Source: Clavelina lepadiformis (lineage: Eukaryota; Chordata; Ascidiacea; Aplousobranchia; Clavelinidae). From it: 64,000 nt of DNA. Location of the stretch: the NCBI RefSeq assembly GCF_947623445.1, contig NC_135241.1:20400501-20464500 (forward strand), given 5' to 3'. Below are positions 1 through 64,000 of the stretch, one piece after another (the first letter of the stretch is position 1; each line of letters opens with the position of its first letter). The notes below the pieces were generated by a model that did no database searches, was not told the DNA's origin, and was given only the letters and a program-made list of their open reading frames with translations. A program made the translations under genes and the position numbers.

Positions 1-183
1 CGCCTCCCTAAAGTAGGCACTTATTCTTATATGTGCAGTATATACTTGTATCTAATCTGTTTATGTAGAATTATATATTTTAGGCATTATAGTTCCAATT
101 TTGAGTGTAAGGCTTTTACCATTCAATCTGAAAACTTGATGGCTGTGTTGGTGTTTGTACGTGTCATGTTGTATGGTTTGCAG

Positions 184-3100
184 GTTGTTCAGTTTTCTTA
201 TCAAACAATGTTGAAGTTCGATCTGTATCCTCACATTTCATGGACACTGGGAGGTTTGTTTGTGCAAATAACGGTTCTTTGTATTATTCTAATGGTACTG
301 CGCGCACCTCAGCAAGCACGAGGTGCTTAAGCTCATCACTATGGGAAGGTGAACAAGATCTGCAATGCTGGTTAGGTGAGCAGGCCTCTGCTGAGTTAGT
401 TTGAATAAATTCCATAATTTTTTTTTGCAATTTCTTGTAAGAAAATAAAATATACTGAGACTGCCATAGGGATCTGCAAAACTTGATGTGGGAGCTCAAA
501 AAGTTTCATTTGCGTTAATGTGGTGCGTAATTATGCTACGGGTCGCAATAGATCTTTTTTCCGTAAATCTTTACACATTCTTGTACAGCTCCAAGTCCAG
601 TTGTTATCGATCAGTCAGAAAATCAATCTGGAACCATTCAAAAAGCAATAAGATGCGAATATGACGATGTTATTCCAAGAGGTTTTTTTTCTACATACTA
701 CATTTCGAATGAAGACCCAGTTACCTTAAACAAAGTAACTAAGTACTTCTTTTTTCTCAAAACAATGAAAATTATAAGTTTTAAATCCAAGTACAGCTGC
801 ATTGTTTTGTTCCAAATTAAACTGAACAAATTTTAGGAAGACTGGTACAAACTAAGTCCACGTGATGATGGTCAAGAAGTGTTTTGTCAAGCTGTGACAG
901 AATTAACGCAGGATTCAGATCTTGGCTTATCTCCACCCATACGACTAAACATAACTCGTAAGTTGTAAAAGTTTTATCCCACTTTATTTATTTTATTTTG
1001 CAACAAACTTTAAGGTATACTCAATGTTGCAGACTCTCCTCTCCTATGGAAGTCCATGTGTGTTGGAATCCTTGGCAGAACACACAAAATAAATAACTGC
1101 ATTATAAAGTTTTCATCCAACCCACGATCTGAGTTTGTTTCTCTTACCATGAACGGTAATTTTTTTATCAATGTCAATAAACCACATGCTGAGGTTAGTT
1201 TTGCATGTTAGGAACAAATTTAAACTTTCTAGGTTGAGATTATAGGGTAAAAATCACAGGGTTTTTGGGATTATTAGCATAGGAAAAATATAAAATAACT
1301 GTTTAATTAATGCAAATGTGAGAACAAAACGACAAAGTTTCAACCATGAATATCTGCCATTATTTTGGAGATTGCACTGGTCCGGATATAAACGTCTGAT
1401 ACTGTAAATGGTTTAAAATAATATTAAGCCGCAAAAGGTACAGTGCAAGTTTCATACTCAGCAAACATATTATTGCTATCTTTGATTTCAATATGGATAG
1501 TTCATGAGTGTTGCAAAGGTAAGTTATAACCATAAGTTTAGGATTTAGCTCATCTCAAATTCAGCTTTATCATCTCACTTTTTAATTTGCAGGAAAAAAT
1601 GTTACAAATTTGGGCAAAAATCGTTTGGTAAATTCTGTTGCAAGTAATAATCAGACATTTACATATAAAAGAAGGGTATGTGATGCTTTGATTTTACGTT
1701 TTATCATTCTTGAAGTTGCTAAATTATCATACAATATCACAATTGTTATCGTATTACTGCAATGCACGCAAGTTTATAGAATAGGTTTATTAATTTTGCA
1801 ATCTCCTGGAGAATTTAGAACAAATGAAGATAAGATAATAATGAAGGAAGATAATCTTTTTAAAAGATTTTAAAAATGAAAGCACTGTTGATGTAAGGTT
1901 TTTTAATTTGTAGTTTACAGAGGCTGACAACGGTACATACATTTTGACTGTAAGGTACCCTCCCGATGCAAGTCTTTACAACCTCTACTTTGACTACCTT
2001 ATTGGTGAGATATATCCATAGAAAATAGATAAAAATTATTGATGCACATCCTACAATAAAAAATTGTTTTGTCCAGGCTGTCCAGTAGTACTGCCACAAC
2101 GGAAGGTCAAACAGAAGGTGAAAGTGGGAATAAAAAACGGTCGTGTATATGGCAGAAAAGGCATGTTTACTTGTCGTAAAGGTACAACTCTATTTTATTC
2201 AAATGGAACTCGTCCTTCGAAACGCCGCACTGTCTGTCAAGTTACATCACAATGGACTGGACAGGACAACCTCGAGTGCTGGACAGGTTAGTTTAACAAT
2301 TGTGATTTTAGCTATGTTGGTTTTTGCAGTTTTTCCCACTTTTTCCGTGACTTGTATTTTGTAGCTCCTAACGTTACACTCAGCCCAGTGATGAGCGATA
2401 CTTCTGGTGCTGCTCAAGTTGGCATATTATGTGAATATAATGACACTTTTCCTGTTGGAGAAAAATCTATTTATTACTTCAGAGAAGGAAGCAAGGAATT
2501 GCCCAAGGTAGGTGTTGTGTGACGCCTGAGTTCATATCCTGGTTTAGTCTGATTACAAGAAAAACTGTATAGTTTCTTTAAATCGCAAGAATAGGAAAAG
2601 CACATGAAATTTGAAAATTTCCAGCAATTACTTCAATTGCATCATGTAGAAAACGGTAGCTAAGTTATAATCTTTGAATGATTTCACTTCAAAGTAACCG
2701 CAACTTTTTAAAGATGAATACAAGTATTGATCAAAGATAAAAATTAATAGGCGCACAAAAGCATCATCATAATAAAAAACAAGTTCAACAAATTCACCAA
2801 GATCACATCAGATCCAATTTAATTTGATAAACTTCTCACAACTCTACAAATCTACCTCCATATAACTTTTTCGCGTAAATGAAGACACAGTAACGACGTT
2901 CATAACACTAAAACTTTTTTCACTGCAGGATGTAAGCCATAAGCACGGCCGATAGATAGATTTATGATTGGAAATGTTCATTTAAACTATAGGCAAAGTT
3001 TACTGAATATATACCATTGCAGCAACCTGATGTTAAAAGGTCAAATCAAACAGTCACGCACATTTTCTCGATACAAAAAAGTATTTTTTGGTCAGTGGCA

Positions 3101-5507
3101 TCTTCCTTTTTCGTTTACATATTACATAAACAAACAAATAACTTTAGTTTAAACTTAAAATCTACTAAGCATAAATCACAGTCTTTGACCGAATTAAAAC
3201 CTTAAAATACAAGATATAATACTATAAAAGTAGTAAAACGTAAAACAACCCCCTAACTTTAGCAAGCAGCTCTGATATAAGAAGACAGAGGCGCCAAATT
3301 AAGGATACAAATTACCTAACCTGCATATTTCGCAGCGGCTGGTTACTCGTGGTATAATTACCAGCTGATAATCAGACAGCTTTCTCTGGATGAGGCGGTG
3401 TCCTTTTCGACCGTGCCACCGGGACCGACCATTTTTTTAAAGTCTAGATATGAGTAGTAGATAGGCTTGCATTCTGCCTGCAACATTTATTTGACTATGG
3501 TCAAGCTGCTTCACAAAGATCTTTTGCAGTAATCATATGAAACATATAACAGTTCTGGCCACAAAATATATATACATGAATTTTTTTGTAGGGTGAACCA
3601 CTTTTCTTGCAATCAAGAAATCACGACCATTACCAGAATGTGTCATGTCAGGCTGTCACACCTTACACCATATTTTTCAATGAGTCTGGTAGATCATCTG
3701 CATCTGGTATCCACATACCTCGTGAGTATGATATTGGAATAGTCATACTTAATTGTTGCACTTAATCCTTTACAAGTTTTGCTGACTTTTTGACAAAGTT
3801 TTTATTGACAAGGTTTTGAACTGTTTTACCAGATGCACCATACCAAACTGAGAGGAAACCTTGCTCATGGATTGTTGGTCAGTCTGGATCATGCATTGTG
3901 AGCTTTTTGTCAAATCCTCCTGTTATGTTTGATAGCTTGACAAAAAACGGTAATTGTTGCAAAGTTTTATTTTTTCGAAACAGATTATTTTGTTACCATG
4001 CTATAGTTTTTAATGTGTGTGTTTTCAGGATCTCCTGTGCAAAATGAGATGGTTAATCACATTAATACGTCCACTCATTCCGTTTTCAATTATCAGACAT
4101 TTATGCTTCATAGATCTATGGTATGTATTCGCATCTGATAAAAATAAGAGTTCATGCATATTCTTTGGTCTTTAATAATTAATAAGTTTAAATTGTGTGA
4201 AAACTGAAGGGACTTATCAACAGGTAATTGTATCTGTAAGTATGTGTTTTTTTAAATTTGTTTTGTCTTCCCATGTCGATTCCATTTTTTTACACCTGCT
4301 TGTAGTTAGCGTTAATTGCAGTTCTTTTTTTCATTTATTTTTAAACTATGTATGCTTTGTAAAAGATGCATTTTTTAATATTTGTTTTAGGTAAAGTTGA
4401 TTGACAACGGCACATACAGTTTGAATGTCCGAACACCGGAATCTTCACAAATTTATACAATGTCTTTTGATGTAATTGCTATGGATCAATTAAATCCAAC
4501 CATGCAACCAGACCAAACATACCAACCTGAGTCTACCAGCCAACCAGACTCCACACACCAACCAGACTCCACACACCAACCAGACTCCACACACCATCCA
4601 GACTCCACACACCAACCAGACTCCACACACCATCCAGACTCCACACACCAACCAGACTCCACACACCAACCAGACTCCACACACCAACCAGACTCCACAC
4701 ACCATCCAGACTCCACACACCAACCAGACTCCACACACCAACCAGACTCCACACACCATCCAGACTCCACACACCATCCAAACTCAACACACCAACCAGA
4801 CATAACACGCCAGCCAGGTGGAAGATACCAACCAGATGCCAAGTATAAGCCATACATAACATACCAACCAGATCCAACACACCAGCAAGATCTAACAACC
4901 CAGCTAAACCAAACTGATGGAGTTGATTATTCACCTGTGGTTGGAACCAATTCCGATGTGATTATAGGCGTAACCACGGCTGTTGTAGTTGTATTTGTCG
5001 TTCTTTTAATAGTTTTGACTGTGCTCTGCAGAAAAATGCAGCATAAGGTTGAGGAAAAAGGTAAAAACTTTCTCGTGTATTCTTAGTTAAATTAAATTTG
5101 ATTTAACTTCTGCAGTTTACGGCAAAGAAAAACCTGTACAATTTGCCTGGGCATCCTTGTTTTAAACTAGGTTTTAGTTTTAGAATTGTTTAATGTCAAA
5201 TTTTTGCTTTAGAAGAAGAAGAAGAAAGCCAAGCTATGGCTGTCTATGTAGAAGCTGGAATCGAACCAAAGGTAAAATGAATTTTCAAACCTTTCACACA
5301 GTTATTAAAATTTGTTGGTTTTTGAAAATAAGCAGTGATATTGACTAATTTATTATTAATTTCATAATGTCATTTTTTCATTGTCAATAGACCTGATAAA
5401 CTAAATTAAGTTAAAATTGTTTGTTATGCATTCTTAAAGTTTTACTACCCAATTAGCATAGGTACATTTTGTTTTAGGATGCCTTGGAAATGAAGGAAGT
5501 AGCCTGA
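184..5507 (+). CDS. CCP/Ig-like type I membrane receptor A (5' end outside window)
   Basis: Fourteen exons read in one frame with GT-AG borders: 184-375, 589-734, 837-957, 1033-1155, 1593-1675, 1914-2004, 2077-2286, 2365-2507, 3592-3721, 3833-3949, 4029-4120, 4391-5060, 5213-5271, 5478-5507 (TGA). About 734 residues are visible. The order is CCP, two Ig-like modules, CCP, two Ig-like modules, a Pro/Asp/Ser/Thr/His stalk, one membrane segment and a short acidic tail. Exons 184-375 and 2077-2286 show the sushi pattern (GC, FxC, YYSNGT or FYSNGT, then C..S..W..Q.L.CW). The Ig-like exons repeat the signatures CEY(N/D)D, CQAVT, SNP and DNGTY.L.VR.P. The membrane segment is a run of Val/Ile/Leu near 4955-5020, followed by CRKMQHK. 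The exons carrying the signal peptide lie left of the window. The CCP plus Ig layout and tandem paralogy resemble what is reported for the polymorphic Ciona receptor vCRL1, but that identity is inference. The coding structure is well supported. Confidence 0.82.
4540..4808 (+). repeat. 18-bp coding minisatellite (PDSTHQ/PDSTHH stalk)
   Basis: About 15 head-to-tail copies of an 18-bp unit, roughly CCAGACTCCACACACCAA, lie inside exon 4391-5060 of receptor A. They encode Pro-Asp-Ser-Thr-His-Gln or -His. Copies differ mainly at one codon (CAA or CAT) and decay at the right-hand end into PNSTHQ, PDITRQ and PDPTHQ variants. The unit is a multiple of three, so gain or loss of copies keeps the frame. 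The segment sits directly outside the membrane and is rich in Pro, Ser and Thr, which suggests an extended stalk that may carry O-glycans. All three antisense frames are also open through the array, which is a by-product of the repeat. Confidence 0.95.
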
Positions 5508-7187
5508 CAACAATGGCTTGAGCTTCTATCATGTTTTCTTGATGATGGTTTGTGTCCGATATCCATCATAACTGTACATTCAATGCTTGCATCACTCACA
5601 TTGTTTTACATGAAATGAATTTTTACTTCAGTCATAGTGTGTGTCAGTATTGTGTGTACCACTACTCTAGAGTACATAAAGTACCTTATAGTACATGAAC
5701 CCATTGAGTGTAATAAGAGCAATGATAAATCATAATAATTAACACTCAGCAAAGACTGAAGCAAAGTTTTGTTTAAATGCAAGTGTTATCTTGTAAAGAG
5801 GGACAAGTAACACACTCTAAAATATCTTCAAACTTGCACGTGATATTTTGCATTTTCGTGAAGCGCATATTTGACGTTTGTTAAGAGGCTTTGATGTTAT
5901 TTTAATGTTTACTCATGTTGAAGTTACTTTTACAGATTGTAAAATGAATTATTCTGTATTGTCTTGTTTTTGATTTCAATCATGGGAGTTGTTAAAAAAC
6001 TGTAAATGGATTTTGAAAACAACCCTATCTAATGACAATCTTTCCATAAAACATTGAGTGCTAAAGTTTAATGTAAATTTGAAGTGTGCTTTACAGTGTT
6101 TGGTGATTTTATATGTGTAACTTGTAATGTAAGAGATACAAAACGAAATGGCCGTTTATAAAGATATGGTTCAAACTTTTGTCAATCACAATACGTTTTG
6201 TTCATGTGTGTTTTCTGATTTTATTTGTTATAAAGTTGTATATTAGAAGTTGTTATGTTATGTTATAAAGTGTTATATGTTGATAATGTTATAAAGTTGT
6301 ATATTCCTTTGCTAATAGCGGGAACAAGTGTAATAACGGTCACAAATCTAACATCTTGTTATTAAATAAGAAAACAATTTATTCAATAAAAGTGATGAAG
6401 ATGAATTTAATGTTGTTTTTTTTCTATGGTGAAGTTTTTGTCCCTTAGCAGTTGAAGTGCTGCTTACATCCTACGTAAGTTTACGTATCATGGTTTTTCT
6501 ACTTCCTCCTCACATGCTAATGGCTCTGCCATGATAAGTGGTATTAATTACGTGATAGCATGGGATAGTTTGTATAAACGTTCTTCCTTTGGGTGTCACC
6601 TGGACTAATTAATAACCTGATCAATTAAAGATTGATTAAAAACTCTCATGTTAAATAGAATATGCTGCGGATATGATGATATGCTTACGGGTATACCTTG
6701 TAACACAAACAAGACTCAACTTTTTCTTAAAGTGAGGGTGAAGATAAAATTCATTTTGTCTTTGCGAACAAGTCATATAGGCAGGAAGCAATTTTAGTTA
6801 CTATATTTCGAGTAGTAACGACCATGTCATGTCACAAAAACTGCAGTGAACATGCAGAGAGAATATTGAAACCTGTAAGCTAAGTTTTGGATGCTCTCAT
6901 ATAGTTAATATCTCATATAATCAGAGGATGTAAAGTTTTCATACTAGCTTGAAAAAAACTTGGTGTTAGTTAGTATGTTGTTTTTGGTGATATTTCTGCT
7001 AGATTCGTATAACATGTGTTTAGCATAACAAAAAAAATTCGTGTTAATAAAAATAAAGAGAAGTAACTTTCTAGGTGTTTTTACAAGCTCAAGTAAATCT
7101 GACAACATAAACAGTGCAGCAAACAAACTGAAGAATTATATAATTAAACAGCAAAAACATATAAAAAGTCGTAATTGTACACTGATA
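5508..7187. other. 3' UTR of receptor A and spacer between the paralogues
   Basis: No coding exon could be supported here. A canonical AATAAA lies at 6385-6390 and would end receptor A transcripts with a 3' UTR of about 0.9 kb. A short stretch at 6225-6310 repeats TTATAAAGTTGTATAT-like words. The part after 6400 is presumably the promoter region of receptor B, but no specific site is recognised. Confidence 0.5.
6385..6390 (+). terminator. Polyadenylation signal AATAAA, receptor A
   Basis: Exact AATAAA about 880 bases after the receptor A stop codon and before the receptor B start. It is the best candidate for the receptor A 3' end. Confidence 0.55.
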
Positions 7188-10100
7188 ATGGACCTGGCTG
7201 TGATACTTGGAGGTAAAAAGAGTTAATGTTCTGTAATGCTTGGGTTGAAATAACCATAGAAAATTTTTTGTGAAGTTAGTGAAGGAATAATGGTTGATTG
7301 CTTAATAAAGTAAATCCATCACTGCTTCTGCTTATTCAAGTCACCTTGAAACTTTATTTGTAGCTATTTTGCTTCTTCAACTTGAAGTGGAGTGTGGGAG
7401 CTCGGTAGAACTTTTTACACTATATAAGCAGCAAGCAACCAACTCCACTGTCTATATCAATGCAAAGTTATTGAATACTTCTGAAAACAATAATTGGACA
7501 ATTTATTGGAATATCAATCAGGTATATATTCAACCATGGTTACAAAATTTAATAGAAGCTCAGAAAATGCTTTGTAATGGAGAAGAATAAACTCTTGGGA
7601 CTTTTCTAGGTATTGGTTGCTCAGGTGCTTCATGATGCATCCTCTTGTGACAGTTGGGTTACTAATTCAAGTTATTCCCATGAAATCATTGTTACGTATG
7701 ACACTTTTCAGTTATTATATTTTATAAGCAATGATGTAAATAATGTCTGATTGGCTTTTATTGTTTTATATGTGTCTAAATTTTCTATTTTTAGGAGACT
7801 CTGTACAAATGAAAGTTTCAGTACTACCCTTGTTATAAAGACTGTTCAACAGAAATTGAATGTTACCCTTGTTGGTGATTTCATTGATTTAACCAATTCA
7901 AGCCTTCTTCTAACTATCACAGGTATCTTTACTAAATGCAATACATACAAATTTACTGTATTATGACACGTTTAGTATAATTGTATATCTGCATTACTGT
8001 CATAAATGTAATAATGATGTATGGTTTCAGATTGTCCCACCAATTTTCACAATTGCCTTATTGTTGAGTTCTTGGTTGCAGAAAACAATGCAACTGGAAG
8101 CTTTAACTGCTCAAATGAGAAAGAGCTGTTTTACTACAATTCAGCAAAACCTGCGTTTAATGTCACAACTTGTCTTACTTCAGTCAAATGAAAGAATGCA
8201 AATGTTTTTCAGTTCTGGTCTGGTAATGATTTTTGTTTAGTGCTATTTGAAGTTACATTGATGCACCAATTAGTCGGCATTCTATAAAGTTCTTGTTCAC
8301 CGAAAAACCTTTTCTCTCCCATAAATTTTGAATCATGAAATGCATAGAGTTTCTAAAGGTAAACTTTCTATTGCACTTAGCTCCAGATCCAGTTTCAATC
8401 AAAGGCAATTTAACTGCTATGAATGGCAGCAAGCTCTCTCTTACTTGTGAGTACAATGACACACTCCCAGTGGGAAATTCTTCCTTGTTTTATGTTGGAA
8501 AAAATCTTTTCAAAGAAGTGCTTAAGGTAAGGAAACTAAATGTGTTCTATGAAATGTTCTTACTTTTTTACATTGATTATGCTGGTATTCTGCTCTAGTT
8601 TAGCAAGAAAACATTTGAAATACTTGTTATTCTTATCAGAGTTTTGTTTTATGATAGAAAATACCAGATCAAAATACCAATATTAAGTAGTCTTAAATGT
8701 TTGATTTTTATTGCAAGAGTTTACATAAAAGTTTATGTAGCAATATAGACAAGTATGAAAATAATTCTAGAATGTTTTGCCAAACATGATACATTAGACT
8801 GACGTTTTAAATAGGGTAAACTGTTCACAAAAAACATTTCGGTGGACGACCACAACAAATCTATTTCTTGCCAGGCTGTTACCCCATTTACTAAGCTATA
8901 TAATACCACTGGAAGGTCAAAACAGTATAGTTTGAATGTTTTGTGTAAGTATTGTCAGAATATGTCATTGCATAATTATGTTTGTTATATTTTCTTTGTG
9001 TTTATAAGATGCAATTCCTACATAACGTGCATTGACAATGCGTATATTATTTTTAATGGCACTACCTGTAATAAACAAGTATTTTTGATATCTAAGTGTC
9101 TTGCTTTGCATTATGTATTTTAGTTAATCCTTTCCAAAAACGCATTACCGAGTGCAACTGGTTTACTGAAAAGAATGAATCTTGTGCAGTTCCATTTTTG
9201 TCAAATCCAGATGCAAAATTTGTAGCTTTATTGAAAAATGGTATGAAAGTGTACAAAATTGCTGTAAATAATGAGTTTGTTTTAATTGGTTATCTAGACA
9301 TAACAAAAAATACCATGAAATTATGAACATCAGACTCAAAACATTTTTAATGTTCAGACCAATTGATTAACAGAAGCTTTGGTAATTTGGAGTCGGAGGG
9401 TAATAAAAAACAAATTTTCCATTTTAACAAAGATGATGTAAGTGTTTTTGTTTATCATGTATAGCTGTATATATTAATAAATTTTAGAGAAATTTGAAAT
9501 ATATTATTTGCTATATGAAGTATACCAAAATATCATCTTCAAACTTTGTATTTTACATAAACTTTATGATTTGTTATTTGAATTCAAACTGGCTTATTTC
9601 ATGTTTTTTTTAGGTTGTGCTGGATGATGAAGGAACTTATAAAGTGGAACTAAGACTTCCGGGATCGTCAGATGAAGTTTTTATTAAGTTTAAAATTATT
9701 CTGAAAACTGACAACACAAAACAACTTCTAATTATTGCTATTATTTGTGCCCTTTCCTCCATTATACTTTTTAGTTTTCTTGTAATCATTGTTTGCAAGC
9801 GAAGAAAGATAAATGAAATGGCATACCAAGGTAATGGCTGTTTCCTGATATTAACACAAGGTGTTGTAATTAGAGTTTTTGCTTGTGTTCATATAGTATT
9901 AAAGCATCTTTTTAAAACTGAAAATACTGGTAGTAGACTATTTTGTATGATTGTAAATGGCAGTCATACTGACGAGTTATAAGTAAAACTTGTTCGTTTG
10001 TTGCAGCTCAACTTGATGGATACAATAACAGCGCACTTGAAAAACAAGAAGGTCTGAATTTATATCAACAACTGTATAAACTATCTTAGTGTTATAATTC

Positions 10101-12921
10101 ATTTAATAGAAAATTAGTATGCTGTCATACATTATTAAGAACAATTCCAACAACTGCTTTTACCGTTACAGAACCAGGTTATATTGATGCCAACGTACTT
10201 CCCAGTGCAATAGGATCAAGTCATCAAACTGTATGTCAGTCTGCATTTGAACCATGCAGATCTTATCGCATGTTTTTTACAAACTCAAAGTTCGCTTTTG
10301 AACAATATTGTTGCAATAGCATTATTACAGACAGCAATTATGAGAGGCATCACACAACTAAATGGATGAGGCAAACAAAATATCAATGTAATAATAAGTC
10401 ATGTGGGATATGTTTGTCGCTTATCTTCAATGAAGACGCCAATTGTATTGCTTTTCAAGTGCTGAAGCACTGTCCGCTTTAAGCACTGTCTGCTGTAAAT
10501 TGCAGTGTCTCGTTAAATTTATGGCCCTTATTTACTAAAGAAGCTTGTGTCAATAAAGTTTGATATCACAATCGCAGCAGTTTACTGCTATATATCAAAT
10601 GATAATGTTTTTGCGTAATACGATTTGAGCGTCACTGTTCATTGCATTTCCACTTTGTTGTTGAAAAGAAACACTTTATGGCAGCACGATCTGTCAGATG
10701 TAGAAATGTTTCCCTCAGTTGACTTAGATTTTTTTGGTGGTCTCGGACCCTGTTTGTACCATACATACCTTTGACCATTATCAGGACGATCTTGTTTTTA
10801 CATATTTTGTAAAGCAGGTAGATTTGCATATTTGACTTCAGAAATCACCTCTTGTAACAATTCATAAACACTGTTGATTATTGTAACCATCCCGATAAAC
10901 ATCAGTTTTCAGTGACCAGAAAACTCAAATTCAATGGTGTTTACTATCCAGTATATTTTTTTAGATTTTAAGAACAAACCTTTTTCCACATTATGAAAAT
11001 CTTAGAGAAAATATTAGCATCACAAGAGGTTGGTTGGCAGTTACAGTAAAAAGCTTTGTTGATAAAATCTTACAGTGAAATGTGGAGCAGGTTTTGAATG
11101 TTTTATTTTAATGTAGAAATTTATTATGGCATATAATATGCACTGTTTCCTGTTCAAAATTGGTTCTAAGATCATCATACATCTTATAGCAAAAATCAGC
11201 CTCAATAAGGCTAACTATAAGTGCAGGTTATATGCCATTTAGTTCCGATAAACATATTGTCTTCACCTTATTACTTCTTTTAAAAGTTGTTTCTAACTTT
11301 GTTTTTACAGATGAGTCTGGATATATTGCCTTTACTACAGTTCCACCGCAACAAAAAATCAATTCATTTCTGCAAAATGTAATTTACTTTTGACTCATAG
11401 CAGTTACAATAATCATTTTATCGTTGTTAAACTTGATACCAAAAGTTTACACCAGTATGTGTTGTCAGAGTGGTTCGAGTGCTAGGCTCGCAATAAAGCG
11501 ACCTATGTCCATATAAAGCAGCACTACTATTGTAATGCTCTTGGGAAAAGCAGCAATACTATACTAAAAACTAAACTAAAAAGACTAAAACTTCAACTAA
11601 AAACCGATGCTTACTCCCATTCGATGATCCACATGTACAGTACCCAATTTGTACAATACAAGATAAAACACTAAAAATAATAATATGGAATTATGTGTGT
11701 TTGGGACTCGAGTAATGAGGAATCATCTCCAATTTTAAGTTGAACGAAGACGTTTTTATTCCAAGAATAAAGATTATGATACCATACCATGTTGTCTTTT
11801 GAAATGTTTATAGTTTTAGTTGGGTTTGTGTAGGTTGGTGTGGTGTTGTGTTGGTTATGTTTATTCATTGCTATACAAATGGTAAGTACAAAAATGGTAT
11901 CGTCAAAGCTTGATGGTGTTGCAGTACTTCCTTGATTATTCGGTTGCCTGTTAAAGCGGCTTTATGATGTAAGCATACAATAAACCAAACAAACTGTGAG
12001 GCCTCTTGCAGCTTTAGCTATACAGTGTCTGTTCTCATTAATAATATTGCACTTGCAGTTCATCGTTACAAACAAAATTCCCTGTTGTATTTAAATCTTT
12101 TGGGATTCATATTCGAAAGGCAACGTAAAACATAAAAGAACTGTTTTATGTCTTAAACATAGGAATGCAATTATCCGTTTTTTGCTTGTCTGTTCAAATT
12201 TCTAAAACTATTGTACCAACTAGACCGGATAATCGAGGATGCACTGTGGTGACTTCCTTATTATTAGTAACAGTATTGGTCACCATATTTTTAATACATA
12301 CACCATATTTTACAAAATGTGTATTTTACTGGATCTATAGGTTGCTCAGTCATCTGGTGTAATGGATAATAATACTTCAGAGAATTGTGATAATCCTTTG
12401 AAAGGTTAGACAACTTACAAACGCGTTTTTTGTCATAGACTGATTGTTTTTAACAACTACGGCTTCATCTGGGTATAAATTAGTAAAATAATTGTTTTGC
12501 TGCAGAGGAACCTACTTATCTCTCGCTTAATCCACTCAAGGTTTCTGTCAAGGCAAGTGATTTATAACTAATTTGAAATTACAGCATACTTCCCATGTTT
12601 CCTGTACATTACGGTCTGTAATTACGTACCTTATATAATACATTACAGCACTTCTAAATTTAGCATAAAAGTGGCATAAATAAGATAAGCTATAGTTTTG
12701 CTTATGATTGTGATCAATCTGTCTACTTGGTTCTTTAAGAACTAATACTGTACAGTATAAAAATGTTTCTAAAGAACAACTGTGCATTGTAAAATTAATT
12801 ACTAAACCTTTTAAAATTTGATATTAAGTGCTTCGTGATTTATACAGTTAAGAAGCCGTAATGCTATTACAATAATATAACCATGGTTTTACAGGAGGCA
12901 AGACTAGAAACAAAGGTTTAG
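7188..12921 (+). CDS. CCP/Ig-like type I membrane receptor B, paralogue of A; in-frame TGA in CCP exon
   Basis: Exons: 7188-7212, 7364-7521, 7610-7695, 7795-7922, 8031-8222, 8381-8526, 8815-8944, 9124-9240, 9358-9437, 9614-9830, 10007-10051, 10172-10230 or 11311-11378, 12341-12404, 12506-12540, 12895-12921 (TAG). This gives about 502 residues. The ATG is chosen because it opens a signal peptide (MDLAVILGAILLLQLE). Then come an Asn-rich N-terminal region, one CCP, two Ig-like modules matching those of receptor A (CEYNDT, CQAVTP, LSNP), a membrane helix encoded by 9614-9830, a KRRK stop-transfer and a tail. The tail has GYNN, GYID or GYIA, and TYLSL tyrosine motifs. A TGA at 8189-8191 interrupts the CCP exon where both CCPs of receptor A have Trp. 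That exon is phase 1-1, so skipping it keeps the frame. The gene is therefore either a recent null allele, a receptor made without the CCP, or a sequence error. Confidence 0.75.
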
Positions 12922-13553
12922 GTACTGCTAAAAATACGACTGCAATAATTTGTCTGGAACAATCAACAATGGTGGTAGGCACAGGCCATTGGAAACTGCA
13001 TTCAACATTTGGAAAACTAAGAAATTAAAAATTACTTCTAGTGTGCTGCAGTTTGTGAAAAAGGGATTTTTGCATCTGACAGAGCATAGAAGATAAACTT
13101 GTATGCTTAGATTGTAAATGTTTGTCTCGTATAGGTATAACCTTTACCAAATCAAGAGCTTTCCTCAAAGGCTCACAGAGGGTAGTTGAAGTCTTTATTG
13201 TTTTGCAGTCATACCGTTAAATTGTTGTGTTACATTAAATGCATTATTTCTTTACACCGCTCACAATTCTGTATCTCAGAGCTACTGTGAAAATTTGTAA
13301 TTTTATATCTGCTGCATAATTCTGCCTTTCAAAGAGCTGTGTGCCAGTGTGTACATAAACCACAATGGAACCCTTATTACGGACTTTATTTAGTAGACTT
13401 AAACAGTGAAAACACAAAACAGTTAAAGCATGCTACCAAACTGTAAGTACATAAACTCAAAATGCATGCAGTTTGCTGTAAAAATGTCATTTGTTAGGTG
13501 TAGCACAAAGCAGCTATATCACATTTAGACCATTTAACCACATTTGAAATTGT

Positions 13554-13559
13554 AATAAA
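13554..13559 (+). terminator. Polyadenylation signal AATAAA, receptor B
   Basis: Exact AATAAA about 630 bases after the receptor B stop codon, a distance similar to that for receptor A. The rest of 12922-14003 shows no supportable exon. Confidence 0.45.
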
Positions 13560-14003
13560 AAGTGATATACTGGTGTGAAAATTTCAGCCAATTATATAAC
13601 ATATAATTTCAAAAATGTAGCTTACAGCTTGGTTAGCACAGATTTTATGGGTATTACATTTAGACATCAAATTTTTTGCACCATGTCACCCTTAAAATGT
13701 ATAGCAGTTTGTGTTATAAAGCGAACAAAATAGCAACAAAAACAACCTGGGTATACATTAGTATTCATGGCGCAACAACATAAAACGTTTTTCTTCGAAA
13801 CGAACTAAAGCAATTGGATAGTATGAAATGAATATATCTACCAACAAATATTTTGCTAAGCATGAAACAAGTCTTTTAATTTGCCAAAAATCGAACCATT
13901 TTGTAGTTTCACAAAAATTAGGTTTTAAAAATTTAAACTTTTCAAAATTTGACGCATTTGCTAATGCAGTATACAAGTCAATACAACATGCAACAGACAG
14001 AGT

Positions 14004-14294
<291 letters not shown>

Positions 14295-17205
14295 TTAATA
14301 CAAGCAACAGCGTCGACGAATCTTGAAGTTACTACAGAGCTTACGGACCTAACTGGTCTTTCCAACAATGATCCACCGAACACAGATTTCGAACCGCAAC
14401 TAGGCAACAACGACCGGAATTCTTTTGTAATGGCGGCGTGAAGGAATATTAATTCATATAATTGCAAAAGCACTTCACAATTTGCTGATGTGGTTTTCCA
14501 ATTTTAATGAAAATTAGTGTCAGTTTCAATTTTTAACAATTAAACTTAAATTTTTGTAAAATGAATTTTATTGTACATATTGCTATAATATTTTGCATAA
14601 AAAAACAGACAAATGGCAAAAATAAAAGAGCTTTAAATCGTATATTGGATTCTGTGATCTGTAAACAATCGGTGGTTAGTATGGTAACAGTCACTATAGA
14701 TATCATTTTACAAACATTTACTTAACAGACTTTCTACAAACAATAGGTCACTACTCACTTTGCAAATATGGGTTAGGTCTTTCAAAACTTCCGATCCTAA
14801 TACTACAACCTTTTCTTTTATTTCAACTTGTATAAATACGTCATACTTTTAGATAAACACAGTATATCGCGGGTAGATTTGACATGAACAGATTTTGCCT
14901 AGAACTTCCACGATCCCCAATAATGCGGTATGTTTATTTGCAGTTCTGCATGTATTTTTACATCACGCCATTTAGAATTGCAGAACAATTAATTAAATAT
15001 AAAAAAATCAGATGATAATAATTAATCAATCAATGCCAGACACTTCAATCTCGCCACACCCCATATTCCGATAGCCGAAGAAAACGAAAGCTTAATTAGT
15101 GTAATTAATTAGCATAATTAACTAAATTCTTCTATAAACTACAGTTTTCGTCGTTTTATAATCCCACCATTTAGGCTTATCAAGTACCGCGAATGGGTTA
15201 ATAAAGAGGTAAGTGATTTTTAGTCAATCTAGTTCATATATATACAGTATATAGTTTACGGCAAACAATACCCACTGACAACGATGAAGTTTATTGTTTT
15301 AATCAGTAACATTTATTAACATACAGCAATTTACTTTATTGCACGAAACCATGAAAAAGCGATCAACTCTAACGTAAAGTAACTGAACTTCCCAGGCAAA
15401 AAACTTGATCACAAAATAAATATGAATTCCTCTACTGTTTTACATGCGCTCCAACATATTTGATACCATCATGATCAAGAGAAGAAAAAATTGAAATTTT
15501 CATTTCCACAACACGTGTTACTAAATGCTAAAATTCCGGACATTAGAGCACTTTTTAGAATTATTACCAGACACAGATTCAAACGCCGAAATTCAGGACA
15601 TGTGGGGGAAATTAGGAGCGTATGGCAATCCTAGTCTAGCATACACAGAATAAGCCTAGCGGTTACATAGCCTGTCAGTAAATGTTTTACATCTTAGGGC
15701 TTAGGCTATTTCAATATGCAGTTTGTAATCCGCACGTTTCTTCAAAGATACCCAAATTAGCTGTTAACTTCGTAAGTTTTTCCAGTCCTGCAAACAACGA
15801 AACACGTTAGTAAAATTGTTTTCAAAACACCTCCTGGTTAAAAATCATTTCAGTAGTAGCCTAGGGTACGGTACCGTGCGTAATTGTACCCCAGTTAACT
15901 GAGTAGAAACAAGGTCTACCACAGGCTAGTTAATAAAATAAAATTGCTCAAGAAACGTAATTCTCTATTTAAAAACTTTGGAACTTTCCCTAACTAGTTG
16001 AAGATTCTAAAAAACTTGAACGTTTACGAACTTTTCCTGGCTTTTGCACACTAGGCCTATCAGCTTTCCCGCGACGATTTTCTTTCACTGCAGCTGACAC
16101 TGAAGTCGTTACAGCGAGATGAATGATGTGAACTCCGAATCCATGAATAATAGCCTACAAATGCTTCACGTGCGTGGTTGTGCAATTCTGCACTAGGCCT
16201 AGAACCGATGCTTGTTGAGCACAATTCACAAAAAAATAGCCCTTATAGACTCTTGCAACCCAAACAATTTGTGAACATGTTTAGGTTAGGCTAGACCTAA
16301 ATAGCAATTAACTTAGCATTGCTAATTTAACAGAAGCTAATGTAACGATTTTTACCTTTAAGAAAATTGTTTGGGTTTGTGTGAACATGAATGTCTTAAT
16401 GCAGTGTATACAGTTGGTTTGTATTGTTTATTTTTTGCCACTAAAACGTTGGTCAAGGACAAATTCCAAATCTGGTATGGGAACTAGCTTTTATTGTATT
16501 AGGTTATGTAAGTATAGATGTGGCGGTTACTACTAATAATTGACAGTAACTACCAAATTATGGAAAATTAATATATTGCTATCTGACTCTTAAGAACGAT
16601 TAGAAGGTTGCGAATGCTGTCTAGAAATTCCTAAACTTCAGTTGAATGGTTTATATGAATTTTAAGCACTGAGAGTCTGATTAATATTGGGTTTAATATT
16701 CTTCATTATTACTTCAAATAAACACTAAAAAAAATTAAAACAATATTATTATATAAAAAGATTTTAAGAATTAATTAGCAATCAAGCGCATCACTCTACA
16801 TTTCATTTTGATTTAAAAGAATTGTTCACAGAGTTATTACGATCTATATCTTCTCATTCATTGAACTTTAAAAAAACTCTAACTGTATACTGAAGAACTA
16901 GTTTTAAGACAAAACTAGAACCAATCTAATACTAATTCTGAATGCGTAAAAACATAGCATGCAACGATACATTTATACGCTGAAGGAGATAATAAAGAAA
17001 CAGAATTCCAACTTGAGGCGCAATGTGTTATCAATTACAGTAAATGATTTGGACTTTTAAACTAGAAGTTTTACGGTCAGGTGATAATTACAATTTGAAA
17101 ATTTTCAATAAAAGGAAGCAAATGTCAATCAATATTGTCTATTTTTATGTTAACAATGTTGTTAATACGAGGTCAATCGTGCAGTTAAACATTTTTACCG
17201 ATTAA

Positions 17206-17450
17206 GTTGTCAATCACATAGGGGTTATTTCGAATTCGGCAAACTCATAATGCAATGTAAGTAACATGTTTACAAAATATGATGACAAGTATGGAGTTAT
17301 CATAGCGCAATAAGTTCAAAAGTGCAATGTAGATAGCATGTTAACGGAACTGATTGTCAATCAACTATTCTTCGATAAGTTTGCAATTATACCGTGAACT
17401 GAGATTGAACTTATGACAAGTATGACATTATGTAATAGCGCGGTAAATAT
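17206..17450. repeat. Degenerate local duplication
   Basis: Three short blocks each occur twice with mismatches: TTGTCAATCAC/ATTGTCAATCAAC, ATGCAATGTAAGTAACATGTTTAC-like words, and ACAAGTATG followed by TAGCGC(A/G)(A/G)TAA. The order is partly scrambled, so this is an old rearranged duplication and not a clean tandem array. Confidence 0.4.
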
Positions 17451-17979
17451 CAGAAATATAATTATAGTGACACAACTTGGAAGACAATGGAAACAGTGTC
17501 TTCCAGATGCATAAACTTGTTTTATTTAAATTTTTATATTTCCCAAATTTAGTTAATTGTTTATCAGGAACACTAAACGAAAGCAAGTGTCCTTCATACC
17601 TAGCTCAAGGGTATTATGACAGTAACGCCGCTGCATTTCGTGCCAGCTGCCCAACTGAAAAAATACAGCAGTTTCAAACGAGAAATCATATGTGCGAATA
17701 CGAAAATTTTGCATGATAGCATTCACTGAAGCCTAAATTCTATGTTTATTTATTATAAATTGGCGTTCAAACGGCTAGTTCTTCGTTCTTTATTTGTTAT
17801 AAATTGGAAATGACGAAAGTTTATTCGGCCCACAGGATTTTTTGTATGCTGCTAGATGAATCTATAAAACTGTAAGTGGTAGATATGCACTGGAGAAAGA
17901 TTGAGTAGTGCACACTTCGCTATTCGTTATACTCGTCTGCACACCCAAGCTCTTGTCGAATCCTGCCATAAAATATAGT

Positions 17980-18052
17980 TCGCTAATGAGAATCGAACCC
18001 TGCTGGCATATTTATGAGCCAGGTCCTTTAACTATTTTGCCATCGAGGTGAC
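17980..18052 (-). repeat. tRNA-derived (SINE-head-like) fragment
   Basis: Read on the minus strand, the stretch has a Pol III B-box GGTTCGATTCT (one base off the ideal) and an A-box-like TGGCAAAATAG about 44 bases upstream, which is the spacing of a tRNA. A CTGGC/GCCAG pair lies where the anticodon stem should be, but the loop is too long and the acceptor stem does not pair. It is therefore either a tRNA pseudogene or the head of a SINE. Flanking repeats were not identified. Confidence 0.4.
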
Positions 18053-18989
18053 AATCTATTTGTGTAGATTTTGCCAATATAAATGTTGCCCAATTTGGGA
18101 TATAACATGACGTTAACGCTCATATAAAGTTCATCATAAGAATACGGTCACGGAAACGAAATGGAAAATATTGTCCAAATAAGACCAGGACCGTGTTTAA
18201 ATAGTTAAGTAGGCCTATGGAATAGATCTGAGAACTTACTGATTTAATGGAATTATTCTGACCATGTTAGCTAAACAGTCGCGAATGAAAACCTAAAGTC
18301 ATTAAGCAAATAAACTACATTATAAAGAATGCTCATCCTGCTGGGTTGTCATCTCTTACCAAATTCGAAGACACAAGTATGACAGGAGATGTGTCACAGT
18401 GTAACACAATTCTACTAAACGTACTTTTTTCTAATAAAGAAGACCTTTGCACTTTTGGTGCAAAGCATACAAACTGGAACACAACACACCTTGCACTATA
18501 AACTTACGTACTTTTAGATGGCAACAACTTAAAATATAACCAAACAATTATATACATCAAATTACTTTTTGAACATTCAACGAAAAATACAATAATTCTG
18601 TTTATTTTATTTAAAAAACACAAAGTTATTATTAAAATGAATAATAATATGTTTTTTGTATTCTCTATGTTTTTATTTGAGGGGTGCAACCAATTTTCCA
18701 ATGTTTATAAGATTTTTTGTGATTTGAGGTTACATACAGAAGGTTACACTTACACCCATATAGAGTACTAAAACTGCTCAGAGTGTATTGGCCTCCAATT
18801 GCGGACAAACTTTGTATGTACAGTAGACTTCACATTTTGATTGCAATTTCTAGAAAGAGGGTCATAAGAACATAGGGACAAATAATGCTGTAATGTTAAG
18901 GACATTTATAGTTTTTAAGGTTGAGAATAACAAAGTTTGTGTCCACAAAAACACATAATTTTAGCTATTTTAGTATAAACTAAACATGT

Positions 18990-19010
18990 TTCATTTTGCT
19001 TTACCAGGCA
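18990..19010 (+). promoter_or_regulatory. 3' splice acceptor immediately before the TUBE1 start
   Basis: A pyrimidine-rich TTTCATTTTGCTTTACCAG ends two bases and one codon position before ATG (CAG|GCAATG). Tunicates add a short spliced leader to many mRNAs, and such acceptors right before a start codon are typical sites. A normal 5' UTR intron would look the same. Confidence 0.5.
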
Positions 19011-20426
19011 ATGACTCAGTCAATTGTTATTCAAGTTGGCCAGTGTGGAAATCAAATAGGATGTCGCTTTTGGGATTTATGTCTACATGAGCATGCTTTC
19101 TACAATGAAAAGGGCATCTACGATGATGCAGTTTCAAGTTTTTTTAGAAACACTGATCACGCATGCGATATTCCCACCAAAATAGGGACAAATCAAATCA
19201 AGAATTTAAAAGCAAGAGCTATTCTGGTTGATATGGAAGAAGGTGTGATAAATGAACTTTTGGATGGTGATCTGGGTGAAATTTTTGATAATAAACAACT
19301 CATCACAGATGTTTCTGGATCTGGAAATAATTGGGCAACTGGAAACAAGGAATATGGCACTCGTTATAAGGAAAAAATCTTAGATCAAGTACGCAAAGCT
19401 GCTGAGCTCTGTGACTGTCTGCAGTGTTTCTTTGTTCTTCATTCAATGGGTGGTGGAACTGGATCTGGTTTAGGTACTGCAATTTTATCTTTGCTAGCGG
19501 ACGAATTTCCTTATGTCTATCGATTTGTCATTCCTGTTTATCCTTCTGGCGATGATGATGTCATCACATCTCCTTACAACTCTGTGCTTGCTACAAATGA
19601 ACTTACTGAGCATGCTGACTGTGTATTGCCCATTAATAACCAATCATTGATTAACATGTGCGCTAAAATTCAGCAGGCTCTCCCTCAGAAAAAATTTTCA
19701 AAATCTGCCGGTGGTAGTGTCTCCAGTGGTTCAAAACGCATTGGTAGTGACAAACCCTTTGATCAAATGAATAACATTGTTGCTAATGTCATGCTAAACA
19801 TGACCAGTTCGGCTAGATTTGAGGGTTCTTTGAATGTTGATTTAAATGAAATAGCGATGAACTTGGTTCCATATCCTAAACTGCATTACCTTGTATCTAG
19901 TATATCACCCTTATATGTTTCAAAAGATGTTGGACTTTATGCCCGACGACTTGACCAGGCATTTAATGATTTATTTTCTAAAGATCATCAATTGATGGTC
20001 TCTGATCCACAGCGTAGTTTGTATCTTGCTTGTGCATTGATGGTTCGTGGTAAAAATGTTCAAGTTTCTGACGTTCGTCATAATATTTCTCGACTCTCTT
20101 CCAATCTCTGTTTTGTTAACTGGAATCACGAAGGCTGGAAGACTGGATTGTGTAACATACCTCCTGTTGGACAACAATACTCCCTTTTGGCTCTTGCCAA
20201 TAACACGTGTATCAGACATGCTTTTACCGATTTGCGAACTCGTTTCTCAAAACTTTATTCCAGGAAGGCACATCTTCACCATTATGAAAAAGTTGATGGG
20301 TTTGATAGAAATTTGTTTTCTGAAAGCTTAAGCTCACTTGATAACATTGTGGCCCAGTATGAAGAGTTAGAGCACAAGTCTGGTTCTGGTACGCCTCAGT
20401 GCTTGCCAAGAATAAAGGTATTGTAA
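19011..20426 (+). CDS. TUBE1: Epsilon-tubulin, single exon, 471 aa
   Basis: Starts MTQSIVIQVGQCGNQIG, the conserved epsilon-tubulin N-terminus with the GTP-contacting QCGNQIG. The tubulin signature GGGTGSG follows near residue 150, then YPSGDDDVITSPYNS, SSARFEGSLN and the C-terminal KAHLHHYEKV block. Length 471 aa agrees with the family (about 475). Epsilon-tubulin acts at centrioles and basal bodies, where it is needed for triplet microtubules and for ciliogenesis. The frame can be extended upstream by a TTG codon only through the polypyrimidine-AG just before the gene, so the ATG at 19011 is chosen. The whole coding region is one exon, whereas nearby genes have many introns. Together with the acceptor right before the start, this suggests a trans-spliced leader or a leader exon. 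Confidence 0.96.
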   Translation: MTQSIVIQVGQCGNQIGCRFWDLCLHEHAFYNEKGIYDDAVSSFFRNTDHACDIPTKIGTNQIKNLKARAILVDMEEGVINELLDGDLGEIFDNKQLITDVSGSGNNWATGNKEYGTRYKEKILDQVRKAAELCDCLQCFFVLHSMGGGTGSGLGTAILSLLADEFPYVYRFVIPVYPSGDDDVITSPYNSVLATNELTEHADCVLPINNQSLINMCAKIQQALPQKKFSKSAGGSVSSGSKRIGSDKPFDQMNNIVANVMLNMTSSARFEGSLNVDLNEIAMNLVPYPKLHYLVSSISPLYVSKDVGLYARRLDQAFNDLFSKDHQLMVSDPQRSLYLACALMVRGKNVQVSDVRHNISRLSSNLCFVNWNHEGWKTGLCNIPPVGQQYSLLALANNTCIRHAFTDLRTRFSKLYSRKAHLHHYEKVDGFDRNLFSESLSSLDNIVAQYEELEHKSGSGTPQCLPRIKVL

Positions 20427-21103
20427 CTTGTGAAGTTGTGAGATTCTTTGAACATTTTAATTACATACAGTACATGAAGCTGCCAGTTTGCAGTTAACAA
20501 GAAAAAAAGTTAATAATGGAAGTGGAGATGTTGTAGTTATTTGTAATTGTTTTTCTTTCCATTTTTTTCATTGTTTATATTTTGCTACTTTTTTATCAAT
20601 ATAAATAATACGTATGTAATTTGCTCTTAGTTAGTAATTGCACACCTACAATTTTGACCACAGTTGTTTATTTTTATATAAAATAGCATAGTAGGGCCAA
20701 TCAAATACTATAAAAGTTTGTGATGTTATCATTCTTTTTTTTTATACATTGCCAATGTCTTCATTCACTGTTTAGTTTCTTCTGTGCCTTTCCATATTAA
20801 CTACAGTTGTAAATACAGTAAGCATAAGATATTATTGTGGGTTTTTTATACTGAAGTATTTTTTTCTAAAATTTCATAAATTTTTTGCTAAAGCTATCTG
20901 TTTTTGTAACTTAATAAGTTTCACAAACCAACTTCATAAAATTTAGTAAAATGTCTAAATTAACGTCAAATGAAAAACAGTTTAACTATATAGGCCTGTA
21001 TCCTTACAGTTTTAGCACATCTTCACTGCATAAAAGCAACTGTGCAATTTTATAGATGCGCTTAATGTCGCTCTTGTTTGTGATGTCTTAAACCAATGTT
21101 GTT
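20427..21103. other. Gap between TUBE1 and the next plus-strand gene
   Basis: 677 bases, AT-rich, with no coding exon. I found neither AATAAA nor ATTAAA in it, so the TUBE1 3' end must use a variant signal or be processed differently. Confidence 0.4.
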
Positions 21104-24100
21104 ATGCTGATATCCACCCGTTTGTTTATACGCCCAAGCTGTTTTACTTTGGTTTTGAGAAAATCCACTGTGTCAGTAAATCGAAACATCTACCATGTGA
21201 GTAGATGTTGGTTTCCGGGTAGAAGACACTTCAGTGATGATAAGCCTGTATCACATGATGTGAAGACATCAGATACAACAAGAAATCAACACAGGCGTGA
21301 ACAATTAGCATTTTTGGAAGCAACATTGCATCGCATTGCGAAATTTCAAAATGACTACACCTGGAGGGGAAAACTGATGGTAGCAAGCACAGTGATGCTG
21401 CTAATATGCGCAGGTAATTTACATCCAGTCTATTTCATTGTGCAGTGATTTAATTTGGTGTTAAATTATGTAATTAAGCTTTGATATGTATATAGGCTTG
21501 CGTCATGCAGTGCAACCAATAGCTTGTTTGATTGCCACTTTTGTTTTTGCTGCTAGCATCAATTTCCTGGTTTGCAAGGATTTTGTTTCATTTTTCTATT
21601 GTTTCATTTTTACACAGTTGTGTATTTATACTCCTACCGAGATGAAATGAGAATCATGATGGCGGATGAAGTCTCACATGTTGCGAGTCGATCACTAGAA
21701 GATGACAAATTACTGAGCAATGCTGAACAACTGTCAAAAGATGTTTTGAATAACATACTGCATGATGACTCCATGAAGGAATCCGCCGCTGTGTTTCTTA
21801 CCGGTAAGCGTAGAAGATGCAGCTGAAATGCACCTCCTACTAGGCTGCTGGTAGCAACCTATTTCACTTTCACCTATTTGTGTATTGTTAAAATGGTTGA
21901 TACGTTTATAAACTAGCATTAGTGTCTGGTTTAACTCTGGTATTATTGTACATTAAAGATGTTATCACAAGTGCTGGAACAAAAGAAGCTATTACTCTAT
22001 TGCTCTTGTCGGTCTTGAATGATCAACGTATCTTCAACAAAGTTGCAGAAAAGCTAAGGGTTAGATACATTCAGTAGTTTGAAAGAGAGCATAGGTTTAG
22101 GGTGTATCATGTAAATTTTTTAATATTAGAGCATCTTGTTGGACATCTTACATTCTGATGACACAAGAGATGTTGTCAAGGTGCAAGTTGAGAAGATTCT
22201 AGAAGATGAGTCCGTCAAAAATGCGCTTGAGAATCTTTTGTCTGATGTAACTGCCACACCGAAGGTTAGACAAATAGATAATAACACAAGGGAACACAAT
22301 TTTTGTTGACTTCGATCTAACAATTGTTTTTGACTAACTTTTGGGCGCTGATTCCAAAAATGACATCAGTTTTTCTCTATCACGTCAAGTTTTTGAGCTA
22401 GCCACCCACCGCTTTGTCTCATAACCCACAAAAAAGTACAACATTTAAGACATTTGCGTTCATTGTATAAATCATTTTAAGAACTACAAGCAACTGAAAG
22501 TAACTCAATGGTTTTCAAATAAACATTTGTAAAGCTCTATTCTGTTCCTTAAAACGGATATTGCTTCTGCAGGACAAATAAAGTGCGAGTTTTAGGGCAA
22601 AAATTTACGCTTGTAGCTTTTCCTGGCATGTTCAAGCTGTGGGCATTCTCGTTTAATACTCCAGCAATAGTCAGCCAGCATTTGTAAGTCCCATCTTCCC
22701 TGATATCTTTCCTCCATCACCTTCAGATCTTGGTGGAATCTTTCTCCTTACTTATCGCTAACCGCAGCAAGGTTTTCCCGGGAATTAGCAAAATGGCTAT
22801 GCAAAAACTGCATCTTGATGCTCACGTTGCAGCCGAGTTCTCTGTAGCTTTCCAATAGCTTCAGAACAATTTCGATATAATTCTCTGCCCGTGCATTCCC
22901 GAGAAATCCCTTGACAAGGTTTTTATATGATAACCACGCATTTTCTTCCAATTCTGACATTGAACCTCTGAAACGTTCATCTTTGTTGAGTTGCCGTTGA
23001 GCTTTAATTTTTTGCATTGACAGGCCAAGAAAAGCCCAAACGAGGTAATTAAAACAGTTGCTTTCAGTTGTCAATGCTTTAAAGAATTGCCTCATTAGGC
23101 CGAGCTTTATATGCAGATGTGGGAAAATAAATTTCTCTCTGTCAACAAGTGTTTCATGTAGAATATTGGGATCACCAGGTTTAAGGTCAGATCTCGGAGG
23201 CCAGTTCCTCTCCACCCAGTGCTGATCTCGAGCTCTGCTGTCTCACATACACAAATAGCAGGGGTACTTTGTGTATCCGTGTTGCTGACCAAGAAGAAAA
23301 CATAACATTTTAAGGTCAACACATATGATCCAATTGTGCTTGTGATATTGCAACAATTCAATGACTCTTTTTATGTTTCCGTATTCTTCACGAAGACTAA
23401 CTGAATGTGCAATTGGTACTGCACCGTATAAATTGCTATTATAGAGAAGGACGCACTTTAAGATCCTCTTTGAGCTGTCAATGAACATTCGCCATTCAAT
23501 TGAGTTGTAGATCGGAATTCCCAACTCCTCCAGTAAACCCTGTACCGGTATATTATGGCAATACACAAAGCTACTGTCACTTCGAAAGTATGGTAAAAAC
23601 GCACTTTCTCTCGAACGAAAGTACGATACCTTCGCTCCTTTTCCAAAAAACATTCCACGCTTTTATGAAACTACAACTTCAAAACGAGGCAACTCGTGTT
23701 TTGAGCGCAGTTGACAAGCTTTTTAAACGTGTGGTGTAACCGAGTCGTCATTTTTTTAAAGGCATTTGACAGTTACTGATGCAAAATTGCACAATAGTGT
23801 GAAATGTTATGAACCAGGAACCACCACTCATCACTCAGCAAGGATAGGAACAGATATTATTTTATTGCTTGTCTGTTTTCCTGGAAAGTACGAGTACATA
23901 CATGGTTGAAAGTGGAAAGCAACTAACTTCAATTTTACCATTCTTATCTAGTTTCGTTGGATGATTGCATCCTCCAACCAAAAATGGGGGAAAAGCATCG
24001 ACCTAAATCGATGCCTGTGCCTTTTTTGCTTAATAATTCAGTTGATTCTTCTTGTATATAACTTACAATATGATTAGCCTGTGCATTCCTATTACAAATG

Positions 24101-24573
24101 GAAAAACAATACAGCTAAAGTCGTGAAAAGTTGCATATTTTGGATGTATGCTGTAGAGCAAAAACTTGACGTGATAGAAGAAAACTGGCGTCATTTTTGA
24201 ATTCAGCACACCGGAATTAGCCTAAATCAAGTGCAAAATCAAAGTCAACAAATTTTTTGTTCAAAATTGTTCCCCAGTGTAATCATTATGAAATGTTCTG
24301 GTTATTGCATAATTTTAGATTTAATTTTTATTCTTCCAGGTACGGCAAACGCTATCAGACTTCTTCAGGGAGGTGCTTGCTTCCAAAACTGTCACAGAGC
24401 AGGGAAGCCAACTTGGCAAAGAAATAACTTCTAATGTTATTGGCGACAGAGCTGTCCAACAGCAGGCAGGGGACGCAATTTGGTCCGCTGTGAAATATTC
24501 AATAATTCCCAAACGTTTACAGTCTAACAACAATAATGATGAAAAGGAACCTATTCACGCTTTAAAAACATGA
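21104..24573 (+). CDS. Unrecognised single-pass membrane protein, probable mitochondrial targeting, 321 aa
   Basis: Five exons join in frame with GT-AG borders: 21104-21413, 21618-21803, 21959-22059, 22130-22264, 24340-24573 (TGA). The N-terminal 45 residues are rich in Arg, Ser and Val and lack acidic residues (MLISTRLFIRPSCF and onward), which suggests a mitochondrial presequence. Around residues 91-112 there is one membrane helix (VASTVMLLICAVVYLYSY) created by the exon 1-2 junction. The rest is soluble and largely helical, with repeated amphipathic segments of the type LSNAEQLSKDVLNNILHDDS, VITSAGTKEAITLLLLSVL and VQVEKILEDESVKNALENLL, and ends in a hydrophilic Asn/Asp/Glu tail. I do not recognise the family and assign no function. 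The last intron is inflated to 2.1 kb by a transposon. Confidence 0.75.
22281..22398 (+). repeat. Left terminal inverted repeat of the 2-kb transposon
   Basis: Matches the reverse complement of 24155-24283. The strongest block is TCTATCACGTCAAGTTTTTG near 22376-22395. Confidence 0.75.
22588..23750 (-). pseudogene. Transposon ORF remnant of a widespread unnamed metazoan family
   Basis: Minus-strand translations of this stretch contain landmarks of a protein family I remember as abundant, intronless and uncharacterised in arthropod and cnidarian genomes: PVAHSV-like and EEYGNIK, a KYPCYLC Cys pair followed by WDSRA, then RNWPPRSDL, PHLHIKLGLMRQFFKAL, NARAENYIEIV and finally GERFHQDLKVMEERYQGRWD. 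The copy is broken, with at least two interruptions plus a decayed N-terminus, so no working product is expected. The conserved Cys, His and Asp residues are those one would inspect for a nuclease or transposase site, but no catalytic motif is proven here. The family name is unknown to me; the TIRs around it imply that it is a transposon protein. Confidence 0.7.
24155..24283 (-). repeat. Right terminal inverted repeat of the 2-kb transposon
   Basis: Matches the reverse complement of 22281-22398, with some short insertions relative to the left arm. Its innermost block contains CAAAAACTTGACGTGATAGA. Confidence 0.75.
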
Positions 24574-24889
24574 AGGTTGTAAAATCTGCGAAGCTGATCT
24601 TGATAACAGCGTGATAAACATTTCAATTTTCCTACCTCATTGTGCTTAGAATAATGATTTTCCGACATGCTGTGGCTATTCAGTTGTTGTTGTTTACTCA
24701 AAATATGTCCTGAAAGCGTTGTGGAGATTCTTTAATACTTAAGTTTTAACTTCTACTTTCCACTTCAGTTTAAAGGTTTTTTTTTAAATGTGCTGTTAGC
24801 TTTTAAGTCAGTTTGTTTGTTGAAATCAATGGTTGACTGTTACTATTGACACTGTTAATTTCTTTTGTTAGATTAATTCTTTTGTAAAG
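24574..24889. other. Short gap before SPOUT1
   Basis: 316 bases with no exon and no AATAAA or ATTAAA. The right end is a T-rich tract finishing TTCTTTTGTAAAG directly before the SPOUT1 ATG, again resembling a splice acceptor abutting a start codon. Confidence 0.45.
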
Positions 24890-26160
24890 ATGGTTAAGCA
24901 TAAAAAAGATGAACTGAAATTGAAGCGTAAAGCGGATCGAAAACTGCACAAAGAAGAAAAGAAAATAAGAAAAATTGAAAAAGAATATGCAAAAAAGAAA
25001 AAATCATCTGAACAAAATAAGAAGACTGAGGTTGTTAATGAAGTGAAAAACGGAAATAGTACGGGAAGGGATTACACAGTCAGTGTTGCAATACCTGGCT
25101 CAATTCTTGACAATGCCCAGTCTCCAGAGCTTAGGACTTATCTGGCTGGACAAATAGGAAGAGCATGTGTAGTGTTTCAGGTTTGTAGACAATGATCAAC
25201 TTCACGCTAACAGCTAATCACTTTTGTAAACCAGGTCATTTGAAATTTTATTTATGCATATGTAGTTGGTCTTGTATATTCTGTACACATACAATACATA
25301 TCTAATTACTCATATATCATTTTCATTGTATTTATCTTCAGATTGATGAAATTGTGGTTTATGATGAATCTGCCAGTGCCACAGAAAGCAACTCGACTGA
25401 AGGAGACTTTGCTGGAGTCGGTAAAAAGGGTCAATGTAATGTCCAGCTAGCTCGCATTCTTCAATATCTTGAATGTCCGCAATACCTAAGGAAGGTATTC
25501 TTTCCAAAACACCATGATTTGCAATATGCAGGGATCTTGAACCCTCTAGATTGCCCTCACCATATGAGGGTTGACGATTTTATGCCATACAGGGAAGGTG
25601 TGGTAGTGGACAGGCCTGTTAAACCAGGCAAGGGCTCATTTGCAAACTGTGGCACTCACAAACTGGTGCAGATTGACAAGGTTCTTCAACCAAATATTAG
25701 AGTAACAGTTAAAATGCAGGCAGAAGGCGAAAAGCAGAAAAAATATCTTAAAGGCTGTGTAGTACCACCCGAGGCACCCAGGACTGATAAGGGCATATAT
25801 TGGGGTTACGCCGTGAGATTAGCCAACTGTTTGAGCAGTGCCATCGTAGATTGTCCTTACAAAGATACGGGTAAGTATGATCTAACCGTCGGTACGTCCG
25901 AACGTGGTGACGGTATTGATGATTCAGAGCTGCCTAAATTTAAACACTGCTTGATTGTATTTGGCGGCGTTAAAGGACTAGAATCAGCACTAGAATCTGA
26001 TGACGCTTTGTCTGGTATAGATGATCCTCGTCTGCTTTTTGATAAATACTTCAATACCTGCCCCATTCAAGGCAGTCGGACCATTCGAACGGAAGAAGCA
26101 ATTCTGATATCAATGTCGGCTCTTAGGCCAAAAATTGGTGCTTGCTTTTCGTCTAAATAG
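24890..26160 (+). CDS. SPOUT1: SPOUT-domain RNA methyltransferase, CENP-32/C9orf114 type, 369 aa
   Basis: Two exons, 24890-25180 and 25342-26160, join in phase 0 (VFQ|IDE). The protein begins with a Lys/Glu-rich basic coiled segment (KRKADRKLHKEEKKIRKIEK) of about 45 residues, followed by the conserved YTVSVAIPGSILDNAQSPEL and LAGQIGRA. The knotted SPOUT methyltransferase core then follows: FPKHHDLQYAGILNPLDCPHH, the WGY.VR block, and C-terminal FGGVKGLE with PIQGSRTIRTEEAILISMSAL. Length matches human SPOUT1 (about 376). The family binds S-adenosylmethionine at the C-terminal knot; the human protein associates with kinetochores and spindle poles. The basic N-terminus probably serves nuclear targeting and RNA contact. 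An ATTAAA at 26244-26249 fits the transcript end. Confidence 0.93.
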
Positions 26161-26243
26161 ATTTGACGTTCTCACAGGTTTTATGCGCTTGTCAAATGAC
26201 ATTCTTTTTGTTATGTAATTCTTAATATGGTTTAAGAATGAAT

Positions 26244-26249
26244 ATTAAA
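26244..26249 (+). terminator. Polyadenylation signal ATTAAA, SPOUT1
   Basis: ATTAAA about 85 bases after the SPOUT1 stop. It is the only near-canonical signal found downstream of the three plus-strand genes from 19011 to 26160. Confidence 0.5.
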
Positions 26250-26429
26250 GACAAAAAACAAGCAATTGTTTTATTTGCAGACGTTTTGAGTTCTGCTTAT
26301 CAATATTATTGTATTGGTGATGAGTAGGGCAACCAAAAGTCAATATGGTCAATTTTTTTTTACCTGCTCAGAATGCTATGAAACAAGCACAAAACAAATT
26401 TCAGCTTTGTACGACGTGTGGTATAGAAG

Positions 26430-26965
26430 TTATTAGGTCAGATAAAGTCAAAATGTTACGTTAGGTCAAAATACGGTCAAATTGTTTCGTTAGGTCTTTT
26501 TTTTAGGTCAAAATCTATTAAAATTGTAATTTTGTAATATTATTCTTCCGTTTTTCTCTTTTCTTGTACCGCAAACAATTCCAGTCCCGCAAATTTTACT
26601 TAGAACCAAAGCCACAAAGAGAGGGAAGGCTTTTCAGCGCGTTTGGTGACGTCACGATGTGACGGCATTGCATTTGAAACTGCAAGTTGTCAATCTTAAT
26701 ACGCAGAAACGAAAAAAAAGTCAACACTAGAAAAGCATTTTGTCATTTTTAAATGCAGCTTTAGATTAGAAAGTTGCTGTAGACATTGTAGAGACTATCA
26801 GTATAGCGTTTTTCAAAATGAGGTCAAAATTTAAACGTTTTAGGTCAAAATAAGGGCAAAATTTTGAACTTTTTAGGTCAAAATAAGGTCAATATTTAAA
26901 CTTTTTAGGTCAAAATTTGCAAATTTTAAGGTCAAAATTTAAAATTTTTAGGTCAAAAAACTGGT
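26430..26965. repeat. Cluster of AGGTCAAAAT words (degenerate satellite-like repeat)
   Basis: The word TTAGGTCAAAAT or close variants occurs about ten times, spaced irregularly, with denser packing at 26820-26965 where units of about 20-30 bases alternate with AT-rich filler such as TTTAAACTTTTT. The block lies between the SPOUT1 3' end and the 3' end of the convergent minus-strand gene. No coding potential. Confidence 0.75.
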
Positions 26966-27496
26966 TGTCCTAGTGATGAGTTACAACTCGAACGTCACTG
27001 TTAACAAAATGATTGCTAGCCTCCAATATTTATTCTTCGAATAACTGGTTCCCGACTCTATTCATTAAACATGAGTTGGTTTGTTGAGGATGTTTTCTGT
27101 GTCAGCTTTTCCGTAAAATGGCGGCTTAAATTTACTTCGTTGTGAGTGAACTCACTATTAGCAAACGCAAACTGAAAACCAGCAGTTGTTTTTCTCTTTC
27201 GTATTTGAGTAATTCAAAGCATCGCTTGCTGGTTAAATTTTATCGTGCAGATTGTAGTTGCAGGACTTGTTTTTTAATCGCTCACAAGTAATTTTTTTCA
27301 CTTCCCTGCCTCAGATTTATGCAATTTTCATGAAGTTTGCTATCTCGTAATTTTTACGCGAAATAAAAAAGCTGCCAATGTTTGTTCGCTTCTGTATTTG
27401 TAAGAATATTGATAATTGTAAAGTGCCGTCTGGATTTGCATAGTTATTTCACCAATGCCACGATAGAATAGACGAGTAAATAGAGTCAGGGAAGTT

Positions 27497-29051
27497 TCAG
27501 TTCTCTAGCTTAATCCGTCTTAAGGCTTCAATGATGTTATGGGACAGAATACTACCATTCTGTACATTTTTGGCATGAAATTCTGCCACTTGCTGCCCGA
27601 CCACTGACGCTTCGCTTTCGTAGAAATTCTTCAATTCCTCCACCCTTTTCACATCCAGGAAACATCCGGCAGGAGGTAAGGTGAGCTCGTTTTCCACTTC
27701 TCCCAAGTGCATGGGTGCGAAAAGTCCAAGTGTAAATTCAACCTTCAATCCTTTAAATTCTTTTATACCAAGACCGGCGAGGATTATTTGAGGGAAGGTC
27801 ATGTTTTTTCTGAAAACATCAGACAATTCCGAAATTGTTATTCTACGTGGTTACGGGGTTTCGATATAAAAAAGTAATATCTGCTTAACAATAACACTAC
27901 AGTAAGTCGCAAAATTATCACAATGACCGAATGTTTTTCTTGGCAAACGTGAAAAGCCTATAGGTCAAAGCATTACAATTATTTTATCTTTAGCGTCGCT
28001 TCCATCTTCACTATGTTATTAAGCTTTTTGTTACGCAAAACGAAAATAGCGAAACTCACCTATATTCAAAATGGCTTCTTGTTAGGAGTTGTTCGTAGCC
28101 ATCCCCGTTACTCTCAAAAACGTACCTAAAAATATGCGCGTTGTTGTAACACCCTGGTCGTATTTGTCGATATTACAATGTCTTACTATTTAGTAATTAC
28201 ACGTAGCTTATCGGTTCCGCTTTTCATGCTGCACAAGATACGTATTTCATTACAACACCACTGCGTAATAACCTGCTGACGTGTTGTCAACGTACAGAAA
28301 TAGTGAACGGTTGAGGGTAATGCTACCGTGGGGCTTTTGAAAAAAAATCGGTAAAAAGTTGAAAATGAATAAGGTGCTGTTTTACATTCGCGATGACAAT
28401 AACCGACAAAAGCGTTCAAAAAATTAATGTCAACAATGAAGCCTAAAGTAACGTTTATGGGAAATTTCAGTAGCCTAAAGCTTTTTATATTTAAGCTTAT
28501 CTCATTAAAAGAATGCATTTCAGCCCAAAGTCTTTAACAACGTCTTAAGTTAAACATGTACTTACCTTCTTAGGTATCTTTGAGAAATAGTCAACATGGT
28601 GTCGTAGTAAACGGAATCTTGTAAATTTCCAAGCATATCGTTATCTCTGTACCGCGTTGGAATCGGAGCAAAGTAGCTTTAAACAGAAAATTTTTTTTAA
28701 ATTTATAACCCTTAATTTGGTCAAAAATTCGTAACAGAATATTTAAAAGTTGCAAGAAGGAATGGTAAAAGCGAAAAATTTCAGCAACTAAAACCGAGCA
28801 AAATTATTCCTGTTTAAGTATAAAGTTTCTGTTCTTCTCTCACGCATAAACCATATATTTTCGGTAAGAATTAATTATCTTTAAGAAGAGCGATGTAGTC
28901 TAGCCAATGTTTCATCAGCTGTCGTGAAATATTTCAAGTAGTTAATAGAATTTTACCTGTACTTTGTTATGTTCCATTCCGGAAGCTCTCGAATAGCGCA
29001 CTGTCTTTGCAAGTTAATTATTGTGTCTTGGGCAAGTTTTTTAACTGCCAT
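27497..29051 (-). CDS. Unrecognised four-exon protein, 194 aa
   Basis: Four minus-strand exons join in consistent phase (each junction after the second codon base): 29051-28957, 28676-28566, 28125-28060, 27809-27497 (TGA). The ATG at 29051 opens MAVKKLAQDTIINLQRQCAI; later landmarks are FAPIPTRYRDNDMLG, YYDTMLTISQRYLRRY, FTLGLFAPMHLGEVENE and a helical C-terminus ending RRIKLEN. No signal peptide or membrane segment is seen; the composition is that of a soluble cytosolic protein of mixed fold. The clean splicing and absence of low-complexity sequence argue for a real, conserved gene, but I cannot name the family. Confidence 0.75.
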
Positions 29052-29755
29052 CGCCTATCTGAAACCGAACTAAGTGTAATAGACACTTTTCTTTCTTGGG
29101 GTTTTATACGACGTGAGGACGTTTTAGTTTGCGCGACGTCATAGCTTCATTAGCAAAGCATATTTTCGTCATAACATGAATGACTGGCAGAACACCCACA
29201 TATGGGAAATACTATTAGAGCATACGTCGTGTGCGAAGTATTAATAAGTTATGTGTCACTTTAGTTTACGCCTCTACTACCTCAGTGTATGCGAGTATTT
29301 TAACGCCATGTTCTAGCACTTGCATTACTCTACGTATGCTTATACTTTAGACATCACAAGCGCGTAAGGTAAAGGTCATCTGTAGTGGTTCGTGGTACAA
29401 CACGTGAAACCATTTTGCAATGAATTTCATATAAAGACAAATATAAACGAAAAATGGTAAAAAAGGGAAGTGTAAACATAATCGTGGGGAAAAAACAGAA
29501 TATTGATAAGTAACAATAACGAATGCTCTTAGTACGCAAATGGCAGGCGACGGTTCTGGGAAAAATTAGTAAAGGGTAAGCCCCGTCGAGCACCAAACTG
29601 AAAAGGTCGCCCTACTTCTGAGCTCTTTATCACGCACAACATGATATAAAACAAAACGTGTCATTTGTATAAATGACCGTGGCTAATCACATGACTATCA
29701 CGCTTATTTCTGTAACGTGCATATAAAGTAACTTTGGAATACTGGCGGGAATCAG

Positions 29756-32283
29756 TTAACGGACTTGTTTGTTTCTGATCAATTTCTGTCGTTTTCGTTG
29801 TAAAGCTTCCTGTCTTTTTCGCTCGATTTCTTCAGCCGTGCATTGAGATTTATTGCTGCATTGACTGCTGTTCTGGGAGCTCGGATTAGATCGATTTTTA
29901 GAATTCTCAGAGCCAACGTTCCTTGTAGCCGGTTTTGGCTTCGCAGCAAATGGATTAAATACATTTTGATTTGGGAGTTTATGTGTCTGATACGATCTTG
30001 AGGAATTTGAAACAGAGGCTTTGGCATTGCATGTCTGACCTGAAAAAAACTTCAGCACCTGTTTCTTGTCAGCTGGTTCATGAATGGCGGAGTAGGTTCG
30101 AGTTTGCGGTGGGCTTCGAGTCATAGAAACATTCTTTTGCAGAGGTTTCTGTGATGTTTGATGGCTCATAACACTTGAGTTTGTTTTGTGTTCTACACGA
30201 CCAATGACACTATTTATTGTTGAATTTCCACTTGTTTTTGACTTAAGTTTTTGTATTGGAGCTGTTTGAGCGTTGGAGATTGTTGGAACATTTGTAAACA
30301 TTGCAGGTGCCGATACAGTTGTTGGTGGCTTAGAAGTAGTAGTTTCTACCCAACTGTCATCCATAACAAGTTGTGACAAAATGTCATCATATATTCCAAA
30401 ACTTTGTTCTTTAACTGTCATTGTAGGGGTGGTCCCTGACGTAGTTAGCACTAAAGTAGATTTGGACGTTGAGGTAGGTTTGCTAGAGGATGTACAAGGG
30501 AACGTTTGAAAATCACTAGTAGACGCTGATGGTTTCGGCGTTTGTTGAGTTTCCATCTTTGACTGGTAAGATAAAGCAGTAACAGGGAAAAACCCCGGAA
30601 CATTATTGCATATTTCATGACCTGTTCCGAGTTTAGACTTTACAGTATTAGTTGTGTTTGTAGGGGACACCAATTTTTTAGGTTTTTTTTTCTGATTAGG
30701 TGTCTTTTGAAAAAGAGCTTTTGCCTTGCTTTGTCGTTTTAGGCTTAATCGACGACTTGGGGTCCCATAAGAAAGGAAAAATTCAGCGCAGGCATCAGTG
30801 CCAACAAATTCACCTGCGAATTCGTTGTTATCTACTCCAGTCTTATATCCAGGCTTTGGTCCTGAGGTGTTCAATGGAGCCACGCCAAGCAAACTGTCAT
30901 TATCAGCATCTGACTTATGTTTACTGTCATTGAGTTCTGGCCCAGCTGTTACTGATGAGAATATTCTTGTTCTTCGCAGAGTTTTCTTCTTTAAACTTTT
31001 GTGCTTTTCACCAAGAATGTGATTACGTGGGGTACTTGTTGCTTTTGTTGGCACAGTGTCTGGCTGTTATTAATGCAATATATATACCAGTAAAACAATC
31101 AAAGTAATGTTTACATACACGGAATTGTTTCCACACTATCAATTAACATTAAAAAACCTCTGAACTGAGCAGTATATAGTTAAAAATAGGCTGCAGCCGA
31201 CCTCAAATGAAAATAAATCATCGTCCCACGAATCTTCATCTCCATGAAGATAATTTTCTGTAAGATTTTGCACCGAGTGAATTAAAAGGAGAAGTGTATT
31301 TCATGTGACTTTAAAGCTAGCAATAATACCTGCAGCAGGAGTTTTATTTTTCTTGTTCATTGCAAAATTTATGGAAGTTCCAGGAAATTCTTCACTGCGT
31401 CCAGACATATCAAAGATTAAATCGAGAGAGCTTTCACATTTCTCTTCCTGATTTAAATCTAAACGTTTACAAACAAAAATAAGTCGAAGAAAAAAAATTC
31501 TAGATAGATATATAAAAACCAGAAACATATGCTACACAAAAATATTGCTGAGTGTCTAACTGGAAGTCAGATGTTGTTATTATACCTTTGTTATGAAATC
31601 TTGTCATCTGCTCAATAAACTTCGTGGCTTTATCATAACATTGGGTATTCATAAGAAACATATCTGGCTTAGATTTCTGGAAAAATGTATGGTCACATTT
31701 TCACTCAAGTTTATTCCATTGTACAATTAATGATGGAATCATTGATGATTTAAAGCATTTTCCTAATAAAAACACTCTCAACTTGTTGATAATACATACC
31801 TTAGATAAAATGTTATTGGGGGATGGTTCAACAGACGCCTTCTTTTTAAATACTTGCTTTTCACTAGAGCAAGGCACTACAAACGAAAGAATAAACTTGG
31901 AGTGAATTTTAAACAGAATTAATGTGAACAAAAAGTGAGGCTTCAAAGCACACTGTCACATCAAAACTTACATATCTGCATGCACAATTTCTCTTTGAAA
32001 ACTGCCATATTTTGCAATCTGGGTTGCAGGAGCGTATAAAATATGCATATTTATCTGTATATATACCAATATATATGCATAACAGTAAAATATATAGGCT
32101 AATACAAAATTAGCACATAAACTTGAAAGCCTGTAACTAAACCAGCCAGTTTCTTATAGCTTTAGTGTAGGAAACAGATAACTTTCGCTTACTTTGGTAT
32201 TGCTTCCAAGCTGTAGGTGTTGGAGAACCACAATCCCAATAAACTTCAACTTCAGACATGGACTGTGATGTATTTTCATCCAT
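29756..32283 (-). CDS. ETAA1: ETAA1-like ATR activator, 583 aa
   Basis: Six minus-strand exons join in frame: 32283-32193, 31876-31800, 31676-31586, 31458-31330, 31257-31202, 31063-29756. Exon 1 encodes VEVYWDCGSPTP, matching the WD.(H/G)SPT signature at the start of ETAA1. A short acidic Trp motif (DEDSWDDDLFSFE) is encoded by the fifth exon, and a second (YDDILSQLVMDDSWVE) lies in the last. The extreme C-terminus, AEEIERKRQEALQRKRQKL, is the helix by which ETAA1, SMARCAL1 and UNG-type proteins bind RPA32. In vertebrates ETAA1 is recruited to RPA-coated single-stranded DNA and activates ATR through a short acidic Trp-containing domain. The middle is a disordered Ser/Thr/Pro/Lys-rich linker, as in the family, and the protein is shorter than human ETAA1 (926). 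The assignment rests on the terminal motifs. Confidence 0.78.
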
Positions 32284-32398
32284 GAATATTAATATTTATT
32301 ACCAGTGACTTCTATTTTAGTTTATGCACAAGTGCAGGCTTGCCTAACCGCTGGTGCAAAGGTAAAAGTTGATAAGCTAAAAATCAGATAGGCTAGTA

Positions 32399-33687
32399 GG
32401 GTTGGGTAGCCAGTGTACGAAAAAACACTCTTACTTGCTGATACAAACTCAAATAAAACAAGTTATACTTAACGTACAACAACAAAATTTATACCATCAC
32501 ATACACAATTTCATCCTGCACAACATACTTTTAAACTGCGTCATTTAGCAAAAACATTTTCAAGTAATTGCAACTTTTTTGCAGTGTACTCAGCTTTTCC
32601 TCTATGGAGCCAGTTTACCAAAGCAAAATTTCAAATTCAAAGTTTCACACGCACTCAATCTGAGTTCGCTGTTTTCTGATTGGCGGGTTTTTCAAACATA
32701 GACATAAAATGTTTTCAGTATTAAATTTTTGGACAATTTTTTATCAGTAAATTCACATTTAATCTGCAAAACTTTTCTTCAAACATCACCGGAAAATGTC
32801 AGGTAAACTTAACTAATTCTCTCTGTCACGCAGTGGTTAAAGACTTGGTCTACAATGCTTAGGAAATGCAAAAACGATCTGTATAATAGGAATTTGCGGG
32901 ATACTTTAAATAAGCCAAACAAAATAATCGCGTCTAGGCTAAATTTGATTGGAAACACTTAAAGACCAACAGTACGTGCAAGCTGACTAGATGAGCAAGC
33001 TTTCTCTGCCTGTTTCCGTACAGACAACTAAGATTTATTCTAAATGGAAAAGATCATCGTCAAGACTCGAGCATGCGATCTCAATTCTTTCTGAATGCAA
33101 AAGTAAATAAGAGCAGGAAAGTAAATGTGCTTGCTAAATATTTTATTTTAATAAAATACATATATATTTATCATATAAATCGGTATATAAATATATTTTT
33201 TAACGTATCCGGTATCAAAGCCTACTTTCCATAGACATCGAGTAGACTTAATTTGCTATCGATAACAATGCATTTTGCCATAATCGATCCATTTTGTACA
33301 CTGGCTCCGACAAAAAATTTAGACCCAAGCAGTTAAAAAAGAAATGTACAGAAAAGATAGCTCTGCGAAAATTTTAAGAGACATAGAGGAGGAATTATTG
33401 TGCAAGTGTGAGGAAAAAAGGTTCTCTAACTCCTTTATTTTGTGAGATATTACAGTTTTTGTACTGGACATCGAAATTTCGTTTTAGGCTTAAAAATCAG
33501 GTTTTTCCGAGGTGGGTGAGTTTGACGCGATGGAACTAAAAAAGTATTGTATGTAGAGACTTGAAAGTTGGTATACAGTTAGAAGGAGAATCTTGCTTAC
33601 TACCTGTAAAAAATCCATTAAATTGGATCAAAATTTAATGTTAAAATAGCAATTTTTTGGTAAAATTCTACACTGGCTACCCGGCCC
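32399..33687. mobile_element. Non-autonomous TIR element, about 1.29 kb, TA target site
   Basis: The ends are inverted repeats: left GGGTTGGGTAGCCAGTGTA, right (reverse complement) GGGCCGGGTAGCCAGTGTA, 17 of 19 bases alike. Each end abuts TA (32397-32398 and 33688-33689), as expected for TA-inserting elements of the Tc1/mariner type. No coding frame is found inside, so it would depend on a transposase supplied elsewhere. Confidence 0.7.
32606..33309. mobile_element. Nested element or internal repeat pair related to the 1.29-kb element
   Basis: Within the larger element a second inverted pair occurs: GGAGCCAGTTTACC at 32606 and, on the other strand, GGAGCCAGTGTAC ending at 33309. These words resemble the outer ends (GTAGCCAGTGTA), so either a relative inserted into the element or the element has subterminal copies of its own ends. 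No clear TA duplication was seen. Confidence 0.4.
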
Positions 33688-33689
33688 TA

Positions 33690-36689
33690 TACCGAATCAC
33701 TGTACGATAAGCTGGGCTACCAACATAACCTACCACTACCGCCAGAAAGCAGAATGTCCGCACATCTAGATATACATATCATTTATTTTCCGCTATTAAC
33801 TGCAGAGAGTGAAACAGAATGGTGCTAACCTTGTTATAGACTTCGGCTTATATAGCATGGTAAATCAAGATACGCTCACAAAGAATCAACGAGCAGAACG
33901 TAATGCAACAAAGAAACGCAATTTTAATGTTACATCATCAGTACTCTATCATTTGCACTAAAAAATTCTTTTCAACTGTAGCGAGTACTTAATTTATTGC
34001 GCTTAAAATTAATCCAAACGACAATTGTACTGACAATTGTATAACAATTAACAAACATAAAAAGCAGCATTGTTTTCAAAATATTCAGGGGAAATCTCCC
34101 GTGGATAATCATAGACATCGTACAAAGAAAAAATCTTACAACAACTTCAGATTTTGGAAGGAAATTATGTCAAATGTCAAACTGACGTGAAAATGGTTAT
34201 CGATTATCTTGTTATTATTTTCAGTTATCAACCCAAAATTGAACCTGGTTACTGGTCCTCTAGATACATATTTACTTACAGTTGAAGTGGTGTACTGGTT
34301 TCTTGATAAATTTTTCATTTATTTATTTCAGTTTAGATAGGTGAGCGCAAAGCTTTTCTGTTAGCATACCAAATAAATCATTTGGTATGCTAATAGAAAA
34401 AGTTTATGAGATGAGATGATGAAAATACATTTATGAGATAAAAAAACATGATTTGAAATGGAAATTATACGAAATTGTGTAAATTTAAATAATTTCTCAC
34501 AAATTCATTCATGTTCAAAAACTTTAACAAAATCACTTAAATATAATACATTTATATAAATTCAAAGAAGCTTATATAAAATCAAATAACTTCTATACAA
34601 GGGAGTTGCTACCCCTGATACTCTTTGGTGTCGAAACGTTTAAGTATTTCCAAGTGCAGACAAACAAAGAGATAAAGTGCCGACAGTTAATTAGTTATTT
34701 GTTGTAAGGAAAATATCTCTGCTACCATGTTAGCACCATGACATTTCATGTTCAAAATAATTTTTATTGCTTTTTATGACCTAGTTCTATTTGATATGAA
34801 CCAATTATATAAAAAACATTTTTTTAAAGGTGGCTATACTTTTACCTGCAGTCATAGTACCATATTAGCATATGGTTAGCGAACTGAGTAGGTATTTATC
34901 TTGACTAATTTTTACTAAGATAATTAACATAAACAAAAATATTACAAGCAAAGAATCTTTGCTGAAATTTCTTCCAAAAATCCGTGTCATCATCAAAAAT
35001 TCAAAAACTAACAAAAACCTAAATTTAATGATTAAACTTTTAGGAACTGCAGCCTACAACTAACTTTAAAGAACTGCAGCATGTTGGATCATGACTGTTA
35101 TAACTAGTGATTATATAGATAAGCCACTTAAATTGTAAATAGGCCTATATATCGATATAATTGAATAAGTAACCAGGAAACCGGTAACTAACGGAAACTA
35201 AATGATGACGATGTCAAATGTATAACTCAAAAATCGCATTTCTCAAAGTAAAAAAATGCAGAGCAATTAGTATTAAAAGCGCTATGTTACAGGTTTTTTT
35301 TTAAATATTTTACGCTTCAAACAAGCGACTATGGGACGTCCACATCGACTGCATCTTAGGCTAACATGTTGCACTACTGACTACTGGATCACGTCGTTTG
35401 ACATGTAAAACCAGATTCATGAACGTTGCAATTTGCTGATATTTAGAATACTTTCTTATATAGTCTTACCACTCGTTGAGGTTATTGTTGCGTCTATCAC
35501 AGCTTAATGGTATAGTACCGAAGTATTTTATTGGTGATGAAATTGTTTAAGAGATTATTTGTTTTTCAAATCAGCCTTATTAAACACGAGAACATTTTTA
35601 ATAAATCAAAGTTAATTTTCTCATAATGAATATAGCCGCTAGCCTATACAGTTCAAAGCTTATGTAATTTAGTCAGATTTTCTGTTTTGGTTGCATATAA
35701 ATTCGTATATAGCCTAGTGCCTAACCAGCTGTACTTTCAAATAAGTCGAAGAAGATAGGCTATATAATACTTGGAAATTGGGATATGCATATCCTGCAGT
35801 ATCGTGTACTATTGGAGTTATTTCTTTGCAATGTTCACTGAACAATCAGTTTAGCATTAGATGGTTTATAAATACATTTCAATTGCTGGTAACTTGGTGG
35901 TAACCTAACTAACAGTAAACCATGTCTCAAATTATTTAGTTAGGACTTTGTAATTGTGCAAAAGTTTGCGAGATTCTCTTTACAGAAAAACAAAACAAAA
36001 TTCATTGCTGTTGTAGGCTATAGGCCTAGTAGTTCCCAGTTATCTTTTTAAACTATAAATTATTTATTTATTGAAAAAAATGTATTGCACGGTACTATAC
36101 GTTAAATTCAGTCAACATGATTTTAAATTATATAGCAAAAAATAAACAAAATTCACATTAAAATCAAAAACACAATGCAATGTAGTGGGCACAGCTTGCA
36201 AGGATTGGCACTAAAAAGTAAAAAAACGCTTGCTAAGTTGCATTGTGTGCTTTTGCATGGTTCCCATGAAGTTGCATCCACGCGTAATTGCGCCCAGCAA
36301 AATCATAATTCGTTGCTTGGTAACCATTTTCAGCTGGGTTAGTTAAAATCATTATGCTACAAGGCAGATGACTAACTAATTGATTCATTAACTAATTAAA
36401 TAATCAAAATATGCTGTTTTCAAATAGTGTGCACACGTAAAGTTTGTCTGGGTGCAATTACGTGTGGGTGTATAATTCCTCAGGAAACCTTTTAGGCAGT
36501 TACTGAGTTCGGCCAAAATATTTTCAACGGTAATGAGAGAAGGTGTTTTGAATATCTGGGGAAATGCATTTTTCTAGTTGTCTCTTTGTGGTAACCTGGC
36601 GTCACGCACCGCGAAACTTCAAAACTGCAATTAAAATTTAATAGAATATAACATATTTTTCTTATTAATATATTTCTTCTTAATATAAT
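33690..36689. other. Intergenic AT-rich region
   Basis: 3.0 kb with no supportable exon on either strand. It contains the 22-bp hairpin at 34353-34402, TAGGCCTATA words (near 35141 and 36018) and simple A/T runs. The right end holds the 3' flank of the PI3K adaptor gene. Confidence 0.45.
34353..34402. other. Near-perfect 22-bp inverted repeat (hairpin)
   Basis: CTTTTCTGTTAGCATACCAA is followed, after a loop of a few bases, by its near-exact complement TTGGTATGCTAATAGAAAAAG. The RNA would fold into a stem of about 22 pairs with one mismatch. The short loop and stem are smaller than a usual microRNA precursor, so a fold-back mobile element remnant or cruciform site is as likely. Confidence 0.6.
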
Positions 36690-39600
36690 TTACATGGTAT
36701 TGATATTTATAAACTTTGTATTTATGAGAATGTTATGCTGTGTTAAAGAGCACCTAGCGCCATAACATGTGCCACATATCGCTGACCTTTTTATGTTGGT
36801 GTATATGAGATTGTGGTCAAGGCTGACAGTGAAAGTTCCTTGAACGGGTCGTACCACTTCTATCTTTGCTTCATTCACATTAAACTTAGTTCCATATTGT
36901 TCCGTATAGTCTTCTTCAACAGCGTTTCCCTAAATCACAAAGAGTTTCATGACATAAACAGTAAAGTGTACCAAACTACCAAAATCCCTTTACTTTCGGC
37001 ACATGAAACTTACCTTTTGTAAGGCCCGTTTAATAAGTTTTTCTCTTTTATCGTTGTCTAGTGCGGTGATGTGCAGTCCATCCGCACCAGGGAACCTCAC
37101 TTGATCTGAAAAAAAAAAGATTTCCCTGTCAGTTTGAAGGAAGTCGGCTTGATATTATAGCAAGTCAATGTCTCGAGTAATGGTCATGATTTACAGTAAT
37201 TTTGTCATTGGATATACATTAACCATATAGCCTAAATACTTGTACACAAACGATTATAAGCTTACATAGTTGAGACGAGAGAACCAGTTTCAATCAAAAC
37301 TAACCTCGACAATCGCTGTTGGAAAGCGCAATCGGCGCAATGCGAATCCTGTAGTAATGCTTGTCAGGAAGGGTTTGCTCAGAAACGAATGATCCGCTGA
37401 TACCATACTGTAATATGCAGAAAAATATCAACGCTATATTCATACGCCTTTTGCAGAGACAGGAGATTTATGGACGGCTTTCGGTGTTATCTTTGTTGTG
37501 TGTTCTATTTTTTCATCTGCCCGAACTAAATGTCGAGATGGTAAAAGAGCAACCACTGGGTCGTGTTGTCATCAAAAACTCGCAGACCATATATTTCGTG
37601 GGAAAGACGGTAGATGAGACAACGCCAAGAAACGTTAAATACGTTTTGGTGTTAAGTTTTATGTCTTTTACTCTTTTACTTATGTCCTTAGGTTTACTTA
37701 CTTTGCTGTAAGTAAAACTTGTATAAGCGGCCGGTGGCCCCGAGTCATCTGAGATGTCGACCAGCTTTCCTACTTTACCGAAGCGACCTGGTGGTAAAAT
37801 TTTTGATTAAGATTTGCAAATGCAAATGACTTTATTTTATGATCAGCCTGGTTTTCTTCTTTCCATCCACACCGCCTAAGATAACGCACCAATAAAAGTG
37901 GCATTTTGATGAACGATATCATGATAGAATAAGATAATAGAACTTTGGAATACAGACTGTAACCGGTATCTAGTTATTTCCATTTTCTTATGTCTTAAAA
38001 AGGATATTAAACATCCAAACATAGCCTACCTGCTGCGATTGCTTGTTTATACGCAACGTAACCAATTTCCGCACGACAGCAAAATACTTCCGTGATTACG
38101 TCATCGCTACTGGACCGCATGGTGACCTGTATTGTCCGGAAAGGTCAGATATTGGAATATATGCACATAAAGCTATTTTCTTCGTTAGCTGTGTAGTTTA
38201 TGCGAGGTTGCTTAATTCTTGCTATTTATGGTGAGGTTACTTCACATAGCTCTAATTGTGTTAAAAGTCTAGACTCTAGACTATAATCTGCAGTTTGAAA
38301 TAACGATCATTTGTAACTAGGTTAAACAGCACCTTAAAGATTGGAATGTAGGCTGTGCGGATTGCGAAACGTAGGTATCCCGAAATACCACTCGCAAGAA
38401 CCTGTTAATTGAGAGATCATAAAGTTGCGAGTTGCGGTCAAAACATGAATTGTGCTCGTATGCAGGAAAGGAAAACTTTTTCTCCGTATTTTGTCAATAA
38501 TGACTTACGTTTTCCGGTGTTTGATCGATAGTATCCCATCGTTGGCTGCTTGGTTTGTTTTCGTCCGCGTTTTCGCAGGCAATATCGTCTTTATTAATCT
38601 AGAAGTAACGAATCACATTAACTCTCAAATGTATCATTGTTTTCACTCATTCTCCCGTCGATTTGACCTCCACTTACCGCCGGTATAACACGAACAACAT
38701 TATTGGTTGCCATGGTTACCGTGTAACGGTACCAAGGGTCGATAGACCCCAGCATCTCGCCGATTTCTAAATCGAACGTTGAAGACCCGTCTACAAAAAG
38801 CAAAAGATTCAATATCAGTTACAGACTAAAATTATTTCTACTTCTGTGCGATAAGGTCTACTTTGTGTTGCTTTCGCTTCGTCATCAAATGCATTTTCGC
38901 CAACAGGGATGTAATACATTCGAAGGTCTATATGCTGAAGGAGCGGTGCTCTGGTGGCCTGGCGCCGCCTACAACGTATAACCACGTCAAAGTTGTTTAC
39001 TTTTGCAGTAACTTTTACCTAACTTGGACTGTAAGCATGATTCTTACCTCAGTTCGTAATAAGCTCTGGCGACATCGCTTACGGTTTTGTCGTTACCAAC
39101 GAAAGCGAGTTTGAGCACTTTTTTCCTCACTGTTCTCGCCGGAGGCTGACTCAGTGAAGATCGACTTATGAGGTTCCTCCTGAATCGACATCACACGATT
39201 ACAACGTACAACTCACTGTACATGAAGCATCAGTCGCAGCCACCTACCTCACTGCTTGCTTCCGAGCGAATTTGACTCCGGCGACTCCGTTTTCCTCGCT
39301 GCTATCCTCGCCACTGTTTCCGCCAGGACCCGGAGACGATCTTAAGTGGCTCTCGTTTTGGTCCGGTACGATCCCGGAGTCCATTCTACAAAGAAGAGTC
39401 GGTTCATTCGTACACTTAGCAAATAAAATATGGGTGCAAGATAACGAGGGTGTTATAGATTTATACTCAACGCAATCTCTTACTTAAAGTACCTATTCCG
39501 AGATTCGTCGTTTTCCACAAACACTTTTAGTGTATCTGCGTTTAAAATACAAAATAATACTAGACATAAGCCTGAGGTATTGTTTATAACACTAACAAAG

Positions 39601-42600
39601 ATATTTGAACCTCACACCTGTAATAACATCTTAAATGACTATTTTCTGAAAGTAGAAAAAATAGACGTTTGTAGACGAACCCTTGCCTATTACGTCCAAC
39701 GTTACCTGATGACAACTTTCTTATATTTCTTCTTCGAATCGAATCCTCAGCATTAATTGTCAACTGAAGCGCCTCATGAGGCTGAACATGCAAGGCTTCT
39801 GCGGATCTAGACGTGCTGATGTGTCCCGGATCAAAAGAAAAACGGTTTGGCGCAGCAAGATAAACATTTTCTGAAGAAGTCGAAAGATTCCGAGCCCCGA
39901 CTTGTAAGTTGTTTGCAGAATCACTGCTCGTTGAAGTGTCGTTTTTCGTGTCTTTTCCAACATCTCCTGTGCTAGCAAAGATATCTTTTATGTGCCTCCG
40001 GTTCATGCTCTTCTTCAGTCCTCTCAAGGAACCTTTCAGCGGAAGAGATGACGTTCGCCACCTTGACGTCGCTATCGTGTCGAAAATTGTATTGTGGTGG
40101 GACGGTAAGGTCGATAAACTAGCAGCACCTTTAACGTTTAAATTTCAATTATTGCATGTCCGAGGTAGAAACGTGTTTATGTTTGCAATCGAACAGCAGT
40201 TCATTTAATTTTATTACATTATGTTCTACTAATGCCATACTTGAGGTTTGTTGTATTTGCGAGTTCTCTTCCTCTGTTGAAGTTGATTCTTGGTGTTCCG
40301 CAAGGATTCGGAACGTCGCAGGAGGAAGATCATCCGGAGAAGGAGATCGTTGAATGTTCACGATCCGATTAGACGGCGTGCGGCGGATTCCACGCATCAT
40401 TTTAATCCCCTTTCTCCCGAGGGTTTTGATGTTGTATTTCGACTTCCTTTGTCTTGGTTTATGCTCTTTCGTTGCCGGGTCGTCTGCATTTGACGTCGAT
40501 GCCGATTTACTCTGAGTAAATGCTGTGGAAGTTGGTGGTTTCTTAAGTGGGTGATTTGTGTTCTGACTGTGGTTGTGGTTGGAAGTGTTTTTTGATTGTG
40601 TTGGGGTCGTTGCTTGCTCGTTGTGGTCGACGGATTCGTTAGACACTATGGATAATCTAAATGATTTTATCAGGTCGTCCAAATTTTCACTCTCGCGTTT
40701 TCCATTTTGGCTGAATCCTTTCTCGCTGAAGTTTTCCCAAAACTCTTTTGTTTGGTCTTCTATTTCCTTATTATTTGGCTGTAAAACAGATAACTTTCCT
40801 ATCAGTATTAACATAAATTTCGAAGTACATTCAGACAACAGTTATTGAAACAAAGTCTCTAATTCGATTCTTAAATAAGACCTATCAGCTTACTGCTAGA
40901 AGATGAAGACTGTCGCTTTCCTTTTTGTTTCGTTCTTCGGAATAATCCTCAATCAATCCGCTGTCTCGCATCTCTCCGCTACTTCGGAAACCAGATCTAC
41001 GTTTTTCTCGATCTGTTGTGCGAATACAATTTTGTTGATTGAGCTGTTGGGAATGTTGTGACCGATATTTGGAGCTTGAAACTTACTTCTTTGGTGGGCT
41101 GAGCTCCCGCTTCGTTTCTGCTGAAGGAAGGCTTTCGCAGTTGACCGAACCATTTCGAATATTTCGTCAGCAATTTGATCTCGATCAAAACATTTTATTT
41201 CCATCTTTAAATACAACTTTTTTCAGTACAAATCTAAGTTTAATAAATATAATAAAATTTATATCTGTGGCCAAAATACTGAAATCTTACCCTCGGATAG
41301 TCCATTTCGTTGGTACCGTAGCGCTCCGTTTGTGACGAAGAAGTTGAGGTAGATTCCGATTGTGACAAAACAGATGCAGACGAGATGGTGCGACTGAGGT
41401 AGGATTGGACTCTAGGAGGAGCGATAACTAGCGCTGGAGCAGATGACGATCCAGAAACGGACTTGCTGAGGATAATATTTGGCGTTGATCTTTCATTACT
41501 TTCATCTTCAGCGTGATTCACATCCTCAGTCACGTCTGCGCAAGGGAAGTAAAGGTTATGAGATGGGATGTTTTGAAAAGCAGTCATTGCACGATTTCCA
41601 TAACGTGGCGTCATAACATGTCGCAAGAGATGTGCTGAAACTAGTGAAGTAGAACTACCATGATGTGCTGGTATGTTTGTAAAATACAATACTTTATTTA
41701 AATGCCTGTCTATGGCTGTTACTCGGCCTACCTTGTTCTTCTTGGAGTTTGTTTGACAGCGCTTCCAGTTGTTTTCTTATAAAGTCCTGAGCGGCGTCAG
41801 TGGATTCCATTGCTGCAGATTGTTCCATGATCTCTAACGCTTCAGCGCATGTGGTAGAAAGTCGAGTTGTGGAACAGTTCTGTGAGAACAATGAATAAAT
41901 GTTACTTGTCTTTGAACAATGTCTGTTTTAATTATTTAGCCTAAATGCTAATACTAACCAAACTAACTTTCCAATATAGCTTGCGTTATAAGCACATATG
42001 GCAACTTGATTTTGTTAAGGTTTACAAGACATAGAGTAATTCACCAATGAGGCTCTGAATAAATCTTTTTGCGCACACCAATATGCCACTAAGCTAAAGC
42101 CCACTATCATAAGCCACAACATATAGTACCTGTAAAGCCTGCTGAAGTGTGAGTAAGTCAAGATTTTCCGGTCCAAACACAGACTTGTAAATTTGTTCTA
42201 CCACAACTTTCTTTTGGTCTTCCTCAGTTTTATCGGAACTGACTTTGCTTCGAGTAGAAATTCTGGTTAATGCACTTTCCAGCGTTTCCCATTCCTTGCT
42301 TCTTTTGTCAACAAAGACGTGTGCCGATCTGGATAGGATATTACACTGTCATCATTATAGATCTGACTTTATTAAGCCTTTTGCTACAATCTGCTTAAGT
42401 TAAAGAGATGTTAATTTTGATAAGGACCAGTATGTTTTTAAACATATTTCTGCTAAGGAGATGCGGGGGCAATAACATCAACTTACGAAAAGTTAACGCT
42501 TAACTTCTGGGATAGATTCTTAGTTTCTTGCTCTTGAAAGTATATTGCACGTCGAAAATAGCCTGTGAAATGCACAGAGAACATTTGAAAATTTTGTTCA

Positions 42601-44401
42601 ATGACTTGTTCAGATATTGAACGATATTACAATTAATTTTACTATATCATTTGTTAGTTCCATAATCTCGCTTTGATACTTTGTCAATTGAAATTTGTGT
42701 AAGTGCTGAATTAAGATATCAGATGTACCGGGTGATTTCATTTCCGCTTGAATAAGATCGAGAACTTCTTTAACAGCAGCTGAAATCGTTACTGGAAGCA
42801 TATAAAGTAATTGAAAGGAGGAATATGCCTTCTGTAGAGTCGCCAGTGGTACGTAGGGTGCCTGAAACATTAAGTTGTAGCTTCAGTTTTCATTAGGTAT
42901 TTATTTTAAGAATCTAACGAGCTGGCCTTTGCCTAGACGGAAGACGGACGTATGGAACGTGCAGAATGTTCTTACCAATATAACTGCTTCACAAAATACG
43001 TGCAACAGAGCCGCAATCTTCGTTTCTTCGTAATTGGCATGAACCTATTAATTTTGTAACGCAGAAGTTTACATCATTTTTCTTTCGACAAACGTATGTC
43101 ACACAGGAAAAATCTTCTAATATGTGTGATGCTAAAATCTGTCAAGTCATGGTGTGTATATTGTTTGATGTCTCTGTTTACCGTCTCACAGCGTTTTGTT
43201 TACTAAACTGTCTGCCACTCCAACGTGGAAACAGTTCGGTTTTGAATGGCTGTTCACTTGGTCCTATAAGTATTACGTGCATGTGGAAAGCAATCTATGT
43301 ACGGTAAATAAGGTACATGTAAAATAAGCTACAATTTCTAAAGACTTGCATTGGAGCATGGTATTAGTACAGTGTTAAGTTTTTTGAAAACTTACCTTTT
43401 CTAACAGCTGAATGATTGCATCAACCACGGCTGTGGTTGATGATGAAAGGTGTTGCGTTTTAAAGCGCAATATCCAGTACTTTATGCTGTTTCCAACTGA
43501 AAACACAGGACATCATTAAATAGTATAGTGTTGCTATTTTTAGAAGTCATATCACGCCAGGCACAAGTAAAGCTGTACGTCAACCCGTTACGGGGCTAAA
43601 GTAAAATCGTGCTTTAGCTCGGTAAGCAAAAAGTACCCTGTGTGCTACTGGCAGTCACGTGAAATGATCGCCTAACTTGCTTTCCACTCTTGTCTACGTA
43701 ACTATAAACTTATGCCTGGCGTAACTGTGTTGCGTCCACGCCTTAACATAGTTCTGATTTGTAAAAGGGTTTACCGGTTTCGTCATGCAAAGACGATGTA
43801 TTTTCCCATTCTGTTTCCTTGTTAAAGCTTAGGAGGATTTCAGAGAAGTCATGGCACCATTTCTCAACATCATCAAATATCTCGGGCGGGCGAGAAAAAC
43901 GCTTCATAATCTGAACAAATGTGTATAAGCTTAAGTCTTTTGCAAATTATCCAAGTTAAACTACGTCGGTTTATGTAATACATGTATGAGACAATGGTTA
44001 ACCAAGTTTGTGTGTCCAAATCCAATAAAACCCAGATACTCATACTCACTGCAGTCTCAAATATGGATGCTGCTCGTTCCCAGCTTCGTGCTATAAAATT
44101 TTGATAATAAAACTACTGTATTGCCACTTTGAAGATATATTGTATAGGTTGAAACATTGTAGGTATGTTATTAAATTTTCAAAATATTTTGGACTGTAGT
44201 TTAAAAATACTGCTGTATGTCGGTTTTACCTTTGTTCCAAACGAGAAATACATCTCTCATTTTGTTGAAATCCCATTTATGCAGGTCACAAGAGTTTGCC
44301 ACAAATGCGATTGTGTAGAGTAATTCTCTTAGTCTAGTGATAGTTTGACGATCTTCAACTAACGTAGTCAAATAAAATAAGTTATTACGGAACTTTTTCA
44401 T
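36690..44401 (-). CDS. PIK3R5: PI3K-gamma regulatory/adaptor subunit, PIK3R5/PIK3R6 (p101/p84) type
   Basis: N-terminal exons, in phase: 44401-44230, 44090-44050, 43910-43775, 43496-43396, 43044-42976, from 42861. They contain YEETKIAALLHVFCEAVIL and LDLIQAEMKSPGTS, parallel to LALLFYSTVL and LTFIDAELKAPGIS of human p101. C-terminal exons: 39385-39248, 39179-39048, 38968-38862, 38790-38678, 38598-38509, 38401-38333, 38126-38030, 37787-37702, 37407-37305, 37105-37014, 36929-36690. They carry LAFVGNDKTVSDVARAYYELR-type sequence (human FGSDRISGKVARAYSNLR), MYYIPV, LGSIDPWYRYTV and FTYSKYGISGS, all diagnostic. Between 39584 and 42861 further exons encode a Ser/Thr-rich linker. The N-terminal helical part should bind p110-gamma and the C-terminal part G-beta-gamma. 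The exon junction near 42570-42640 and the true start (ATG at 44401 or farther 5') are unsettled. Confidence 0.85.
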
Positions 44402-44634
44402 ACTGTTCCAGGTTTATGTCGTAGAAACGTATCATTCTTGTTCTTTAAGATCTGGACGACGGTGTCCAGCCTATGAAAATACTTTTCATGTATCGTCTTT
44501 AACGTTTCACATAAGATTACGGAAATTTAGATTAATTTATCAGCTACCCATACCGCGAAGCTAATATCTTCATTTCAACAATTTTCGTGGGAAATTCTAA
44601 TGATAAGTTTGATTACAGTTTGCGTCTCGTTTAC

Positions 44635-44920
44635 CTGAAAGCCCGGTTTGAAGGAAACTAATTCCCTCTTCAACCCCTTCGCTACTCTTCCTCTTTATTT
44701 TTCCAGGGGGAGTCGAACTTTCAGGTGGGGCAGGAGAAATCTTCATGGCTGCTTTAGGATCTCCACTTTTGCGGCGTCCAGGGTTGGTCAACGCCCTTCC
44801 ACGCTTGAGTGGAGATAAGTCTAGCACTAACGAACCGTGACGAGTTGCAGTCACCTGTTGCGGTTTAAGGCTGGACACTGTACTCTTTTCAGTTGAAGAT
44901 ATGTTCTTTATCATTCGCAT
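44635..44920 (-). CDS. Candidate 5' exon or separate small gene, Ser/Pro/Lys-rich
   Basis: A minus-strand frame beginning ATG at 44920 (MRMIKNISSTEKSTVSS) runs to a GT donor after GISFLQTGLS at 44635. It is rich in Ser, Pro, Lys and Arg (LSPLKRGRALTNPGRRK, ISPAPPESSTPPGKIKRK), as in a phosphorylated disordered region. It may be a first exon of the PI3K adaptor, but I could not join it in phase to the 44401 exon because the stretch between has stops in every frame. It may equally be a different short gene. Confidence 0.4.
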
Positions 44921-45028
44921 CGCTTCGCGCAAAGGTTTGTGGCCTACCAAAGAATTATTGCAAGATAGGCCAATACAACCACAATGCATAGAACACAGTT
45001 GAAAATCACGAAAACTACGGCTTATCAA

Positions 45029-48000
45029 TGAGATTGGTAAGGTATAAGCACGTGCGTTTCAGTGAAACGTTTACTCACCCAGTCCATATGTAAAAGATAT
45101 GTATTTGAAAATCAAACATTTTGCGAAACTAGAAAACAAGCAACATTGTTAGATTGGTATTTCTTTACACATGACGGGACGATATGGCAGATTCTTTCGC
45201 AGGTTCATCTCGAACATATCATACAAGCGCTATAAATAGGCTGCAGTCAGACTTTAATGAAATATCCTTTTTAGACTTTGAAGTTATGTTGCGTAATGGA
45301 AAATATCGTATCGAAAATTGCATGCAAATAACCCGACTTACTTTTGCTGAATGGTTGTATCGTTGAAAAGCCGCTTCCAAAATACACAGGGTATCTCTTT
45401 TGGTGTTTCAGTCGAGGAAGCGAAACTATCCACCAGATCGCACATCTGTTCAATACTCATTTCCATTCCTTCGTCGCTTGTTGGCATAAACATGTTTTTC
45501 ACGATCAGCTCAATTTTTCCATGGTTGTTATTTATTTAAATTTATACTAGCACTAACACCAAGTAACTTCTAGATAGATAATGAACAGTGTTGTTCTATA
45601 TTTAGCACTTGAAATCAATGCTGACGGTCAGCAATTCATTTATCTTCGATTGAGAAACAAACAATTTAACATACTGTCTTGGAACCTTGTTGTCCACACT
45701 CATCCGTTTAACAACAGTGCTTGGACTACGTCATACAAAGCAACCAGACGCGCCGTACACCTATTTGTTACATAAGAAACTGATGGAGGCCTGCTGATAG
45801 TTAGGGAACTCTTGTATTGGGTTAACCCGAAGTTAAGAAAGTCTTTCAGTTTGTTACTTAAGCACTCAGTTGTCTGTTAATTGTTCTTAATTCCGATATG
45901 TATGAAATAGCATGACTAATGGTTCCATTCAAAACTTTGCAGTATACTCCACTTCCGTTGTTTTTTTAACTGAAAACAGTTAATACGATCTTTGCTCAGT
46001 GAACTTGAGTTCGTTTTTGATAAATCAAGAAACTTCGTTAAAAAGTTACGCAACAAAATCTGCGACCAAACTTAATAAACTTCAAAGCTTAAGTTACTAA
46101 AAGCTCCAAACTAAAGTTGCTAATAACAAAGTAGTGTGCGAGCATAGTCATATAACCTAGATTCACCACCATTGAGGAAACGTTGTATCACATAGGCCCT
46201 CTTTAACCTGTTGATCATTGACGTAACAAAGCGGGTATTTCACAACATACTACGTTGCACGTTCGTCAAGCAACATACTGCGTTCGTTTCAAACACCATT
46301 GAAAACTAGTGTATCTCTAAGTTTTGTAAACGAGAAAGTCAATTGTGTGGCACTTGACCTACAGTAGCATCACGTTTTGTTTCCTTGTCGGTTCACACCA
46401 AGACAAGACAATATATAAGACAAGAAACAAGGTTTACGCAAGCAAGATGTACGAATATAACGCGGCCGCTTACGTTGAAGCTATTGCACTGGTACAGTAA
46501 AGTTGGTACATTCAGCGGTGCTTTTCTGTAATGGTAGGCTGCTTGTGTTATCTACCCTGTACGCAAATAGTTTAGTCGGACAATATGCTAAATACAGCCT
46601 GTCATTTTTTAGGTTGGCCTAAAATATACGCTGCAGTTGAATTAACCGCCGTTCGGCTTACCGTTAATTCGATCGAAGCGGCTTACTATGAAACAATAAA
46701 ACGTTTGCCACGTCACTTCCTTCAAAACACAGTCGTCTGCCCTCGCTAAGTTGATGTGAACATAAAAAACATACAGACTTGTTTATACCCTGCTTTTACG
46801 TCTCTTCGCGACCTAAGAGTACCACAGACGGTAATCGTTGGGTCCTTCGTTCTTAACCACATTTGTTTTTAGATCAAATGTTTTCCATTTACAAGGAAGA
46901 CTAATTAAGTGCCTAAATTTGGTCATTCTTCTTCGAAAACAACCCATGTGTTTTTACATTAACCACATATATTCCAAAAATAAAAACACAACTAACTTTT
47001 TGACATCTCCACCGTATACATACTACCCCATAAATAGGCTTTGTGCTATGGTTTCTAGTATTTCCGTATATCCTTGTCTCTTATGTTGACACGTTGACGT
47101 CACATCCTATTTTGGTATCATTAGTAGGGTCGTTTTCATTCATCACGCACAGAACTGCTGGCAAGGGGGTCCCAAAGAAATGTTGTGTAAATGGTTTTTA
47201 AAAGCCTTTAAAATGTACTGCATCGGCGTTGTTAACCGCTTGCTGGCATTGAAGTGCTTTGCAACAACTCAATAACGCAAATTGTGGTTTGTATAAGCTT
47301 ACAGTATAATTGGTCCAAACAGTGTATTAGCCTGAAGATATACATACAGTCATCGTAAATGGAAACAATCATTTTAAACGACACCCTAAGAAAACGAGTT
47401 CAATACCACGTGTCAAAGTCTTTACCGAAAACATTTTCCAATGGAATGGTACCTGCAGTTGAAGTTTAATACGTAGGCCTACTAAAATCACTTCTCGCAT
47501 TAGCCTGCACTGACTAAATTCATTTAAAGAGACAAAGTGTGCAAAACAAAACACTTTTGTACTTCCTGCATCAGTGAAATGTGACCCACAATCATTACAG
47601 GAGCGTCCTTACGAAGCTTAAACTCGCCACTTAATAAAAAGAAAGTTGCCTATAAAAGCATATATGGAACATTATTCAGCTTATGAGCAACTGCATGTTT
47701 CACTATGTCATGTTGTCTTCCGCTTTCAAACGTCACCACCTATTATGTCATACTTTTTTCCGAATGACCTCTTAAAGTGATAGTTTCAGCTTAAAACAAT
47801 ATAAGTTGTAAGCTATAGTCTTGCAATAGGCCTATAAGCCTATAAGCCTAAACATGATAGGATTTTAAATTTTCATCGTGGTCTCAGATATTTCATCTAG
47901 GTATGGCATAAATCATTTCGGTGGAAAAATCTTCAACTTTCTTTAAAGGTTTACAGGAAAATACTTTTTCCACTTTTTTATAAATTGCTATTGCTATAAT

Positions 48001-51000
48001 TTGTTAGTTTTATCTTTCATTGAACTATGTGACTATAAATAACATACCGGTACAAGTTCATTACAAGATTATACGGAGTGACAAAGTAAAAGGAAATACG
48101 ATCATCCGTTCGCGCCAGGCCGATTCCTCTTTTGCGATAAAATGTAGCTCCTAATACACTCATAGACAAAATTGTTGCTGCTTACAACCTTATATTTAAA
48201 ACTGGAAAACGACTATGATTACACCCCCCCCCCCCCCTCAAACAATTACGCAATCATTATAAAAAGTGCGAATTGATTGAGCTACCAAACACATTAAAAA
48301 CAAAAGCAAGTAAACGTATTGAAATGCGTAGCACAGTAAAACCCGAATATGACAATTCTGAGCCTTGGCAATTTTGTCGCAACAGATGCCATCAGTCAAC
48401 TTTGTCGTATGATGTATAAGTTGTTCCACTCCCAAAAGGAAAAGAAATTGAAGATAACATTTATGTAGATTTATCACACTTTAATAAACAGAATGAAGTG
48501 TGTTTTTACTTTAAGAAATAAAACAAAATTTATCTGTTATAGCTAGGCTATAGTTGTTAAATATAGTGGTTACCAATTGTTTTGTCATTTACTAAAAATA
48601 TTTTGACGATTTAAAATCAAAGTAGCCTATAAGATGTATGAGGTCCTAAAATTTAGGATGACCATTGACCACATAGGATAATTGCACATGCATATGCGCA
48701 ATAGTTTATGATGTCTGATAACTGTTTCTACTATAGTTTCGTCCTATATACCATATTAAAATGATTATTTATTATTTGTTGTCAAAATGAAATTTTTTCC
48801 AATCGCGCACGATACTAAAAATCTTACAAGTGCAATGTCTATACGGTATACCATATCAATTAAGGCTTGCATTAGCATTGAAATTACGTTCCCTTCATAA
48901 TGCAGTGACTCGGAAAGTGCACATTTATAGCAACATAAACCAACTTTATAAATTTAGCTCTTACCTAACTGTTAAAAATACAGAAGAGAAGTACGTGGTA
49001 CTTGTATTTAAAACAATAGAATAATCCCAATACAGTATACAGTGCATACGCAAAAGATAGCAACGCATAAATTAAAACTTGTCAATAATTCCAAATTTCG
49101 GGAAATTTTTCGGAGTTTTGGTTAGTTTAGGCCTTAATTTTGAATAAATTGCCAAAACAATTTTTGGTTAGAAATTTTGCTACCACTTTGCAGTAATACC
49201 GGGGTATGTGGGATAAAGATATAATATATAGGGAGTAAGGACACGTACAAAAGTTGCCATACACGCGGTGTGCTAGCAAAAATCCACGTCATTTTATTGC
49301 GTAGGTAAAACAATAATGTAAAATAATTTGTTGGACGCGTTTAGTCATTTCCTGGTTTTCAAGCAAACGATTTGTTCTCGACTTTTCATTTTTCTTGTAT
49401 GATACTATACAGTGAACATGTCACAATAGACATCAAATTTGCGACATTTATTTCGTTATTGTAACGTAATCATTGAAAATTGTTTCAAAAGTGTGTAAAG
49501 AAACTATATTTAATCAATAACACTCTTTGGTGATAAGTATAACTTACTTGTTTTTACGCTTTTCTTTAAAGTAAAAAGCTACCAACCTATACGAAAAGGC
49601 CGCATTTTTTTAATAACTATCCTGGAATAGCATAGGAGTTGTGGCTGACTTTAAGACTGGCCGTTTTTTCTAAACTCTATTACTTTCGGATTAGTACGTA
49701 ACTACAAACATTTTTGTATCTTTTAACCAATAACTTTTGTATTCGAAGTATTTGCTGTCGTGCTCATCGGCTACCCCAAAATTGAGTCGTTATATGCGTC
49801 GCCTAAAAAGTTTAAAATAAGTTTATTTATTTAATCCATGCCCTGAGTTGCCCCTGTAGGTGCATTGCAGTATTTTAGTCACGGTTCTCTTTTAATCTTT
49901 TTTCCGTCCTGATTGCTATTTTTCTCCCTCCTTTTCTTTTTCGTCTCTTTTTTGTTTCTCTTTTTTCCTTCTGTAATGCCACGAAACATTCTTGCAGAGT
50001 CGCATTTCCACTTATACGCTAAATTAATCTCGACAAGCAAAACTATAAAGATATATTTTAGGTGTGCAAGTTGATGGACTGACTCATATGGCATCGTTCC
50101 ATTATTTGGGTTAAGTTCTGTCACGCTTTCGCCCCCGTGTCTTCGACCGTTCAACATTTTAAGGTAGTGGACTATTGGCTGCATTGTTGGACTGCAAAGT
50201 TGGACGGTGATAGCTGAGATAAGTTCGTCCTTAGGCAAAATTTAATTGCTTTGTTTGCTTTGGAAGAACTTACGAAATGAAGTGTCGTGTCGCGTGCGGA
50301 CCGCGAATTGTAAGCAAAGCAGCTTGTGATCCATCATTGCATTTGGTTTCTTATTTATATGTTTGGCAGAAATTTTATTAAAGAAATAATTTCCAATTTT
50401 GAGTTACAGACTCGGCAGTGTGAATATAAAAAAGTTGTTAAGCTTAAAAGTTACTCGTGCATCGAATAGAACATGTATCTCATTTAAAGTATACAATACA
50501 TATATTATTGTCATTTTTGGTTTATCCGGCAAATCTTTATCCCATTTTTTCATATTAAATTTTTGACATAACCTACATGTATATACCTTCATGTAATGAC
50601 TTTATGTGAGCAACACTTGATAAACTGCGGACATTACTGCCTTGACAAGTCAGTGTCAAACTTAGCAGCTATGGGAAACGTGCGGATAAAAGAAAATTTG
50701 ATTATTTTAAAAATACTCTCCGATTTTGGCTCCTTGATCGAAATTCTGATTCTCGTACACCGCAAATTTTTTCTGTTCTTTTTCTGGTCATTACTGACAA
50801 CAAATAGCTTGTTCTTCGACAGACAGTAAATGAAAACGATGCCTCACCGGTCCATAAACGATTTTCATTATCGACATGATGATTACAATGATGAAAATTT
50901 CTCTGATGATGAAGAAGTTTGTTTCTTTGTTGTGTTAGGACAAAACAGCTCCAATAATCAGTGAATGTACAAACAAATACGTTTCAGGATGTCTGTGTCA

Positions 51001-51703
51001 TGCGGCATCCCGCTTTTCTCAATTTCCCTTGAAGCTATCAATTCGTGCTCCTCGAAAGATTTCTCTGACTAAGAAGTCGAATTTCTTAAAACGTGATCAG
51101 ACGATTCGGACGCCCTCGTGTAGTTTATGCAACGTCAAGACCGGTTTGTCTCTTGTCTCATATCTTCAAAACATTAATACGCTATGAGACGTAGTGTTAT
51201 TTCGACTTTGAAATAATTTTGCCTCGGGGCAGAGAGGGCAGCTCTGTCGACCTGTAAAATGAGCGCTTAAGAAGCGTGTTTGGCATTAACAGATTCGTTA
51301 TTTAGTGTTAACATCGTACGTCAAGCTGATCTGGATGACGTACAGGCGCTTTTGTTAATCGTGAATTGCCTGAGGAATACGAAATCAATTTAACTGTTAA
51401 AATGTAACGCAAAGAGTTAATATATCATTAGACGCGGAATAGAAAATATGATGTGGTTCAGGTATCAATGTAGCGGTCGCAAAAGTGTGATTCCACCACA
51501 AGATCAAAAACCGTTTTTCTAGCAATCTCTTAATATAACGGCATAGGATGAGTTGGATTAAGCGTTACTAGTATGCAACCAAATTGTAGCAGCTATGTAA
51601 AGCATAAGCAACTCGTTGTAGTTAACCTAAAACATACTCATAAAAGTATTGTATTAGTTTTTTTATTGCAACATTTCACGGTTTTTGAAAGACGTGTAAA
51701 ACA
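45029..51703. other. Large intergenic region upstream of both flanking genes
   Basis: About 6.7 kb without a supportable gene. It lies between the 5' end of the minus-strand PI3K adaptor and the 5' end of the plus-strand VWA7-like gene, so it should contain both promoters, but no specific element can be assigned. It has a run of 14 C at 48224-48237 and TAGGCCTATAAGCC repeats at about 47825-47850. A minus-strand Lys-rich frame at 49879-50238 lacks a good start and was not accepted. Confidence 0.45.
48224..48237 (+). repeat. Poly-C run (14 C)
   Basis: An uninterrupted run of 14 C in otherwise AT-rich DNA. It is a simple repeat with no further structure. Confidence 0.9.
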
Positions 51704-54700
51704 ATGTGGAACGCTTGTAGTGTTACCAGGTTATTCGCCCTGGTTGCCTTGTCCGGAGCTTTAGGGATGCAAGTACCTCCGGAGTCGGGAGGTGATTCGT
51801 GCGAGGGATATCGTAGTCTCCTCACAAGAGTCCTTGTGCAATATTCAGCAACATATTTTGCCGACAATCCAAGAAACGAAGGAACAATAATTGATCCTAA
51901 TCAAATATTTCCGCTCACTCCTCTTCAACTCTTTCGGGAGTTCTACGGTGACAGCGCTACTCCAGAACATTTCAAAGAAGCCATCTTGAAGACGTATTAT
52001 TCTGATCCTGGACCATACGGACCCGCCCCTGAGGATGCTGACCGAATCATTTTACGTGATAACATTTACACTTACGCCCAAGCATCGAGTTACGATCTGG
52101 CCCGAGAAAAATTTGGTGTTTTGCTCTACCTCGGAATCACAGACTATGCTGTAAACTCTGCTGCCTGGTTAAACTCAAGATGCATTGAACCCCAGTTTAT
52201 CGATGATGCTGAAGATGTGATAACCGCAGAACTGGAAAGGTAAGCAGCCGTCTTGAATAACTTTTAAGGCTTTAAAAGCCTAATATTGTGAGGTAAGGTT
52301 TTTTTTCAATCAAGCAGCACAACGCAGGTTAAAAGGTGTGAATGTCACACAAAACGTTGTTGCACAAAAGTCTGTGCAACGAATGATAAAATAAGTGTAT
52401 TTTGGGAAAGGTTGAAGCAAACTACAGATATAAAGCAAAATCACGTCTCGGTGTTAATCACCATCTTTTTAAAATAACGAGAAAAGCGTTGGCGTTTCAT
52501 TTCTTTGGTCCTTTTGATCCGTTCATCGTAATTTCATGCAATTAAAAGAATTATATTAATAAATAAAGCGAGGAATTCGTACGTCACGACCATAATACGT
52601 GCCACGAAATAATTTTTAAAAATATATCGACATGATTTGAGGCTAAACCGGTTATATTTTAAAAATTATTAGAAAAGTAATGAACTAATGATCTAAACCC
52701 GAAACCAATTTTTGTTTCTCTTTTCTCTTTCTTTATTCAACGTAGTAACATTCATTTCCAACACGCACATGGTTAAACTGTTTTCTAAATATTGTTTTAT
52801 TTTTGTTCTTTTTTCTGATTAAAATGTTTTATTTGACGTTTTGACATTTCATTTCTCAAATCTTTTAACCCAGGGTTCGAAATGAAATTGGAGAATTTAA
52901 ATTCGGGGCATTCATGGATTTGGGTTCGGGCACAACTTTGGCTTTTGCCATCGATGATACGGGAAGTATGTCCGGCGAAATTGCCGCAGCAAAAGTCAGA
53001 GTCAAAGTAAGAATTTTCAGCTTTTTTTTTCAATTTTTTCAATTTCAATTTTTCAATTTCTGCTAGAATTGTTTATATTGTGATATAAATTCTATTATAC
53101 TGGAATAGAATAATCCTTTTTATAATGAAATTAATGTTTCGGGAATGGTATAACAATCTATAGAAAGTCAGACAATATGATTGTGAATGCGAAATGAGCA
53201 TCGCCATTTCCAACACACGATTTGCATCAGTTACAGAAACTGTTTTGAAAAATAAATCAATTTATCTGCAGCAAATCATCGACGAGCGTCAAGGATCTTT
53301 GGACCAACCATCCGACTTCGTTCTGGTACCATTTAACGATCCCACTGTCGGTCCTGTGACAACCACTGGTAACCCTGATGTTTTCAAAGCAGCCATTGAC
53401 AGGTAAGAAGAAAGTGTAGCAAAAAAACTGTGTGTAAAGGCGACTACATGATGTAAATATAGCAACAACTACACTGTGCACCGGCAGATTCTTCATCTGG
53501 AATTTCATTTGCGTATATTTTTGACAAAACTCGGTGGTCGCGAAATATTCTTCGTTGGATAAACACAACTTACGCTATAACATGCATCTTTATCAGCTAA
53601 ATTAGAGTTGCAAGTCCTCAACGTATATAGGCTATTATTCCATTTGAGCGATTTGGTTGAGTGATTCGTATTTTATTGAAATAAACAACGGTTCAATATC
53701 CGGTCTTACCGCTGCTGTTGCTCGGACGAACTACGGGTTCATTGCTAACCAACATCATAACATATTGACTAACTTCATCACAGGGCTGATACGCACAAAA
53801 CACGAACAACGGTTTTTTTGTAGATTACTGCCGGCAGCAACACTGCAGTTATATTTTTGTAAGGTCTTGACTCAAACTTGTTTTGATTTAGGTTATATGC
53901 TCATGGTGGAGGTGACGCTCCTGAACTCGCCCTCAGAGGAATCCTGCTTGCGATTGAAAACAGCAGAGAAGGTTCAACCGTATTTGTCATCACTGACATC
54001 GACGCAAAGGATGTCGAGCTTCAGGTAATTTTGCACTGGTTTGTGTAACGTTACATGTACTGTACAGTGTCATAGACAAAGGAAATATTTCTTTTTATGA
54101 CTATCTGTATTAATACGTGCCAAAAAGTTTGTATGATTCACTGTCCGCTTTTTCCCGATTATCATAATTTAAGTCACGCGTCTTTTTTAACATTTGTTGG
54201 CTTGTTGACGATTAACTTTGCCGGCAGCTTATAACGAAAACGGTGGATTGTTTACGAAAAGTTTTCAGCAGAGCAATGAAATTCTGCTGTTTTTTTTCAT
54301 AAACCGACGTCATGTATTTTTTTGACAAAGCATATAGCTTTTCTGACAGATTAAATCATTGTCTGGCCACTAATGCCGTGTTCAAAGAAATTGTATTAAA
54401 ACCACATCACTTATAGTTGTCTTAAACGACACGTTTAACATAAATCCATGTCGAATATGCCACAGGGAAGCATTTATTTGTGTGTAACTCATATACTAAA
54501 CAATTAATAGTCTCATAGAGCCGGTAAAAAGTTACTCTTTAAATGCATATTGCATATAACAGAAGTTGTTCGATAGCGATTATGCTACTCATATTACAGT
54601 CTTAATTTTATTAAACTTATTTTTAGAACTGCCCCCTCGTATGTCCGACTCCTGTTTGATTTTTATCTTCCAGCTTATGTAACGCTATGCTACGCTTATG

Positions 54701-57700
54701 TAGCCCTTAACGGCGTGGGCGTCGACATTTTTTACGGTTATGCGCACGAATTTATTGTTCACTTTCGCCCTTGAGCAAAATTAAGAGCCTCGGTGACATA
54801 AACCCGTTAAGTAAACCTTAATACACCGTAGTTGTCAGGATTTTGATAACGCGCAATAAGAATATTTAATACTCTTTGAGATCTACATATTTTAAGGATC
54901 AAGTTGTTGCCTCAGCTGTCCAGAAGAACATAAAAATCACATTTTTGCTTACCAACCGTATCAGGACAACAATGTGCAGATTCTACACCAGGTAATTCAC
55001 TTTTGTGTACTGTCTATATAATGGACCATATTGTAAGTATGAAATTATATTAATATAGCCCACATGCTATGTGAAGCATTAAGCGACTACTAACCGCGAC
55101 AAAAGTATAATCGTTTAGGCCTATAAGATGCGCAATTTTGTTAATATTTATAGGTAAGTAACATTATACGTAGCTACACATCCTCATTTTCTTGTAACAA
55201 CAATAATGGATGATATGATGTATATACTTAAGTAATTCGTTGTATTAATTATATTCGTATGTCATGATTTTGTTGAACAAAAAGTGTAAATTTAATTTAA
55301 TTTAAATCAAGGCATAGAAATTCTAATTTACTTATATTTTGTTTCCTCCGTTGCTTGCTGCTACATGCTCCTCACAATCCTTCCTGTAACTTCCTAACCT
55401 TCACTTTTGTGTAACAGATCACGGGATAATGCTTTGAATAAGAGGAGGTGCGAGACTCCTTCCTTCCGATTCGGATTTGAATTATTTCAATACATTGCCG
55501 ACAGCACGGGAGGCAATCTTCTGGTCGTTTCGAAACGGGACATTTTCAGAGCGACTCAGGTCATTGACAGCAATGTCAAACAGGGTGTTGTGGATATTGC
55601 CTATCATGTGTTATCAGGTGAGTCATTCTAACTATTAACAAATCTATATATACCTGAACGAGTTGAATGAAACTTGCAGTCAAAGTGAATTAAAAACAAA
55701 AAGATCAGAATGATAGAATAACACGTAAACCTTGACTCATCTAGCAAAAAACATCACTGTTGCTATGTGGTATGTGCGTAAAACGGAAATAGATTATCAT
55801 CAAAGTGATTAGCCCAAAATAGTTAATTATATTTGCAAACAAATGTACTCACACTAAAATTGCCAATAACATTATCTTACAGGTGGTCGGCAGAGGTTCA
55901 CCTTCGATGTCGACTCCTCATCGCGAGAAATTTTCTTACAGCTTACCGGAAATTGTGATGACGTTGGCGTGACGTTTGAAGGATCTAGTTTAAAAATAGA
56001 GGTTATAGTTTATTGCCCTGAATATCCTAATAATTGTCATAACCTCTATTAATTGTTTTGTTTCGTTCTTCTTTCGTATTTGGGAAAGCTATCATATACC
56101 TTTTATTGCTCTTTAATATGTAAATACTAAATTCGAGAAATATGAAAATTATTAGTGGGATGTTGTGGGATGATGTCCGCAAAAGTTGGGAGCTTTGACT
56201 GCAACAAATTTTAACCTGTTGGTATATTTTGTTGCGCCTTCAGGACCCAATCAATGTTGGAGACTTATACGAAGGACGAGTTATGGTGGGAGATAACCAC
56301 GGTCCATGGACCGTTTCGGTGAACGTTGGAGGCAGTTGTTCAGCTAAGGTGATTTCCTATAAACCGGTTAAACCGGAATTCATCTTAGATAGGCGTATTG
56401 CTGGAGAATTTGCCTTTTCAATATGTTCTATATCCCAGGCTATATATAACCTTGTTGATAAGGCCTCAAAGTGTAGGTGTTATTTGCCTAAAGCGGTTTC
56501 GTAACCTTTCTGCAGTTATTTGATATTTATTAATTTCTCGATGACAGGTCGTAGCCCGAAGCACTTTCGGTTTTGTTCAAACTTTGGCAACTGAAACAGC
56601 AAACGAAGTTGGAGAGGTGACAGTCACAAAGATCGATGGTAATTTTCAATAATTTATCTAAAGTGGTTTCATAATTAAGAATATAATTCTACAGTCTTTT
56701 TTTGGATCTACAGAGGTTGTTTATCTGTCACATATTCGCTAAGACATTTAACGAAGATTAATGTGCCATAAAAGATGAACAAGTGTATTTCCGTTCCAAA
56801 GATTTATTTATGAAAACACAGAATATCGAGCCGCATCTTTTACCTTTGATTACTTAGTAGGGACATAATGCACCGATGTAAATCAATTTACTAATGCACT
56901 TTTCGCTCTCTAAACATCCGTCGGTCGAATTCTACCTTGAGGACATGTTTTACTTAAGTATATTTTCTGTGAAATCATCCAGACCCGATCTTCTTTAAGT
57001 AGTTTTCGTTCGGTGACAATATCTACTTGAGATGATGTATTTTATCGTTTGTTATCTACGATTCAGGACAACCACTTATTTCTGAGGACACCGTCATATT
57101 GATCGACATTTTCGGTAAACAACCGGGTGATACAGTCACTTCTGTAGATTTCGTCTCACAAGCTACTGGTCAAGTTTTAGAAACTTTTAAGTAAGAACTA
57201 TTTATCCATTACAGTACAATTAAATCAAACGCAACATCTTACAGTGAAATTTTAAATGTTGTTACTTTATTAAGTTTCAAATGAAATAAAAAGTCATGAT
57301 TTCGCTTTCAGCATCAATGACTCGGGATTAAACGCATTTCGTGTGAGTCCAGATACAAATCCATCTTCTCCATTTTTTGCTGTTGTACGAGGAACAGATC
57401 GAAACGGATTCAGATTCAACAGAATTCACGTTTCTCCAATTGAATTTGTAAACGTTGCGCTAGACTGTGTTGACATCGACAACATTGTGTTCAGGTTAGA
57501 AACTACTTTATGAATAACAAATGCTGTACGTACAAGTAACCTCAAAGATTATGCTTATTAGCCTATTTTTTGTGTTGTTATTTATTTGTACCACTCGTGT
57601 GTACCAAGCTATCAGCCCTCTTCAATTTGACGCGCTTGTTTTAACCAACAGTTTTGGGAACTGTTTCTTATAATCAAATTTCGGAAATACTGCTTCTTAG

Positions 57701-57921
57701 GCCTGGAGATACGGTCGACGTCACCATATCAGTGGAAAATCGTGGCTCTCGAAGTGGATCATTCGAGCTTGGTGCCACCGACACTCAAGGATATGTCAGT
57801 TCTGCCGGAGTAAGCCCCAGTCTTATAAACGTGGATGGGAGTTCCACAGGGACCAGTCAGTTCCAAGTGACAGCGCCTGATAATGCAGTGGTTGGTACAA
57901 CAAATGTCATCACCGTAACGG
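51704..57921 (+). CDS. VWA7: VWA7-like secreted protein (N-terminal half of an apparent VWA7-ITIH fusion)
   Basis: Twelve exons join without a phase error: 51704-52239, 52874-53006, 53272-53402, 53892-54024, 54897-54991, 55418-55617, 55883-56001, 56244-56348, 56548-56638, 57067-57190, 57312-57494, 57701-57921, giving 690 residues. The ATG opens a signal peptide (MWNACSVTRLFALVALSGAL). A VWA7-type N-terminal helical region follows, then a VWA domain with metal-site motif DDTGSMS, VLVPFNDPTVGPV, HGGGDAPELAL and FVITDIDAKD; the human VWA7 counterparts are DTTGSMG, VLVPFHDPGFGPV, LGGGDEPE and FVFTDASPKD. Next come beta-rich Ig-like or fibronectin-like segments and a final domain RPGDTVDVTISVENRG ending VVGTTNVITVT, again as in VWA7. 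There is no stop codon at the end: the last exon ends in phase 1 and fits the ITIH-like exon at 58202. Confidence 0.88.
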
Positions 57922-58201
57922 GTACGAATCGTCTATGTTTGATGATAAACTGTATACAGTAATTCTCGTTATTTATTTTTACATTAGTTTGGTTTTAAAT
58001 AAGTTGCGTCATAATACTTTTTTTGACTTTTAACACCATCCGAAATACATACTTGCTTTTTCGACGCTAAATACATTCGATTGCACGCTTCTTCCTATAA
58101 TTTATGCTTGGTGCGTTGTTGTTATAATGGATAGATACCTTGATAAAAAGTTGTGCACTACGCCTTGTCTAAGGAATTAACCGCAGATCTTCTCTTCACA
58201 G

Positions 58202-61200
58202 CCACAACAAGCTTATCGAGCTTCCTTTTGTACAAATCATGTCGAATAGTGGTTGGCCAACGACTTAGACCCAAGGTGGAATCTTTCATGGTCGACACCA
58301 CGATCAGTTCTCGTTTTGCAGAAACTGCTTTGACTACGATTGTACATAATGAGTAAGTTATGGCCGTTCTGCTGTTTGCTTTATATCAATATTATTCATA
58401 AAAGGGTTTTTTATGAATTAGGCTATGACTTCTGCATTGTAGGAATTTATAACTTAAAAGCTAGCATATTTTTTACTACTGAAAATCCGTCGATTTCATT
58501 GGTCAGCGAGTCATAATCATGTCGTAAGTCATTTACCCATAATTACACCGGTTAGTATTTTGCTGTCATACCACAAAACGTCATTCAAATGTATCTTTAT
58601 GTTTATCCATTTGCCCAGCGCTGCCGTAGGCAGGGAGGCAGAGTTTAGCGTTCTTCTGCCGCTCGATGCTTTCATCACCAGCTTTTCTATGACAATCGAT
58701 GGCGTCACTTATGAGGGAACAATTCGCGAAAAGGAAGAAGCTCAACGAATATTTAATATTGCTAGGGTAAGATCACCATAGTCACACATGACATTGTTAC
58801 TATACAATACGAAATCATTTGCTGTAAAATTAAGCAAAGACCCATAAATACCGCAGAAATAGAAATGATAAACGAAATTTGACAATGTACTTTCGGAATA
58901 TAATACCGTAAATCATGAATCGCGGTCCACTGTTCCAAGGCATGAAATCCGTTACTTTTGTTAAGACATTCAGAAGGCAATCTTAGTTGCAAAACTATAC
59001 CAACTGTTATAGGATCGACAACTATCCGCCGGTCATGTTGTTGCACGAGATGAATCGACCACAGTTTTTCAAACCTCTGTCAACTTGGAACCTTTCAAAC
59101 GAGTGACGTTTGAGCTGAAATATCAAGAATTGCTCGTGAAAAAGAATGGAAAGTAAATAAGTTGTAATTTTTTAGTTTTTTTAACAATTACATTGATGTT
59201 TTTGGCTTTAAGTTATTAACCACCATTTGGGCTACATATCTCACAACTCCACTTCACGTGTGTTAGGCACTATCTGTAGCTCTAGGCTATACGTATAACC
59301 TATCAGGTTGTCTTTCGCTAAAACCTACTTTCTTCAAATGTTTAGAAAGCTTATCGTACATTCAGATTCAATTAAGATAGTCACCTTTTGAGCTTTTGTA
59401 TCAAATTTAGATGTTTTGATCTTATTTTCCAAATCAGATATACTTATGGGGTGTCAGTTCAAATGCTTCAGCCTGTGCAAGAATTTCGAATCGATGTGTC
59501 AATATGCGAAGGAGAAGATCTTCTGTTTGTCAATGTACCAGGCTTTGAGACTGAACAAAGCAGCATTCCTGAACCAATCGCACTCCCAGGTGTCACAGTC
59601 ACCAGACGAGCGTAAGTATACAACTTTTAACAGTCCTATTTGGCTTCAAATACATTGTCTTCGTTTCTCGACGAAATTTGCATGATATACACTGCAAATT
59701 ATATTAATGAATTAATTTATGTGAATAAGATTTCAAAAATTTTTGTATGTATCACAAAGTATGTCAAAGAAACGATGCTTGGGTCGTGATAACATGTCGC
59801 GTTATTTTGCATCTTCTCGGACATGTTCTTTGATTTAAATTGTTATCCAATATGTTAAAAATTCTGTGCCGCTTGCATGGAAATAATCTGACATCTACTT
59901 CTTAACAAGCTAGTTATGACAAATAACGTTTGTTAACGCTAAAGAATGCGAATTTTTACGTGAAATTTAGAAATTCAGCTCAAGTGAGTTACGCTCCAAC
60001 ACGTGACCAGCAAACCATCTTCTCACCGCTTGGTTTAAGTGGGAGGTTTGTGGTTGAGTATGACGTAGTCAGGGAATCTGCCACAAGCGAACTTCTTATT
60101 GCTGGAGAGTAAGAAAATCTACATTATGGCTTTTGTTTCAACAAACGCTAATTTTTCTAACTGTTAAAAAAGTAACCATGTTTAAAATAACTTACTCTAT
60201 TAAACAGCATCAATAAAAGTGAAAAAGTAGCTTGCATACTGCGCTTGTAACAATGGGTATTGTTCATAGTTGAAATATGCTTAACATATTATTTTTTGCA
60301 TTTAATCAACACAAAAAAACTATTTTCAGATATTTTGTTCATTTTATTGAACCTTCGCTTGACCCGATGCCAAAACGTGTTGTCTTTGCACTCGATGTAT
60401 CTGGGTCAATGTTTGGTCACAAACTTAAACAACTGAGACTTGCTATGTCAGATATTCTTGATCAATTTCGTCCAGATGTAAGTATATTGATGTTAATCTG
60501 TTTCGTTAATAATTAATTTATTATTTTCTGTTAAAGAAATAATAAATTTTTTTAAATATAAGGTACCTGTACCGAGTAAGGCCCACCTAACACTTTTTTG
60601 AAAATAACTCAAGAACCATAAATGAGAATAGACTGAAAAATCGTATTCTATTAGTGAGGGTATATGACTACAACATATTAAAGCCACAATACCTGACAAC
60701 CCCTCAAAAAATTTTATAAAGAAATTAAAAATTCCAAAAAATGGGCCTTATTAGGAGCATAGGCTCCTAATAAAGCCCACCAATTTTGTGAGTATTTTGA
60801 TTCAAAACATATTAATAGACAACATATAACATTATTAGAAATTTCACATTTTAAGTTGTACAAACATTTAAAAAGATTCCACTAGGCGCATCAAAGTAAC
60901 TGCAACAATTTGCCAACTGATGACTGGAACCACTCTTGAAGTCTGGACATCAATTAGCCAAGCATCTTGTATGGGCCTTATTAGGCGCATGTGGCATCCA
61001 CGAAAAAAATGTCACATTTTTATCATCAGAAAAATTTTAGCAAAAAAAGTGCATTATCCTTTTCAATACTAAGTTGGTTGTTACATGAAAACTTCAGCCG
61101 GCTGACAACAGTTCGTTTAACCGGACAAATTCTCACTTACTTTTTTTCTAAATAAACAAAACCACCTTAACTGCAAATATCAAAATTTTGTTGTGCTCTA

Positions 61201-63986
61201 GCGAATCGGTTGATCACGTGACAAGGATGAAATCTGGTAAACCATCATGAATTTATATTAGTTTTTATGTAGGGACAAAATCTTTCATTTATTTGCACGG
61301 GTTTGTGAAATATGAGCAATGGGCCTTATTAGGGACCGGGCCTTATTCGGTACAGGTACCTTATATGATTTTTGTGAGTTTTCATCTTCATGAAATTTAG
61401 TTTTTGGTATTGTTTTTATTTCACAGGATCAGTTCTCTATCATAGTGTTCAATAGTTCGGTGACGCGATGGGAACCGGAAGGACTTTCCACGACTTTAGC
61501 TCCTGCAACTCCTGCTTACTTAAGGCAAGCAAAATCTTTCCTTGATGAGGTGATGGCTCGCGGAGGAACTGACATCCTTCAAGCTGCTCAAGCCGCCATC
61601 AACATGTTGTCCGTGGCTGTTGAAGAGAGCCCAGATGGTATTGCTTGTGTTATACAATTACTTTCATTGTTTTCTTCAGTATTTGTTACATTTTAAACTT
61701 TATTTCAATACAGTTGCATTAAACTGAAAAAGAATTGTCGTAAGTTTAGTTTCGTTGTTTTTAGCTTCTTCATTGGGTGGACTTGAAGCATCCAATCCTG
61801 CCGCGGATTACATCATACTCCTAACTGACGGGCAATCCACGGAAGGGGTTATTAAACCCAGTGATATTGAAAAAGAAATCGCTGACGACAACGAGTATGT
61901 TTTTTATTGAAATTAAAAAGATCTTTTCTTCAACACTAAGTGACTGTTAATTTAAGGTATATAATAATATCTGCTATGAAAAAGAGGTAAAGTCATTGAT
62001 TTTAAATGTTGATAGATATGTGAGAACTAAACATTTTCTATCTTATAGTGATCGGTTCGGAATTCACACGATCGGTTTTGGTTCGCTAGTGGATGCTAGA
62101 ATGCTGAGGAGGATTGCGGCTCAAAATGTCGGAACCTCGATTCAAATTTTCATCGACATAGATACGCACGTTCAGGTATATAGAATCGTGTATAATTTCT
62201 TTTTTCTTGACAACAAGTGTGAAAACTGTGGTTACAGTTCTCATACTGTACAACGTATTTCATTTCTTGCTTAACAGTAGCACCGAACAGATTTATCATT
62301 GGACATTTACATTTGCAGATGGCCAGCTTCTTTTCAGGTATCTCAAGACCCGTGCTCCGTGACGTCGAAATTGAATACCCGCCTAGCACTGTTCGAAAAA
62401 CGAGTGACACTTCGTTCCGAGCAAGTTTCATCGGATCAGAAATTATAGTCGCCGGAAGATTTAGTGCTGATTTCGTCATAGACAACGTGAGTCCCCGCAG
62501 GAGACGTGACGTTACTTTTGATTTCCTGGAATTTACTTTGAGAGGTATTTACCTTTATTAAACTTTTAAGAATTTGTTTTCAAGGTTAGATGTTAAACTC
62601 TGTTTCGCCCGGTTAAATGCCATAGTTGTTGAGAATTGTTGTGTATGCTATTGGACATGAAGGTTTCTTATATCTTACAATTTATTTGAAGATACCTAGA
62701 ATAGTTGTGCAGTTATTAGGGTTTTCAAATACATTATGCCGATAGTTTTATTAAGCCGTTTTCAACATAGGCTAACAGCTGTATAAGTTCATGACGTGAT
62801 ATTTTTACCCAAAGGCAAAACCAGGAAAGACGACAGAATTATTCCTGAAAACGCCACACCTCGTGATTTGGCCGAGCTGTGCCTTGCAACCGAATTCCAG
62901 GTAATTGCTTCCCGCATATGACCCGTGAACATAACGTGAAATTTACCAGTTGCAGCAAATCTAAACGTGCAATTTGAAACGTTACTGCAGGTTCTTAATT
63001 TTGCCGAACGTTTGAACATCTTTTTGGAATTGAAAAACTTGTTAAGGCGCATTGATGCAACGACGAATAATACCGAAGAAGAAAGCCTTCGTGATGAAGC
63101 TCTCCAGCTTTCCTTAGAGTCAGTCTAATAAATAATCCTTAGAAACCTTGTTCTTTATTGACATTGCCAAAATTATAAAAACATATGTGTTTGATGCAGA
63201 AACGAATTTGTAACTCCTGGAATAACTGCACTCATCGTTGTAAAGCCCGATGATCTTAAAGAAATAGACGAAGCGATTGAAGAAGAGGACTCGACCACTA
63301 CAACGGCAGCTCCCACCACAACTGCAAGACCGCCCATCGGTTTAACCTCCAGCGGTAGGGAGGAGGCCCTTGATAGTCGTCTCATTGGTGCTAGGCCAAC
63401 GTTTACCACACCACCCAGAAGAATTGACATTTTTGGTGACCCTCACATAATTCTTGATCTTGAAGAGCAAGTGACGGTTTGCTTTACATGGCAAGGCGAA
63501 GATAGCCAGGTATAAGGCTTGTACAAATGGTAATAAAATGCATAAAAATAACGTATACCGTGTATACTCGTTAGTAACGCAAATATTACATCACTTTATG
63601 GAAAAATTAAAAAAATACAACAGGTCATCTCCCATTGAACATGTTTTTAAACCGTTCTTTTTACGTTAAACAAACTGCAAATTATAACAATATTTAACAT
63701 ATTTGTTATGGTGTCCTAATATTTATCCTTGTACCAAGTAAAATCTTTGCGCAACTTAAACTCGGTGATGAATGATGATTGTCTTTCGATCATTGTTTGG
63801 TGATTATTTTTTATTTATCTCATTTTTTTGTTGTTGTTGTAGATCTACAACATTTTACATGACGATGTAAACGGTATCACTGTCAACGCCAAGTTGTCGC
63901 ATGGGCCGCTAAGTGTAAGGAACAATCAACACACGTACATTGACCACTTAGCCCTGATGTTTAGAAAGCAGAATGTGACAGCCGAG
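58202..63986 (+). CDS. Inter-alpha-trypsin inhibitor heavy chain-like (C-terminal half of the fusion; runs off the window)
   Basis: Fourteen exons in phase: 58202-58352, 58619-58766, 59013-59152, 59438-59611, 59971-60108, 60330-60477, 61427-61637, 61765-61894, 62049-62175, 62319-62544, 62815-62900, 62991-63118, 63200-63509, 63843-63986, then a donor, so it continues. Order: VIT domain (ISSRFAETALTTIV, FITSFSMTIDGVTYEGTI, VTFELKYQELL), then VWA (YFVHFIEP, metal site DVSGSM, LLTDGQSTEG), linker EIIVAGRF, EFVTPGITALIVVKPDD, a Thr/Ala/Pro-rich stretch and the start of the ITI C-terminal domain (FGDPHIILDL, human GDPHF). ITIH proteins bind hyaluronan covalently through the Asp of a DPH motif, and DPH is present here (in the read part). 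No in-frame ATG or signal peptide precedes 58202, which supports splicing from the VWA7-like exons. Visible length 753 residues. Confidence 0.88.
60559..61363. mobile_element. Non-autonomous TIR element (805 bp) in an ITIH-like intron
   Basis: The ends are inverted repeats: TAAGGTACCTGTACCGAGTA on the left and TAAGGTACCTGTACCGAATA on the right (reverse complement), and both continue with AGGCCC, 25 of 26 alike. TA flanks each end (60557-60558 and 61364-61365). The word GGGCCTTATTAGG recurs internally (60744, 60973, 61321), once as a palindrome with GGAGCATAGGCTCC at its centre. No coding frame is present. It lies in the intron between the exons for the metal site and the next part of the VWA domain, and does not disturb the splice sites. 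Confidence 0.75.
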
Positions 63987-64000
63987 GTAAGTAGAACGCG

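Follow-up and report, generated by a model that had tools for sequence, protein, structure and literature searches.

The window, a 64,000-nt stretch of the Clavelina lepadiformis genome, carries on its forward strand an exon chain (gene 1) whose predicted product combines a VWA7-type half with an ITIH-type half. Exon-by-exon rebuilding reproduced the single frame put forward in the original prediction, i.e., 26 exons at 51704..63986 (4332 nt) that give 1444 codons up to the window edge, with no stops and with GT..AG introns throughout. Three further exons lie beyond the window, at window-equivalent positions 64323-64490, 64694-64884, and 65156-65321, where TAA ends the gene; complete gene 1 has 29 exons and encodes 1618 aa, with its stop at C2:20465821. 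These exons, a joint located within exon 13, and a small gene family in the genome are additions to the original prediction. The features are as follows (additional exon limits in brackets).

51704..52239, + strand: exon 1; start codon, signal-peptide-like N-terminus, and N-terminal region common to genes 2 to 4
52874..55617, + strand: exons 2-6 (52874-53006, 53272-53402, 53892-54024, 54897-54991, 55418-55617); VWA7/hemicentin-type VWA domain (PF25106, aa 201-382, 180.9 bits)
55883..57494, + strand: exons 7-11 (55883-56001, 56244-56348, 56548-56638, 57067-57190, 57312-57494); beta-rich regions with a weak hemicentin galactose-binding-like match (19.1 bits, cut-off 27)
57312-57494, + strand: exon 11; start of the Ig-like domain region, with a cysteine
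57701..57921, + strand: exon 12; body of the VWA7 Ig-like domain (PF23619)
57922..58201, + strand: intron 12 (280 bp, phase 1)
58202..58275, + strand: first part of exon 13; candidate last Ig_VWA7 strand with a cysteine, then a linker (VVGQR.RP in genes 1 to 3)
58276..59152, + strand: rest of exon 13 (to 58352) and exons 14-15 (58619-58766, 59013-59152); VIT domain (PF08487, aa 717-827, 90.3 bits)
59438..62175, + strand: exons 16-21 (59438-59611, 59971-60108, 60330-60477, 61427-61637, 61765-61894, 62049-62175); ITIH middle region and second VWA domain (aa 957-1133) with DVSGS
62319..63118, + strand: exons 22-24 (62319-62544, 62815-62900, 62991-63118); ITIH region C-terminal to the VWA domain
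63200..63509, + strand: exon 25; GDPH motif and Thr-rich linker
63843..63986, + strand: exon 26; start of ITI_HC_C (PF06668, 87.1 bits), which continues into the exons past the window (equivalent 64323-65321)

The fused secreted protein proposed originally, with a VWA7 region, VIT, a second VWA domain, and an ITI C-terminal domain, is supported. Pfam placed VWA_4, Ig_VWA7, VIT, VWA, and ITI_HC_C in one predicted protein. VWA7 has a hemicentin-type galactose-binding region between its VWA and Ig domains and ends after the latter. Gene 1 likewise encodes VWA_4 followed by Ig_VWA7, both above the curated cut-off (for Ig_VWA7, 28.5 bits within the 1444-residue protein and 33.4 for the region with exon 13, against 27). 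The galactose-binding-like match was weak in genes 1 to 3 (19.1, 24.4, and 17.4 bits, cut-off 27). Unlike VWA7, the gene 1 protein runs on past the Ig domain into VIT, and its last Ig strand sits in the same exon as VIT. Another VWA7-like gene in this genome, on C1, shares the VWA_4 pieces and has a later stretch that, on visual inspection, looks like the Ig end, but its downstream pieces, which are candidate parts only, match Sushi and VWD instead of ITIH. As an Ig_VWA7 domain, the C1 stretch was rejected, with no Pfam match other than fn3_5 below the cut-off.

The VWA domains of ITIH heavy chains carry a MIDAS-type DxSxS motif, which reads DVSGS in genes 1 and 2, DISGS in gene 3, and DTSGS in gene 4. 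In gene 1, the second VWA domain scored 60.5 bits for VWA and 70.6 bits for VWA_3, and ITI_HC_C, scanned in genes 1 and 2, reached 87.1 and 84.4 bits, respectively. All four genes contain GDPH, a motif reported in ITIH3, ITIH5, and ITIH6 (PMC10880436). Heavy chains have DPH as their cleavage/attachment motif. Gene 1 shares VIT, VWA with DxSxS, GDPH, and ITI_HC_C with the heavy chains, and its ITIH half aligned over ∼600 residues with human ITIH4 (E value of 3.2e-89) and ITIH1 (9.2e-68). It differs from them in having a 690-residue VWA7-type half ahead of VIT and no detected signal peptide directly before that domain.

The original prediction located the fusion point between exons 12 and 13. 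The reading frame does join there, exon 12 ending at 57921 (C2:20458421) and exon 13 starting at 58202 (C2:20458702) both in phase 1, but the domain border lies inside exon 13, past the end of the Ig domain. Both the final strand of the VWA7 Ig-like domain and the beginning of VIT are encoded by exon 13 alone, with no intron between them. Addition of the first 25 residues of exon 13 to exon 12 raised the Pfam Ig_VWA7 score from 27.1 to 33.4 bits in gene 1, from 27.6 to 34.2 in gene 2, and from 36.2 to 47.6 in gene 3, extending profile coverage to positions 90, 101, and 102 of 104, respectively. Read-through into the intron instead gave 28.4, 29.1, and 36.7 bits, a gain of at most 1.5 bits in these three genes, in which Pfam recognises the domain. 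Three hand-shuffled tails on gene 1 scored 29.2, 27.6, and 29.8 bits, versus 33.6 for the true tail in the identical construct. The Ig region of gene 4 was unrecognised by Pfam with or without exon 13. All four genes have a cysteine in the exon 13 strand and a second one where the Ig region begins. The exon 13 segment SFLLYKSCRIVV, cysteine included, is a candidate last strand of the Ig domain.

An inverted neighbour (gene 2), a chromosome 4 gene (gene 3), and another cluster member (gene 4) show the same fused order and phase-1 joint, so that VWA7-then-ITIH order is found in four genes on two chromosomes. Gene 2, the inverted copy next door, has counterparts of all 29 gene 1 exons, 24 of them equal in length, and tblastn also finds the 26 in-window exons there. 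Genes 3 and 4 are more divergent, with both halves in the same order. Models of genes 2 to 4 came from a home-made splice aligner, and those of genes 3 and 4 are approximate. The gene 2 model had 30 pieces, of which the first, a spurious one of 21 nt, was removed; of the 41 pieces for gene 3, 17 were judged doubtful, some of which are still included in the Pfam-scanned protein; and the 32-piece gene 4 model has one stop inside a forced stretch. By sequence, the genome holds a small family of VWA7-ITIH joined genes. No VWA7 part was detected in the ITIH-like genes on C8, and a VIT locus on C7 gave no match to the 1444-residue protein. Upstream of the C8 ITIH gene lie 12 hydrophobic ATG ORFs, with no criterion to choose among them.

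Comparison of genes 1 and 2 yielded dN values of 0.07 to 0.32 for exons 3-9 and 12 (dS of 1.04 or saturated) and of 0.09 to 0.31 for exons 20-29 (dS of at least 0.57), a substitution pattern showing that purifying selection acts on both halves. The dN/dS of the joint itself was discarded for this pair: exon 13 is among the homogenised exons, the DNA is nearly identical, and the 25 joint codons have a single nucleotide difference and no synonymous one. Since this near identity precludes a selection test, gene 3 was used instead. Over the 25 pre-VIT codons, 11 residues are identical between genes 1 and 3, in frame and without gaps, 8 of the 11 via different codons; the other two frames gave 4 identities each, and none of 20000 shuffles reached the true score.

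Three rival readings were weighed. Tunicates have spliced leaders and operons with short gaps, and a two-gene operon would have the VWA7 transcript ending in intron 12 and the ITIH transcript trans-spliced to a spliced leader at 58202; duplication of the whole unit would also explain the repeated order. The gap is only 134 to 280 bp (280, 192, 134, and 240 bp in genes 1 to 4). The lack of a stop after the VWA7-like exons, as predicted originally, applies to the spliced form; with intron 12 retained, gene 1 gains 13 residues before a stop at 57960-57962, and read-through in genes 1 to 3 meets stops after 13, 5, and 5 residues. Gene 2 has ATTAAA in this intron and gene 4 has both AATAAA and ATTAAA, whereas the introns of genes 1 and 3 contain neither. 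Nevertheless, if the VWA7 protein ended in intron 12, it would lose its last strand and terminate in tails that are unrelated to one another in genes 1 to 3, and a separate ITIH protein encoded from exon 13 onwards would begin within an Ig strand, without a signal peptide and, in genes 1 to 3, without an in-frame ATG before VIT. The original prediction was also right that no in-frame ATG precedes exon 13 of gene 1, the upstream open frame holding none; exon 13 of gene 3 lacks one as well, and that of gene 4 has an in-frame ATG before VIT, with no signal-like stretch after it. We regard the operon as very improbable.

A second reading is that the fused transcript is accompanied by equally important VWA7-only or ITIH-only isoforms, generated at an intronic poly(A) site or an internal promoter, which would be compatible with the fusion. 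The early stop upon intron 12 retention speaks for such isoforms. Counting against the one-gene reading itself, the splice sites of this intron are on the weak side: in gene 1, the donor and acceptor rank 9th and 11th of 56 from the weak end (genes 1 and 2 together), below the median, and the gene 3 donor, GTCCTA, scores below all 56. Against separate isoforms, genes 1 to 3 have no common read-through tail, and the poly(A) hexamers are missing from genes 1 and 3, so that of the two contrary signs named in the original prediction, a transcript end shortly after 57921 has no such signal in gene 1. For the other, a separate signal-peptide exon before 58202, we found no single ATG-led hydrophobic exon with a phase-1 donor in the 1.85 kb before gene 1 exon 13 or in the corresponding regions of genes 2 and 3; the search required a donor at least as strong as the weakest of 54 and covers signal peptides held in a single exon within ∼2 kb. 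A 32-codon ORF with a hydrophobic stretch at 57935 in gene 1 intron 12, to which the same scan found no equivalent in genes 2 and 3, yields no candidate exon at that threshold. Isoforms of this weight seem unlikely, albeit less so than an operon. Examination of stops, poly(A) hexamers, in-frame ATGs, and signal-peptide exons left two separate genes unsupported, bar the hexamers in genes 2 and 4, the gene 4 ATG, and the gene 1 hydrophobic ORF. Finally, two unrelated genes could have come to lie side by side by chance or through an assembly join and so be read as a single frame. A phase match arises by chance about once in three at a single joint, but the same order with identical joint phase in four genes on two chromosomes, and both domains within exon 13 without an intron, make this reading scarcely conceivable. 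Counterparts of all 29 exons next door and the order repeated in two divergent genes indicate that the chain is more than chance.

A single gene encoding one secreted protein that unites VWA7-type and ITIH-type halves is thus the highly probable reading, and because the joint is seen in three related genes, the gene 1 fusion looks like a real composite secreted protein. The 29 exons would specify a 1618-residue secreted protein with, in order, a signal peptide, VWA_4 domain, beta regions, Ig_VWA7, VIT, middle region, MIDAS-type VWA, GDPH, and ITI_HC_C. Its heavy-chain half would be complete, the VWA7 half occupying the place of the heavy chain's own signal peptide, and the joint would be built into exon 13 as last Ig strand plus first VIT strand. 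By analogy with heavy chains, the protein may be located in blood or matrix; cleavage at GDPH may free the C-terminal domain and create a terminal Asp that can form an ester link with glycosaminoglycan, and the two VWA domains may make cation-dependent contacts through which one molecule joins two partners. Taken jointly, these functional proposals are tentative and less likely than not to hold. More speculative still, and rather unlikely as a whole, is a tunicate family of pre-joined two-VWA matrix linkers. Their heavy-chain half would be cut at GDPH and glycosaminoglycan-bound, much like the HC complexes of vertebrates but perhaps with no involvement of bikunin or TSG-6, and a second partner would be held by the VWA7 half; the fusion would be old enough to have spread over two chromosomes and been kept.

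Among the literature matches listed for these families, none presented such a fusion in its title or the start of its abstract. Gene 1 combines known domains in a new way and does not represent a novel type of system. It would link two extracellular protein families in one chordate protein, with the construction of the joint visible in a single exon that encodes one Ig strand and one VIT strand, and it raises the questions of how heavy chains are used in tunicates and what the VWA7 module binds. As a natural fusion, it may hint that both activities belong together.

A script-based, exon-by-exon rebuild of gene 1, the VWA7-ITIH candidate fusion at 51704 to 63986 of the window (C2:20400501-20464500 of the 209-Mb genome), with exon ends taken from the sequence, reproduced the single frame of the original prediction: 26 exons with GT..AG at every intron, 4,332 nt (1,444 codons) without a stop, and a joint at which exon 12 exits (57921) and exon 13 enters (58202) in phase 1. 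Three exons past the window complete the gene, bringing the protein to 1,618 residues, with a TAA stop whose last base is at window-equivalent position 65321 (C2:20465821). The VWA, VIT, second VWA, and ITI C-terminal domains that had been proposed were all recovered by Pfam. Matches in the 1,444-residue protein were VWA_4 (180.9 bits), Ig_VWA7 (28.5), VIT (90.3), VWA_3 (70.6), and VWA (60.5), and ITI_HC_C (87.1) matched the C-terminal end of the full protein. Human ITIH4 (E 3.2e-89) and ITIH1 (E 9.2e-68) aligned with the second half over ∼600 residues, and their structures (3 distinct sequences) were the sole matches in a comparison with solved structures at E values up to 0.001. Intron 18 of gene 1 harbors an 806-bp element with inverted ends (60560 to 61365) that is not in intron 18 of gene 2. 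Genome searching with this element scored 40 of 248 candidates, all 40 (itself included) near full length at 97 to 100% identity; it probably represents a recently active family of non-autonomous DNA transposons.

Three further genes in the genome are related to gene 1:
Gene 2: C2:20479723 down to 20467854, an inverted copy of gene 1, directly downstream of it; 1,602 residues, 29 exons.
Gene 3: model from C4:10079124, chromosome 4, divergent; same order and phase-1 joint, hydrophobic N-terminus.
Gene 4: from about C2:20494868, divergent; same order, with the exon 12 donor displaced downstream by about 8 codons and phase 1 retained.

The Ig region of gene 4 had no Pfam match, its first VWA carries DRSKD at the site of gene 1's DDTGS, its exon 13 contains an in-frame ATG, and its model includes one stop, within a forced stretch; gene 4 may therefore not be intact. 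Between genes 2 and 4 (about C2:20481.7k to 20490.3k) lie degenerate pieces of a further fused copy, some with stops.

The original prediction had split VWA7 from ITIH at 57921/58202, which holds as an exon border but not as the domain border, since the Ig_VWA7 match of gene 1 continues into exon 13. Exon 12 alone scored 27.1 bits (match reaching position 83 of the 104 in the profile), as compared with 33.4 bits (position 90) upon addition of the exon 13 start and 28.4 bits (position 85) with read-through into the intron. The equivalent scores were 27.6, 34.2 (position 101), and 29.1 bits in gene 2, and 36.2, 47.6 (position 102), and 36.7 bits in gene 3; exon 13 thus adds a modest 6 to 7 bits in genes 1 and 2 and a clear 11 bits in gene 3. 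Three hand-shuffled gene 1 tails yielded 29.2, 27.6, and 29.8 bits versus 33.6 for the true tail in the same construct. The gains and this control lead us to read the start of exon 13 as the final strand of the VWA7 Ig-like domain, with the remainder forming the VIT start; on this evidence, neither half would be complete without exon 13. In the 25 codons preceding VIT, genes 1 and 3 share 11 identical residues without gaps, 8 of them specified by different codons. None of 20,000 shuffles reached the score of this segment, and the other two frames gave 4 identical residues each. All four genes have a cysteine in the exon 13 strand and another where the Ig region begins, which presumably pair.

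Were VWA7 and ITIH instead separate genes, their boundary would fall in intron 12. Neither AATAAA nor ATTAAA occurs in this intron in gene 1 (280 bp) or gene 3 (134 bp); ATTAAA is found in that of gene 2 (192 bp), and both motifs in that of gene 4 (240 bp). The tails read through into the intron (13, 5, and 5 residues in genes 1 to 3) are unrelated, which argues against a VWA7 transcript ending there. A search of genes 1 to 3 for single-exon leaders (one exon that opens with ATG, encodes a hydrophobic N-terminus, and ends in a phase-1 donor scoring at or above a threshold set by the weakest of 54) identified no separate signal-peptide exon before exon 13 within 1.85 kb (gene 1), from exon 8 to exon 13 (gene 2), or within 1.9 kb (gene 3). 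Intron 12 of gene 1 does contain one hydrophobic 32-codon ORF, albeit lacking a donor at threshold; the same scan found none in genes 2 and 3. Splice site strength counts against the one-gene reading: numbered from the weakest of 56, the intron 12 sites stand at 9 and 11 in gene 1 and at 11 and 21 in gene 2, and the gene 3 donor is weaker than all 56, with its acceptor inside the range.

As for the fused gene, the VWA7 and ITIH halves are preserved as protein to a similar degree, because dN between genes 1 and 2 is alike in exons 3 to 9 and 12 (0.07 to 0.32) and in exons 20 to 29 (0.09 to 0.31); dS is at least 0.82 or saturated in 17 of the 29 exons. Nine exons (1, 2, 10, 13, 14, and 16 to 19) display low dS (0.03 to 0.25), and values are intermediate in exon 15 (0.37) and exons 11 and 23 (about 0.6). 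Most of the 28 introns are unalignable, even between near-identical exons, with matches of at least 40 bp confined to introns 16, 18, and 19. This patchwork looks like the outcome of repeated short gene conversion, largely confined to exons.

Genome searches with the VIT profile (23 candidates scored) and the VWA_4 profile returned at least 11 and at least 22 matches, respectively. Three of the VIT matches, on C8, are ITIH-like (C8:15706850 being the one compared), and none of the VWA_4 matches listed lies on C8, so that Clavelina also has ITIH genes in which no VWA7 half was detected. The three (C8:15706850, 15723760, and 15745901) fall inside 40 kb, all cover one range of the profile, and are likely a tandem set of such genes. 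At C1:7960000-7974000, a VWA7-like VWA domain is followed downstream by matches to Sushi and VWD; in this genome, VWA7-type modules may have come to be joined to several different C-terminal partners.

No description of a VWA7-ITIH fusion was found, by title or abstract start, in searches of the literature on these families, and the fusion may already be present, unnoticed, in automatic annotation. A tunic proteome study reports a protein labelled ITIH3 from its Ciona samples, in a passage silent on whether it is fused (PMC7401272). According to PMC7170535, the MIDAS of human HC1 serves cation-dependent self-association and C3 binding; HC1 and HC2 lose their C-terminal pro-domains and become ester-linked to chondroitin sulfate through their C termini. 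PMC10880436 places GDPH in ITIH3, 5, and 6 and notes that many VWD domains are cut at this motif between Asp and Pro, its authors suggesting that heavy chains may be cleaved similarly. All four Clavelina genes encode GDPH. The fused protein would be secreted and may undergo cleavage at this motif and attachment to a glycosaminoglycan, and its VWA7 half would provide a second binding arm.
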